Source: Trueperaceae bacterium
GTDB lineage: Bacteria; Deinococcota; Deinococci; Deinococcales; Trueperaceae
NCBI GenBank assembly: GCA_036381035.1
Contig: DASVDQ010000114.1
Location: 1 to 45,578, forward strand
Length of the DNA stretch: 45,578 nucleotides
Direction of reading: 5' to 3'
Of this stretch, positions 1-45,578 are shown in pieces. The notes below the pieces were generated by a model. That model did no database searches, was not told where the DNA came from, and saw nothing but the letters and a program-made list of their open reading frames with translations. The position numbers and the translations under genes are program-made. Position 1 is the stretch's first letter. Each line of letters opens with the position of its first letter.

Positions 1-138
1 GTCGCCGGCGAGTCCGATGAACGCGTTGCCGAGGAGGCGGCCGACCTGCTCTACCACCTCGAGGTATCGCTCGCCTCCCGCGGTCTCGGAATCGAAGCGC
101 CCGCCACGGTCCTGAACGCGCGCCGCCGCGACGGCTGA
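1..138 (+). CDS. hisE: Phosphoribosyl-ATP pyrophosphatase (HisE), C-terminal part only
   Basis: The reading frame is already open at base 1 and ends at TGA 136-138, leaving 45 residues. The stretch EEAADLLYHLEVSLASRGL matches the last helices of HisE (or the HisE half of HisIE), which hydrolyses phosphoribosyl-ATP in the second step of histidine synthesis. The Glu-Glu-Ala-Ala-Asp-Leu-Leu-Tyr-His run is the metal-binding helix of this MazG-like fold. The gene lies 7 bases before trpE, so the two are probably co-transcribed. Codons GAT, GAA, GTT and GTA are more frequent here than in the genes after trpE (see the trpE composition finding). The family call rests on this short conserved segment; whether it is a separate HisE or a HisIE fusion cannot be seen. 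Confidence 0.75.
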   Translation, partial: VAGESDERVAEEAADLLYHLEVSLASRGLGIEAPATVLNARRRDG

Positions 139-145
139 GCCGGGC

Positions 146-1647
146 GTGAGCGCGGACGTCACGACACTCGAGCAGGCCCGCGAGCTTGCCGGGGCCGGGA
201 ACGTCGTTCCGGTCGTCGCGACGTTCGTCGACGACACCGAGACCCCCGTCTCCGCCTTCCTGAAGCTGCGCGACGGCGGCCCCTGCTTCCTGCTCGAGTC
301 GGCCGAGCAGGGCGGGCGGCTCGGCCGCTACTCGTTCCTCGGCTTCAGCCCCCACCTCTCGATCCGCTGGGCCGACGGCGAGCTGCTCGAATGGGAGGGC
401 GCCGCCGCTACCGCGGGCGAGCCGACCCGCCGCAGCCCTGCACCCGACCCCTACGCTGCCGTCGCGGCCGCGCTCGAGCGCTTCGACCTCGCCGATGCCG
501 ATGAGCTCCCGTTCGCCGGCGGCGCCGTCGGCCTGTTCGGCTACGACCTGGTCCGCACCGTCGAGCCGCTCGGCGATCCGAACCCCGACCCGCTCGGGCT
601 CCCCGACCTGGCGCTGATGGTCTGCGAGCTGATCGTCGCCTTCGACCATCACAAGCACGAGGTCTCGATCATCGCTCTCGCGTTCAGCGGCGCGGACGGG
701 ATCGGGCCCGCGTACGAGCGCGCCGTCGGGCTGATCGAAGCGGCCCGCGAGCGTCTCCGCGGCGCGATCCCAGGCCGCTCTCGCAGCCATCCGGCCGGGG
801 CCCGCAACGGGTCGGTCGAGTGGGGGTCGAACCTGACCCGCGAGCAGTTCGAGTCGAACGTCGCGCGGATCGTCGAGTACGTCCGCGCGGGCGACGCGTT
901 CCAGGTAGTCCCCTCCCAGCGCTTCAGCGCCGACTGCCCCGTCGAGGCGTTCTCGATCTATCGGGGGCTGCGGGCGATCAACCCCTCGCCATACATGTAC
1001 TTCCTCGACTTCGGAGACTTCGAGATCGCCGGCGCATCGCCGGAGCCGCTCGTCAAGGTGACCGGGCGGCGGGTCGAGACCCGGCCGATCGCCGGGACCT
1101 ACCCGCGCGGCGGCGACGAGGAGGAGGATCGCGCCAACGCCGAACGGCTGCTGGCCGACCCGAAGGAGCGGGCCGAGCACGTGATGCTCGTCGACCTCGG
1201 CCGCAACGACCTCGGGCGCGTCTGCCGGCCCGGCACCGTGCGGGTGACAGACCTGATGCGCGTCGAGCGCTACAGCCACGTGATGCACCTCGTCAGCACC
1301 GTCGAGGGCGAGCTGGCCGAGGGGAAGACGGCGCTCGACGCGCTGGCCGCGACCCTGCCCATGGGCACGGCCTCCGGCGCCCCGAAGATCAGGGCGATGG
1401 AGATCATCGACGAGCTCGAGCCCGTCAGGCGCGGCCCCTACGCCGGTGCGTTCGGCTACGTCTCGGTCACCGGCGACATGGACATGGCGCTGACGCTGCG
1501 CACGGTCGTCGTCACCGGCGGCAGGATGCACCTGCAGGCCGGCTGCGGGGTCGTGGCGGACTCGGTCCCGGCGAACGAGTGGCGCGAGGCGCTCAACAAG
1601 CTGGCGGCGCTGAGGCGCGCTGTCGAGATGGCCACGGAGGGCCTGGC

Positions 1648-1651
<4 letters not shown>
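146..1651 (+). CDS. trpE: Anthranilate synthase component I (TrpE)
   Basis: TrpE converts chorismate to anthranilate using ammonia delivered by TrpG, the first committed step of tryptophan synthesis. The 501 residues are a normal family length. The N-terminal LLES (49-52) with RYSF (61-64) is the tryptophan feedback-inhibition site. The chorismate-binding domain (about 230-495) carries PIAGTYPRG (314-322), [11 protein letters not shown] (348-358), [20 protein letters not shown] (406-425) and [10 protein letters not shown] near the end. The start is GTG 146, seven bases after hisE. The gene overlaps trpG by four bases (GTGA), implying translational coupling. Codon use changes within the gene: none of the 35 arginines before codon 416 is AGG, while four of the eight from 416 onward are. 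A PabB role is possible, but the LLES site and the trpG/trpD neighbours favour TrpE. Confidence 0.93.
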
Positions 1652-2304
<653 letters not shown>

Positions 2305-2341
2305 GGGAGGCGCGCCGGCCCGTCCGCCGGCGCGCGCTGCC

Positions 2342-3238
2342 GTGACCTCCGGCGGCGCCGGACCGGCGCTCAGCGTGATCACCGCCAGCCGCGGGCGCCA
2401 CGAGCTGCTCCTGCGCAAGGCCGCGTCGCTGGCCGCCCAGACGCTCCCGCCCTCCGAGTTCGAGTGGCGCCTGTGGCTGAACGAGCCGCCCGAGGACGTG
2501 GCGGTCGTGAGGGAGGCGCTGGAGGCCCTGGCGCTGCCCTTCGCCGTGTGGGTGGGGGGCGGCAGCGACGAGCCCGTGGGCCGGGCGCGCGACCTGGCGG
2601 CGGAGGGCGCCCGCGGACGCGTCCTGCTCCTCAGCGACGACGACTGCCTGCCCGCGCCCGGCGCGCTGGCGGCGCACCTGGCGTTCCACGACGCGACGCC
2701 GCGCGCCGTCGGCGTGGGTCCCCTGCGCCTGCCGCCGGAGCTGAGGCGCGGCCGCCGCGCCGAGCCGTTCGAGCGCCCCGCCGCCCTCGGTCGCCGCGCC
2801 TGGTGGTTCAACCTCACGGGCGCGAACTCCAGCCTGCCCGCCGCGGCGTTCCGCGCGGTGGGCGGCTACGACCCCGCCTGGCGCGACTACGGCGGCGAGG
2901 ACCCCGAGCTGGCGCTCAGGCTGCGCGACGCCGGCCTGCGCTTCCGCCACGTGCCGGGCGGCGACGCCTACCATCACGGACGCGTGTGGGACGACGAGCG
3001 CAAGGCCTACCTGGCCGGCCGGGCGCACGTGCGCGTCTGGCGGCGGCATCAGCGGCCGGACGTAGCCCTCGCGCTCGGCGTGCACCCCTGGCTGCTCGCC
3101 CTCAAGCGGGCGGCGCTCGGCGGGCCGTGGGCGCGGCTCCTCGACCCGGACGTGCGCCGCTACGAGCTCGCCTACGCCAGGGGCGCCCGCGACGAGCTCC
3201 GTGGCGCCGCGCCGCGGTCAGCGGCCGTCACGCGGTAG
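2342..3238 (+). CDS. Family 2 glycosyltransferase
   Basis: The 298-residue protein has a GT-A fold of the GT2 type. An N-terminal nucleotide-sugar strand LSVITASRGRHELLLRKAAS leads to a DxD-like LLLSDDDCLPAPGAL near residue 100. A galactosyltransferase-type C-terminal segment follows, with GANSSLPAAAFRAVGGYDP and GGEDPELALRLRDAG, where the Glu-Asp pair is the likely catalytic base region. No membrane segment is visible, so it is probably cytoplasmic or membrane-peripheral. The start is GTG 2342, 37 bases after trpG. It sits between trpG and trpD with all three on one strand, yet has no obvious role in tryptophan synthesis. Donor and acceptor sugars cannot be inferred; a surface-glycan role would fit the polysaccharide genes at 37.9-40.7 kb. 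Confidence 0.82.
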   Translation: MTSGGAGPALSVITASRGRHELLLRKAASLAAQTLPPSEFEWRLWLNEPPEDVAVVREALEALALPFAVWVGGGSDEPVGRARDLAAEGARGRVLLLSDDDCLPAPGALAAHLAFHDATPRAVGVGPLRLPPELRRGRRAEPFERPAALGRRAWWFNLTGANSSLPAAAFRAVGGYDPAWRDYGGEDPELALRLRDAGLRFRHVPGGDAYHHGRVWDDERKAYLAGRAHVRVWRRHQRPDVALALGVHPWLLALKRAALGGPWARLLDPDVRRYELAYARGARDELRGAAPRSAAVTR

Positions 3239-3241
3239 ACT
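3236..3241 (+). promoter_or_regulatory. -10 box of a leaderless promoter for trpD
   Basis: TAGACT lies 8 bases before the trpD ATG, inside the end of the glycosyltransferase gene. There is no Shine-Dalgarno sequence between it and the start. It suggests trpD also has its own leaderless transcript. Confidence 0.5.
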
Positions 3242-3249
3242 CCCTCGGC

Positions 3250-4293
3250 ATGAGCGAGGAGTTCGACGTCGCGTCGCTGCTGGGGCGCGTCTTCGACGGC
3301 GAGACCCTGGAGCGCGACGAGGCCCGCGACGTCATGGGCCGCCTGATGGACGGCAAGCTCTCGCAGGTGCAGGCCGCGGCCCTGCTGGCGGCGCTGCGCA
3401 CGCGCGGCGAGACCGTCGAGGAGATCATCGGGTTCGCCCAGGCGATGCGCGAGCGCGCCGTCCCGGTGCGGGTCAGCGTCGACGGACCGCTCGTCGACAC
3501 CTGCGGCACCGGCGGCACCGGACTGAACGTCTTCAACGTCAGCACGACGGCGACGTTCCTGGCGGCGGCGCTCGGCGTGAGGGTGGCCAAGCACGGCAAC
3601 GTCGGCGTCACGCGCCCCTCGGGCTCGGCCGACGTGCTGAGGGCCGCGGGGGCGAACCTCGACCTCACGGGCGACGCGGTCGCCAGGGCCATCGAGACGG
3701 TCGGCGTGGGCTTCATCTTCGCCCGCAACCACCACCCGGCCATGCGCTTCGTCGCGCCCATCAGGGCCGACCTCAAGGCGCGGACGATCTTCAACAACCT
3801 GGGCCCCCTCACGAACCCCGCGGGCGCGCAGCGGCAGCTGATGGGCGTGTTCTCGCCCGACCTGGCGCGCCTCCTGGCCGAGGTGCTGCGCGGCCTGGGC
3901 GTCGAGCGCGCGCTGGTCGTGCACGGCGACGGGCTCGACGACCTCACCGTGACCGGCCCCAGCAGCGTCACCGAGCTGAGGGCCGACGGCTCGATCGAGG
4001 AGTACGAGGTCGCGCCGGAGGACCTGGGCGTGGGACGGCACCCCGCCCACGAGCTCGCCGGCGGCGGGCCCGAGGAGAACGCCGCGATCATGCGCCGCGT
4101 CCTGGGCGGCGGGGCGCCGGCGGCGGCCAGCGAGGTCGTGGCGCTGAACGCCGGCGCCGCCGCCTACCTGGCCGGCCTCGCGCCCGACCTCCGCTCGGGC
4201 GTGGCGGCGGCGCTCGAGGCGCTGCGCAGCGGCGCGGGCCTGTCCAAGCTCGACGAGTACGTCGCCTTCACCCGCGACGCCGCCGCGGCCTGA
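3250..4293 (+). CDS. trpD: Anthranilate phosphoribosyltransferase (TrpD)
   Basis: TrpD transfers the phosphoribosyl group of PRPP to anthranilate, the second step of tryptophan synthesis. The 347 residues include the N-terminal helical domain (1-70), the PRPP loop DTCGTGGTGLNVFNVST (83-99), KHGN (114-117), PSGSADVL (123-130), IRADLKARTIFNNLGPLTNP (171-190) and GDGLDDLTVTGPSSVTEL. Three positions differ from the usual sequence: GTGGD is GTGGT, the Arg after KHGN is Val, and the Mg-binding Asp-Glu pair (GLDE) is Asp-Asp. Overall similarity still makes TrpD the best call, although a related nucleoside-phosphorylase-fold transferase remains possible. ATG 3250 is chosen because a TAGACT -10 box lies 8 bases upstream. 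No trpC, F, B or A follows. Confidence 0.88.
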   Translation: MSEEFDVASLLGRVFDGETLERDEARDVMGRLMDGKLSQVQAAALLAALRTRGETVEEIIGFAQAMRERAVPVRVSVDGPLVDTCGTGGTGLNVFNVSTTATFLAAALGVRVAKHGNVGVTRPSGSADVLRAAGANLDLTGDAVARAIETVGVGFIFARNHHPAMRFVAPIRADLKARTIFNNLGPLTNPAGAQRQLMGVFSPDLARLLAEVLRGLGVERALVVHGDGLDDLTVTGPSSVTELRADGSIEEYEVAPEDLGVGRHPAHELAGGGPEENAAIMRRVLGGGAPAAASEVVALNAGAAAYLAGLAPDLRSGVAAALEALRSGAGLSKLDEYVAFTRDAAAA

Positions 4294-4412
4294 GGGCCCG
4301 GCCCCGACGCGCGAAGGTCCGCCTCGAGGCTGCCGGCGCGGCACGTCACCTCGCCCGACCTGCCCGGCGCGCGCCGGTCCGCCGAGGCGGCCAGCGGGAG
4401 CGGGGCGGTTGG

Positions 4413-4418
4413 TAGCAT
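4413..4418 (+). promoter_or_regulatory. -10 box at the penicillin-binding protein start
   Basis: TAGCAT overlaps the first possible ATG (4417) and lies 7 bases before an in-frame GTG at 4426. By the spacing seen at other genes here, transcription would begin at or near 4426, making that GTG a leaderless start. Confidence 0.45.
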
Positions 4419-6630
4419 GGCGGGCGTGAAGCTCGTCCAAGGGCTGTTCCTGCTCGTGCTCACGGCGGCCCTGTCGTTCCTCGCGCTGCTCACCTCGTCG
4501 GCGCTGAAGTGGTCCGGCGAGCTGCCGTCCCTTGACAGCCTCGATGCCCTCGAGTACACGTCCACGTCGATCGTCTACGCCTCCGACGGCGTGACCCGCA
4601 TCGGCCAGATCGTGCCGGCCGAGGGCGAGAGCCGCATCTCCACGAACCGGATCCCCGTGGGCCTCGACGAGGTGTCGCCCGCGGCGCTGGCGGCGATCGT
4701 CGCCTACGAGGACGACCAGTTCTTCAGCCACTACGGCATGGACCTGCCGGCGGTGGTGCGCGCCGCCTACGAGGAGTTCTTCGGCGACGCCCAGCGCGGC
4801 GGCTCGACGATCACCACGCAGGTGATCAAGAACACGCTGCTCTTCGACATCCGCAGCGAGCGCTCGCTGGAGCGGAAGGTCAAGGAGATCATGCTGGCGC
4901 TGGAGCTCGAGCGCCGGCTCACGAAGTCGGAGATCCTGCAGCGCTACATCAACGTCGTGTTCTGGGGCGGCAACGTCTACGGCATCCGCGCCGCCGCCCA
5001 GGCCTACTTCGGCAAGGAGCCCAGCGAGCTCAACCTCGCCGAGGGCCTCTACCTCGCACGCCTGATCCCGTCGCCGAACGCGCGCCACGACGACTTCCTC
5101 GGCACGCGGGCCAGCATGCGCGAGGTCCTCGACAAGATGGTCAGGCAGGGGACGATAAGCCGGGAGATGGCCGAACGCACCTGGCGCTACCCCCTCGAGC
5201 CGCTCGGCTGGGAGGTCGAGTACGACGAGAACGGCGAGGTGCTCGCGGCCACCAGGACCGACCAGGACGTGCTGGTCCAGGGCTCCGTCAGCTCCGACCT
5301 CTCGCGCGACGTGGTGATCGCGGTCCGCAACTGGCTCACCGACCGCTACGGCGAGAGCGTGGTGTTCGGCTCGGGCGGCCTCAAGGTCATCACCACCATC
5401 GACGTCCAGGCGCAGCTCGCCGCGAACCAGGCCAGCCTGGAGGCCGAGATCCCCGAGGGCGCGCAGATGGCGATCGTGGCCATCGACCCGAGCACCGGGG
5501 CCGTGCTCGCGATGGTCGGCCAGAAGCTCGAGGAGGGCGTGCCGCCCGGCGAGTTCAACCGCGCCACGCAGGCGCGCAGGCAGCCCGGCAGCTCGTTCAA
5601 GCCCATCGTCTACGCCACGGCCATCGAGCAGGGCGGCTTCAACCAGGCGACGATCCTCGTCGACGGGCCCGCACAGTTCGAGGTCCCCGGTCAGCCGCCC
5701 TACGAGCCCAAGAACCACGACGAGGCCTACGACGGACCGCAGACCATCCGCGCCAGCCTCAACCGCAGCCGCAACATCCCGGCCGTGAAGGCGCTGGAGG
5801 CGGCGACCGCCACGGCCGTCGCCGAGAAGGCGCGCCAGCTCGGCTACGACGTCATGCCGTACCCGGCGATGGCCCTGGGCAGCTTCGTGGTCACGCCGCT
5901 GCAGCACACGGCCGCGATGGCGGCGTTCGCGAACGGCGGCGTCTACACCGAGCCGTACTTCATCCAGCGCGTCGAGGACGCCGACGGCAACGTGATCTAC
6001 GAGGCCTCGCCGCACTCGGCCCGGGTGTGGAGCGAGGAGACGGCGTACATCATGCTCGACATGCTGCACGGCAACGTCGTCGACAGGGACCCGGCGTACG
6101 GCCTGTCGAACCGCGCCTCGGTGCCCGGCCGGTGGATCGCCGGCAAGACCGGCACCACGAACGACGAGGTCGACATCTGGTTCGTCGGCATCACGCCCGG
6201 CCTCGTCGCCTCGGTGTGGATCGGCAACGACGACAACTCGAGCCTGCCCAGCCGCATGACCCTCAGCGACGGCACCGTCGACCTCGTCAACAGCTCGCGC
6301 CAGCCCATCTACGTGTGGAACGACTTCGTGACGGCGGCGCTGCGCGGGCGCTCCGGCGCGGGCGAGACGTTCCCCGTGCCGGAGGGCATCGTGTTCCACA
6401 AGATCGACCTCAAGACCGGGGCGCCGTCCGAGACCGGCGTGAACGCGGCCTTCAAGCGCAGCGACGACCTGGCGGCGCAGCAGCTCGCGCCCGTAGTGAG
6501 GCTCAAGATCCCCATCGACACGGCCACCGGCCTGCGCGCCACCGTCGACACGCCCGCCGACCGCATCGAGATCATCGAGGTCTCGCCGGAGGAGGCCCTG
6601 CAGTACCTGCCGGCGGCGGGAGCCGGGTAG
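4417..6630 (+). CDS. Class A penicillin-binding protein (bifunctional peptidoglycan glycosyltransferase/transpeptidase)
   Basis: The enzyme polymerises glycan strands and cross-links stem peptides at the outer face of the inner membrane. From ATG 4417 (737 aa) there is one membrane anchor (about 7-28). The GT51 domain has catalytic EDDQFFSH (98-105), RGGSTITTQ (127-135), ERKVKEIMLALELER and NLAEGLYLARLIPSPNA. The transpeptidase domain has the SxxK nucleophile at Ser392/Lys395, SRN at 451-453 and KTGT from Lys577. Both active sites look intact. The C-terminus is short, with no PASTA or fibronectin domain. GTG 4426 may be the true start (see the -10 box), which removes only three residues. The P1 peptidase gene begins 4 bases after its stop, so the two form an operon. 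Confidence 0.93.
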   Translation: MAGVKLVQGLFLLVLTAALSFLALLTSSALKWSGELPSLDSLDALEYTSTSIVYASDGVTRIGQIVPAEGESRISTNRIPVGLDEVSPAALAAIVAYEDDQFFSHYGMDLPAVVRAAYEEFFGDAQRGGSTITTQVIKNTLLFDIRSERSLERKVKEIMLALELERRLTKSEILQRYINVVFWGGNVYGIRAAAQAYFGKEPSELNLAEGLYLARLIPSPNARHDDFLGTRASMREVLDKMVRQGTISREMAERTWRYPLEPLGWEVEYDENGEVLAATRTDQDVLVQGSVSSDLSRDVVIAVRNWLTDRYGESVVFGSGGLKVITTIDVQAQLAANQASLEAEIPEGAQMAIVAIDPSTGAVLAMVGQKLEEGVPPGEFNRATQARRQPGSSFKPIVYATAIEQGGFNQATILVDGPAQFEVPGQPPYEPKNHDEAYDGPQTIRASLNRSRNIPAVKALEAATATAVAEKARQLGYDVMPYPAMALGSFVVTPLQHTAAMAAFANGGVYTEPYFIQRVEDADGNVIYEASPHSARVWSEETAYIMLDMLHGNVVDRDPAYGLSNRASVPGRWIAGKTGTTNDEVDIWFVGITPGLVASVWIGNDDNSSLPSRMTLSDGTVDLVNSSRQPIYVWNDFVTAALRGRSGAGETFPVPEGIVFHKIDLKTGAPSETGVNAAFKRSDDLAAQQLAPVVRLKIPIDTATGLRATVDTPADRIEIIEVSPEEALQYLPAAGAG

Positions 6631-6633
6631 GCC

Positions 6634-7572
6634 TTGGGAGCCGAGCGCCTGGCCGCCAACGACACGATCACGGCCGTCGACGGGCTGACCGTCGGCCACT
6701 GGACCGACCCCGTCGCGCGCACCGGCTGCACGGTCGTGCTGGCGCCGCCCGAGGGCTGCATCGCCTCGGGCCGGGCGCTGGGCCCGGCGCCGGGCTCGCG
6801 CGAGTCGGTGCTGCTCGAGGCCGACCGCACCGTCGACACGGTCAACGCCGTCCTCCTGACGGGCGGCAGCGCCTTCGGCCTGGCCGCCGCCTCCGGCGTC
6901 ATGCGCTGGCTGGAGGAGAGGCGCTGCGGCTACGAGACCGGCTACGCCTGCGTGCCCATCGTGCCGGCCGCCGTGATCTACGACCTCGGCACCGGCGACC
7001 CCCGGGTGCGACCCGACCAGGACGAGGGACGCGCCGCCTGCGAGGCCGCCCACGGCGGACCGGTCGAGCAGGGCAGGGTGGGCGTGGGCACGGGAGCGAC
7101 GGTCGGCAAGCTCCGCGGCATCGAGCACGCCTCGCCCAGCGGCCTCGGCTCGCACGCCGTGGACGTGGGAGGGGCCGTGGTCGCCGCGCTGGCCGTGAGC
7201 AACGCGGTCGGGAACCTCGTCGACCCCGACGACGGGTCGCTCGTCGCCGGCCACGCCGACCTGCTGGGCCTGGCCGCCGCCGGCGCCGAGCCGGTGCTGC
7301 CCGGCGCCAACACGACCCTCGTCGTGGTGGCCACGGACGCGCCCGTCACGAAGGCGCAGGCGCACGCCCTGTCGCTGTCGGCGCACGTGGGCATAGCCCG
7401 CGTGACGCGCCCGTCGCACACGGTCATGGACGGCGACACGGCGTTCGTGCTCTCCACCTGCAGCGGGCCGCGCGTGCCGATGCAGGCGCTGTCGATCGCC
7501 GTGCAGGAGGTCGTCGCGCGCGCCCTGGTGAAGGGCGTCGTCGCGGGGCGCGCCCAGGCCGCTGGCGGGTAG
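6634..7572 (+). CDS. P1 (DmpA/BapA)-family N-terminal-nucleophile peptidase
   Basis: The 312-residue protein matches the P1/S58 family, whose members act as aminopeptidases or beta-peptidyl aminopeptidases after self-cleavage into two chains. Landmarks are LTVGHWTDPVARTGCTVVL (about 18-36), LLTGGSAFGLAAASGVMRWL, VGVGTGATVGK, VSNAVGNLVDP, and PGANTTLVVVATDAPVTKAQ near residue 230. The Asn-Thr-Thr in that last segment is the expected self-processing site, giving a Thr nucleophile. SHTVMDGDTAF closes the domain. No signal peptide is seen, so it is probably cytoplasmic. It starts at TTG 6634, 4 bases after the PBP stop, and is probably read by coupled translation. A link to peptidoglycan peptide recycling is suggested only by this context. 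Confidence 0.88.
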   Translation: MGAERLAANDTITAVDGLTVGHWTDPVARTGCTVVLAPPEGCIASGRALGPAPGSRESVLLEADRTVDTVNAVLLTGGSAFGLAAASGVMRWLEERRCGYETGYACVPIVPAAVIYDLGTGDPRVRPDQDEGRAACEAAHGGPVEQGRVGVGTGATVGKLRGIEHASPSGLGSHAVDVGGAVVAALAVSNAVGNLVDPDDGSLVAGHADLLGLAAAGAEPVLPGANTTLVVVATDAPVTKAQAHALSLSAHVGIARVTRPSHTVMDGDTAFVLSTCSGPRVPMQALSIAVQEVVARALVKGVVAGRAQAAGG

Positions 7573-7601
7573 GCCGCCCCGCGGGCCCGCCGGTCAGCGC
7601 C

Positions 7602-8717
7602 TCACTGACCGAGTCGGTAGATCACCCCGCCCTGGTGGTCGGCGACGTAGAGCTCGCCCGCGGCGTCCTCGCCGAACGTCGAGACGTTGAATCCTGTCTC
7701 GAGCAGCAGCGTCACCTCCCACTCGTCGCCGGCGCGGTCGGCGCGCCAGATGCGCCCCGAGACGTAGTCGGCGAACACGTAGGCGCCCGCCAGGTCGGGC
7801 AGCGCGCTGCCGCGGTAGACGTAGCCGCCGCTGATCGAGGCGCCCCACTCGCTGGAGTGCGGGTAGCTGATGATCGGCAGCACGAGGCCGGACGTGTCGC
7901 AGCCGGTCCGCGGCTGGTAGCAGCTCTCGGCCTCCATGACGTTCCAGCCGTAGTTCTCGCCGCCCGTCGAGTCGGCCGGCTGCAGGTTGACCTCCTCGTA
8001 CGCGTTCTGCCCGACGTCGGCGATGTAGAGGTCGCCGGTCTCGCGGTCGAAGCTGAACCGCCACGGGTTGCGCAGGCCGTAGGCCCAGACCTCGGGCCTC
8101 GCCCCCTCGCGGCCGACGAACGGGTTGTCGTCCGGCGCCACGGCGTCGTCGCCCGAGACGTCGAGCCGTAGGAGCTTGGCGAGGAGCGTGCCGAGGTCCT
8201 GGCCGTTGCCGTGCGGGTCGCCGCCGCTGCCGCCGTCGCCGAGGCCGAGGTAGAGGTAGCCGTCGGGGCCGAACGCCAGCTGGCCGCCGTTGTGGTTGGC
8301 GTACGGCTGCTCCTGCGTGAGCAGCACCTGCTCGCTGCCGGCGTCGGCGGTGTCGCCATCGGCGATGAAGCGCGACAGCACCGAGTCGCCGTCGAGGTCG
8401 GTGTAGTAGACGTAGAACCTGCCCGTGTCGGCGAAGTCAGGCGGGAACGCCAGGCCGAGGAGCCCCCGCTCGCCGCCCGCGCGCACGCGGTCGGTGATGT
8501 CGAGGAACGGCCGGTCGAGGACCTGCCCGTCGCGGACGACGCGGATCGTGCCGCCCTGCTCGACCACGAACAGCCTGTCGTCGCCCGCGTTGGCGATCGC
8601 CACGGGGTTCGCGAAGCCGCTCGCCACCTCGACGAGCCGCGGCTGCGCCGTGGCCGAGCAGGCCAGCAAGGAGACGAGCACCGCTGCCGCCACTGCCTTC
8701 GTGCGTGTGACCCTCAT
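7602..8717 (-). CDS. Secreted PQQ-dependent sugar dehydrogenase (Hhip/aldose dehydrogenase family)
   Basis: The mature protein is a six-bladed beta-propeller like the soluble aldose dehydrogenase YliI/Asd and GdhB. These oxidise sugars in the periplasm with PQQ, although some family members lack proven activity. Visible signatures are GFANPVAIANAGDDRLFVVE, GERGLLGLAFPPDF, ANHNGGQLAFGPDGYLYLGL (containing the catalytic-type His and a calcium/PQQ loop), GLRNPWRFSFDRETGDLYIA, DVGQNAYEEVN and ENYGWNVME. The start is ATG 8717, because a TAACCT -10 box lies 7 bases upstream; this gives 371 residues beginning with a signal peptide (MRVTRTKAVAAAVLVSLLAC). SLLAC could be a lipobox, or cleavage could follow ATA before QP. 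An in-frame TTG at 8741 is less likely. It is convergent with the P1 peptidase. Confidence 0.88.
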   Translation of the reverse strand: MRVTRTKAVAAAVLVSLLACSATAQPRLVEVASGFANPVAIANAGDDRLFVVEQGGTIRVVRDGQVLDRPFLDITDRVRAGGERGLLGLAFPPDFADTGRFYVYYTDLDGDSVLSRFIADGDTADAGSEQVLLTQEQPYANHNGGQLAFGPDGYLYLGLGDGGSGGDPHGNGQDLGTLLAKLLRLDVSGDDAVAPDDNPFVGREGARPEVWAYGLRNPWRFSFDRETGDLYIADVGQNAYEEVNLQPADSTGGENYGWNVMEAESCYQPRTGCDTSGLVLPIISYPHSSEWGASISGGYVYRGSALPDLAGAYVFADYVSGRIWRADRAGDEWEVTLLLETGFNVSTFGEDAAGELYVADHQGGVIYRLGQ

Positions 8718-8724
8718 GCCAGAG

Positions 8725-8730
8725 AGGTTA
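8725..8730 (-). promoter_or_regulatory. -10 box of a leaderless promoter for the sugar dehydrogenase
   Basis: TAACCT on the minus strand lies 7 bases before ATG 8717, with no Shine-Dalgarno sequence between. It decides the start codon. Confidence 0.5.
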
Positions 8731-8833
8731 GGGGAAGACAACGTGAGAGGGTTTCACTTAGTGGACGGTGGGCGGCCGCCGCGGGGACGCTCGCCGTGGG
8801 CGCGGGGACACGGCCTCGGCGTCCACCGGACCG

Positions 8834-9415
8834 TCAGTCGCGGCGCGCCAGCCACCGCTCCTCGACGGCGGCCATCTCCTCCGGGGAGAGGCGCGGCGCG
8901 TCGTAGTGCCCGGCCCGCAGCCGCTGGCGCTGCGCCTCGAAGAGGATCACCGCGGCCGCCACCGAGACGTTCAGCGACCTGACCATCCCGAGCATGGGGA
9001 TGACCACGTGGACGTCGGCGAGGGCGGCCGCCTCGGGCGACACGCCGTCCCTCTCGTTGCCGAGGAGCAGGGCGCAGGGCCGCGTGTAGTCGACCTCGCG
9101 GTAGTCGACGGCCTCGGGCGAGAGGTGAGCGGCGTAGACCCGCGCGCCCCAGCGCCTGACGGACGCCACCGCGCCGGCCACGTCGCCGTGGACGAGCAGC
9201 TCGACCCACTTCTCGGCGCTGGCGCTGGTGGCGCTGTAGGTGGGCACGCCGCCGGTCGGGTTCACGGCGTGGACGGTCCCGATGCCCACGGCGTCGCACG
9301 AGCGCAGCACCGCCGAGAGGTTGTGCGGCTTGTGGACGTGCTCGGCTATGACGGTCAGGTCGGGCTGGCGGCGGCTCAGGACCTCGCGTACGCGCTGGCG
9401 TCTCCTCAGCGTCAC
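8834..9415 (-). CDS. trmH: tRNA (guanosine-18 2'-O)-methyltransferase (TrmH, SpoU family)
   Basis: TrmH methylates the ribose of G18 in the tRNA D-loop with S-adenosylmethionine. The 193-residue protein is a SPOUT knot: HVHKPHNLSAVLRSCDAVG (motif 1, with the catalytic Arg), RPCALLLGNERDGVSPEA (motif 2), and VIPMLGMVRSLNVSVAAAVI (motif 3, the knot). The C-terminal LSPEEMAAVEERWLARR is a TrmH-type tail, which distinguishes it from TrmB/RlmB-type SpoU proteins that carry an N-terminal L30e domain. The start is GTG 9415, which overlaps the stop of the preceding membrane-protein gene (GTGA), so translation is coupled. It is last in a three-gene minus-strand operon with two membrane proteins of unknown role. 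Confidence 0.88.
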   Translation of the reverse strand: MTLRRRQRVREVLSRRQPDLTVIAEHVHKPHNLSAVLRSCDAVGIGTVHAVNPTGGVPTYSATSASAEKWVELLVHGDVAGAVASVRRWGARVYAAHLSPEAVDYREVDYTRPCALLLGNERDGVSPEAAALADVHVVIPMLGMVRSLNVSVAAAVILFEAQRQRLRAGHYDAPRLSPEEMAAVEERWLARRD

Positions 9416-10263
9416 GCGCCAGAGGATAGCCCTCCTCGGTCGGGGACGCCCTCCACCGGCAGCGGGCCCCCTGCCGTGTGGACGCCCACGGCCTCCCTGA
9501 AGGCGCAGGCCTCGGCGATCGTGAACAGGGCGCGGACGAGCAGCACGACGGGGTACGTGAGCGCGGCCACGGACCACACCAAGGCCGGCGGGCCCCACAC
9601 GCGGGCGAGGATCAGGGGCACGAGGGCCAGCAGCACGGCTGCCCCTCCGGAGACCTGCAGGAGCAGCGCCTGCCCCAGGTTGCGGCCGATCAGGGCGAGG
9701 CTGCCCCGCAGCGCGTCCAGGGGCCCGGCGTCGCGGTCGACCACGAAGAACCGCGCGAACGCCAGCGCCACGCCGGCGGCCGCAGCGACGAGGCCGCCGA
9801 GCCCCTCGCCCACCGCCTCGCTGGCGACGAGGACGGCCAGGCCGTAGACCAGGAACGTGGGGAAGAAGCGCACGTGCTCGGCGAGCATGGTGTACCTCAC
9901 GCCCTGCCCGACGGCCCGGCGCAGACCGTAGGCGGCGAAGGCGCCGGCGAAGAGCGCGTTGGACGCCGCGAACGCGACCTGCTCGAGCCACGGGCGCGCG
10001 GTGTCCGCGCTCGGGCCGACGACGATCGCGAACGGTTCGGCCGTCAGCCGCGGGCGGTCGCCGCGGACCGGGACCTCGACGCCGCTCTCCGGCGTCACCA
10101 GCTCGACGCGCGCGGGCGGGAGGACGCCGTCGAGGGCGGTGTCCACCAGCCAGCCGACGGCGGCCGCGGTGAGGCTCATGTAGACGAACGCGCGCCTGGC
10201 GCCCGCGAGCCGCCGCCACGCCTCCTTCACCGCGGGCCACGCCTCGAACCGCCCTACCTCCAC
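9412..10263 (-). CDS. Polytopic membrane protein of unknown function, paralogue A
   Basis: This 283-residue protein starts at GTG 10263 behind a purine-rich GAGGGGG. It has about six hydrophobic segments: near 27-47, 95-115, 132-152, 155-172, 195-222 and 228-250. FFVVDRDAGPLDALRGSLAL (about 177-196) recalls the VDRxxGPxxALxxS loop of DUF975- or glycerophosphodiesterase-type membrane domains, but I cannot assign a family firmly. It is clearly a paralogue of the next gene upstream: both begin GRFxAWxAVxEAW and both end CAFREAVGVHTAGGPLP or CAFRDAVGVHTAGEPLP. It overlaps trmH by four bases. A non-enzymatic role in the envelope is the most that can be inferred. Confidence 0.8.
   Translation of the reverse strand: MEVGRFEAWPAVKEAWRRLAGARRAFVYMSLTAAAVGWLVDTALDGVLPPARVELVTPESGVEVPVRGDRPRLTAEPFAIVVGPSADTARPWLEQVAFAASNALFAGAFAAYGLRRAVGQGVRYTMLAEHVRFFPTFLVYGLAVLVASEAVGEGLGGLVAAAAGVALAFARFFVVDRDAGPLDALRGSLALIGRNLGQALLLQVSGGAAVLLALVPLILARVWGPPALVWSVAALTYPVVLLVRALFTIAEACAFREAVGVHTAGGPLPVEGVPDRGGLSSGA
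9474..9508. repeat. Near-identical segment in tandem paralogues, copy 1
   Basis: This 35-base segment differs by one base from 10351-10385. The copies encode the shared CAFREAVGVHTAG tail of the two membrane proteins. The rest of the genes has diverged far more, so this patch is under strong constraint or recent gene conversion. Confidence 0.8.
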
Positions 10264-10288
10264 GCTGGCACCCCCTCGCCCTCCCGGG

Positions 10289-11164
10289 TCATGCGCCCTC
10301 TCCGAGCGCCGGACGCCCGGGAACGGCGTCGAGCGGCAGCGGCTCGCCGGCCGTGTGGACGCCCACGGCGTCCCTGAAGGCGCAGCCCTGGGCGACGGCG
10401 GCGAGCGGCGCCAGCCACACGCTGGCGATGCCCAGGGTGAGAGAGCCCGCCAGCTCGGCGACCAGCGCGACCAGCCAGAGCAGCGCGGTCTGGCCGAGGT
10501 TGTGGAAGGACAACGTGACGGACCGGCCCAGCGCCGCGAACGGCCCGAGGTCGCGGTCGACGACGTAGAGGCCGGCGAACATCAGGGCCAGGTCGAGGAA
10601 GACGATCGAGGCGACGACGGGGACGGCGAAGAGCGCCGTCGCCCACGCCGTAGAGGGGAGGAGGTCGGCGGCGGGCCGCAGCAGCGCCACCAGCACGTAG
10701 CCAAGCGCCGCGCCGAGCCCTATGGCCACGAGCTGGAGGCCGACCAGGCTCGGGGCGTAGCGCCCGTAGCGCAGGAGCATGCCGTACCACACGGGCAGCC
10801 CCTCGGCGCGCCTGAGCGCGTAGGCGGCGAACGCCCCGCCGAAGACGGCGGTGACGAGGCCGGCCGCCGCCGGCGCCAGAGCCGACCACTGCGTGCCGCT
10901 GACCGCGGGCGCCCCGGGGGAGACCTCGAACCCCAGCACCTCGACCCTGAGGCCGAAGGCGAAGCTGAGGTCGATGAGGCCAGCATCGACCGCCTGTCCG
11001 GCCGGCGCGCCCTGCTCGGGCAGGAGGACCCACAGCGCCAGCCTCACCAGGGTCCCCACGGCCCACACGGTCACCGACATCGCCACGTACACGCGCTTGG
11101 TGCCGCCGATCAGCGACCACGCCTCGCGCACCGCTCTCCACGCCCTGAAGCGGCCCGGGTCCAT
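10289..11164 (-). CDS. Polytopic membrane protein of unknown function, paralogue B
   Basis: From ATG 11164 (GTG at 11167 is a possible alternative) the protein is 291 residues long. It has hydrophobic segments near 29-49, 100-120, 142-165, 178-205, 228-250 and 252-270. LYVVDRDLGPFAALGRSVTL (about 204-223) and the C-terminal CAFRDAVGVHTAGEPLP correspond one for one to paralogue A, which begins 25 bases downstream. Upstream of the start is a G-rich GGGGGTGGGG that may act in ribosome binding. A TAGGCT at 11197-11202 could be a -10 box giving a short leader. The pair and trmH form one operon. A tandem duplication followed by divergence is the simplest history; no function is recognised. Confidence 0.8.
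   Translation of the reverse strand: MDPGRFRAWRAVREAWSLIGGTKRVYVAMSVTVWAVGTLVRLALWVLLPEQGAPAGQAVDAGLIDLSFAFGLRVEVLGFEVSPGAPAVSGTQWSALAPAAAGLVTAVFGGAFAAYALRRAEGLPVWYGMLLRYGRYAPSLVGLQLVAIGLGAALGYVLVALLRPAADLLPSTAWATALFAVPVVASIVFLDLALMFAGLYVVDRDLGPFAALGRSVTLSFHNLGQTALLWLVALVAELAGSLTLGIASVWLAPLAAVAQGCAFRDAVGVHTAGEPLPLDAVPGRPALGEGA
10351..10385. repeat. Near-identical segment in tandem paralogues, copy 2
   Basis: Partner of 9474-9508, with one mismatch over 35 bases. It encodes the start of the conserved C-terminal tail of paralogue B. Confidence 0.8.
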
Positions 11165-11278
11165 CACCCCACCCCCTAGCGTTCACGTACGCGTCGAGCC
11201 TAGCTCAGGAGCGGCGCGCGGGCCAAGCCACGCCCGCCGGGCCCGTACCCGAACGTCGGCGCGGGGCCGGGCCCGTGC

Positions 11279-12802
11279 CTAGCCGTTGGGGACGCCGACG
11301 TCCGCGCGTCCCGCCGCGCGCCTGGCGCGGGCGTCGAGCACGGCCGGCACGACCAGGGCGAGGAAGGCGAGGACCAGGAGCGTCAGCGACAGCGGCCGCG
11401 TGAAGAACACTGAGTAGTCGCCCTGGCTTATCGCCAGGGCGCGACGGAACTGCTGCTCGGCCAGCGGACCGAGGATCATGCCGATCACCGCCGGCGCCAC
11501 GGGGAAGCCGAACCGCCGCATCAGGAAGCCGAGGACGCCGATCACGTAGAGCGTGATGAGGTCGACGACGGAGTTGCCGAGGCTGTAGACGCCGAGCGTG
11601 GCGAACAGGAGGATGCCGGCGTAGAGCAGCGGCCGCGGGATCGTCAGCAGCCGCACCCAGATGCCCACCAGCGGCAGGTTCAGCACCAGCAGCATGAAGT
11701 TGCCGAGGTAGAGGCTGGCGATGAGCCCCCAGACCAGGTCGGGCGCGCGGGAGAAGAGCAGCGGTCCCGGCTGCAGGCCGAACTGCTGGAAGGCGGCGAG
11801 CATGATCGCCGCCGTCGCCGACGTGGGGATGCCGAGCGTCAGCAGCGGGACGAGGACCCCCGCGGCCGCGGCGTTGTTCGCCGCCTCCGGCCCCGCCACG
11901 CCCTCTATGGCCCCCTTGCCGAACTCCTCCGGCCTGCTCGACAGGCGCTTCTCGAGGCTGTACGACAGGAACGTGGGGATCTCGGCGCCGCCGGCCGGCA
12001 GGCCGCCCAGCGGGAAGCCGAGGAGCGCGCCCCTGATCCACGGGCGCCAGGAGCGCGCCCACTCCTCGCGGTTCATCCAGACCGAGCCCCTGATGGCCTC
12101 CACCTTGGCCGGCGTGCGGCGCAGCCGCGAGGCGACGTAGAGGGTCTCGCCGACGGCGAAGAGGCCCACGGCCACGACGATCACGCTGATGCCGTCGAGC
12201 AGCTCGAGGCTGCCGAGCGTGTAGCGCGCCTGACCGCTCTGCTGGTCGATGCCCACCAAGCCGAGGCCGATGCCGATGAACAGGCTGGTGAGGCCGCGCA
12301 GCAGGGACGAGCCCAGCACGGCCGTGACGGTCGTGAAGGCCAGCACCATCAGCGCGAAGTAGTCGGCGGGGCCGAACGCCAGGCCGAGGCGCGCCAGCAC
12401 CGGCGCCACGAACGTGAGGCCGAGCGTGGCGATCGTGCCGGCGACGAACGAGCCGATGGCCGCCGTCGCCAGCGCCGCGGCGCCGCGGCCTCTCCGCGCC
12501 ATCTGGTTGCCCTCGATGGCGGTGATGATGCTCGCCGACTCGCCCGGCGTGTTCAGCAGTATCGACGTCGTGGAGCCGCCGTACATGCCGCCGTAGTAGA
12601 TGCCGGCGAACATGATGAAGCTGCCGATCGGGTCGAGGTCGAAGGTCACGGGCAGCAGCAGCGCCACGGTCAGGGCCGGGCCGATGCCGGGCAGGATGCC
12701 CACCATCGTCCCCAGCGTCACGCCCACGAGCGCCCACAGCAGGTTCTGCCAGGTGAGGGCGATCGAGAAGCCGTGGAGCAGCGCCTGGAGCGTCTCGGTC
12801 AC
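11279..12802 (-). CDS. tctA: Tripartite tricarboxylate transporter, large permease subunit (TctA)
   Basis: TctA is the main membrane channel of a TTT transporter, which imports citrate-like or other carboxylates handed over by the periplasmic TctC. The 507-residue, roughly 11-12-segment protein carries the family signatures [20 protein letters not shown] (about 27-46), [20 protein letters not shown] (about 69-88), [20 protein letters not shown] and [20 protein letters not shown] in the second half. The two copies of a GxxxG/Pro-rich hairpin are the expected inverted repeats. The start is GTG 12802, 79 bases downstream of tctB. The gene order tctC-tctB-tctA on the minus strand is canonical. 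The substrate is not predictable from sequence. Confidence 0.93.
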
Positions 12803-12881
12803 GCCGCGCTCCTCCTGCCGCGGGCGCGGCGGCGCGAGGACGTTCCCGTGTCGTCGAGAGGCCGGGAGGGCGCCGCCGGGC

Positions 12882-13379
12882 TCACAGCGGCAGCACCCCG
12901 GCCGGCAGCCGCAGCCCCAGCAGCCGCGTGAAGGCGAGGTAGGCGGCCAGGGCCAGGACGAGGCCGACGGCGCCGGACCGCCACAGGCGCCTCTCGCCGA
13001 ACCCCAGCGCGACGCCGGCGTAGAGCAGCGCCGAGGACAGCACGAACCCGAGCCGACTGACGAGCAGCGCGTGTAGCGCGAGCGCCGCGACGATCACGGC
13101 CACGGGCGCCCAGTCGGTGGCGGCGCTCGCCTCGGCGTCCTCGGCCTCCTCCGGCACGCCCCTCACCCCGCGCAGTGCCTGGACGAGGAGCGCCGCGCCG
13201 CAGGCCGAGAGCGCTACGCCGACGAGCACCGGGAAGAAGCGCGGCCCGATGCGGGCGTAGGACGGCAGCACCCGCAGCGACAGGGCGCCCTCGAGGAAGA
13301 AGCCGCCGAGGCCCAGGACCCCCACGGCGACGAGCAGGTCGCCCCAGGGGAGGGAGCGGCGCCTCGCGCCTACCTCCAC
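12882..13379 (-). CDS. tctB: Tripartite tricarboxylate transporter, small permease subunit (TctB)
   Basis: The 165-residue protein has four hydrophobic segments (about 14-30, 47-67, 92-110 and 117-160). It also has the poorly conserved but typical TctB layout, with an early [17 protein letters not shown] loop (the G-P-x-x-F-P motif of the family) and a [20 protein letters not shown] segment. TctB is the small membrane partner of TctA. Its GTG start at 13379 lies 4 bases after the tctC stop, so the two are coupled. A Glu/Asp-rich cytoplasmic loop around 75-85 separates the two halves. Confidence 0.88.
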
Positions 13380-13383
13380 GCCG

Positions 13384-14343
13384 TCACTCGACGAGGCCGA
13401 TGTCCCGCAGGACCTCCGTCACGCGCGCGTCCTCTTCCTGCAGGTAGGCGACGAACTCGTCGCCGGACATGTAGGCCGGGATCCAGCCGAACTGCTCGAG
13501 CTGCTGCTGCCACTCCTCGCTCTGGGCGAGCTGGTCGACGAGCTCGACCAGGCGCTCGCGCGCCTCGTCCGAGATGTCGGGCGGCGCCACGACGCCGCGC
13601 CAGTTCGCGAGCTCGAGGTCGACGCCGGCCTCGCGGAGCGTGGGCGCGTCGATGCCGGGGACGGGCTCGGGGGCGGAGATCGCGAGGACGCGCAGGTCGC
13701 CTGACTCGATCTGGCCTGCCCACTCGGAGTAGCCCGAGATCCCCGCTGTCACCTGGCCGCCCAGGATGCTGGCCAGCGCCTCGCCGCCGCCCGAGAAGGC
13801 GACGTAGTTCACGAGCGTGGGGTCCACGCCGACGGCGTTCGCCAGCAGCCCGGCGAGGATGTGGTCGGTGCCGCCGGCGGAGCCGCCGCCCCAGGAGACG
13901 GCGCCCGGGTCCTCCCTGAAGGCGTCGATGAGGTCCTGCAGGGTCTGGTGTGGGCTGTCGGCCGGCACCACGATGACCTCGTACTCGGCGGTCAGCCGGG
14001 CGATGGGCGTGGTGTTCGCGAGCGTGACGGGCGAGTCGTTGCTGAGGATCGCGCCCACCATGACCAGGCCCATGACCATCAGCAGGTCCTCGCTGTCGGC
14101 CTCGGCCGTGGCGAGCTGCGAGAGCCCGATCGTCCCGCCGGCGCCCGGCACGTTGAAGACCTCGACGTTCTCGACCAGGCCGGCCTGCTGCAGGGCGGTC
14201 TGCATGGCCCTGGCCGTGCCGTCCCAGCCGCCGCCGGGAGCGGCCGGCGCCATGATGCGGAGGCTGTCCGGGGGCTGGGCCAGCGCGGACCCCAGGAGCG
14301 CGAGCACAGCTACGAGCTTGACGAGCCGGGTGGACCAACTCAT
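13384..14343 (-). CDS. tctC: Tripartite tricarboxylate transporter, periplasmic substrate-binding protein (TctC/Bug)
   Basis: TctC captures the solute in the periplasm and delivers it to TctAB. ATG 14343 is preceded by a good GGGAGG ribosome site and begins a signal peptide (MSWSTRLVKLVAVLALLGSALAQ in outline, cleavage after about residue 22). The 319-residue protein shows the Bug-family elements APAAPGGGWDGTARAMQTAL (substrate loop 1), FNVPGAGGTIGLSQLA, WGGGSAGGTDHILAGLLA (loop 2) and GEALASILGGQVTAGISGYS. PGG and GGTD pockets normally bind carboxylate groups. It is the first gene of the tctCBA operon. The frame continues open for 103 codons upstream of this start, but the signal peptide and ribosome site make ATG 14343 the clear choice. 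Confidence 0.92.
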   Translation of the reverse strand: MSWSTRLVKLVAVLALLGSALAQPPDSLRIMAPAAPGGGWDGTARAMQTALQQAGLVENVEVFNVPGAGGTIGLSQLATAEADSEDLLMVMGLVMVGAILSNDSPVTLANTTPIARLTAEYEVIVVPADSPHQTLQDLIDAFREDPGAVSWGGGSAGGTDHILAGLLANAVGVDPTLVNYVAFSGGGEALASILGGQVTAGISGYSEWAGQIESGDLRVLAISAPEPVPGIDAPTLREAGVDLELANWRGVVAPPDISDEARERLVELVDQLAQSEEWQQQLEQFGWIPAYMSGDEFVAYLQEEDARVTEVLRDIGLVE

Positions 14344-14652
14344 GCCGTACCTCCCATGTGCTTGCGACCGGAGTATAGACGCTCCCCACGAGAACGGCCG
14401 AGGGGGACGCCCGCGAGAGGCACCGGCCCCGCCGTCGCCGGCCGCCGCGGTGCGAGACGGCCGGGTAGACGGCGCGAGCGCGCGCGCCAGGTTCGACGAG
14501 CTGAGCAGCGCCCCCAGCGCCAGAGCCGCGCCGCCCACGAAGGACCTGACCCCGGTGGGCGGTCCGAAGGCCCGCTCGGCCGCGAGGAGCGCCAGAGCGA
14601 TGCCCGCTCCCACGGCGACGCCGTTCATCGCCCCCAGCAACGTGTCGCGCAC
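14344..14652 (-). other. Possible small two-segment membrane ORF, in frame with and upstream of tctC
   Basis: From GTG 14652 an open frame runs without a stop into tctC. Its first ~60 codons have GC-rich third positions and encode two hydrophobic stretches (about 7-26 and 35-54, including NGVAVGAGIALALLAAE and FVGGAALALGALLSSS). After about residue 60 the sequence becomes Arg/Pro/Gly-rich and looks non-coding. It could be a small membrane protein that lost its stop codon, an N-terminal extension, or chance. I recognise no family. The rest of 14344-14821 holds the tctC leader and the tRNA promoter. Confidence 0.3.
14372..14377 (-). promoter_or_regulatory. Probable -10 box of the tctCBA promoter
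   Basis: TATACT on the minus strand lies 28 bases before the tctC ATG. Unlike most isolated genes here, this one keeps a leader with a GGGAGG ribosome site. No convincing -35 is visible, so the call is tentative. Confidence 0.4.
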
Positions 14653-14757
14653 GACCTACGGGTACCAACCACGTCCCTGCCCGAGGAGGCGCGCATGCCG
14701 ACCGGGAGCGGCGTGCGCTCGCGCCACGAGCCGCGGGTCCTGGGCCCTCACTTCACC

Positions 14758-14787
14758 TTGACGCTCCCTCGGCCGCGGCGATAGCAT
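14758..14787 (+). promoter_or_regulatory. Promoter of tRNA-Leu
   Basis: TTGACG (14758-14763) and TAGCAT (14782-14787) are 18 bases apart and end 34 bases before the tRNA. This is the arrangement expected for a sigma-70-type promoter. Confidence 0.6.
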
Positions 14788-14821
14788 GGTGTTTGCGTCT
14801 GAGCCCGCTCACAAGCGGCGC

Positions 14822-14908
14822 GCCGAGGTGGCGGAACTGGTAGACGCGCTAGCTTGAGGGGCTAGTGGCCGCAAGGCTGTAGGGGTTCAAATCCCCTCCT
14901 CGGCACCA
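14822..14908 (+). tRNA. tRNA-Leu (anticodon GAG)
   Basis: The cloverleaf can be drawn by eye. The acceptor stem is GCCGAGG/CCTCGGC with discriminator A and an encoded CCA. The D-arm contains GGTAGAC. The anticodon stem CTAGC/GCTAG encloses loop TTGAGGG with anticodon GAG. A long class II variable arm (TGGCCGCAAGGCTG region) follows, then the T-arm GGGGTTCAAATCCCC. The long variable arm and A discriminator are leucine identity features. The GAG anticodon reads CUC and CUU; CUC is common in this genome's genes. A promoter lies just upstream and the helicase gene follows. Confidence 0.96.
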
Positions 14909-15057
14909 CGCGATGCGCCGACGACCACGGTCGTCGGCGTTCTCGTCCCGCGGCGCCGGCGTCGTTCGGGGTCGTCTGGCGCGGTCCGCGGCGCTCGGCA
15001 CGGAGGGCCCGGCTGGGCTGGTGCCGCGCCGGTCGCGGCAGCCCCGGCGGCCCGTGA

Positions 15058-15063
15058 TAGCCT
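15058..15063 (+). promoter_or_regulatory. -10 box of a leaderless promoter for the DinG-type helicase
   Basis: TAGCCT lies 5 bases before GTG 15069, with ATG 15075 as an alternative start. No Shine-Dalgarno sequence is present. Confidence 0.45.
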
Positions 15064-15068
15064 CGCTC

Positions 15069-16625
15069 GTGAGCATGCCGCAAGCGAGCGGGGAGTTCCC
15101 GTTCAGCTCCTACCGCGCAGGACAGCTCGAGGCGCTCGAGGCGGTGCGGGCGGCCTTCGCCGCCGGCAAGCGCTTCGTCGTCCTCGAGGCGCCCACGGGC
15201 TCGGGGAAGAGCGCGATCGGCGTCACGCTGGCGCGCGAGGCGGGCAGCGCGTTCGTGCTCACGGCGCAGAAGGTCCTCCAGGACCAGTACCTGAGGGACT
15301 TCGACGACCTCGCGATGATGAAGGGGCGGGCCAACTACCCCTGCCTCGTCGCCGACACGCACGCCGCCGCGGCGCCTTGCCTCACTGGCCGGCGCTTCAC
15401 CGCCTGCGACGACTGCCCCTACTTCGTGGCGAAGGACGTCGCCATGGCCGCGAACGTCGTGACGATGAACTACGCCTACTTCCTCGCCGAGCTGAACTAC
15501 GCCGGCGGGTTCGGGAAGCGGGAGCTGCTGGTCCTCGACGAGGCCCACAACACCGAGGCCGCGCTGATGGCCTTCGTGCAGGTCGGCGTGAGCGAGGGCA
15601 TGCTCACCAGGGCCGGGCTGGCGCGCGCCCTGCCCCCCGACCTCGGCGACGAGGTGGCATTCGACTTCGTCGACGCCCTCCTGCCCGACATGCTCAGGCG
15701 CGCGCGACAGATCGACAAGGAGATGAAGGGCGACGCCACCGACGCCGCCGCGGTGCAGCAGCTGCGCGTGCGCCAGTGGCTCGACTCGAGCCACGCCCGG
15801 CTGCGGTTCCTGCTCGAGAGCCACGCCAGCGGCGAGGTCGACTGGATCGTGGAGCGGGGCCGGGACCAGCACGGCGCCACCCTGTCGTTCAAGCCAGTCG
15901 AGGTCGCGGCCTTCGCCGACGACATGGTGTTCTCGCACGCCGAGCGCGTGCTGTTCATGTCCGCGACGATCCTCGACGCGCCCACGTTCCTGCGGTCGCT
16001 GGGGCTGAGCGAGGACGACGCCGCCGTGGTGCGGGTACCCTCCACGTTCCCGGCGTCGCGGAGGCCTCTCGTCCTGCGTCCGTCGGCGCGCCTGACGCGG
16101 CGCTACCAGGAGCGCGACCTGCCCCTGCTGGCCGACGCGGTCTCGGAGCTGGCGCGGGACCACGCGGGCGACAAGGGCGTGGTGCACGCGCACTCCTACA
16201 TGATCGCGAGCTACCTGTCGAAGCACATCGCGCCCAGCGAGCGCTGGCGCGTCGTCACGCACGTCGACGCTGCGGGCCGCGAGGCCGCCCTGGCGAAGCA
16301 CCTCTCGTCGCCCGACCCGACGATCCTCATCACGCCGAGCATGACCGAGGGCATCGACCTCGCCGACGACCTGGCCAGGTGGCAGGTGCTGTGCAAGGTG
16401 CCCTACCCGTTCCTCGGCGACAGGCAGGTGGCGGCGCGCATGGAGCGCGACCGCGACTGGTACGACTGGCGCACCTGCCTCACCGTCGTGCAGGCCTACG
16501 GGCGCTCGGTCCGCAGCGCCGAGGACCACGCCGTGACGTACCTCTTGGACGCCGACTTCCCGGCGTTCCTGCGCCGCCAGCGGCACCGCCTGCCCGAGTG
16601 GTTCCTGGAGGCCGTCACGGAGTGA
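15069..16625 (+). CDS. DinG/XPD-family ATP-dependent DNA helicase with iron-sulfur cluster
   Basis: This superfamily 2 helicase belongs to the XPD/DinG group, which unwinds DNA 5' to 3' in repair and R-loop removal. From GTG 15069 it has 518 residues. Motif I is EAPTGSGKSAIG (about 40-51). The Fe-S insertion holds four cysteines, in NYPCLVADTH, AAPCLTGR and TACDDCPYF (about 83-122). Motif II is VLDEAHNTEA. LFMSATILDAPTF begins the second motor domain. ITPSMTEGIDLADDLARWQV and QAYGRSVRSAEDHAV are motifs V and VI. All catalytic motifs look complete. The length suits a compact XPD-like DinG without an exonuclease domain. An LexA box was not seen upstream. The in-frame extension back to about 14913 is probably not translated. 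Confidence 0.88.
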   Translation: MSMPQASGEFPFSSYRAGQLEALEAVRAAFAAGKRFVVLEAPTGSGKSAIGVTLAREAGSAFVLTAQKVLQDQYLRDFDDLAMMKGRANYPCLVADTHAAAAPCLTGRRFTACDDCPYFVAKDVAMAANVVTMNYAYFLAELNYAGGFGKRELLVLDEAHNTEAALMAFVQVGVSEGMLTRAGLARALPPDLGDEVAFDFVDALLPDMLRRARQIDKEMKGDATDAAAVQQLRVRQWLDSSHARLRFLLESHASGEVDWIVERGRDQHGATLSFKPVEVAAFADDMVFSHAERVLFMSATILDAPTFLRSLGLSEDDAAVVRVPSTFPASRRPLVLRPSARLTRRYQERDLPLLADAVSELARDHAGDKGVVHAHSYMIASYLSKHIAPSERWRVVTHVDAAGREAALAKHLSSPDPTILITPSMTEGIDLADDLARWQVLCKVPYPFLGDRQVAARMERDRDWYDWRTCLTVVQAYGRSVRSAEDHAVTYLLDADFPAFLRRQRHRLPEWFLEAVTE

Positions 16626-16660
16626 GCGCGTGGGGCCCGCGCCCCGCTCCGCACCGGCGC

Positions 16661-16825
16661 CTAGAAGTGGTCGTTGTGCGGCTTGAAGGGGGGATGCCCG
16701 GCCAGCGGCGCGGCCAGGAACGACCTGTGCTCGCCATCCAGTGGATGGCCGAACGCGAACGAGCGGATCGCCATCGCCGCGTCGAAGTCGCTCTCCCGGA
16801 GCGGCCTGACGGTGCGGCGGCTCAT
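16661..16825 (-). pseudogene. Truncated GNAT acetyltransferase (N-terminal fragment) behind lrp
   Basis: A 54-codon frame starts at ATG 16825, overlapping the lrp stop codon by four bases (ATGA), and ends at TAG 16661. Its start, TVRPLRESDFDAAMAIRSFA, is the first strand and helix of a GNAT N-acetyltransferase (the RPLRExDxDAxxxLRxxAF pattern). It stops before any acetyl-CoA-binding Arg/Gln-x-x-Gly-x-Gly/Ala loop. The helicase gene ends only 36 bases beyond, so the rest of the domain is missing. Coupling to lrp suggests the pair was once a working regulator-enzyme operon. It could instead be a genuine microprotein, but the GNAT resemblance favours a remnant. Confidence 0.55.
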
Positions 16826-17286
16826 CCCTCGGCCGCGAAGGGCAGGTGTATGGCCCGCTCGACGACCGTGCGCAGGACCATCGTCGTCTCCGTGCGCTCC
16901 ACGCCCTCGAGCATGAAGAGGCGGTCGAGGAAGGCGTCGAGCTCGGCCGTCGACTGCGCCCTGACCTTGGCCATGAACGAGTAGACGCCGGCGACGGCGT
17001 AGAGCGCCTCCACCTCGGGCAGCGCCTCCAGGCGGGCGACGAGGTCGCGGGCGGGCGTGCGCGGCTGGGGGGCGATCATCACGAAGGCCGTCACGGGCAG
17101 CCCCAGCGCCTCGGGGTCGAGGACGGCGCGGAAGCCGCGTATCACCCCCGCCTGCTCGAGCTTGCGCACGCGCTCCCCGACGGCCGGCGCCGACAGGCCG
17201 ACGGCCTTGGCGAGGCTGGCGTGGCTCGCCCGCCCGTCCTCGCGCAGGATCTCGATGATCCGCCTGTCGACGGCGTCGAAGCGCAT
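16822..17286 (-). CDS. Lrp/AsnC-family transcriptional regulator
   Basis: The 154-residue protein has the two Lrp domains. The N-terminal helix-turn-helix runs DAVDRRIIEILREDGRAS to VGLSAPAVGERVRKLEQAGV (about 4-50). The RAM ligand-binding domain (about 65-140) has VTAFVMIAPQPRT, VEALYAVAGVYSFMAKVRA and VERTETTMVLRTVVE. Family members bind amino acids and form octamers that control amino-acid metabolism genes. It starts at ATG 17286, with a TAGATT -10 box 10 bases upstream, and is divergent from ymdB, so the 57-base intergenic region may hold a shared operator. The target is unknown. A GNAT remnant overlaps its 3' end. Confidence 0.9.
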   Translation of the reverse strand: MRFDAVDRRIIEILREDGRASHASLAKAVGLSAPAVGERVRKLEQAGVIRGFRAVLDPEALGLPVTAFVMIAPQPRTPARDLVARLEALPEVEALYAVAGVYSFMAKVRAQSTAELDAFLDRLFMLEGVERTETTMVLRTVVERAIHLPFAAEG

Positions 17287-17296
17287 GACGAGCGCG

Positions 17297-17302
17297 AATC
17301 TA
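17297..17302 (-). promoter_or_regulatory. -10 box for the Lrp regulator
   Basis: TAGATT on the minus strand lies 10 bases before ATG 17286. It is the longest such spacing among the putative leaderless genes here. Confidence 0.4.
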
Positions 17303-17331
17303 GCACGGACGAGCGCGCCCGCGGCCCCTGC

Positions 17332-17337
17332 TATCGT
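17332..17337 (+). promoter_or_regulatory. -10 box of a leaderless promoter for ymdB
   Basis: TATCGT lies 6 bases before GTG 17344 with no ribosome site, so it supports the GTG as the start. Confidence 0.5.
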
Positions 17338-17343
17338 GGCCGC

Positions 17344-18131
17344 GTGCGTCTCCTGTTCGTCGGCGACGTGTTCGCCACACCCGGGATGGTCGCGGCGACC
17401 GCGTTCGTCAGGGAGCGCCGCGAGGAGTTCGACCTCGTCGTCGTCAACGGCGAGAACGCCGCGGGGGGCTTCGGGATCACGCGCCGGCACTTCGAGCAGC
17501 TCGTCGAGGCCGGCGCCGACGTCGTCACGCTCGGCAACCACGCCTTCGACCAGACCGAGGTGCTGGCCCTCCTCGAGGAGACGCCGCGCCTGCTGCGTCC
17601 GGCGAACCTGCCTGTCGGCACGCCCGGCGTCGGCTCCCACGTCTACCCGTCGCGGGACGGCGGACGCGTCGCCGTCGTGCAGGTCATGGGGCGGATCTTC
17701 ATGGACCCCGTCGACGACCCGTTCAGGGCCGTCGACGACGCGCTGGAGAGGGTGCCGCCCGGGGTGCCGGTGCTCGTGGACTTCCACGCCGAGGCCACCA
17801 GCGAGAAGAAGGTCATGCTGCACCACCTGGCCGGCCGCGTCGCGGCGCTCGTCGGCACGCACACGCACGTGCAGACGGCCGACGAGACCGTGTACAAGGG
17901 CACCGCCTACATCACCGACGTCGGCATGACCGGCGTGCAGGGGTCCTCGATCGGCATGCGCTACGAGGACGTCTTCCACCGGCTCGTCACGAAGCTGCCG
18001 CGCCGCTACCGGCCCGCCGAGGGACCGGCGACGGTCTGCGCCCTGGCGGTGGAGGTGGACGGCACCCGCGCCACGTCGGTGCAGCGCCTCTGGGTGCCGC
18101 AGCGGCGCGAGCAGCCGGTCGGGGGCGAGGC

Positions 18132-18135
<4 letters not shown>
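17344..18135 (+). CDS. ymdB: YmdB-type metallophosphoesterase (TIGR00282 family)
   Basis: The 263-residue protein matches the YmdB family of dinuclear-metal phosphoesterases, which in Bacillus hydrolyses 2',3'-cyclic nucleotides and affects RNA turnover and biofilm choice. Metal-site motifs are present: LLFVGDVFATPGM (3-15), VVVNGENAAGGFGIT, VTLGNHAFDQ, VLVDFHAEATSEKK, GTHTHVQTADE and TDVGMTG. Length and motif order are normal. The GTG start at 17344 is supported by the TATCGT box 6 bases upstream and by the family's start with a beta-strand carrying Gly-Asp. Its stop overlaps the start of ppc (GTGA), an unusual partner for ymdB, which elsewhere often sits near rny. It is divergent from the Lrp gene. 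Confidence 0.9.
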
Positions 18136-20966
<2,831 letters not shown>

Positions 20967-21051
20967 CGTCGACTATCTCACTCCTTCACCCATCTCATCG
21001 CGTTCACGAGCCCCGTCCGTAGCCTCAGGAGAGGCTCATGAGGAGTGGTGA

Positions 21052-21792
21052 ATGAACATCTTGGTCAGCGGCGGTCCCGTCCTCGCGGCGATCGTCCTCA
21101 TCTCGCTGTACGCCGTGTACGTCTTCTTCTACAGGTACTTCAGGCTGCGCGCCGAGCGGACCGACACGTCCGACCTGATGGTGAGGGTCAACGCGGCCGT
21201 GCGCGAGCGGGACCTGGAGCTCGCGCTCGCGGCCTGCGAGGAACACGGCGGGCCGGTGGCGCGCGTGCTCGGCGCGGCCCTGATGAAGCTGCCCTACGGG
21301 CGCCCGGCGGTCGAGGCCGCCTTCCAGGAGGCGACGATCCAGGAGGAGCAGACGCTGGCGCGCGGCCTGCGTCCGCTGGCGACGATCGCCCAGGTCTCGC
21401 CCATGTTGGGCCTGCTCGGCACGGTCACCGGCATGATCATCTCGTTCGGGCAGATCTCCCGCTACGGCACGGGCGACCCCTCGGTCGTGGCCTACGGCGT
21501 CCAGCAGGCGCTGGTGACCACGGCCGCCGGCCTGATCGTGGCGATCCCCGTGATCATGGGCCACGCCTACCTCGCCAGCCGCGTCGAGGCGATACTCGTC
21601 GAGATCGACAGGCGCCGCGAGGAGCTGATGGGCAACATCGCGCAGGCCGTGGCCTCGCGGCGCGACGACGCGCAGGCGGCCGAGCGCCAGGCGCGCCCGG
21701 CGCCGACGCCGCGGGTCCAGGGCGAACCCAGGGCCCGCGAGGAGTCCGACGCTCCCAGGCCGCGCCCGATCGACCTCACGCAGGGTGTCTAG
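21052..21792 (+). CDS. exbB: ExbB/TolQ-family proton-channel protein
   Basis: ExbB/TolQ proteins form the pentameric inner-membrane channel that, with ExbD/TolR, turns proton flow into mechanical work on a TonB/TolA-like partner. The 246-residue protein has a first segment (about 8-30), a cytoplasmic domain with VARVLGAALMKL, and the paired segments at about 113-133 (ATIAQVSPMLGLLGTVTGMI) and 152-175 (ALVTTAAGLIVAIPVIMGHA), which carry the polar channel-lining Thr residues. A Pro/Arg-rich tail of about 45 residues is extra. ATG 21052 follows GAGGAG, and a small stem AGCCTC/GAGGCT precedes it. It is the first gene of a tight three-gene operon with exbD and a TonB-like DUF3048 protein. Confidence 0.92.
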   Translation: MNILVSGGPVLAAIVLISLYAVYVFFYRYFRLRAERTDTSDLMVRVNAAVRERDLELALAACEEHGGPVARVLGAALMKLPYGRPAVEAAFQEATIQEEQTLARGLRPLATIAQVSPMLGLLGTVTGMIISFGQISRYGTGDPSVVAYGVQQALVTTAAGLIVAIPVIMGHAYLASRVEAILVEIDRRREELMGNIAQAVASRRDDAQAAERQARPAPTPRVQGEPRAREESDAPRPRPIDLTQGV

Positions 21793-22203
21793 ATGACCGT
21801 CCGCCGCAGCCGGAGGAGGTCGCTCACGGCCAACGCCACCATGGACCTCACCCCCATGGTCGACGTGGTCTTCCTGCTGATCATCTTCTTCATGCTGACG
21901 ACGACCTTCATCACCGTCGAGTCCGGCCTGCCGGTCGACCTGCCGCAGGCGCAGACCGCCCAGGCGGCGACGAGCGACCTGCCGACCGTCACGATCAACG
22001 GCCTGGGCGAGGTGTTCTTCGGCGGCACCAGGGTGGCCGAGAGCGACCTGCCCGGCCTGGTGCGCCAGGCCATCGCGCAGAGCGGGCAGACGTCCGTCGT
22101 GCTGCGAGCCGACAGCGCCACGCCGCACGGCCAGGCCGTGCGGATCATGGACTACCTGCGCCAGGCCGGCGCCGAGCGCATCGTCATCGCGACGGGCGAC
22201 TGA
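21793..22203 (+). CDS. exbD: ExbD/TolR-family biopolymer transport protein
   Basis: The 136-residue protein has a short basic N-terminus. One membrane helix (about 22-40) begins MDLTPMVDVVFLLIIFFM, with Asp24 the conserved proton-carrying residue of the family. A periplasmic domain follows, with PTVTINGLGEVFFGGT and VVLRADSATPHGQAVRIMDY (the usual D-x-x-x-x-x-G segment). Its ATG directly follows the exbB stop codon, so stoichiometric coupled translation is likely. With ExbB it should form the proton-driven stator. The next gene, 9 bases on, supplies the driven partner. Assignment to ExbD rather than TolR cannot be decided by sequence alone. Confidence 0.92.
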   Translation: MTVRRSRRRSLTANATMDLTPMVDVVFLLIIFFMLTTTFITVESGLPVDLPQAQTAQAATSDLPTVTINGLGEVFFGGTRVAESDLPGLVRQAIAQSGQTSVVLRADSATPHGQAVRIMDYLRQAGAERIVIATGD

Positions 22204-22212
22204 GGGGCGGCC

Positions 22213-24234
22213 ATGGTCGGGAGGGAGTCGAGCGTGTGGCGGGACCCCGACAAGCGGCGCGCGGCGCTGCTGTCGCTGGTGCTGCACCTCTCGGCGCTGC
22301 TCCTGATCCTCTACGTGGTCACGCGCCCCCAGCCGAGGCCGGTGCCCAGCTTCATCGTCATCGAGGTGGGCACGCCCGCCGAGTCCGAGCAGTACACCGA
22401 GGCCGCCGCGGCCGAGGAGCCGACGGTCGAGGCCCCGGAGCCGCAGGTGCGGTCCGCGGAGGCCGGGGACCCGCAGGCTCTGGCTGCGCCGCAGCAGGAG
22501 ACGGCCGACGAGGAGCTCGACCAGGTGACGGTCCAGCCGCCGGCGCCGGAGGCGCCGCCCGCCGTCGCGGCGGCGCCCGAGGAACCGCCGGTCGAGGCCG
22601 CGGTCGCGCCGCCGCCCCCGCCGCGTCCCCAGGAGGTAGCCGCCGCGGCGCCGGAGCTGCCCGTCGCCGAGGCGCCGGCCAGCCAGCTACCCGAGGTGGA
22701 GCTCGAGGTCCTGCCGAACCGTGAGACCCCGGCCCCCGTGACGATCCCCGAGCCGCAGCTCCAGGCGCAGGTGACCGAGTCGCGGGCGCTGGCGCTGGCG
22801 CCCTCCGCGAGCACGGCCCAGGCCCGCGAGGTGACGGCACCCGACGCGACGGCCGCCGTGGCCGAGCCCGTGGACCTGCGCGCGCCCAGCGTCGACGCCA
22901 GCGTCGCCTCGACGGTGCCCGTGGCCGCGCCGGAGGTCAGCGCCGCCGTGGCCGAGGCCGTCCCCCTCGACGCCAGCCGCGTCGGCGCCGCGGTGTCCGC
23001 GCCGGTGAGCCTGGCGGCGCCCGGCGTCACGGCCAGCGTCTCCGGCACCCGTCGCCTGGCGGAGCCGAGCGTGAGCGCCGTCGTCGGCGCCGGCGTGCCG
23101 CTCGACGTGACGCCCTCGGTGCGGGTGGCGAACCCGCGCCCGCTGGAGGCGCCGCGGCTCCGCGCCACGGTCAGGGGCCAGCAGGCGCCCGGCGCCCCGC
23201 AGCAGGGCGCGGTGGCCGAGGGCGCGGCCGACGTGCGCGCGACCGTCGAGTCGCCGCGCCAGCCCGGCGGCAACGCGATCAACCCGGGACAGGCCGGCCC
23301 GCCCGACCCCGACGCGACGGTGGCCGCGCGCGGCCTGGCCGCCGGTCCCGATGGCGTCGGCGAGGGCGACGGTGCCCGCCGACCGCCGTCCCCGCCGCCC
23401 ATGGCCGAGCAGCGCGACAGGGCGCTGGCGGTGGTGATCGACAACGCCAACGGCTACCCGCAGAGCGGCCTGGCGCAGTCGAGCATGGTCGTCGAGATGC
23501 CCGTGGAGGGCGGCATCACCCGGCTCCTGGCGTTCTTCGACTCCCAGGACCCGCAGCGTGTCGGGCCCGTCCGCAGCGCCCGGCCGTACTTCGTCGACCT
23601 CGCCCAGCGCAGCCAGGCCGTGCTCGTCCACGACGGCGGCTCGCCGGACGCGATGGTCAGGATCGCGCGCGCGACCGTGCCCACGCTCAACGCCTACACG
23701 TCCGGAGACCTGTTCGCGCGCTCGGACGAGCGCTCGGCGCCTTACAACCTCTACTCGGCAGGCTCCGACCTCAGGCAGGCCGTGAACCGCATCGCCCCCG
23801 AGCGGGTCCGGCTCGTCGCCAGGGCCGTCTACAGCCCGTCAGAGGAGGCGCGCGGCGTGGCCGAGGTGACCGTCAGCTACGGCGCCTACACGTCAGGCTT
23901 CCGCTTCAACGAGACCACCGGCCGCTACCGCTGGGTGCGCGCCGGCGAGCCGGCGGTGCAGCCAGACGGCCAGGTGCTGGAGACCCAGGCGGTGCTGGTC
24001 GGCGACATCCAGGTCGCGCCGATCCCCGACGACGACGCCGGGCGTCTCTACATACCGCTCGAGGGCGGGCCCGCCACCCTCTACCTCTCCGGACGCGCCG
24101 TCGACGGCACCTGGGAGGTCGTTGACGGCAGCGGCATAGGCTTCGTGAGCGAGTCTGGCCAGCGCATCGACCTGGCCGGCTACAGGACCTGGGTGGTCCT
24201 CAGCCCGAACTACGAGACGCGCGCCGAGCGCTGA
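22213..24234 (+). CDS. TonB-like energy transducer with a C-terminal DUF3048 (YerB-like) domain
   Basis: The 673-residue protein is built in three parts. First is a short cytoplasmic tail and one membrane helix (about 17-36, RAALLSLVLHLSALLLILYV) with Ser21 and His25, the SxxxH motif by which TonB and TolA couple to ExbBD/TolQR. Second is a ~360-residue Pro/Ala/Glu-rich periplasmic linker, including eight 15-residue repeats (about 209-323). Third is a DUF3048 domain (about 402-673) starting LAVVIDNANGYPQSGLAQSS, then VEGGITRLLAFF, RVGPVRSARPYFVDLAQ and VHDGGSPDAM, with a DUF3048_C-like end (GRLYIPLEGGPATLY to AGYRTWVVLSPNY). TonB or TolA C-terminal domains are absent. DUF3048 is known to me mainly from lipoproteins such as Bacillus YerB, of unknown function. 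ATG 22213 follows exbD by 9 bases. I infer a force-transducing envelope protein; its ligand is unknown. Confidence 0.85.
   Translation: MVGRESSVWRDPDKRRAALLSLVLHLSALLLILYVVTRPQPRPVPSFIVIEVGTPAESEQYTEAAAAEEPTVEAPEPQVRSAEAGDPQALAAPQQETADEELDQVTVQPPAPEAPPAVAAAPEEPPVEAAVAPPPPPRPQEVAAAAPELPVAEAPASQLPEVELEVLPNRETPAPVTIPEPQLQAQVTESRALALAPSASTAQAREVTAPDATAAVAEPVDLRAPSVDASVASTVPVAAPEVSAAVAEAVPLDASRVGAAVSAPVSLAAPGVTASVSGTRRLAEPSVSAVVGAGVPLDVTPSVRVANPRPLEAPRLRATVRGQQAPGAPQQGAVAEGAADVRATVESPRQPGGNAINPGQAGPPDPDATVAARGLAAGPDGVGEGDGARRPPSPPPMAEQRDRALAVVIDNANGYPQSGLAQSSMVVEMPVEGGITRLLAFFDSQDPQRVGPVRSARPYFVDLAQRSQAVLVHDGGSPDAMVRIARATVPTLNAYTSGDLFARSDERSAPYNLYSAGSDLRQAVNRIAPERVRLVARAVYSPSEEARGVAEVTVSYGAYTSGFRFNETTGRYRWVRAGEPAVQPDGQVLETQAVLVGDIQVAPIPDDDAGRLYIPLEGGPATLYLSGRAVDGTWEVVDGSGIGFVSESGQRIDLAGYRTWVVLSPNYETRAER
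22837..23181 (+). repeat. 15-residue (45-base) tandem repeats in the TonB-like linker
   Basis: Ala-Pro (or Ala-Ser/Glu-Pro) recurs at residues 209, 224, 239, 254, 269, 284, about 299 and 313. The unit reads roughly AP-x-V-x-A-x-V-A-x-x-V-P-L-x. Alternating small and valine residues suggest an extended or beta-like rod rather than a helix. Confidence 0.8.
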
Positions 24235-24303
24235 CGGCCCGGGCGCGCGGCGCCGCGCGGCACCGCCGACGACTCGCGGCGTGCCCCGCGGACTGCGCCG
24301 GGC

Positions 24304-24332
24304 TTGACAGGGGGAAGCCGCCGGGCTAACTT
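24304..24332 (+). promoter_or_regulatory. Sigma-70 promoter of the arsR operon
   Basis: A perfect TTGACA (24304-24309) is followed after 17 bases by TAACTT (24327-24332). This is the strongest promoter seen in the window. The -10 box overlaps the left end of the operator. Confidence 0.85.
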
Positions 24333-24362
24333 AACCACCACGCTAATTAACGAGGAGGTTAA
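24331..24362. promoter_or_regulatory. 32-bp dyad operator, probably for the ArsR repressor
   Basis: TTAACC (24331-24336) and GGTTAA (24357-24362) are symmetric about a central TAATTA (24344-24349). All three share one axis at 24346.5, and four of the seven pairs in each spacer also match. The site covers the -10 box, start region and ribosome-binding site (GAGGAGG), so a bound dimer would block transcription of its own operon. Confidence 0.75.
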
Positions 24363-24366
24363 ACAA

Positions 24367-24702
24367 GTGCCCGCCGCCGACCAGCTGAGCCTGACGTTCG
24401 CCGCCCTGGCCGACCCGACGCGCCGCGCCATCCTCGCGCGCCTCGCGCGGGGCGAGGCCACGGTGAACGAGCTGGCGGCACCGCTCAGCATCAGCCTCCC
24501 CGCCGTGTCCCGGCACCTGAAGGTGCTCGAGCGCGCCGGGCTCATCTCCCGCGGACGCGTGGCCCAGAAGCGCCCCTGCCGACTCGAGCCGGAGGGCCTC
24601 GAGCTGGCCGGTCGTTGGCTCAGGGGGCGGCGCGAGGAGTGGGAGGCGAGCATGGACAGGCTGGAGGAGCTGCTCAGGAACGCAGAGGACCTGCCCGACT
24701 AG
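24367..24702 (+). CDS. ArsR-family winged-helix repressor
   Basis: The 111-residue protein is an ArsR/SmtB winged helix: LSLTFAALADPTRRAILARL (helices 1-2), TVNELAAPLSISLPAVSRHL (the helix-turn-helix, about 36-55), KVLERAGLISRGRVAQ (recognition wing) and a C-terminal dimerisation helix. No CxC or other metal-binding cysteine set is present; its single Cys (in KRPCRLEPEG) is unlikely to bind metal alone. It therefore belongs to the non-metal group usually paired with an AHSA1 gene, as here. GTG 24367 is set by GAGGAGG 8 bases upstream and by the operator position. It probably represses itself and the following SRPBCC gene; the inducing signal is unknown. Confidence 0.92.
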   Translation: MPAADQLSLTFAALADPTRRAILARLARGEATVNELAAPLSISLPAVSRHLKVLERAGLISRGRVAQKRPCRLEPEGLELAGRWLRGRREEWEASMDRLEELLRNAEDLPD

Positions 24703-24736
24703 CGGGCAGGACGACCGAGAAGGAGAAGGGTAAGAC

Positions 24737-25225
24737 ATGACCGACACGCAGACGATGCCGACCGCCCGCCACGAGCTCGTGCTCGAGCGCGTCTTCGACG
24801 CCACCCCCGACCGCGTCTACAGGGCGTGGACCGACCCGGCGGTGCTGAAGAAGTGGTTCGCGCCGAAGCCGTTCACCACGCCCATCGCCGAGCTCGACGT
24901 GCGCCCGGGGGGCTCCAGCACGATCGTGATGCGCGGGCCCGACGGCAAGGACTACCCGAACCGCGGCGTCTACCTCGAGGTCGTGCCGGGCCGGCGCCTC
25001 GTCTCGACCGACGCCTACGTGAGCGCCTGGGTGCCGTCGGAGCAGCCCTACATGACCCTGGACCTCAGCTTCGAGGACCTCGGCGACGGCAGGACCAAGG
25101 CTACCTACCGCGTCAGGCACTGGTCCGCCGAGGCCCAGGAGGAGCACGTGCAGAGGGGCTTCTACGAGGGCTGGGGCAAGTGCGCCGACCAGCTCGCCGA
25201 GCTGTTCGCCGGCGGCGAGGCCTGA
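24737..25225 (+). CDS. SRPBCC/AHSA1-domain protein
   Basis: The 162-residue protein has the START-like cavity fold of AHSA1 (activator of Hsp90 ATPase homologue 1) proteins. The signatures are LVLERVFDATPDRVYRAWTD (15-34), PAVLKKWFAPKPFTT, a beta-sheet middle with VRPGGSSTIVMRGPDGKDYP, and a C-terminal helix ending QRGFYEGWGKCADQLAELF. Such proteins bind hydrophobic ligands or partners, and their exact role in bacteria is mostly unknown. ATG 24737 follows AAGGAGAAGGG, a clear ribosome site, 34 bases after arsR. The arsR-AHSA1 pair is a common bacterial module, so this gene is very likely controlled by the 24331-24362 operator. A hairpin follows its stop. Confidence 0.9.
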   Translation: MTDTQTMPTARHELVLERVFDATPDRVYRAWTDPAVLKKWFAPKPFTTPIAELDVRPGGSSTIVMRGPDGKDYPNRGVYLEVVPGRRLVSTDAYVSAWVPSEQPYMTLDLSFEDLGDGRTKATYRVRHWSAEAQEEHVQRGFYEGWGKCADQLAELFAGGEA

Positions 25226-25233
25226 GGCCCTAG

Positions 25234-25251
25234 ACCGCCGCTCCCGGCGGT
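25234..25251 (+). terminator. Possible terminator hairpin after the arsR-AHSA1 operon
   Basis: ACCGCCG and CGGCGGT form a 7-bp perfect stem with a CTCC loop, nine bases after the AHSA1 stop. There is no U-tract, so it may be a weak or Rho-independent-like pause. Confidence 0.45.
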
Positions 25252-25281
25252 GCCAGGCTGAGGCGTGGGGCAGGAGGCGGC

Positions 25282-26064
25282 GTGGACGACCACGGGAGCT
25301 CGCAGGCGGAGTGGGTGGACAGGACCGACGAGGTCGCGTCGCGCATGGAGGCGCTCAGCCAGGCCCTGGCGGACGAGCGCGCGCGGCGCTCCGCGGGCGG
25401 CGGGACGTTCGCGCCGCCCGCGGAGGCCGAGGAGGGCCGCGTCGTGGGCCTCGCGGTCCTGGCCGCGGTGGTCGCTGCCGAGGCGGAGGAGTTCTTCGGC
25501 CCGCTCAACGAGACCTGCCGCGGCTTCGACATCACCACCCCGCTGCGCATCGCCCACTTCCTGGCGCAGACGGCGCACGAGTCCGCCCTCTACACGGTCC
25601 TCGTCGAGAACCTCAACTACAGCGCTCGCGGCCTGCTCGCCACCTGGCCGCGGCGCTTCGACGCGGCGCGCGCCGAGGCGTACGCGCGCCAGCCCGAGCG
25701 GATCGCGAACTACGTCTACGCCGACAGGATGGGCAACGGGCCGGAGGCGTCGGGCGACGGCTGGCGCTTCCGCGGACGCGGCATCCTCCAGGTGACGGGG
25801 AGGCAGACGTACCGCGACGTGGGCGGGTCCCTCGGCGTCGACCTCGAGGCCGCGCCCGACCTGCTGGCGACCCCGCGCTTCGCGTCCCTCGCGGCGGGCT
25901 GGTACTGGCGGTCGCGCGGCATCAACGCCCTCTGCGACCGCGACGACCCGGTCGCCGTCACGGAGGCCGTGAACGGCGGACGGCACGGCCTCGAGGAGCG
26001 CATCAGGCTGCTGGGGCTGGCCAAGGCGGCGTTGAGCGCCCCCGACCCCGACGTGCAGGCGTGA
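25282..26064 (+). CDS. Phage-type GH19 lysozyme/chitinase-like protein
   Basis: The 260-residue protein has a family 19 glycoside hydrolase domain of the phage endolysin type, expected to cut peptidoglycan or chitin beta-1,4 bonds. The catalytic helix IAHFLAQTAHESALYTVLVE (90-109) places the acid Glu at 100. Further signatures are LNYSARGLLATWPRRF, FRGRGILQVTGRQTYRDVG, AGWYWRSRGINALCD and VTEAVNGGRHGLEERI. About 70 N-terminal residues lack a domain and contain an Ala-rich stretch (52-70), not a clear signal peptide. If it acts on the wall it must leave the cell by another route. GTG 25282 follows AGGAGG. There are no phage genes around it, so it is probably domesticated. Confidence 0.85.
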   Translation: MDDHGSSQAEWVDRTDEVASRMEALSQALADERARRSAGGGTFAPPAEAEEGRVVGLAVLAAVVAAEAEEFFGPLNETCRGFDITTPLRIAHFLAQTAHESALYTVLVENLNYSARGLLATWPRRFDAARAEAYARQPERIANYVYADRMGNGPEASGDGWRFRGRGILQVTGRQTYRDVGGSLGVDLEAAPDLLATPRFASLAAGWYWRSRGINALCDRDDPVAVTEAVNGGRHGLEERIRLLGLAKAALSAPDPDVQA

Positions 26065-26154
26065 CGCGGCCCCGGACGGACCCGGCGCGCGGGCCGGGCC
26101 GCGGCGCCTCCCGCCGCTCGTCCCCGCCTCGCACGGCCCGGCGGCACTTGCGGT

Positions 26155-26937
26155 CTACGGCTCCCGCGGGATCAGCTCGTCGAAGAACAGGCCCTTGAGG
26201 CGCAGGCGGTAGCCGTCCTCGCGGACGTCGGCGTCGAGGTAGACGTACTCGTCCCTGTGCCCGTTCGTGTCGAGGAGCAGGGCTCGGCCCTGCGAGGCGA
26301 CGTTCACGCCGCCGCGCACGGGCGTGTGGCCGTAGACGCCCAGGCGGTAGCCGGTGCCCTCGAGGAAGTCGCGGTCCTCCTGGATCCAGCGCCGTCGGTT
26401 CTCGAGGTAGAAGCCCTGGTCGAAGGTGTTGTGCTCGGGCAGCGGGCCCACGTGCGCCAGGTGCAGCCCGTCGATGACGAGCTCGTACGGCCACGAGAGG
26501 ATCCACTCCTTGAGGTCGGGGTCCATCGGGTTGCCGTGGCCGGGCTTCCACTCCAGGTGGGCCACGTCGTCGGTGCGCAGCGGTCCCTGGTCCTCGGTGA
26601 CCGCGTTGAAGTCGTGGTTGCCCATGAGGATCACCATGCGGTCGTCCGGCACGCGGTCCTGGAAGCCCTTGACCTCGCGCAGGAAGCGCTCCTGGGCCTT
26701 CTCCGCGCGCTCCAGGTGTCGGGGGTTGTACTCGTCGTAGCGCCTGACGTTGATCAGCTCGGCGTAGCGCTCGCGGCTCTTGGCGTGGACGAGGTCGCCG
26801 AGCAGCACGAGCTTGACGTCGCCATCGCGCAGCTCGTCCGTGGGGCGGTTCCGCTCGTCGGCGAGCCCCGCGTCGCGCAGCATCGTCCAGAGCTTCTCGG
26901 GCTGTACGTGGATGTCGCCTACGACGACGAGGCGCAC
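26155..26937 (-). CDS. Calcineurin-like metallophosphoesterase
   Basis: The 260-residue protein carries all five metallophosphatase motifs: VVGDIHV (5-11), LLGDLVHAKSR (45-55), ILMGNHDFNAV (about 103-113), LAHVG and VYGHTPVRGG near 205. The usual two-metal centre should therefore be complete. No membrane segment or signal peptide is visible. The architecture resembles cytoplasmic Ser/Thr-phosphatase-like or ApaH-like diadenosine tetraphosphatases, but the substrate cannot be told. GTG 26937 is preceded by GAGGA. It lies 49 bases downstream of the LysM peptidase on the same strand and is probably in its transcript. It is convergent with the GH19 gene. Confidence 0.85.
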   Translation of the reverse strand: MRLVVVGDIHVQPEKLWTMLRDAGLADERNRPTDELRDGDVKLVLLGDLVHAKSRERYAELINVRRYDEYNPRHLERAEKAQERFLREVKGFQDRVPDDRMVILMGNHDFNAVTEDQGPLRTDDVAHLEWKPGHGNPMDPDLKEWILSWPYELVIDGLHLAHVGPLPEHNTFDQGFYLENRRRWIQEDRDFLEGTGYRLGVYGHTPVRGGVNVASQGRALLLDTNGHRDEYVYLDADVREDGYRLRLKGLFFDELIPREP

Positions 26938-26986
26938 GACAAGTCCTCGGTTCCGCTTCGCCCGTCCACCGCTCGGCTACCCGTCG

Positions 26987-28147
26987 TCAGCGCTGCGCCG
27001 TGGCCTCGAGGAGCGGCAGCGGGTCGACGGTGTCGCCGGCCACCCTGACCTCGAAGTGGAGGTGGGAGCCGGTCGAGTTGCCGGTGCTCCCGACCAGCGC
27101 GATCGTGTCCCCGGCCGCGACCACGTCGCCGACGTTCACCAGCACCTCGGACGCGTGAGCGTAGTAGTACTCGGTGTCGCCGTCCTCGACGATGACGAGG
27201 TAGCCGTAGCCGCCGTACCAGCCCGCGTAAGTGACGGTGCCGGGCGCGGCGGCGACCACCGGGTCGCCGGTGTGGCCGTCGATGTCGACGCCGCCGTGCC
27301 AGTTCGAGCCGTTGATGCGCAGCGACCGGTAGCCGTAGCGGGAGGTGATGGTGCCGACGAGCGGCCAGATCAGGCCGGTCACGGCGGGCGGCGTGGCCGC
27401 GTCGCCGGTGACGGCGCGTCCCGCCGCGATCTCGTTGCCCGGCACGATGCGGAGCTGCTGGCCGGCGAAGATGCGCTCGCTCTTCAGGCCGTTGGCGCTC
27501 ATGATCGCGGCCACCGTCGTGTTGTGGGCCCGCGCCAGCGTCCACAGGGTCTCGCCCTTCTGGACGGTGACGGTCTGGGCGACGGCGCCGCCGACGTCGC
27601 GTCCGCCGGCGGCGTACTGGCCGGGCACGACCAGGCGGTGGCCCGGGTTGATGACCGTGGCGAGGGTGATGCCGTTGGCGTCGGCGATGGCCTGCGGGGT
27701 GGTGCCGTAGGCGCGCGCTATCGACCAGAGGCTGTCGCCCGGCATGACCTCGACGACGAGCGGCTCGAGCGCCTTGTCGCCGGCGTCGAGCCGCAGCACC
27801 TGCCCGGGGTGGATCAGGGTGCCGTCGAGGTCGTTGAAGGCGATGAGGTCGGAGACGCTGACCCCGTGCGCCAGCGCGATGTCGTAGAGCGTGTCACCGG
27901 CCTGGACGGTGACGGTGCGCGCCGGCGCCGCGGGCGCCGCGCTCCCCGGGAGCCGGAGGACCTGGCCCGGCCTGATCTGGTCGCCGGTGAGGCCGTTGAG
28001 CTCCTTGAGCGTCGCGACGTCGGTACCCGCTCGCTGCGCGATGCTCCAGAGGGTGTCGTGTGGTTGGACCGTTACCGATTGGGCGTAGGCAACCGAGGTC
28101 GCCAAGGCACAGAGGCAGAGGAGGGGAAGGAGGCGCCCGGCTGACAT
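26987..28147 (-). CDS. Secreted M23 peptidoglycan endopeptidase with four LysM domains
   Basis: The 386-residue protein starts with a signal peptide (about 1-23, ending VAYAQ). Four LysM repeats (about 24-68, 77-121, 125-168 and 178-222) follow, each with the GDTL/GDSL/GETL-W/Y core that binds glycan GlcNAc. A C-terminal M23 domain (about 255-380) has HGGVDIDGHTGDPVVAAAPG, YYYAHASEV and GSTGNSTGSHLHFEV. The zinc ligands (His and Asp of HxxxD, and HxH of HLHFE) are present, so it could be active, although many LysM-M23 proteins are EnvC/NlpD-like regulators. ATG 28147 has a TATCTT box 8 bases upstream. It probably remodels the wall outside the inner membrane, and the phosphoesterase gene follows. 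Confidence 0.93.
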   Translation of the reverse strand: MSAGRLLPLLCLCALATSVAYAQSVTVQPHDTLWSIAQRAGTDVATLKELNGLTGDQIRPGQVLRLPGSAAPAAPARTVTVQAGDTLYDIALAHGVSVSDLIAFNDLDGTLIHPGQVLRLDAGDKALEPLVVEVMPGDSLWSIARAYGTTPQAIADANGITLATVINPGHRLVVPGQYAAGGRDVGGAVAQTVTVQKGETLWTLARAHNTTVAAIMSANGLKSERIFAGQQLRIVPGNEIAAGRAVTGDAATPPAVTGLIWPLVGTITSRYGYRSLRINGSNWHGGVDIDGHTGDPVVAAAPGTVTYAGWYGGYGYLVIVEDGDTEYYYAHASEVLVNVGDVVAAGDTIALVGSTGNSTGSHLHFEVRVAGDTVDPLPLLEATAQR

Positions 28148-28155
28148 TGCCAGCC

Positions 28156-28161
28156 AAGATA
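28156..28161 (-). promoter_or_regulatory. -10 box of a leaderless promoter for the LysM-M23 gene
   Basis: TATCTT on the minus strand lies 8 bases before ATG 28147. An AT-rich stretch at about 28171-28200 lies further upstream. Confidence 0.5.
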
Positions 28162-28264
28162 CCAGAAGCGGCGCTCTATTTTACAAGAGGTTCTTCATTG
28201 CTTCCGTGACGCTGACGACGGAACGTGAGGGCGGCATGTGAGCCGGGGAGCGTCGGCCCGCGGT

Positions 28265-28329
28265 CGTCCGTCGCGCGGGTCGCGGGGAGGTCCTCCCGAC
28301 GGGTCTCAGGGCCGTCCGTCGCGCGGGTC
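28265..28329. repeat. 17-base direct repeat at the 3' end of the small gene
   Basis: CGTCCGTCGCGCGGGTC occurs exactly at 28265-28281 and 28313-28329. The second copy encodes DPRDGR near the C-terminus of the 60-residue protein; the first lies after its stop codon. Confidence 0.8.
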
Positions 28330-28488
28330 CAGCACGGTGTTGAACATCTCGCGCGACCCGAGTTCCATCATGATCAGGTAGAAGTTCTCGATGTCGAGGT
28401 CGTCGGCGACCCCGTGGATGATGCGGAACTGCAGCCGGGCGGCCTCACGCTCCAGATCGGCTGTGGGCACCTGGGCGAAGCTAGGCAT
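28306..28488 (-). CDS. Small hypothetical protein
   Basis: A 60-residue frame runs from ATG 28488 to TGA 28306. It is charged and helical-looking (LEREAARLQFRII and a middle DLDIENFYLIMMELGSREMF) and has no membrane segment. I recognise no family. Coding character is supported by the balanced, non-Arg/Pro-rich composition, which differs from shadow frames in this GC-rich DNA, and by fitting neatly between two minus-strand genes. It lies 35 bases upstream of the argB stop. The end of the gene is involved in a 17-base direct repeat. It could be a small regulatory or structural protein; nothing points to one. Confidence 0.6.
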   Translation of the reverse strand: MPSFAQVPTADLEREAARLQFRIIHGVADDLDIENFYLIMMELGSREMFNTVLDPRDGRP

Positions 28489-28523
28489 GGCCGATATGTA
28501 GCAGCGGCGGTCTTACGGGACAC

Positions 28524-29378
28524 TTAACCGGCGGTGATCCTCGTGCCGCCGCCGGCCAGCGCCCGCTCGACGCCGTCCGCGTGCCGCCCGTCGGCCACCA
28601 CCGCGAACGACGCCCCGCGGGACAGGGCCTCCAGCGCCGCCTCGACCTTCGGGACCATGCCGCCGGCGATGCGCCCGTCGGCGATGCGGGCGAGCGCCTC
28701 GTCGCGCGTGAGCTCGCGCAGCAGGCTCGCGGGGTCGGAGGGGTCGTCGAGGACCCCGGGGACGTTCGTGAGGAAGCACACGCCCTCGCCGACCGCGCCC
28801 GCCACCGCGCCGGCGACCTCGTCGGCGTTGACGTTCAGGGCCGGTCCGGCCTCGCGCGGCGCGTCGCCGAGGGCCCCGCTCGCCTCGGCGTCAGCGGACG
28901 GAGCCTCCCCGCCCGCGTCGCTCCCGCTCGCGGCGCCGGCACGCGGTAGCTCCCGCGCCACGCTGGCGACGACGGGCACCAGTCCCGCCGCGCGCAGGGC
29001 CAGCAGGACGCGGGCGTCAACGCTGCGCACGTGGCCGACGCGGCCCAGCTCCGGCTCGGCCGCGGCGGCGCCGAGCAGGCCGGCGTCGCGTCCCGTGAGG
29101 CCCACGGCGGGGCCGATCTCCTCGGCGAGGCGCTTGCCGAGCACCGTCAGCACGTCCTCGACGACGCTCATCGCCTCCGGCGTGGTGACGCGCAGGCCGC
29201 GCACGAAGCGGTGCTCGATGCCGCGCGCGTCGAGGGCCGCGGCGATGAACGGCCCGCCGCCGTGCACGACGACCGGCGGCGTGCCCCGCGCGGCCAGGCG
29301 CCTGATGCCGGCGGCGACGGCGGCCCTCGTCGCCGGGTCGGTCATGGCGTTGCCGCCGTACTTGACGACGAGGCTCAC
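28524..29378 (-). CDS. argB: Acetylglutamate kinase (ArgB)
   Basis: ArgB phosphorylates N-acetylglutamate in arginine synthesis. From GTG 29378 the protein has 284 residues. It shows the amino-acid-kinase fold: VVKYGGNAM (4-12), VVVHGGGPFI (37-46), the glycine loop with GKRLAEE, GLTGRDAGLL, LNVNADEVAGAVA (181-193), FLTNVPGVLDD and GGMVPKVEAAL (catalytic Lys 244). An Ala/Gly/Ser/Glu-rich insertion of about 30 residues (about 146-178) just before LNVNAD is longer than in typical ArgB and could be a flexible surface loop. A TAGGCT box 7 bases upstream supports the GTG. It is divergent from the phosphohexomutase and not with other arg genes. Confidence 0.9.
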   Translation of the reverse strand: MSLVVKYGGNAMTDPATRAAVAAGIRRLAARGTPPVVVHGGGPFIAAALDARGIEHRFVRGLRVTTPEAMSVVEDVLTVLGKRLAEEIGPAVGLTGRDAGLLGAAAAEPELGRVGHVRSVDARVLLALRAAGLVPVVASVARELPRAGAASGSDAGGEAPSADAEASGALGDAPREAGPALNVNADEVAGAVAGAVGEGVCFLTNVPGVLDDPSDPASLLRELTRDEALARIADGRIAGGMVPKVEAALEALSRGASFAVVADGRHADGVERALAGGGTRITAG

Positions 29379-29385
29379 GGCAGGG

Positions 29386-29391
29386 AGCCTA
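29386..29391 (-). promoter_or_regulatory. -10 box of a leaderless promoter for argB
   Basis: TAGGCT on the minus strand lies 7 bases before GTG 29378 and is preceded by TG. It supports the GTG start over upstream in-frame codons. Confidence 0.5.
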
Positions 29392-29442
29392 CAACGCGCG
29401 TGATAGGTTGGCCGGGGCCGCCCGTCGCGGCCGCTCGTGAGG

Positions 29443-30858
29443 ATGGACATAGCCTTCGGGACAGACGGCTGGCGCGACGTCATCGCCGCCGGCTTCACCT
29501 TCGCCAACGTCAGGCGCGCCGCCGCCGCGTACGCCGACCACCTCGCCGCGCGCGGCGGGGGCCTCGTGCTGGTCGGCTACGACACGCGCTTCCTCGGCCG
29601 CGAGTTCGCCGAGCAGGCGGCGGCGGTCCTGGCTGCGCGCGGCCTGGAAGCGCGGGTCAGCGCCGACTATCTGCCCACGCCGGCGCTGTCGTTCGCCGTC
29701 AGGCGCTACGGCGCCGCCGGCGGCGTGATGATCACGGCCTCCCACAACCCGCCCAGGTACGGCGGCTTCAAGCTCAAGGGGCCCTACGGCGGCACCGCCA
29801 CGCAGGCGATCTACGAGGACGTCGCCGCCCGCGTGCCGGCCGGCCCGGTGCCCGAGGGCGGCGGGAGCTTCGGCGCCTTCGACGTGCGCGACGAGTACTA
29901 CGGCGCGCTCTCCGCACTCATCGACCTGGAGGCCCTGCGTGCCGCGGCGCCGCGCGTCGTCCACGACGCCATGGGCGGCGCGGGCGCCGGCTGGCTCGCC
30001 GGCTTCGCCGCCCGGACCGGCGCGCTGGAGGTCGTCGAGGTGCGGGGCCGGCCAGACCCGCTCTTCCACGGCGTGAACCCCGAGCCGATCCCCGCCAACG
30101 TGGTCGCGACGGCGGAGCTGATGGCCGACGCCGCCGAGCGCTCCGGCGGGCCCGTCTTCGCCGCGGTCACGGACGGCGACGCCGACCGCCTCGGCGTGGT
30201 CCTGCCCGGCGGGGGGTTCTTCGACGCCCACCAGGTGTTCGCCGTGATGCTCGACCACCTGCACCGCAAGGGCGGCCGCGGCCGGGTCGTCAAGACGTTC
30301 ACGGTCAGCCGCGTGATCGAGCGGCTGGCGGCCTCGCGCGGGCTGCGCGTGACCGAGACGCCCGTGGGCTTCAAGCACATCGTCGACGCGATGCTCGGCC
30401 CCGGCGAGCCGGTGCTGATAGGCGGCGAGGAGTCGGGGGGCATCGGTCTGTCTGCCCACCTGCCCGAGCGCGACGGCCTGGCGAACGCCCTGGTGCTGCT
30501 GGAGGCAGCCGTCGCCTCGGGCGAGGGCCTGGCCGAGGCGTTCGCGCGCCTCGAGCGCGAGACCGGCTGGCGCCACGCCTACGACAGGCTGGACCTGCAC
30601 CTCGGCGGCGAGGAGGCGATGGCCGCGGTGCGGGAGCGTCTCGCGGACCCCCCGACCGCGATCGCCGGCTGGCGCGTGGAGAGCGCCGAGGACCTCGACG
30701 GGCTCAAGCTGAACCTGGAGAGGGGCGGCGAGGTCGCCGCGTGGGTCCTGTTCCGCGCCAGCGGCACCGAGCCGCTGCTGCGCGTCTACTGCGAGGCGCC
30801 CACGCCCGCTGACGTGGCGGCCGTGCTGGCCGCGGCCCGGGAGCTGGTCGCGTCGTAG
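29443..30858 (+). CDS. Phosphohexomutase (phosphoglucomutase/phosphomannomutase family)
   Basis: The 471-residue enzyme belongs to the alpha-D-phosphohexomutase family, which interconverts sugar 1- and 6-phosphates through a phosphoserine. The four expected sites are MITASHNPPRYGGFKLKG (phospho-Ser100), TDGDADRLG (metal loop, about 243-251), GEESGGIG (sugar-binding loop) and RASGTEPLLRVY (phosphate loop near the C-terminus). The early FGTDGWR is also typical. The sugar loop GEESGGIG (rather than GEMSGH) and the length suggest phosphoglucomutase or broad specificity rather than GlmM, but this is not certain. ATG 29443 fits homologues; GTG 29437 is an in-frame alternative. TAGGTT at 29404-29409 may be its -10 box, leaving a ~25-base leader. 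Confidence 0.88.
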   Translation: MDIAFGTDGWRDVIAAGFTFANVRRAAAAYADHLAARGGGLVLVGYDTRFLGREFAEQAAAVLAARGLEARVSADYLPTPALSFAVRRYGAAGGVMITASHNPPRYGGFKLKGPYGGTATQAIYEDVAARVPAGPVPEGGGSFGAFDVRDEYYGALSALIDLEALRAAAPRVVHDAMGGAGAGWLAGFAARTGALEVVEVRGRPDPLFHGVNPEPIPANVVATAELMADAAERSGGPVFAAVTDGDADRLGVVLPGGGFFDAHQVFAVMLDHLHRKGGRGRVVKTFTVSRVIERLAASRGLRVTETPVGFKHIVDAMLGPGEPVLIGGEESGGIGLSAHLPERDGLANALVLLEAAVASGEGLAEAFARLERETGWRHAYDRLDLHLGGEEAMAAVRERLADPPTAIAGWRVESAEDLDGLKLNLERGGEVAAWVLFRASGTEPLLRVYCEAPTPADVAAVLAAARELVAS

Positions 30859-30940
30859 CCGCGTTCGGCGCCAGGTGTCCGCGCGGGCGGACGCCGCCGC
30901 CAGGACGTCGCCGCGGGGACGTCCGCCCGCCGGACCGGCC

Positions 30941-32029
30941 TCACAGCGCGATCAGGTGCTTCGGGCTCCGCGACAGGACCTCGTGGCCGTCCTCGGTGAC
31001 CAGGACCAGGTCCTCGATGCGCAGGCCGGTGAAGCCGGGGACGTAGACGCCCGGCTCCACCGTCACCACCATGCCGGGGCGAAGCACGTCTTCGGAGCGC
31101 TGCGACAGGCGCGGTCCCTCGTGCACCTCGAGCCCCGTGCCGTGACCGAGGCTGTGGGCGAACGCCTCCGCCAGCCCGTTCCTGGCCAGCGCGTCGCGCG
31201 CCACGGCGTCGAGCTCGCGGCCGCCCTTGCCGGGCGCCACCGCCGCCACGGCCGCCTCCTGCGCCTCGAGCACGGCCTCGTACATGCGGCGCTCCTCGGG
31301 CCCGAGCTCGCCGACCGCGACCGTGCGCGTCATGTCGGCGTGGTAGCCGCGGAACGCGGCCCCGAAGTCCATCGTGACCAGCTCGCCGCGCCCGATGCGC
31401 TTCTGCGACGCCGTGCCGTGCGGCATGGCCCCACGGACGCCGGAGGCCACGATGGTGTCGAAGCCCGGCCCGTCGGCGCCCGCGAGGCGCATGGCGCGCT
31501 CGAGCTCCAGGGCGACCTCAGCCTCGGTGACGCCCTCGCGCACGAACTCGAGCACGGCCGCGAAGGCCGCGTCCGTGATGCGGGCGGCCTCGCGCAGCAT
31601 GTCCACCTCGTGCGGACGCTTCACCAGGCGCTGCTCCGCGACGAGGCCCTCGAGGGGCACGGGCGCGGCGCCGAGCAGCTCGGTGAGCTTGGCGTTGCGC
31701 TTCAGCGTGACGTGCTCGGCCTCCACGCCCAGCCGCAGGCCGCCCGCCAGCTCGGCGAGGCGCGCGTCGGCGTCGGCACCGACGACGATCTCGTAGGGGA
31801 CCAGCGCCTCCTCGGCGGCCTGGGCCGTGTAGCGCCCGTCGGTGAACATCACGGCCGCGTCCGGCAGCACCAGCAGCGTGGCGTCCTCGGGCGAGGAGAA
31901 GCCGGTGAGGTACCTGACGTTCGCCGGGTAGGTGACGAGCATGGCGTCGACGCCGCGCTCCCTCATCGCGCCCCTGAGGACGTCGAGCGCCTCGTCCACG
32001 TGGGCCTTGGCAGGGTCTGCGATGGTCAT
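30941..32029 (-). CDS. M24-family Xaa-Pro aminopeptidase/dipeptidase
   Basis: The 362-residue protein has the creatinase-like N-terminal domain (about 10-125, with NVRYLTGFSSPEDATLLVLP). A pita-bread catalytic domain follows, with metal ligands in VTMDFGAAFRGYHADMTRTV (two Asp), HSLGHGTGLEVHEGP (His), VTVEPGVYVPG (Glu) and LRIEDLVLV (Glu). All five ligands are present, so it should cleave Xaa-Pro bonds in the cytoplasm. ATG 32029 overlaps the tpiA stop by four bases (ATGA) and has AGGAGA upstream, so it is coupled to tpiA. The length suits PepQ/YpdF-type enzymes of Gram-positive bacteria and Deinococcota. Confidence 0.92.
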   Translation of the reverse strand: MTIADPAKAHVDEALDVLRGAMRERGVDAMLVTYPANVRYLTGFSSPEDATLLVLPDAAVMFTDGRYTAQAAEEALVPYEIVVGADADARLAELAGGLRLGVEAEHVTLKRNAKLTELLGAAPVPLEGLVAEQRLVKRPHEVDMLREAARITDAAFAAVLEFVREGVTEAEVALELERAMRLAGADGPGFDTIVASGVRGAMPHGTASQKRIGRGELVTMDFGAAFRGYHADMTRTVAVGELGPEERRMYEAVLEAQEAAVAAVAPGKGGRELDAVARDALARNGLAEAFAHSLGHGTGLEVHEGPRLSQRSEDVLRPGMVVTVEPGVYVPGFTGLRIEDLVLVTEDGHEVLSRSPKHLIAL

Positions 32030-32793
32030 GGTCTCTCCTGGCCGCACGCGGCGACTATCGCGAGGAGGTCAGAGGTCGAGAGGCTGGCGCCGCCCACGAG
32101 GCCGCCGTCCACGTCCGGCTGGGCGAGCAGCTCGGCGGCGTTCGCGGGCTTCATGCTGCCGCCGTAGAGCACCCGCACGTCGCCCCCTCCGGGCAGCAGC
32201 TCGCGCAGCTCGGCGCGCACGGCCGCGCACATCTCCTGGGCGTCGGCGGCGGTGGCGTTGAGGCCCGTGCCGATCGCCCACACGGGCTCGTACGCGACGA
32301 CGAGGCGGTCGGGGGACGGCAAGACGAGGCCCTCCAGCGCGCCGCGGAGCTGGCCCAGCACCACGCCCATGGCCTCCCCGGCGTCGCGCTGCTCCCGCGT
32401 CTCGCCCACGCACAGCACCGGGACGAGCCCCGCCGCCAGGGCGCACCGCACCTTGGCGCGCACCAGCTCGTCGTCCTCGCCGTGGTACTGCCGGCGCTCG
32501 GAGTGCCCCACGACCGCGTAGGCGGCCCCGGTGTCGGCGACCATCGCCGCCGAGACCTCGCCGGTGTAGGCGCCCTCCTCGTGCGCCGACACGTCCTGCG
32601 CGCCCAGGGCGACGGCGGTGCCGAAGGTCAGCCGCGCCATGCCGGGCAGGTGCGTGTACGGCACCATCAGCGCGACGTCGCAGGGCAGCGGCTCCAGCGC
32701 CTCCAGCCCGGCCAGCAGCTCGCGCGTCCAGGCGGCCGCCTCGCTGGGCAGCTTGTGCATCTTCCAGTTGCCCGCTATCAGCGGCCGGCGCAT
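32026..32793 (-). CDS. tpiA: Triose-phosphate isomerase
   Basis: TpiA interconverts dihydroxyacetone phosphate and glyceraldehyde 3-phosphate in glycolysis. The 255-residue protein is a standard TIM barrel with IAGNWKMH (catalytic Lys11), YAVVGHSERRQ (electrophilic His97), VAYEPVWAIGTG (general base Glu169, followed by the flexible loop 6) and RVLYGGSMKPANA and GGLVGGASL for phosphate binding. All catalytic residues are intact. ATG 32793 has a TATCGT box 7 bases upstream. Its stop overlaps the start of the Xaa-Pro peptidase gene, forming a two-gene operon. Confidence 0.97.
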   Translation of the reverse strand: MRRPLIAGNWKMHKLPSEAAAWTRELLAGLEALEPLPCDVALMVPYTHLPGMARLTFGTAVALGAQDVSAHEEGAYTGEVSAAMVADTGAAYAVVGHSERRQYHGEDDELVRAKVRCALAAGLVPVLCVGETREQRDAGEAMGVVLGQLRGALEGLVLPSPDRLVVAYEPVWAIGTGLNATAADAQEMCAAVRAELRELLPGGGDVRVLYGGSMKPANAAELLAQPDVDGGLVGGASLSTSDLLAIVAACGQERP

Positions 32794-32800
32794 GGGGGTG

Positions 32801-32806
32801 ACGATA
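32801..32806 (-). promoter_or_regulatory. -10 box of a leaderless promoter for tpiA
   Basis: TATCGT on the minus strand lies 7 bases before ATG 32793. Confidence 0.5.
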
Positions 32807-32941
32807 ACCCAGAGGCTAGCCCGTCGGCCGACCGGGGTGGGGCTCGCCGACCACCTGCCGGCCCTCCGCGGGGCGCCTCGCGTCGAAGCGGCCCCCTCGC
32901 CGACGAGGGGTCCGCGCCACGGCCCCCCTCGGCCAAGGGGA

Positions 32942-32971
32942 AGCGGCGCGACCGGTGAGGGTCGCGCCGCT
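32942..32971 (-). terminator. Terminator hairpin downstream of lon
   Basis: AGCGGCGCGACC and GGTCGCGCCGCT form a perfect 12-bp stem around a 6-base loop. On the minus strand it is followed by TTCCCCTT, a weak U-rich tail. It lies 27 bases after the lon stop. A second small stem, CCCCTCG/CGAGGGG at 32893-32910, lies beyond it. The rest of 32794-32997 shows nothing else. Confidence 0.75.
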
Positions 32972-32997
32972 CTGCATGGGGCTCATCGCCGCCGAGC

Positions 32998-35463
<2,466 letters not shown>

Positions 35464-35470
35464 GTTGGTC

Positions 35471-35476
35471 ACCTTA
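35471..35476 (-). promoter_or_regulatory. -10 box of a leaderless promoter for lon
   Basis: TAAGGT on the minus strand lies 7 bases before ATG 35463 and overlaps the alternative GTG 35472. That GTG is therefore unlikely to be transcribed from this promoter. Confidence 0.5.
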
Positions 35477-35547
35477 TCCGAACGGGCTGGGAAGAACGGT
35501 GTCGCCCCGGCGCGTTGGCGCCGCCCTTAGGCGCTGCGGCCGGAGTC

Positions 35548-35570
35548 ACTTGAGCGCGCACGGCTCAAGT
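35548..35570. promoter_or_regulatory. HAIR-like inverted repeat (candidate HspR operator) upstream of lon
   Basis: CTTGAGC-N7-GCTCAAG (35549-35569) is perfectly symmetric and extends by one more pair (A/T) on each side. The published HspR operator, HAIR, is CTTGAGT-N7-ACTCAAG, so each arm differs at one position and the spacer is exactly 7. It lies about 85 bases before the lon start and 112 before argS. Control of lon by HspR is established in Streptomyces, and HspR is a heat-shock repressor in Deinococcus. Confidence 0.7.
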
Positions 35571-35668
35571 TTACTAGATGCAACTGACTCAGATATGGGG
35601 CGCCCGACACGCCCGTCGCTGGGGTGCCCCGCCGACGGGCGGGCGCAGGGAACTATAACCCCCCGTGG

Positions 35669-35674
35669 TAACTT
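35669..35674 (+). promoter_or_regulatory. -10 box of a leaderless promoter for argS
   Basis: TAACTT lies 8 bases before ATG 35683. A second candidate, TATAAC at 35655-35660, would give a short leader instead. Confidence 0.45.
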
Positions 35675-35682
35675 GGCGCGTC

Positions 35683-37554
35683 ATGAAGGACGCCCTAGGG
35701 GCGCTGTCCCGCTCGCTTCGCACGGTCATCGACACGCTGGCGCCCGGCTTCGAGGGCGACGTCCCGCTGCAGGAGGTGCCGGCAGACAAGCCCGGCGACT
35801 ACGGCACCCCGGTGGCCTTCGCGCTCGCCCGCACGCTGCGGCGTCCGCCGCCTGAGATCGCCGCCGACATCGTCGCCAGGCTCGAGCTGCCCGAGGGCGT
35901 CGCGTCCGCCGCAGCGGTGGGCCCCTACATCAACTTCGTCCTCGACCCGGGGGCGTTCGTCGCCGAGGTGGCGGCGGGCCCGCGCGCCCCTCAGGCGGCC
36001 GAGCGGCGCAAGGTCGTCGTCGAGCACACCAGCGTGAACCCGAACAAGGAGGCCCACGTCGGCCACCTGAGGAACATCGTGCTGGGCGACGCCACGGCCC
36101 GCATCCTGCGCGCGGTGGGCCACGAGGTCGAGGTCCAGAACTACATCGACGACACGGGACGTCAGGCAGCCGAGAGCATCTTCGCCGTGACCTACTTCAA
36201 CGCCAGGCACGACGCCCCCGGCAGCTCCCCGCAGCGCAAGTACGACCACTGGCTCGGCGAGCTCTACGTGCGCCTCGGCCAGGCCAAGGAGCACGACGGC
36301 GAGGCGATCGAGCGCGGCGTCAACGAGGTCATGCACCGCCTCGAGCGCGGCGAGCTGCGGCACGAGGTCGAGAGGGTCGTGAGGGCGCAGCTCGAGACGT
36401 TCAACGCGCTGGGCGCCGAGTACGACCTGCTCGTCTGGGAGTCCGACGTCGTCCAGGCCGGCTTCCTCCACCGCGGCCTCGAGGTGCTCGAGAACAGCCG
36501 CTACACGCACAGGCCCACCGAGGGCAAGTACGCGGGCGCGCTGGTCATGGACGTCTCGTCGTTCCTGCCCGGCCTCGAGGAGCCGAACGTCGTCCTCGTG
36601 CGCTCCGACGGCAACGCGATGTACGTGGCGAAGGACATCGGGTACCAGTTCTGGAAGGCGGGCCTGTTCGAGGGGCTCACCTTCACGCGCTTCGCCGTGC
36701 AGCCGTCCGGCGCGCCGCTCTACTCCTCGAGCCCACTGGGCGAGCCGCACCCCGACGGGCGCACCTTCGCGCACGCGGACGAGATCATCAACGTCGTCGA
36801 CGTGCGCCAGAGCCACCCGCAGACGATCGTCCGCACCGCCCTCGCCCTCGCCGGCGACCCGCGCGCCGAGAAGGCCTACCGCAACTCGCACCACCTCGCC
36901 TACGAGGTCGTGACGCTCGAGGGCCGGCCGATGAGCGGGCGCAAGGGCATCACGCTGTCGATAGACGAGGTCACGGTCGAGGCGACGCGGCGGGCACGCG
37001 CCGTGGTGGAGGAGAAGAACCCCGGACTGGCCAGCGTCGACGAGGTCGCCAGCGCCGTCGGCATCGGCGCCCTGCGCTTCGCGATGCTCAAGACCGAGGC
37101 CAGGAAGACGATCGACTTCCGCTGGGACCAGGCCCTCTCGCTGCAGGGCGACTCGGCGCCGTACGTGCAGTACGCCCACGCCCGGGCCTGCAGCATCCTC
37201 CGCGCCGCCGAGTCGGCCGGCCTGACCCTGGCCGAGGCGGAGAGGTCGGCGGACTTCGGCGCCATGGGGCGGCTCGAGGTGCGCCTGGCGCAGGTCGTGG
37301 CGCGCTACCCGCGGGTCGTCGAGGCGGCCGCCGAGGAGCTGGCGCCTCATACGGTCGCGCAGTACGCTCTCGACCTGGCCACGGCCTGGAACGCCTACTA
37401 CAACCACAAGGACGCTGCCGGACGGCCGGACACGCAGGTGCTGCGGGCCGAGCCGGGGCTGCGCGAGGCCAGGCTGCTGCTCGTCGACGCCGTGCGGCGC
37501 ACGCTGGAGGCCACGCTGGGCCTGCTGGGGGTGCGGGCGCCGGAGGAGATGTGA
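35683..37554 (+). CDS. argS: Arginyl-tRNA synthetase
   Basis: ArgS charges tRNA-Arg with arginine. The 623-residue protein is a class Ia synthetase with an N-terminal ArgS additional domain that recognises the tRNA D-loop (about 1-90, with YINFVLDPGAF). The HIGH-type motif is NPNKEAHVGHLRNIVLGDAT (about 125-144). Further elements are YIDDTGRQ, VRSDGNAMYVAKDIGY, and MSGRKG in place of KMSKR (normal for ArgS, where this loop varies). The C-terminal anticodon-binding helical domain contains DSAPYVQYAHARACSILR. ATG 35683 is supported by a TAACTT box and by the family's usual start. The upstream in-frame codons would lengthen it by only six residues. It is divergent from lon. Confidence 0.96.
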   Translation: MKDALGALSRSLRTVIDTLAPGFEGDVPLQEVPADKPGDYGTPVAFALARTLRRPPPEIAADIVARLELPEGVASAAAVGPYINFVLDPGAFVAEVAAGPRAPQAAERRKVVVEHTSVNPNKEAHVGHLRNIVLGDATARILRAVGHEVEVQNYIDDTGRQAAESIFAVTYFNARHDAPGSSPQRKYDHWLGELYVRLGQAKEHDGEAIERGVNEVMHRLERGELRHEVERVVRAQLETFNALGAEYDLLVWESDVVQAGFLHRGLEVLENSRYTHRPTEGKYAGALVMDVSSFLPGLEEPNVVLVRSDGNAMYVAKDIGYQFWKAGLFEGLTFTRFAVQPSGAPLYSSSPLGEPHPDGRTFAHADEIINVVDVRQSHPQTIVRTALALAGDPRAEKAYRNSHHLAYEVVTLEGRPMSGRKGITLSIDEVTVEATRRARAVVEEKNPGLASVDEVASAVGIGALRFAMLKTEARKTIDFRWDQALSLQGDSAPYVQYAHARACSILRAAESAGLTLAEAERSADFGAMGRLEVRLAQVVARYPRVVEAAAEELAPHTVAQYALDLATAWNAYYNHKDAAGRPDTQVLRAEPGLREARLLLVDAVRRTLEATLGLLGVRAPEEM

Positions 37555-37602
37555 GGCGGACCGGCCCCGCGATCGGGGGCACGGCTCGGGAGGACGGAGG
37601 CG

Positions 37603-37608
37603 TATGAT
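37603..37608 (+). promoter_or_regulatory. -10 box for the small membrane protein
   Basis: TATGAT overlaps ATG 37604 and 37607 and lies 7 bases before ATG 37616. If transcription is leaderless, the real start is 37616. If a transcript from argS is used, GGAGG 6 bases before ATG 37607 would serve. Confidence 0.45.
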
Positions 37609-37843
37609 GCCCGACATGGACAACGAGCCCCGGCCGCGCTTGGGCGACGGCCGCTTCCTGGTTCCCACCGTCCTGGGCGTCCTCGGGTTGCTGTTCGCTC
37701 TGTCGGCGCTGCCGTTCGAGCCGTCACCCTCGAAGCTGGTCCTCAACATCATCGCCCTGGTCATGCTCGCCGCCGCCGGCGCCGGCCTCGCCGTGGCGCT
37801 GGAGGGCGCGAGGCGCCGCAAGGCCCCCGAGCTGCCCGAGTAG
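37604..37843 (+). CDS. Small membrane protein with two transmembrane segments
   Basis: The 79-residue frame encodes two hydrophobic helices (about 18-37, FLVPTVLGVLGLLFALSALP, and 44-67, including LVLNIIALVMLAAAGAGLAV) joined by a short loop. The ends are basic and charged. No family is recognised. It follows argS by 49 bases on the same strand but also has its own -10-like TATGAT. The start is one of ATG 37604, 37607 or 37616. The last fits the leaderless spacing seen at other genes and gives 75 residues; the second has the best Shine-Dalgarno spacing. A role cannot be assigned. Confidence 0.65.
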   Translation: MMPDMDNEPRPRLGDGRFLVPTVLGVLGLLFALSALPFEPSPSKLVLNIIALVMLAAAGAGLAVALEGARRRKAPELPE

Positions 37844-37919
37844 CCGGGCGCGGCGTCCCGAGCGGCCTCGCGGCGCACGGGCGCCCGGCACGCGCCGCTA
37901 GGACGCGTCCGGCGGTCCG

Positions 37920-39299
37920 CTAGCCCCGCTCCATCTCGTCCAGCACAGCGTCGGCGGCGAGGGACGCGGCGCGCGCGTGCTCCCCGAACGCCGCGCGCGC
38001 CGTGGGCGCCTCGCGGGCCAGGACGTCGGCGCGGTAGGCCTCGTCGCTCACCAGGCGCGCGACCACGGCGCGCAGGTCGGCGGGGCTCGCGGCGGCGGCC
38101 ATGCCGCCCGTCCACCACAGGTCCGCGCCGTCCTCGACGACCTGCACCGCCGGCACGCCCAGCGCGATCGCCTCGGGCAGCAGCGTCGAGAAGGTGCCCA
38201 CGACCACGCTGGCCCCCCGTACGGCGTCGTAGGGGTCGGGCGACGCGTCGAGCATGTCGTCGGTGAGGAGGCCGTCCGCCCGCGCGCCTTCGTAAACCGA
38301 GCGCGGCTCGCGCGGGTGCGGCCTCACGCGGACCCTCACGCCAGGCAGCTCCCTCAGCGCCCCCAGCGCCGTGCTCAGGGCGCGTCGGGAGACCTCGGGG
38401 TCGCCGTTCGTGCCGGCCACAAGCACCACGGGGGCGTCGTCGACGGTGGCGGGGCCCACCCTCCCGGCGCCGGCCAGCCGCGGGTTCCCCACCACGACCG
38501 CCGCCGGCGGGTCGGGGAAGCGCGCCAGCTCCTCGCGCGAGGCCTCGCCCCACAGCATCACGAGGTCGGCGCCGTGGAAGTCGTGGGTCGGCCACTCGCC
38601 GCTGAAGAGCCCGTGCTGCAGCAGCACGACCCGCGGCCTCGGCCGGGCGCGCGTCGTCTCCACGCCGGCGCGCAGGCCGGGGTCGGTCATGAAGTGCAGG
38701 CCCAGCACGACGCGCGGACGCACGTCCTCCAGCGCGGCCCGCGACGTCGCCTCCTGCCAGGCGTAGTTGTGCAGCAGGAGCGCGAGGGCCGCCCTGCCCT
38801 CGGCGTCGAGGCCGTGCCGCGCGGCGAAGCGGCGGGCGTGGCCGGTCAGGACCGCCCAGCGCGCCCTGGCCGCGGCGTACGCGCGCGGTCCGGCGTAGGA
38901 GCCCAGGCGCAGCGCCGGGCCGGGCAGGCCCGGGTCCGCCGACTCGGTGGGCAGGAGCGTGCCCACGGCGACGCCGCGCCGCGTCAGCTCCGCGGCGACG
39001 GGGGCGAGCAGCCCGGCGTAGTCGGGCCGCGCGGGGAAGAAGGTCACGAGCACGTCGGCGCGACGGTCCTCAGGCAGCGGCGGGCGCGGCGCGGCGAAGA
39101 GGTACTCGAGGGTGAACGGCGCGAAGGCCCGCTGCCTGGCGCGCAGCGGTCCCACGGGCGAGTCGCCCCGCGTGAGGCGGTAGAGCTGCCAGGCCAGGTG
39201 AGCGAAGGCGGGCGGGTAGCCGGCGGCGAGCTCGTCGGCGAAGGCCGCGAAGCCGCGGGCGTCGGGCCCGTCCGCGCCGGCTGGGACCCGCGTCCCCAA
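37920..39299 (-). CDS. GT-B-like glycosyltransferase/CDP-glycerol transferase-like protein
   Basis: The 459-residue protein looks like a two-domain GT-B fold. The N-terminal half has ADVLVTFFPARPDYAGLLAP and VVLLQHGLFSGEWPTHDFHG, a pattern seen in capsule and teichoic-acid polymerases (QHG...). The C-terminal nucleotide-binding half has VVLVAGTNGDPEVSRRALST, VRVRPHPREPRSVYEG and SVVVGTFSTLLPEAIALGVP; the S-T-x-x-x-E-A-x-x-x-x-x-P motif binds the donor. I cannot tell the sugar or polyol donor. The start is a TTG at 39299, 3 bases after the pyruvyl transferase stop, so the two genes are coupled. Together they suggest synthesis of a pyruvylated cell-surface polymer. Confidence 0.7.
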   Translation of the reverse strand: MGTRVPAGADGPDARGFAAFADELAAGYPPAFAHLAWQLYRLTRGDSPVGPLRARQRAFAPFTLEYLFAAPRPPLPEDRRADVLVTFFPARPDYAGLLAPVAAELTRRGVAVGTLLPTESADPGLPGPALRLGSYAGPRAYAAARARWAVLTGHARRFAARHGLDAEGRAALALLLHNYAWQEATSRAALEDVRPRVVLGLHFMTDPGLRAGVETTRARPRPRVVLLQHGLFSGEWPTHDFHGADLVMLWGEASREELARFPDPPAAVVVGNPRLAGAGRVGPATVDDAPVVLVAGTNGDPEVSRRALSTALGALRELPGVRVRVRPHPREPRSVYEGARADGLLTDDMLDASPDPYDAVRGASVVVGTFSTLLPEAIALGVPAVQVVEDGADLWWTGGMAAAASPADLRAVVARLVSDEAYRADVLAREAPTARAAFGEHARAASLAADAVLDEMERG

Positions 39300-39302
39300 G
39301 GC

Positions 39303-40658
39303 TCAGGCCGGCGCGGGGACCGGCAGCCGCGCGACGTGCTCGCGGCTCGCGGACGCGAAGCCGGCGGCCTGCTCGCGCAGCCGCGTCCGCAGCGCCGCGC
39401 CCGCGGCCACGTGCCGCTCGACGAGGTCCACCACCTGCCCCACCGAAGCGGCCAGGTCCATCGCGTCGAACGAGGGGCTCTCCAGCCCCACCATGTCGGC
39501 CAGGGCGGCGAGCTTGAACGAGTTGCTCGACAGCGGCACGAACGGCGTGCCGCCCCTGAGGCCGAAGATCGCGGGGTGCCAGCGTCCCCCGACGTAAGCC
39601 GCGGCGTTGCCGATGAGGTCGACGGCCTGCAGCACCGGCGTCGCCGTGGCGACCAGGGGCGCTGCCAGCTCGTCGGCCAGCGACCGGAACGCCGCCTCGT
39701 CCGGCCTGTCGGAGGCCGTGAGCACCACCTGGTGGCCGCGGTCCCTCAGCTCCCGCACCAGGCTCCTGAAGCCGGGCACGGGGTCGCCGGTGGGGTGGGC
39801 ATCGGGCATGTGGGGGTCGCGCCTCCTGGCCCAGGCGAACTGGGCGCTGCCGCCCACGACCACGTAGGGCCTGCTCGGGTCGAACCGCGCCCTGTCTGGC
39901 CAGACGTCGTAATGGCCCGGCCTGCCGGCCAGGGTCGCCCACGCCTCCCTCGCGGCGGGCTCGTAGGCGAAGGCGGCGTCGGGGACCAGGCGACCGGCGA
40001 CGAACCCCGCGCACTCGTGGAGCGAGCGCGCCTCGCGGAACGTCACGTCGTCGAGCTCCGGGTAGACGGCCTCGGCGAAGGCGCGCATGCCGGGGTGGGA
40101 GAGGTCGGCGGTGTGGTTGACAAGCCCCACCCACTTGCCCAGGTGCCGCTTGGCGAAGTGGGCCATGAGCAGCAGCGCGCGGCCCTTGCGCTGCAGGTCG
40201 TAGATCGCTCCCTCGCCGTTGATCAGCACGGCGTCCGCGGCGGCCAGGCGCTCGGCGGCGAACTCGAGTATCTCCCCGTGGGCCATCGCCAGGGCGGCGT
40301 CCCCCAGGCCGCGCGCGTCCAGGGGCACGACGTCGGGGATGCGCGGCGCGACCTTCTGGAAGGCGCGCCGCGCGACCTCGCGGACGATCGGCCGGCGCGG
40401 CAGCCAGGCGTCGAGCCGCGCGGCCGCCCGGCGCCAGCGGCGGCTGTCGCGCGGCGCGAACGAGAGGATCTCCTCGAGGTAGATCGTCGACACGACCTCG
40501 GCGCCGCGTTCCGCCAGCGCGTCCTTGAGCGCGCCCGTGGTGGCCCGGCAGCCCCAGTTCGGGTTGCGGGACGTGTCGTTGACGAAGCAGACGCGCAGCG
40601 GCGACTCGTCCTGGCCGGTCGCCGCGGGCGCCGCCGTGGAGCTACGCGTGACGACCAT
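39303..40658 (-). CDS. Polysaccharide pyruvyl transferase family protein
   Basis: The 451-residue protein matches the polysaccharide pyruvyl transferase (CsaB/WcaK) family, which adds ketal pyruvate from PEP to surface glycans. Signatures are RVCFVNDTSRNPNWGCRATT (about 22-41), DAVLINGEGAIYDLQRKG, GLVNHTADL, and GGRWHPAIFGLRGGTPFVPL (about 358-377), where the His of G-x-x-H is catalytic-type. In Deinococcota and Bacillota, CsaB-type pyruvylation creates the anchor for SLH domains of S-layer proteins, an attractive but unproven role here. It is longer than CsaB itself. ATG 40658 has a TAGCAT box 8 bases upstream. The GT-B-like gene follows by 3 bases. Confidence 0.82.
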   Translation of the reverse strand: MVVTRSSTAAPAATGQDESPLRVCFVNDTSRNPNWGCRATTGALKDALAERGAEVVSTIYLEEILSFAPRDSRRWRRAAARLDAWLPRRPIVREVARRAFQKVAPRIPDVVPLDARGLGDAALAMAHGEILEFAAERLAAADAVLINGEGAIYDLQRKGRALLLMAHFAKRHLGKWVGLVNHTADLSHPGMRAFAEAVYPELDDVTFREARSLHECAGFVAGRLVPDAAFAYEPAAREAWATLAGRPGHYDVWPDRARFDPSRPYVVVGGSAQFAWARRRDPHMPDAHPTGDPVPGFRSLVRELRDRGHQVVLTASDRPDEAAFRSLADELAAPLVATATPVLQAVDLIGNAAAYVGGRWHPAIFGLRGGTPFVPLSSNSFKLAALADMVGLESPSFDAMDLAASVGQVVDLVERHVAAGAALRTRLREQAAGFASASREHVARLPVPAPA

Positions 40659-40666
40659 GGCCCCAG

Positions 40667-40672
40667 ATGCTA
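40667..40672 (-). promoter_or_regulatory. -10 box of a leaderless promoter for the pyruvyl transferase operon
   Basis: TAGCAT on the minus strand lies 8 bases before ATG 40658. Confidence 0.5.
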
Positions 40673-40703
40673 AGGGCGCCGCCGCGCGCCGTGGCTTCAG
40701 GCG

Positions 40704-43700
40704 TCACGCTCCGGGCGCGTCGCCCTCCGCGTCGGCACCGCCCGCCTTGAGCCGCGCCGCCAGCACCTCCACGGGGTGCAGGGCCCGCTTCCCGGTGCCG
40801 TCGACGATCTGGTGGCGGCACGAGAAGCCGGGCGCGGCCGTGACGCCATCGTGCTCGCGCACGGCGGGGAAGAGCCGCTGCTCGCCGATGGCCATGGACA
40901 CGTCGTGGTGGGCGTAGCCGAACGAGCCCGCCATGCCGCAGCAGCCGGCGTCGAGGGGCTCGACCTCGTCGGCCACCCAGCCCAGCACGGCCGTGGCGTA
41001 GCTCGTGCCCAGCACGGCCTTCTGCTGGCAGTGACCGTGGAACAGCAGGCGCCCCTCGGCGCGGGCGAAGGACCGCTCGGGCTTGAGGCGCCCCGACGTC
41101 CACTCCTTGGCCAGGAACTCCTCGACCATGCGCACGCTCGCGGCCACGGCTTCCGTCTCCGCGCCGGGCACGAGGTCGGGGTAGTCGTCGCGGAAGGCGG
41201 CCACGCACGACGGCTCGAGGCCCAGCACCGGCACGCCCTCGTCGGCGTAGCGCCTCAGCCTGGCCACGTTCTCCCGCGCCATGCTCTGCGCGCGGCGCAC
41301 GAGGCCCTTCGAGAGCTGCGGGCGCCCACAGCAGCCGTAGGGCACGAGCTCCACGTCGTACCCGAGGGCCTCGAGGACCGTCACGGCCGCCTTGCCGGGA
41401 CCCTGCTCGTTGTAGCGGGTCCAGGTGTCGACGAACAGCGCGACGCGGCGCCCGTTCGTCCCGGTGGCGGCGGCGCGTTCCGGGTCGTCCGCGCCGTTCT
41501 CATCGTCCGCGGCGTCCTCGTGAGCGCGCCGGTCGCCGACCAGCCCCCCGCGGCCCGCTCCGCGCCGCCGCTCGAACCAGCGCTCGAAGCGCTCGCCGGC
41601 GTAGCGCGGCAGCGTGCGCCGAGAGTCGACGCCCACGGTCCTCTCGAGCAGCCACCGCACCGGCTTCAGCGGCAGCAGCGCGTTCGCCACGGGCGCCAGC
41701 GCCTGGCCGAGCGGCGCCACGCGGCCGACGTTCGCGAAGGCCAGCGTGGGCAGGGAGACGCCGTGCTCGTCGTGGTAGTGCTGCAGCCACTCGTACTTGA
41801 GCTTGGCCATGTCCACCTGGCTGGGGCACTCGGCTTTGCAGGCCTTGCACTCGAGGCAGAGGTCGAGGACCTCGTAGACCGCGCGGCTGGTGAGCCCGCC
41901 GGGCAGGCCGCCGGTGATCGCCTCCCTGAGCACGTTCGCGCGCCCGCGCGTCGAGTGGTCCTCGTCGCGCGTGGCCATGTAGCTCGGGCACATCGTGCCC
42001 ACGCCGACCTTGCGGCAGGCGCCGACGCCGGTGCACGCCTCGATCGCGCCCAGGAACCCCTCCTGGTCGGAGAAGTCGAGGGTCGTGGCCACCGCGACCT
42101 CGGGGTAGTCCGGCCCGTAGCGCAGGCTCTCGGTCAGCGGTGGCGCCTCGACGACCTTGCCCGGGTTCATCAGCCAGTCGGGGTCGAAGGCGCGCTTGAC
42201 CTCGATGAACGCCTGGTAGAGCCTGTCGCCGAACAGGCGCCGGTTCTGGTAGGAGCGGATCAGGCCGTCGCCGTGCTCGCCGCTCCAGGAGCCGCCGTAC
42301 TTGACGACGAGCTCGAAGACCTCCTCGCTGATGCGCCGGTACGCCTCCACGCCGGCGCCCGACTTGAGGTCGATGAGCGGCCGCACGTGGATCACGCCCA
42401 CCGAGGCGTGCGCGTACATGACCGTGCGCGCCCCGTGCCGGCGGCACACCTCGATGACCTCGGGGATGTAGAAGGGCAGCTTGTCGACGGGGATCGCGGC
42501 GTCCTCGATGAACGGCGTGGGCTTGTGCCTGCCCTTCATCGTGGCGTAGATGCCCAGGCCGGCGCGACGGAGCTCGACGATGTCGCGCTGCTCGGCGGGG
42601 TGCCTGGCCACGTGCGAGGCGTAGGAGAGCGCGCTCACCTCGGGGTCGTCCGCCAGGGAGGCGAGCTGGGCGTCGAGCTCCTCGTCGGTCTCGCCGTCGA
42701 ACTCCACGAGCAGCACGGCGGCCGGGTCGCCCTCGACCCACGACGTCAGCGGCGCGATGTGCGGGTTGTGCTTGCCGAGCTCGAAGAGGTCGCGGTCTAG
42801 GAGCTCCACGGCGGCCGGTCCGTGCCGGTTGATGTACTGCACGGCCGTCAGCGCCTTCTCCAGCGTGTCGAAGTGGCGCATGTCGAGCACGCGCCTGGGC
42901 GGGAGGCGGTGCACGGCCAGCTTCACCTCGAGGATCAGCGCCAGCGTGCCCTCGCTGCCGCAGACGAGCTTGGCGAGGTTGAAGGGCCCGTCCCCGACGA
43001 GCTCGTCGAGGTTGTAGCCGCCCACGCGCCGCATGACCTTCGGGTAGCGGGCGGCGATCTCGTCCTCGTTCTCCCTGACGATCCGGACGACCTCGCGGTA
43101 GAGGCGCCCCTCGCGTCCCTGGTCCGCCGTCTTGGCGGCCAGCTCGGCGCGGTTCAGGGGCCCTAGCTCGAGCTCGGTGCCGTCGGCCAGGAGCACGCGC
43201 ATGGCGATGACCTGGTCGACGGTCTTGCCGTACTTGATCGAGTGCGTGCCGGAGGAGTTGTTCGCGACCATGCCGCCGACGTTCGCCCTGTCGGTCGTGG
43301 CGACGTCCGGCGTGAACTGCAGGCCGTGCGGCGCCAGGACGCGGTTCAGCTGGTCGCGGACCACGCCCGGCTGCACCCGCACCCAGCGCTCCTCCGGGTT
43401 CACATCGAGCACCGCGGTGAGGTGCTTCGACATGTCGATGACCAGCGCCTCCCCGACCGTCTGGCCGGCCAGGGACGTGCCGCCGCCGCGGGGCAGGATC
43501 GGCGCGCCGTGCTTGGCCGCGACCCGCACGGCGGCGCGGACGTCGTCCTCGTCGAGGGGCACGACCACGCCGACTGGCGCGATGCGGTAGGGGCTGGCGT
43601 CTGTGGCGTAGAGCGCGCGGGCCTTGGCGTCGAAGCGCACCTCGCCCCTCACGGACGCCCTGAGGTCGCGCTCGAGGGCGCCAGGGTCGGCGACGGTGCG

Positions 43701-43778
43701 GGGGGAGGGCAGCGGTGAGCGGAGACGTCCGGCGGTGGCGTGGTTCGCGGACGGGTCGGTCGCGGGCGCCTGTGGCAT
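40704..43778 (-). CDS. FAD-linked oxidase/iron-sulfur fusion (GlcD-GlcF or D-lactate dehydrogenase type)
   Basis: The 1024-residue protein joins two normally separate subunits. The first half is an FAD-binding type 4 oxidase: GAPILPRGGGTSLAGQTVGE (about 91-110), TDRANVGGMVANNSSGTHSI and a C-terminal cap with WSGEHGDGLIRSY. A ferredoxin-like domain follows (about 580-665) with CTGVGACRK and CLECKACKAECP. The C-terminal GlcF-like domain has two CCG motifs (VPYGCCGRPQ and LDAGCCGMAGSFGY). Such proteins oxidise D-2-hydroxyacids such as D-lactate or glycolate and pass electrons to the respiratory chain. An acidic linker about 735-755 joins the parts. ATG 43778 has TAACCT 5 bases upstream. The substrate is not predictable. 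Confidence 0.92.
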   Translation of the reverse strand: MPQAPATDPSANHATAGRLRSPLPSPRTVADPGALERDLRASVRGEVRFDAKARALYATDASPYRIAPVGVVVPLDEDDVRAAVRVAAKHGAPILPRGGGTSLAGQTVGEALVIDMSKHLTAVLDVNPEERWVRVQPGVVRDQLNRVLAPHGLQFTPDVATTDRANVGGMVANNSSGTHSIKYGKTVDQVIAMRVLLADGTELELGPLNRAELAAKTADQGREGRLYREVVRIVRENEDEIAARYPKVMRRVGGYNLDELVGDGPFNLAKLVCGSEGTLALILEVKLAVHRLPPRRVLDMRHFDTLEKALTAVQYINRHGPAAVELLDRDLFELGKHNPHIAPLTSWVEGDPAAVLLVEFDGETDEELDAQLASLADDPEVSALSYASHVARHPAEQRDIVELRRAGLGIYATMKGRHKPTPFIEDAAIPVDKLPFYIPEVIEVCRRHGARTVMYAHASVGVIHVRPLIDLKSGAGVEAYRRISEEVFELVVKYGGSWSGEHGDGLIRSYQNRRLFGDRLYQAFIEVKRAFDPDWLMNPGKVVEAPPLTESLRYGPDYPEVAVATTLDFSDQEGFLGAIEACTGVGACRKVGVGTMCPSYMATRDEDHSTRGRANVLREAITGGLPGGLTSRAVYEVLDLCLECKACKAECPSQVDMAKLKYEWLQHYHDEHGVSLPTLAFANVGRVAPLGQALAPVANALLPLKPVRWLLERTVGVDSRRTLPRYAGERFERWFERRRGAGRGGLVGDRRAHEDAADDENGADDPERAAATGTNGRRVALFVDTWTRYNEQGPGKAAVTVLEALGYDVELVPYGCCGRPQLSKGLVRRAQSMARENVARLRRYADEGVPVLGLEPSCVAAFRDDYPDLVPGAETEAVAASVRMVEEFLAKEWTSGRLKPERSFARAEGRLLFHGHCQQKAVLGTSYATAVLGWVADEVEPLDAGCCGMAGSFGYAHHDVSMAIGEQRLFPAVREHDGVTAAPGFSCRHQIVDGTGKRALHPVEVLAARLKAGGADAEGDAPGA

Positions 43779-43783
43779 GCGAA

Positions 43784-43789
43784 AGGTTA
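43784..43789 (-). promoter_or_regulatory. -10 box of a leaderless promoter for the FAD/Fe-S oxidoreductase
   Basis: TAACCT on the minus strand lies 5 bases before ATG 43778. Confidence 0.45.
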
Positions 43790-43874
43790 TCGCCTGTCAG
43801 GGCGCGGGTGCAGGCGAGGGGCGCGCCGCGACTGCGGCTCGTCCGCCCTACGGCGGCCCCAGGGCTTCGCCGTA

Positions 43875-43880
43875 TAGCCT
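43875..43880 (+). promoter_or_regulatory. -10 box of a leaderless promoter for the TRIC-type channel
   Basis: TAGCCT (within TATAGCCT) lies 8 bases before GTG 43889. It favours that GTG over ATG 43910 as the start. Confidence 0.45.
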
Positions 43881-43888
43881 GGTCAGCC

Positions 43889-44548
43889 GTGGAACATGGC
43901 GTCGAGCGGATGACGGCGGTCCTCCTCAGCCAGGCCGTGCTGGTCCCCAACCTCGTCGGCACGTTCGTGTTCGCGCTCTCGGGCGGGGTGGCGGGCGTGA
44001 AGGGGCGCGTGGACCTGTTCGGCCTCGCCGTGCTGGCCTTCGCCGCCGGCAACGCCGGCGGCATCATGCGCGACATGATCCTCGGCAGGTTCCCGGCCGG
44101 CAGCCTCAGCGACTGGCGCTACCTGGCGGTGTCGGTGCTGGCCGCGGTGGTCGTCTTCCTCTGGTACCCCGACATCGACCGGCGCCGGCGGCTCGTGCTC
44201 TACTTCGACGCCGGCGGCCTGGCGCTCTTCGCCGTGACCGGCACGCTGGCCGCGCTCTCGGTGGGCCTGGGCCCGGTGATGGCGCCGGTGATGGGCATGC
44301 TCACGGGCATCGGCGGCGGGATGCTGCGCGACGTGCTCGTGAACGAGACCCCGGCGGTGCTGAAGAGCGACCTCTACGCGATCGCGGCGCTGGCCGCCGG
44401 CCTGGTCGTCGTGGTCGGGGACGCGCTCGGCTGGCCGTGGCTGGCGACGTTCGTCGTCGGCGCCGGGCTCTGCTTCTTCCTGCGCATGATGGCGATCCAC
44501 CGCGGCTGGGGGCTGCCCACGGCGCCGTGGTCGAGCGGGCCGGGGTGA
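43889..44548 (+). CDS. TRIC/UPF0126-family membrane channel (YicG/YadS-like)
   Basis: The 219-residue protein has seven hydrophobic segments arranged as two repeats. Each repeat contains the UPF0126 glycine motif followed by Arg-Asp: FAAGNAGGIMRDMILGRFP in the first and TGIGGGMLRDVLVNETP in the second. Bacterial TRIC homologues form trimeric cation channels; some members of this broad group have been proposed to move glycine or other small solutes. GTG 43889 fits the TAGCCT box 8 bases upstream. ATG 43910 is an in-frame alternative that loses seven residues. It is divergent from the FAD/Fe-S oxidoreductase and convergent with the antitoxin region. Confidence 0.88.
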   Translation: MEHGVERMTAVLLSQAVLVPNLVGTFVFALSGGVAGVKGRVDLFGLAVLAFAAGNAGGIMRDMILGRFPAGSLSDWRYLAVSVLAAVVVFLWYPDIDRRRRLVLYFDAGGLALFAVTGTLAALSVGLGPVMAPVMGMLTGIGGGMLRDVLVNETPAVLKSDLYAIAALAAGLVVVVGDALGWPWLATFVVGAGLCFFLRMMAIHRGWGLPTAPWSSGPG

Positions 44549-44549
44549 C

Positions 44550-44744
44550 GAGGTCCCTCGTGCGCTCATCGAGACCGCAGGGACGCGACGACCTGCGCCT
44601 GAGCGCGGCACCGAAGTCCGGATGGTCCGGGTTCATCAGGTAGTCGAGGCTGGCGGGGGCGACCACCGACGGCACGCGCAGGAACACGCTGCGGGGAGAA
44701 CGCCTGCGCGAGGGAGTCGGTGAGGGCCAGGCGGTAGGCCAGGT
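44550..44744 (-). pseudogene. RES-domain toxin remnant with internal deletion and frameshift
   Basis: Directly after the antitoxin stop, the minus strand encodes NLAYRLALTDSLAQAFS (44744-44694), resembling the first strand of a RES toxin, which in intact genes leads into GEGA..YGGRWN. Six bases later and in another frame it encodes FLRVPSVVAPASLDYLMNPD and then HPDF (from 44684), the conserved C-terminal end of RES domains (LRVPSVVVPxExNYLLNPxHPDF). About 100 residues containing the catalytic Arg, Tyr and Ser region are missing. RES toxins destroy NAD+, so this one cannot be active. No start or continuous frame remains, and the last codons run into the TRIC gene. Confidence 0.7.
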
Positions 44745-45191
44745 TCAGAGGTAGGCCCCGTCCTGGAGCGCCGTGATCATGCTGGCGAGCTCCTGCTGCC
44801 CCAGGCTGGTCCGCAGCAGGTCGAACGGGCGCTTGCCGCCGAGGTGCTCGTGCGGCCGGCGGAACCAGTCCGAGGCGGCCTCATCGCCGATGATGGCCGC
44901 GACGCGCGCGAAGAGCTTCAGAGCTGCGCTGCCGCGGTCCAGCGTCGAGACGTCCATCACCGGGCGCCTGCTCACGCGGCTGCTCGAGACCCCGAGCAGC
45001 TCGTAGACGTCCGCCTTGCTGACGTCGAAGACCCGCAGCAGGCCGTCGACGACCTTGAGCAGGTCCTGGTCGCCGATGAGGCGGTGGTCGATGATCGCCC
45101 GCACCACGGAGCCGTAGTCGGCGTCGAACACCTGCCGGAACAGCTCCTCCTGCTTCCGCGCCACCGCAGTTGCCATGGCAGCATCCTGCAT
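44745..45191 (-). CDS. ParS/MbcA/Xre-type antitoxin of a RES toxin system
   Basis: The 148-residue protein has an N-terminal helical region and the MbcA/ParS/Xre toxin-binding domain at the C-terminus (about 90-148). Its core is LFARVAAIIGDEAASDWFRR, followed by a PHEHLGGKRPFDLL loop and a final QDGAYL, the tail that in intact systems plugs the RES active site. Such antitoxins also repress their own operon. Normally the RES toxin gene follows at once; here only a gutted remnant does, so this is an orphan antitoxin. Start choice is open: ATG 45191 or ATG 45176 (MATAVARK); neither has a clear -10 box or ribosome site. Confidence 0.85.
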   Translation of the reverse strand: MQDAAMATAVARKQEELFRQVFDADYGSVVRAIIDHRLIGDQDLLKVVDGLLRVFDVSKADVYELLGVSSSRVSRRPVMDVSTLDRGSAALKLFARVAAIIGDEAASDWFRRPHEHLGGKRPFDLLRTSLGQQELASMITALQDGAYL

Positions 45192-45254
45192 CGCGAACGC
45201 AACAGAGGACGTCTGGCGACCGCGTAGGGTCGTCGCCTTCGTCGGGTCCGCGCC

Positions 45255-45315
45255 CCCGCGGCCGGCGCCGTCTGGGTCCCGGCGGCGCTACCCGCGGCCG
45301 GCGCCGTTCGGGTCC
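45255..45315. repeat. Short degenerate tandem repeat (period 36 bases)
   Basis: A 25-base block at 45255-45279 recurs at 45291-45315 with two adjacent differences. GGGTCC-containing echoes flank it on both sides (about 45240 and 45333). It lies in the 170-base gap upstream of the antitoxin, which otherwise shows nothing clear. Confidence 0.6.
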
Positions 45316-45361
45316 GCGCCACGGCGCGCTGCCGGGTCCCGCCGGCGCGCTAGGACGTCGG

Positions 45362-45578
45362 TCAGCCCCGCGCCACGCTCGCCGCGGCCTCCACGGCCTC
45401 CGCGGCCGCGGACGCGCCGCCCTCCCCGAACAGGTTCACGACGGCCACGGCGAACGCCTCGTCGTCGAAGTGCCTGTAGGCGTGGACGAGGTTGCGCAGG
45501 CGGTAGCGGCGCACCAGGCCCGCCAGCAGCGTCGGCGAGTCCATGGGGTTCAGCTTGCGGCCCGGCTCGGTGACCACG
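45362..45578 (-). CDS. Unidentified protein, C-terminal part (runs off the window)
   Basis: An open frame ends at TGA 45362 and runs to the window edge on the minus strand. A GTG at 45577 could be its start, but the frame may continue beyond the window. The visible 71 residues read as helical: DSPTLLAGLVRRYRLRNLV, then AYRHFDDEAFAVAVVNLFGE and an Ala/Glu-rich tail. I recognise no family. Its composition is more protein-like than the shadow frames. It lies upstream of, and on the same strand as, the orphan antitoxin, separated by the repeat region. Confidence 0.5.
   Translation of the reverse strand, partial: VVTEPGRKLNPMDSPTLLAGLVRRYRLRNLVHAYRHFDDEAFAVAVVNLFGEGGASAAAEAVEAAASVARG

Follow-up and report, generated by a model that had tools for sequence, protein, structure and literature searches.

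ExbBD-type proton motors of the inner membrane usually work in nutrient uptake or outer-membrane upkeep. To our knowledge, DUF3048 has no known function, and a whole-word literature search for YerB, the DUF3048 lipoprotein of Bacillus subtilis, returned list-type mentions only, for example in a sporulation-gene list. In cryo-EM structures of the Ton and Tol motors, a Ser-His pair of the anchor contacts ExbB/TolQ (PMC12215075). The window, a stretch of 45,578 nucleotides from a Trueperaceae bacterium, carries an operon in which an ExbBD-type motor is paired with a membrane-anchored DUF3048 protein. The recurrence of this tie in two distantly related diderm groups suggests that the pair forms a machine acting with force on the cell wall. 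No description of an ExbBD-DUF3048 system was found in the open-access literature, and the sequence-only reading of this DNA likewise knew of no described system with this architecture.

The operon is tight, with intergenic gaps of 0 and 9 bases as read from the sequence, and all of its features lie on the forward (+) strand. exbB (21052..21792, 246 aa) matches Pfam MotA_ExbB (6.7e-28; 97.4 bits against a curated cut-off of 22.9), and exbD (21793..22203, 136 aa) matches Pfam ExbD (7.6e-30; 104 bits against 25.4); all Pfam matches of the operon proteins exceed the gathering score. The best NCBIfam matches of the motor pair are TolQ and TolR, both below cut-off. TM1 of ExbB reads LISLYAVYVFF, and the pore/TM3 reads TTAAGLIVAIP, which carries the conserved Thr/Pro of ExbB/TolQ pore helices and is kept in the window protein and its relatives. 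By analogy, membrane Asp24 of ExbD (codon 21862..21864), read from the sequence in DLTPMVDVVF, would be the counterpart of E. coli TolR Asp23, with a role as in PMC12215075. The third gene (22213..24234) encodes a transducer of 673 aa with one N-terminal transmembrane helix, a long linker and a C-terminal DUF3048 head. Coordinates, gene order, gaps, Asp24 and protein length had all been given by the sequence-only reading and agree on re-reading. A promoter/terminator scan of the locus found none. The genome to which the window belongs, 96% complete, contains one ExbB (its sole MotA/TolQ/ExbB protein), one ExbD (a single match) and one DUF3048 protein.

The transmembrane helix of the transducer (aa 18-36, 22264..22320; hydropathy 2.57) holds Ser21 (22273-22275) and His25 (22285-22287) of a Ser-x3-His motif, just as had been noticed earlier; no lipobox cysteine was found at the N-terminus of the window protein, which has this helix instead. 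The Leu and Ser of the SHLS motif are unmatched (I32, V36). Conservation of the anchor pair, on which the earlier proposal depended, is borne out, though not throughout the phylum: Ser-x3-His is invariant in 28/28 Trueperaceae anchor proteins and is replaced by Ser-x3-Asn in 7/7 Atribacterota anchors, and neither form is present in the four proteins of sister family f3 (L057-L060). Replacement of TonB His20 by Asn is reported to be fully functional (Swayne and Postle 2011, as cited in PMC8928145). Directly after the helix, SFIVIEVGTPA (aa 46-56, 22348..22380) is a candidate D-box, the ExbD-binding β strand, as defined in PMC10907165. The position is conserved in the family as xYLVIDLGTPA. By-eye counts give a partial fit only, 5/7 positions, for IVIEVGTP of the window protein, and 6/7 for ILVSLVE of Atribacterota. 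The strand is followed by a linker of ~340 aa (22384..23400), rich in Pro, Ala, Glu and Val by composition. It includes about six degenerate 15-residue repeats (APSVDASVASTVPVA and so on; 22837..23106), seen as a hydrophobic autocorrelation at 15 aa of 0.32 versus 0.22 for 99% of shuffles. Judged from sequence, coupling between motor and anchor appears well supported.

The head comprises a DUF3048 N-terminal domain (aa 399-525, 23407..23787; PF11258, 2e-36, 125.8 bits) and a DUF3048_C domain (aa 552-661, 23866..24195; PF17479, 3e-10, 40.8 bits), the only domains that Pfam detects in the window protein; no TonB or TolA C-terminal domain was detected in it. A phmmer comparison with the crystal structure of B. 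subtilis YerB (PDB 2psb) gives E 6e-27, and the predicted head structure (pLDDT 92.6) superimposes on 2psb with Z 33.3 and rmsd 2.2 over 267 residues. YerB is the sole fold match in the PDB above noise, the next best being IF2 with Z 3.6. The Pfam match and the YerB-like predicted fold together rule out an ordinary TonB or TolA head, and bear out the sequence-only assignment of the C-terminus to DUF3048 plus DUF3048_C.

Conservation over 100 head sequences, numbered as in the first sequence of A1, identifies near-invariant E31, E35, R40, R57, S58, R60, Y62, S80, R106 and N115 in DUF3048 and D210, R214, W237 and W263 in DUF3048_C. A catalytic instead of a ligand-binding role is conceivable for these residues, and DUF3048 might then be a wall-acting enzyme or enzyme regulator that ExbBD mainly positions or switches rather than pulls. 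The near-invariant Glu/Arg/Ser/Asn set would fit such a role, as would the fusion of DUF3048 to a trypsin-like (HtrA-type) protease in L063, which indicates that the domain can take on a targeting or regulatory function. We consider this reading rather unlikely: an enzyme fold was looked for and no PDB match beyond YerB rose above noise, which is not proof of absence, and His76 is Ala in 12/61 proteins from other phyla.

DUF3048 occurs in Bacillota, Patescibacteria, Atribacterota and some Deinococcota. In Trueperaceae and the sister family, ExbD and the anchored DUF3048 protein are each single copy, and their genes are adjacent wherever both lie on one contig. In the phylum Atribacterota, the exbB-exbD-DUF3048 operon is found in 38/44 copies, and the other 6 lie at contig ends, so that the operon is present in 38/38 copies not cut by a contig end. 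No genome has ExbBD and anchored DUF3048 genes separated on an intact contig. At the loci from Bacillota and Patescibacteria, the DUF3048 protein starts with a lipobox or another kind of N-terminus, and the stretch fetched contains no exbBD. The recurrence of the operon in Trueperaceae, the sister family and Atribacterota rules out chance or an assembly artefact as its origin. That the genes are mere neighbours, brought together by chance or hitch-hiking with no functional link, is hardly credible when the adjacency is repeated in two phyla and a motor-type anchor is borne by the DUF3048 protein exactly where exbBD is present.

The genome was also searched for the partners of known systems. 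It contains no detectable TonB C-terminal domain (TonB_C), TonB-dependent receptor plug or OmpA/Pal domain; therefore, no established partner is present that would compete for the motor, and neither Ton nor Tol-Pal explains it as judged from gene content. A divergent Ton system, in which the DUF3048 head would engage a so far unrecognised transporter of the outer membrane and power nutrient import, would share the ExbBD motor, Ser-His anchor and Pro-rich linker of the Ton plan (PMC12215075). Nevertheless, it appears improbable. Receptor plugs are missing from 59/61 genomes, with stray matches in the other 2/61, the head has the fold of YerB rather than TonB_C, and the same head also occurs in monoderms, which have no outer membrane. 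Moreover, in some Atribacterota the DUF3048 cassette is accompanied by a second, classical exbBD-tonB-receptor cassette.

A strictly Tol-like machine, in which the head acts on an outer-membrane tether of the SlpA/OmpM type at constriction and leaves the wall untouched, is an unlikely alternative. Pal is restricted to Gracilicutes, and OmpM tethers are found in diderm Terrabacteria including Deinococcota (PMC10628300). The OmpA domain is absent from 53/61 genomes, and the linker is long enough that it could extend to the outer membrane. This reading is opposed by the lack of a TolA-like head and by the Bacillus-type lipoproteins, which retain the same head residues in cells without an outer membrane.

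Two neighbouring genes speak for the reading favoured below. In Atribacterota, a TPR protein encoded upstream of the operon scores above the tol_pal_ybgF cut-off, a weak label because TPR families cross-match; for its N-terminus, a CsgG/TolB-N identity was rejected, Pfam giving at most a sub-threshold CsgG match. At 18 other Trueperaceae loci a LysM-M23 endopeptidase gene lies ~1 kb downstream, which may be mere synteny. Linkage to FtsE was discarded, as the ABC-ATPase cluster reads as FtsE-like only in L052 and as phosphate, phosphonate or other transporter-like elsewhere.

We favour, with somewhat better than even confidence, a dedicated machine, similar in kind to Ton and Tol and driven by the proton motive force, whose DUF3048 head pulls on or remodels a cell-wall ligand. 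The sequence-only reading had put DUF3048 at the working end of such a machine, and gene linkage, single copy number and the coupling motifs support it well. In the proposed machine, ExbB and ExbD would form the inner-membrane motor, on which the third protein would dock through the Ser-x3-His of its membrane helix, the D-box-like strand just outside the membrane probably providing a second docking contact. The Pro-rich linker would span the periplasm and present the YerB-fold head. Tension or head engagement would gate proton flow through ExbBD and the linker would move, so that the head could act on peptidoglycan, a wall-bound polymer or a wall-bound enzyme. Since the near-invariant head residues are found in monoderm lipoproteins as well as in motor-borne heads, the ligand is expected to be a component that monoderms possess too. 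This points to a cell-wall ligand among the outer membrane, S-layer and peptidoglycan candidates named earlier. We infer that the machine helps to keep the thick wall and the outer membrane coordinated where Pal is missing. OmpA domains are present in many Atribacterota, so that for this phylum a replacement of Pal would need further support. The cells that carry this dedicated motor are those of diderm Terrabacteria, which must achieve this coordination without Pal, and the tie to a force-generating motor offers a concrete, testable handle on a widespread domain.

Compared with TonB-ExbB-ExbD, the locus shares the ExbBD-type motor, the single-helix Ser-x3-His anchor, a candidate D-box-like strand and the Pro-rich linker, but its head is DUF3048 instead of TonB_C, in a genome without a detected TonB-dependent receptor. 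TolA-TolQ-TolR resembles it in motor homology (the sub-cut-off TolQ/TolR matches), the Ser-His anchor and, likely, a role in envelope upkeep; here, in contrast, there is no TolA head and no Pal/OmpA domain in the genome. YerB-type proteins share the fold and near-invariant head residues, but they are short-tethered lipoproteins or transmembrane proteins with no adjacent exbBD, whereas the window protein has a motor-type anchor and the ~340-aa linker. The exbBD operons of Deinococcota families f2, f4 and f5 have a related motor and an anchor of the type RRA-x-LL-[ST]-x3-H, but a head of ~115 aa that has no Pfam match and weakly resembles Treponema Tp0624 in fold (5jir; E 9.5e-3, TMq 0.62). More tentatively, and with rather less than even confidence, the operon may represent a third energised class of the Exb/Tol type next to Ton and Tol, ancient in some diderm lineages, whose effector would pull on the cell wall directly by its DUF3048 head, with the monoderm YerB lipoproteins as motor-free counterparts and other Deinococcota having swapped the head and kept the motor. 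Two trees bear on whether the ExbBD-DUF3048 pairing arose once: that of the motors is small, with TonB-type motors as its sole root, and that of the heads gives supports of only 21-34 for the relation between Deinococcota and Atribacterota. The head swap between Deinococcota families permits a direct comparison.

The sequence-only reading proposed a proton-motive-force-driven operon in the window, and its details were all recovered on re-reading. exbB (21052-21792, +; Pfam MotA_ExbB, 6.7e-28), exbD (21793-22203, +; Pfam ExbD, 7.6e-30, with Asp24) and the gene for a 673-residue protein (22213-24234, +) are separated by 0 and 9 bases, and Ser21-x3-His25 is situated in the N-terminal hydrophobic helix of the third protein. 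The matches of both motor proteins exceed the Pfam cut-offs, as do those of the C-terminal region, which Pfam assigns to DUF3048 (2e-36, aa 399-525) and DUF3048_C (3e-10, aa 552-661). The genome holds one ExbB, one ExbD and one DUF3048, every one in this operon. Within the linker, positions 22837-23106 hold roughly six degenerate repeats of 15 residues in which hydrophobic positions alternate; a period of 15 (or 14, 29, 30) is common to many Trueperaceae homologues and is absent from the sister family. Two genes within 4 kb of the operon encode a GH19-type glycoside hydrolase (25282-26061, +) and a LysM-M23 endopeptidase (26987-28147, -). The latter is found on the opposite strand ~0.8-1.4 kb downstream in 18 other Trueperaceae loci, closer than in the window, and this proximity may be simple synteny.

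Bacillus subtilis YerB (2psb) is the top PDB sequence match of the 673-residue protein (E 6e-27). The head modelled by AlphaFold2 from 26 sequences of the window and the collected loci (mean pLDDT 92.6) superimposes on 2psb with E 2e-24 in Foldseek and, in VIA-align, Z 33.3 and an rmsd of 2.2 over 267 residues. Nothing else rose above noise in either search (next Z 3.6); the predicted fold resembles YerB and not a TonB or TolA domain. Comparison of 100 DUF3048 domains (32 Deinococcota, 7 Atribacterota and 61 others), numbered after the first sequence of the alignment, reveals that E31, E35, R40, G54, P55, R57, R60, Y62 and W237 are invariant and N14, S58, S80, R106, P113, N115, D210, R214 and W263 nearly so. 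These residues are common to monoderm lipoproteins and motor-borne heads, so the ligand should exist in both, and a wall component would be the simplest candidate. An extra DUF3048 domain, fused to a trypsin-like (HtrA-type) protease in a Trueperaceae genome that also carries the operon (L063:3086-4894, -), would fit a module with a role in targeting or regulation.

In Escherichia coli, the SHLS motif touches ExbB or TolQ through its Ser and His (PMC12215075). The predicted conservation of this pair holds in all 28 Trueperaceae anchors, including that of the window, and takes the form Ser-x3-Asn in all seven from Atribacterota; it fails in four proteins of the sister family, which have neither motif. 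In TonB itself, Asn is reported to substitute fully for His20 (Swayne and Postle 2011). In the sister family the ExbB TM1 serine is also replaced by threonine, a suggestive covariation in a small sample of sequences. The helix is followed by xYLVIDLGTPA or close forms in most Trueperaceae proteins and by forms such as LILVSLVEIP in Atribacterota. These sequences resemble the TonB D-box, which is captured by the ExbD dimer as a beta strand (PMC10907165); the window anchor fits five of seven D-box positions, counted by eye. We also note that the linker repeats are faintly like repeated D-box-like strands. The linker spans 281-487 aa in Deinococcota versus ~175 aa in Atribacterota.

In a survey of 61 genomes from the order, DUF3048 lies with ExbD in Trueperaceae and the sister family, where gene calling gives the order exbB-exbD-DUF3048; in some drafts (e.g. 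genomes G008 and G055) one gene was not found or the pair is split over contigs. TonB_C is absent from the window's genome and from 60 of the 61, the TBDT plug was not found in 59, and the OmpA domain is missing from the window's genome and from 53. The sole TBDT or TonB_C matches lie on contigs of two fragmented drafts (G020:C302, G020:C176 and G023:C349), for which contamination is one possible explanation. The scarcity of OmpA domains agrees with the published view that only Gracilicutes have Pal, OmpM-type proteins serving as tethers in diderm Terrabacteria (PMC10628300). OmpA domains are common in Atribacterota, which restricts this argument to Deinococcota.

A contig scan with the head alignment, from which 80 loci were kept, recovered the operon at each of the seven loci titled Atribacteria. 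No other non-Deinococcota locus yielded it; most of these are from Bacillota and Patescibacteria, and their DUF3048 proteins start with a lipobox-like stretch or another kind of membrane anchor. Across 50 Atribacterota genomes, ExbD lies directly upstream of 38 of 44 long DUF3048 genes, the other six being at contig ends; some genomes encode a second, shorter DUF3048 protein with no ExbD nearby. A 1000-1200 aa TPR-repeat protein is encoded directly upstream of exbB in Atribacterota (L088:669-4256, L098:73-3708, L107:300-3953 and other loci); the repeats score above the tol_pal_ybgF cut-off, and the N-terminus shows a sub-threshold resemblance to CsgG-type domains. Some Atribacterota possess a separate exbBD-TonB_C-receptor cassette, and Halanaerobiales pair exbBD with a TonB_C protein while DUF3048 is located elsewhere, which marks the DUF3048 motor as a distinct unit rather than a degraded form of Ton.

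In two other Deinococcota families (f2 and f5) and part of a third (f4), the exbBD operon anchor retains [ST]-x3-H but carries a ~115-aa head without a Pfam match (VVDARGL...PAILDPSGxxVWP; L065:4002-4382, -; L157:1492-1878; L160:1483-1869). Of 111 genomes in the order, 14 have this head, none of them in Trueperaceae or the sister family. Its gene is followed by one for a conserved secreted-looking protein, likewise without a Pfam match. The model of the head (pLDDT 85.7) weakly matches a portion of Treponema Tp0624 (E 9.5e-3, TMq 0.62), which belongs to the envelope and includes an OmpA-like domain (PMC5104382). In a tree of ExbB plus ExbD from 31 taxa, alternative-head and DUF3048 motors stand apart from TonB-type motors, and the alternative-head motors group with the sister family (support 84), beside those of Trueperaceae. 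The simplest reading is that in Deinococcota the DUF3048 head came first and was replaced later. In the head tree, Deinococcota and Atribacterota form separate clades (100 each) on an unresolved backbone, so the pairing may have arisen once or twice.

In the open-access full texts searched, DUF3048 appears in one paper only, as a lipoproteome-list entry without function, and YerB as entries in sporulation-gene lists; with this scope, the novelty of the unit is provisional. The main claim of a proton-driven ExbBD-DUF3048 machine is supported and sharpened, and the evidence supports its working like a Ton or Tol machine. As these systems are defined, it falls outside both Ton and Tol-Pal; its parts belong to the ExbBD/TolQR kind of motor and to the DUF3048 family.
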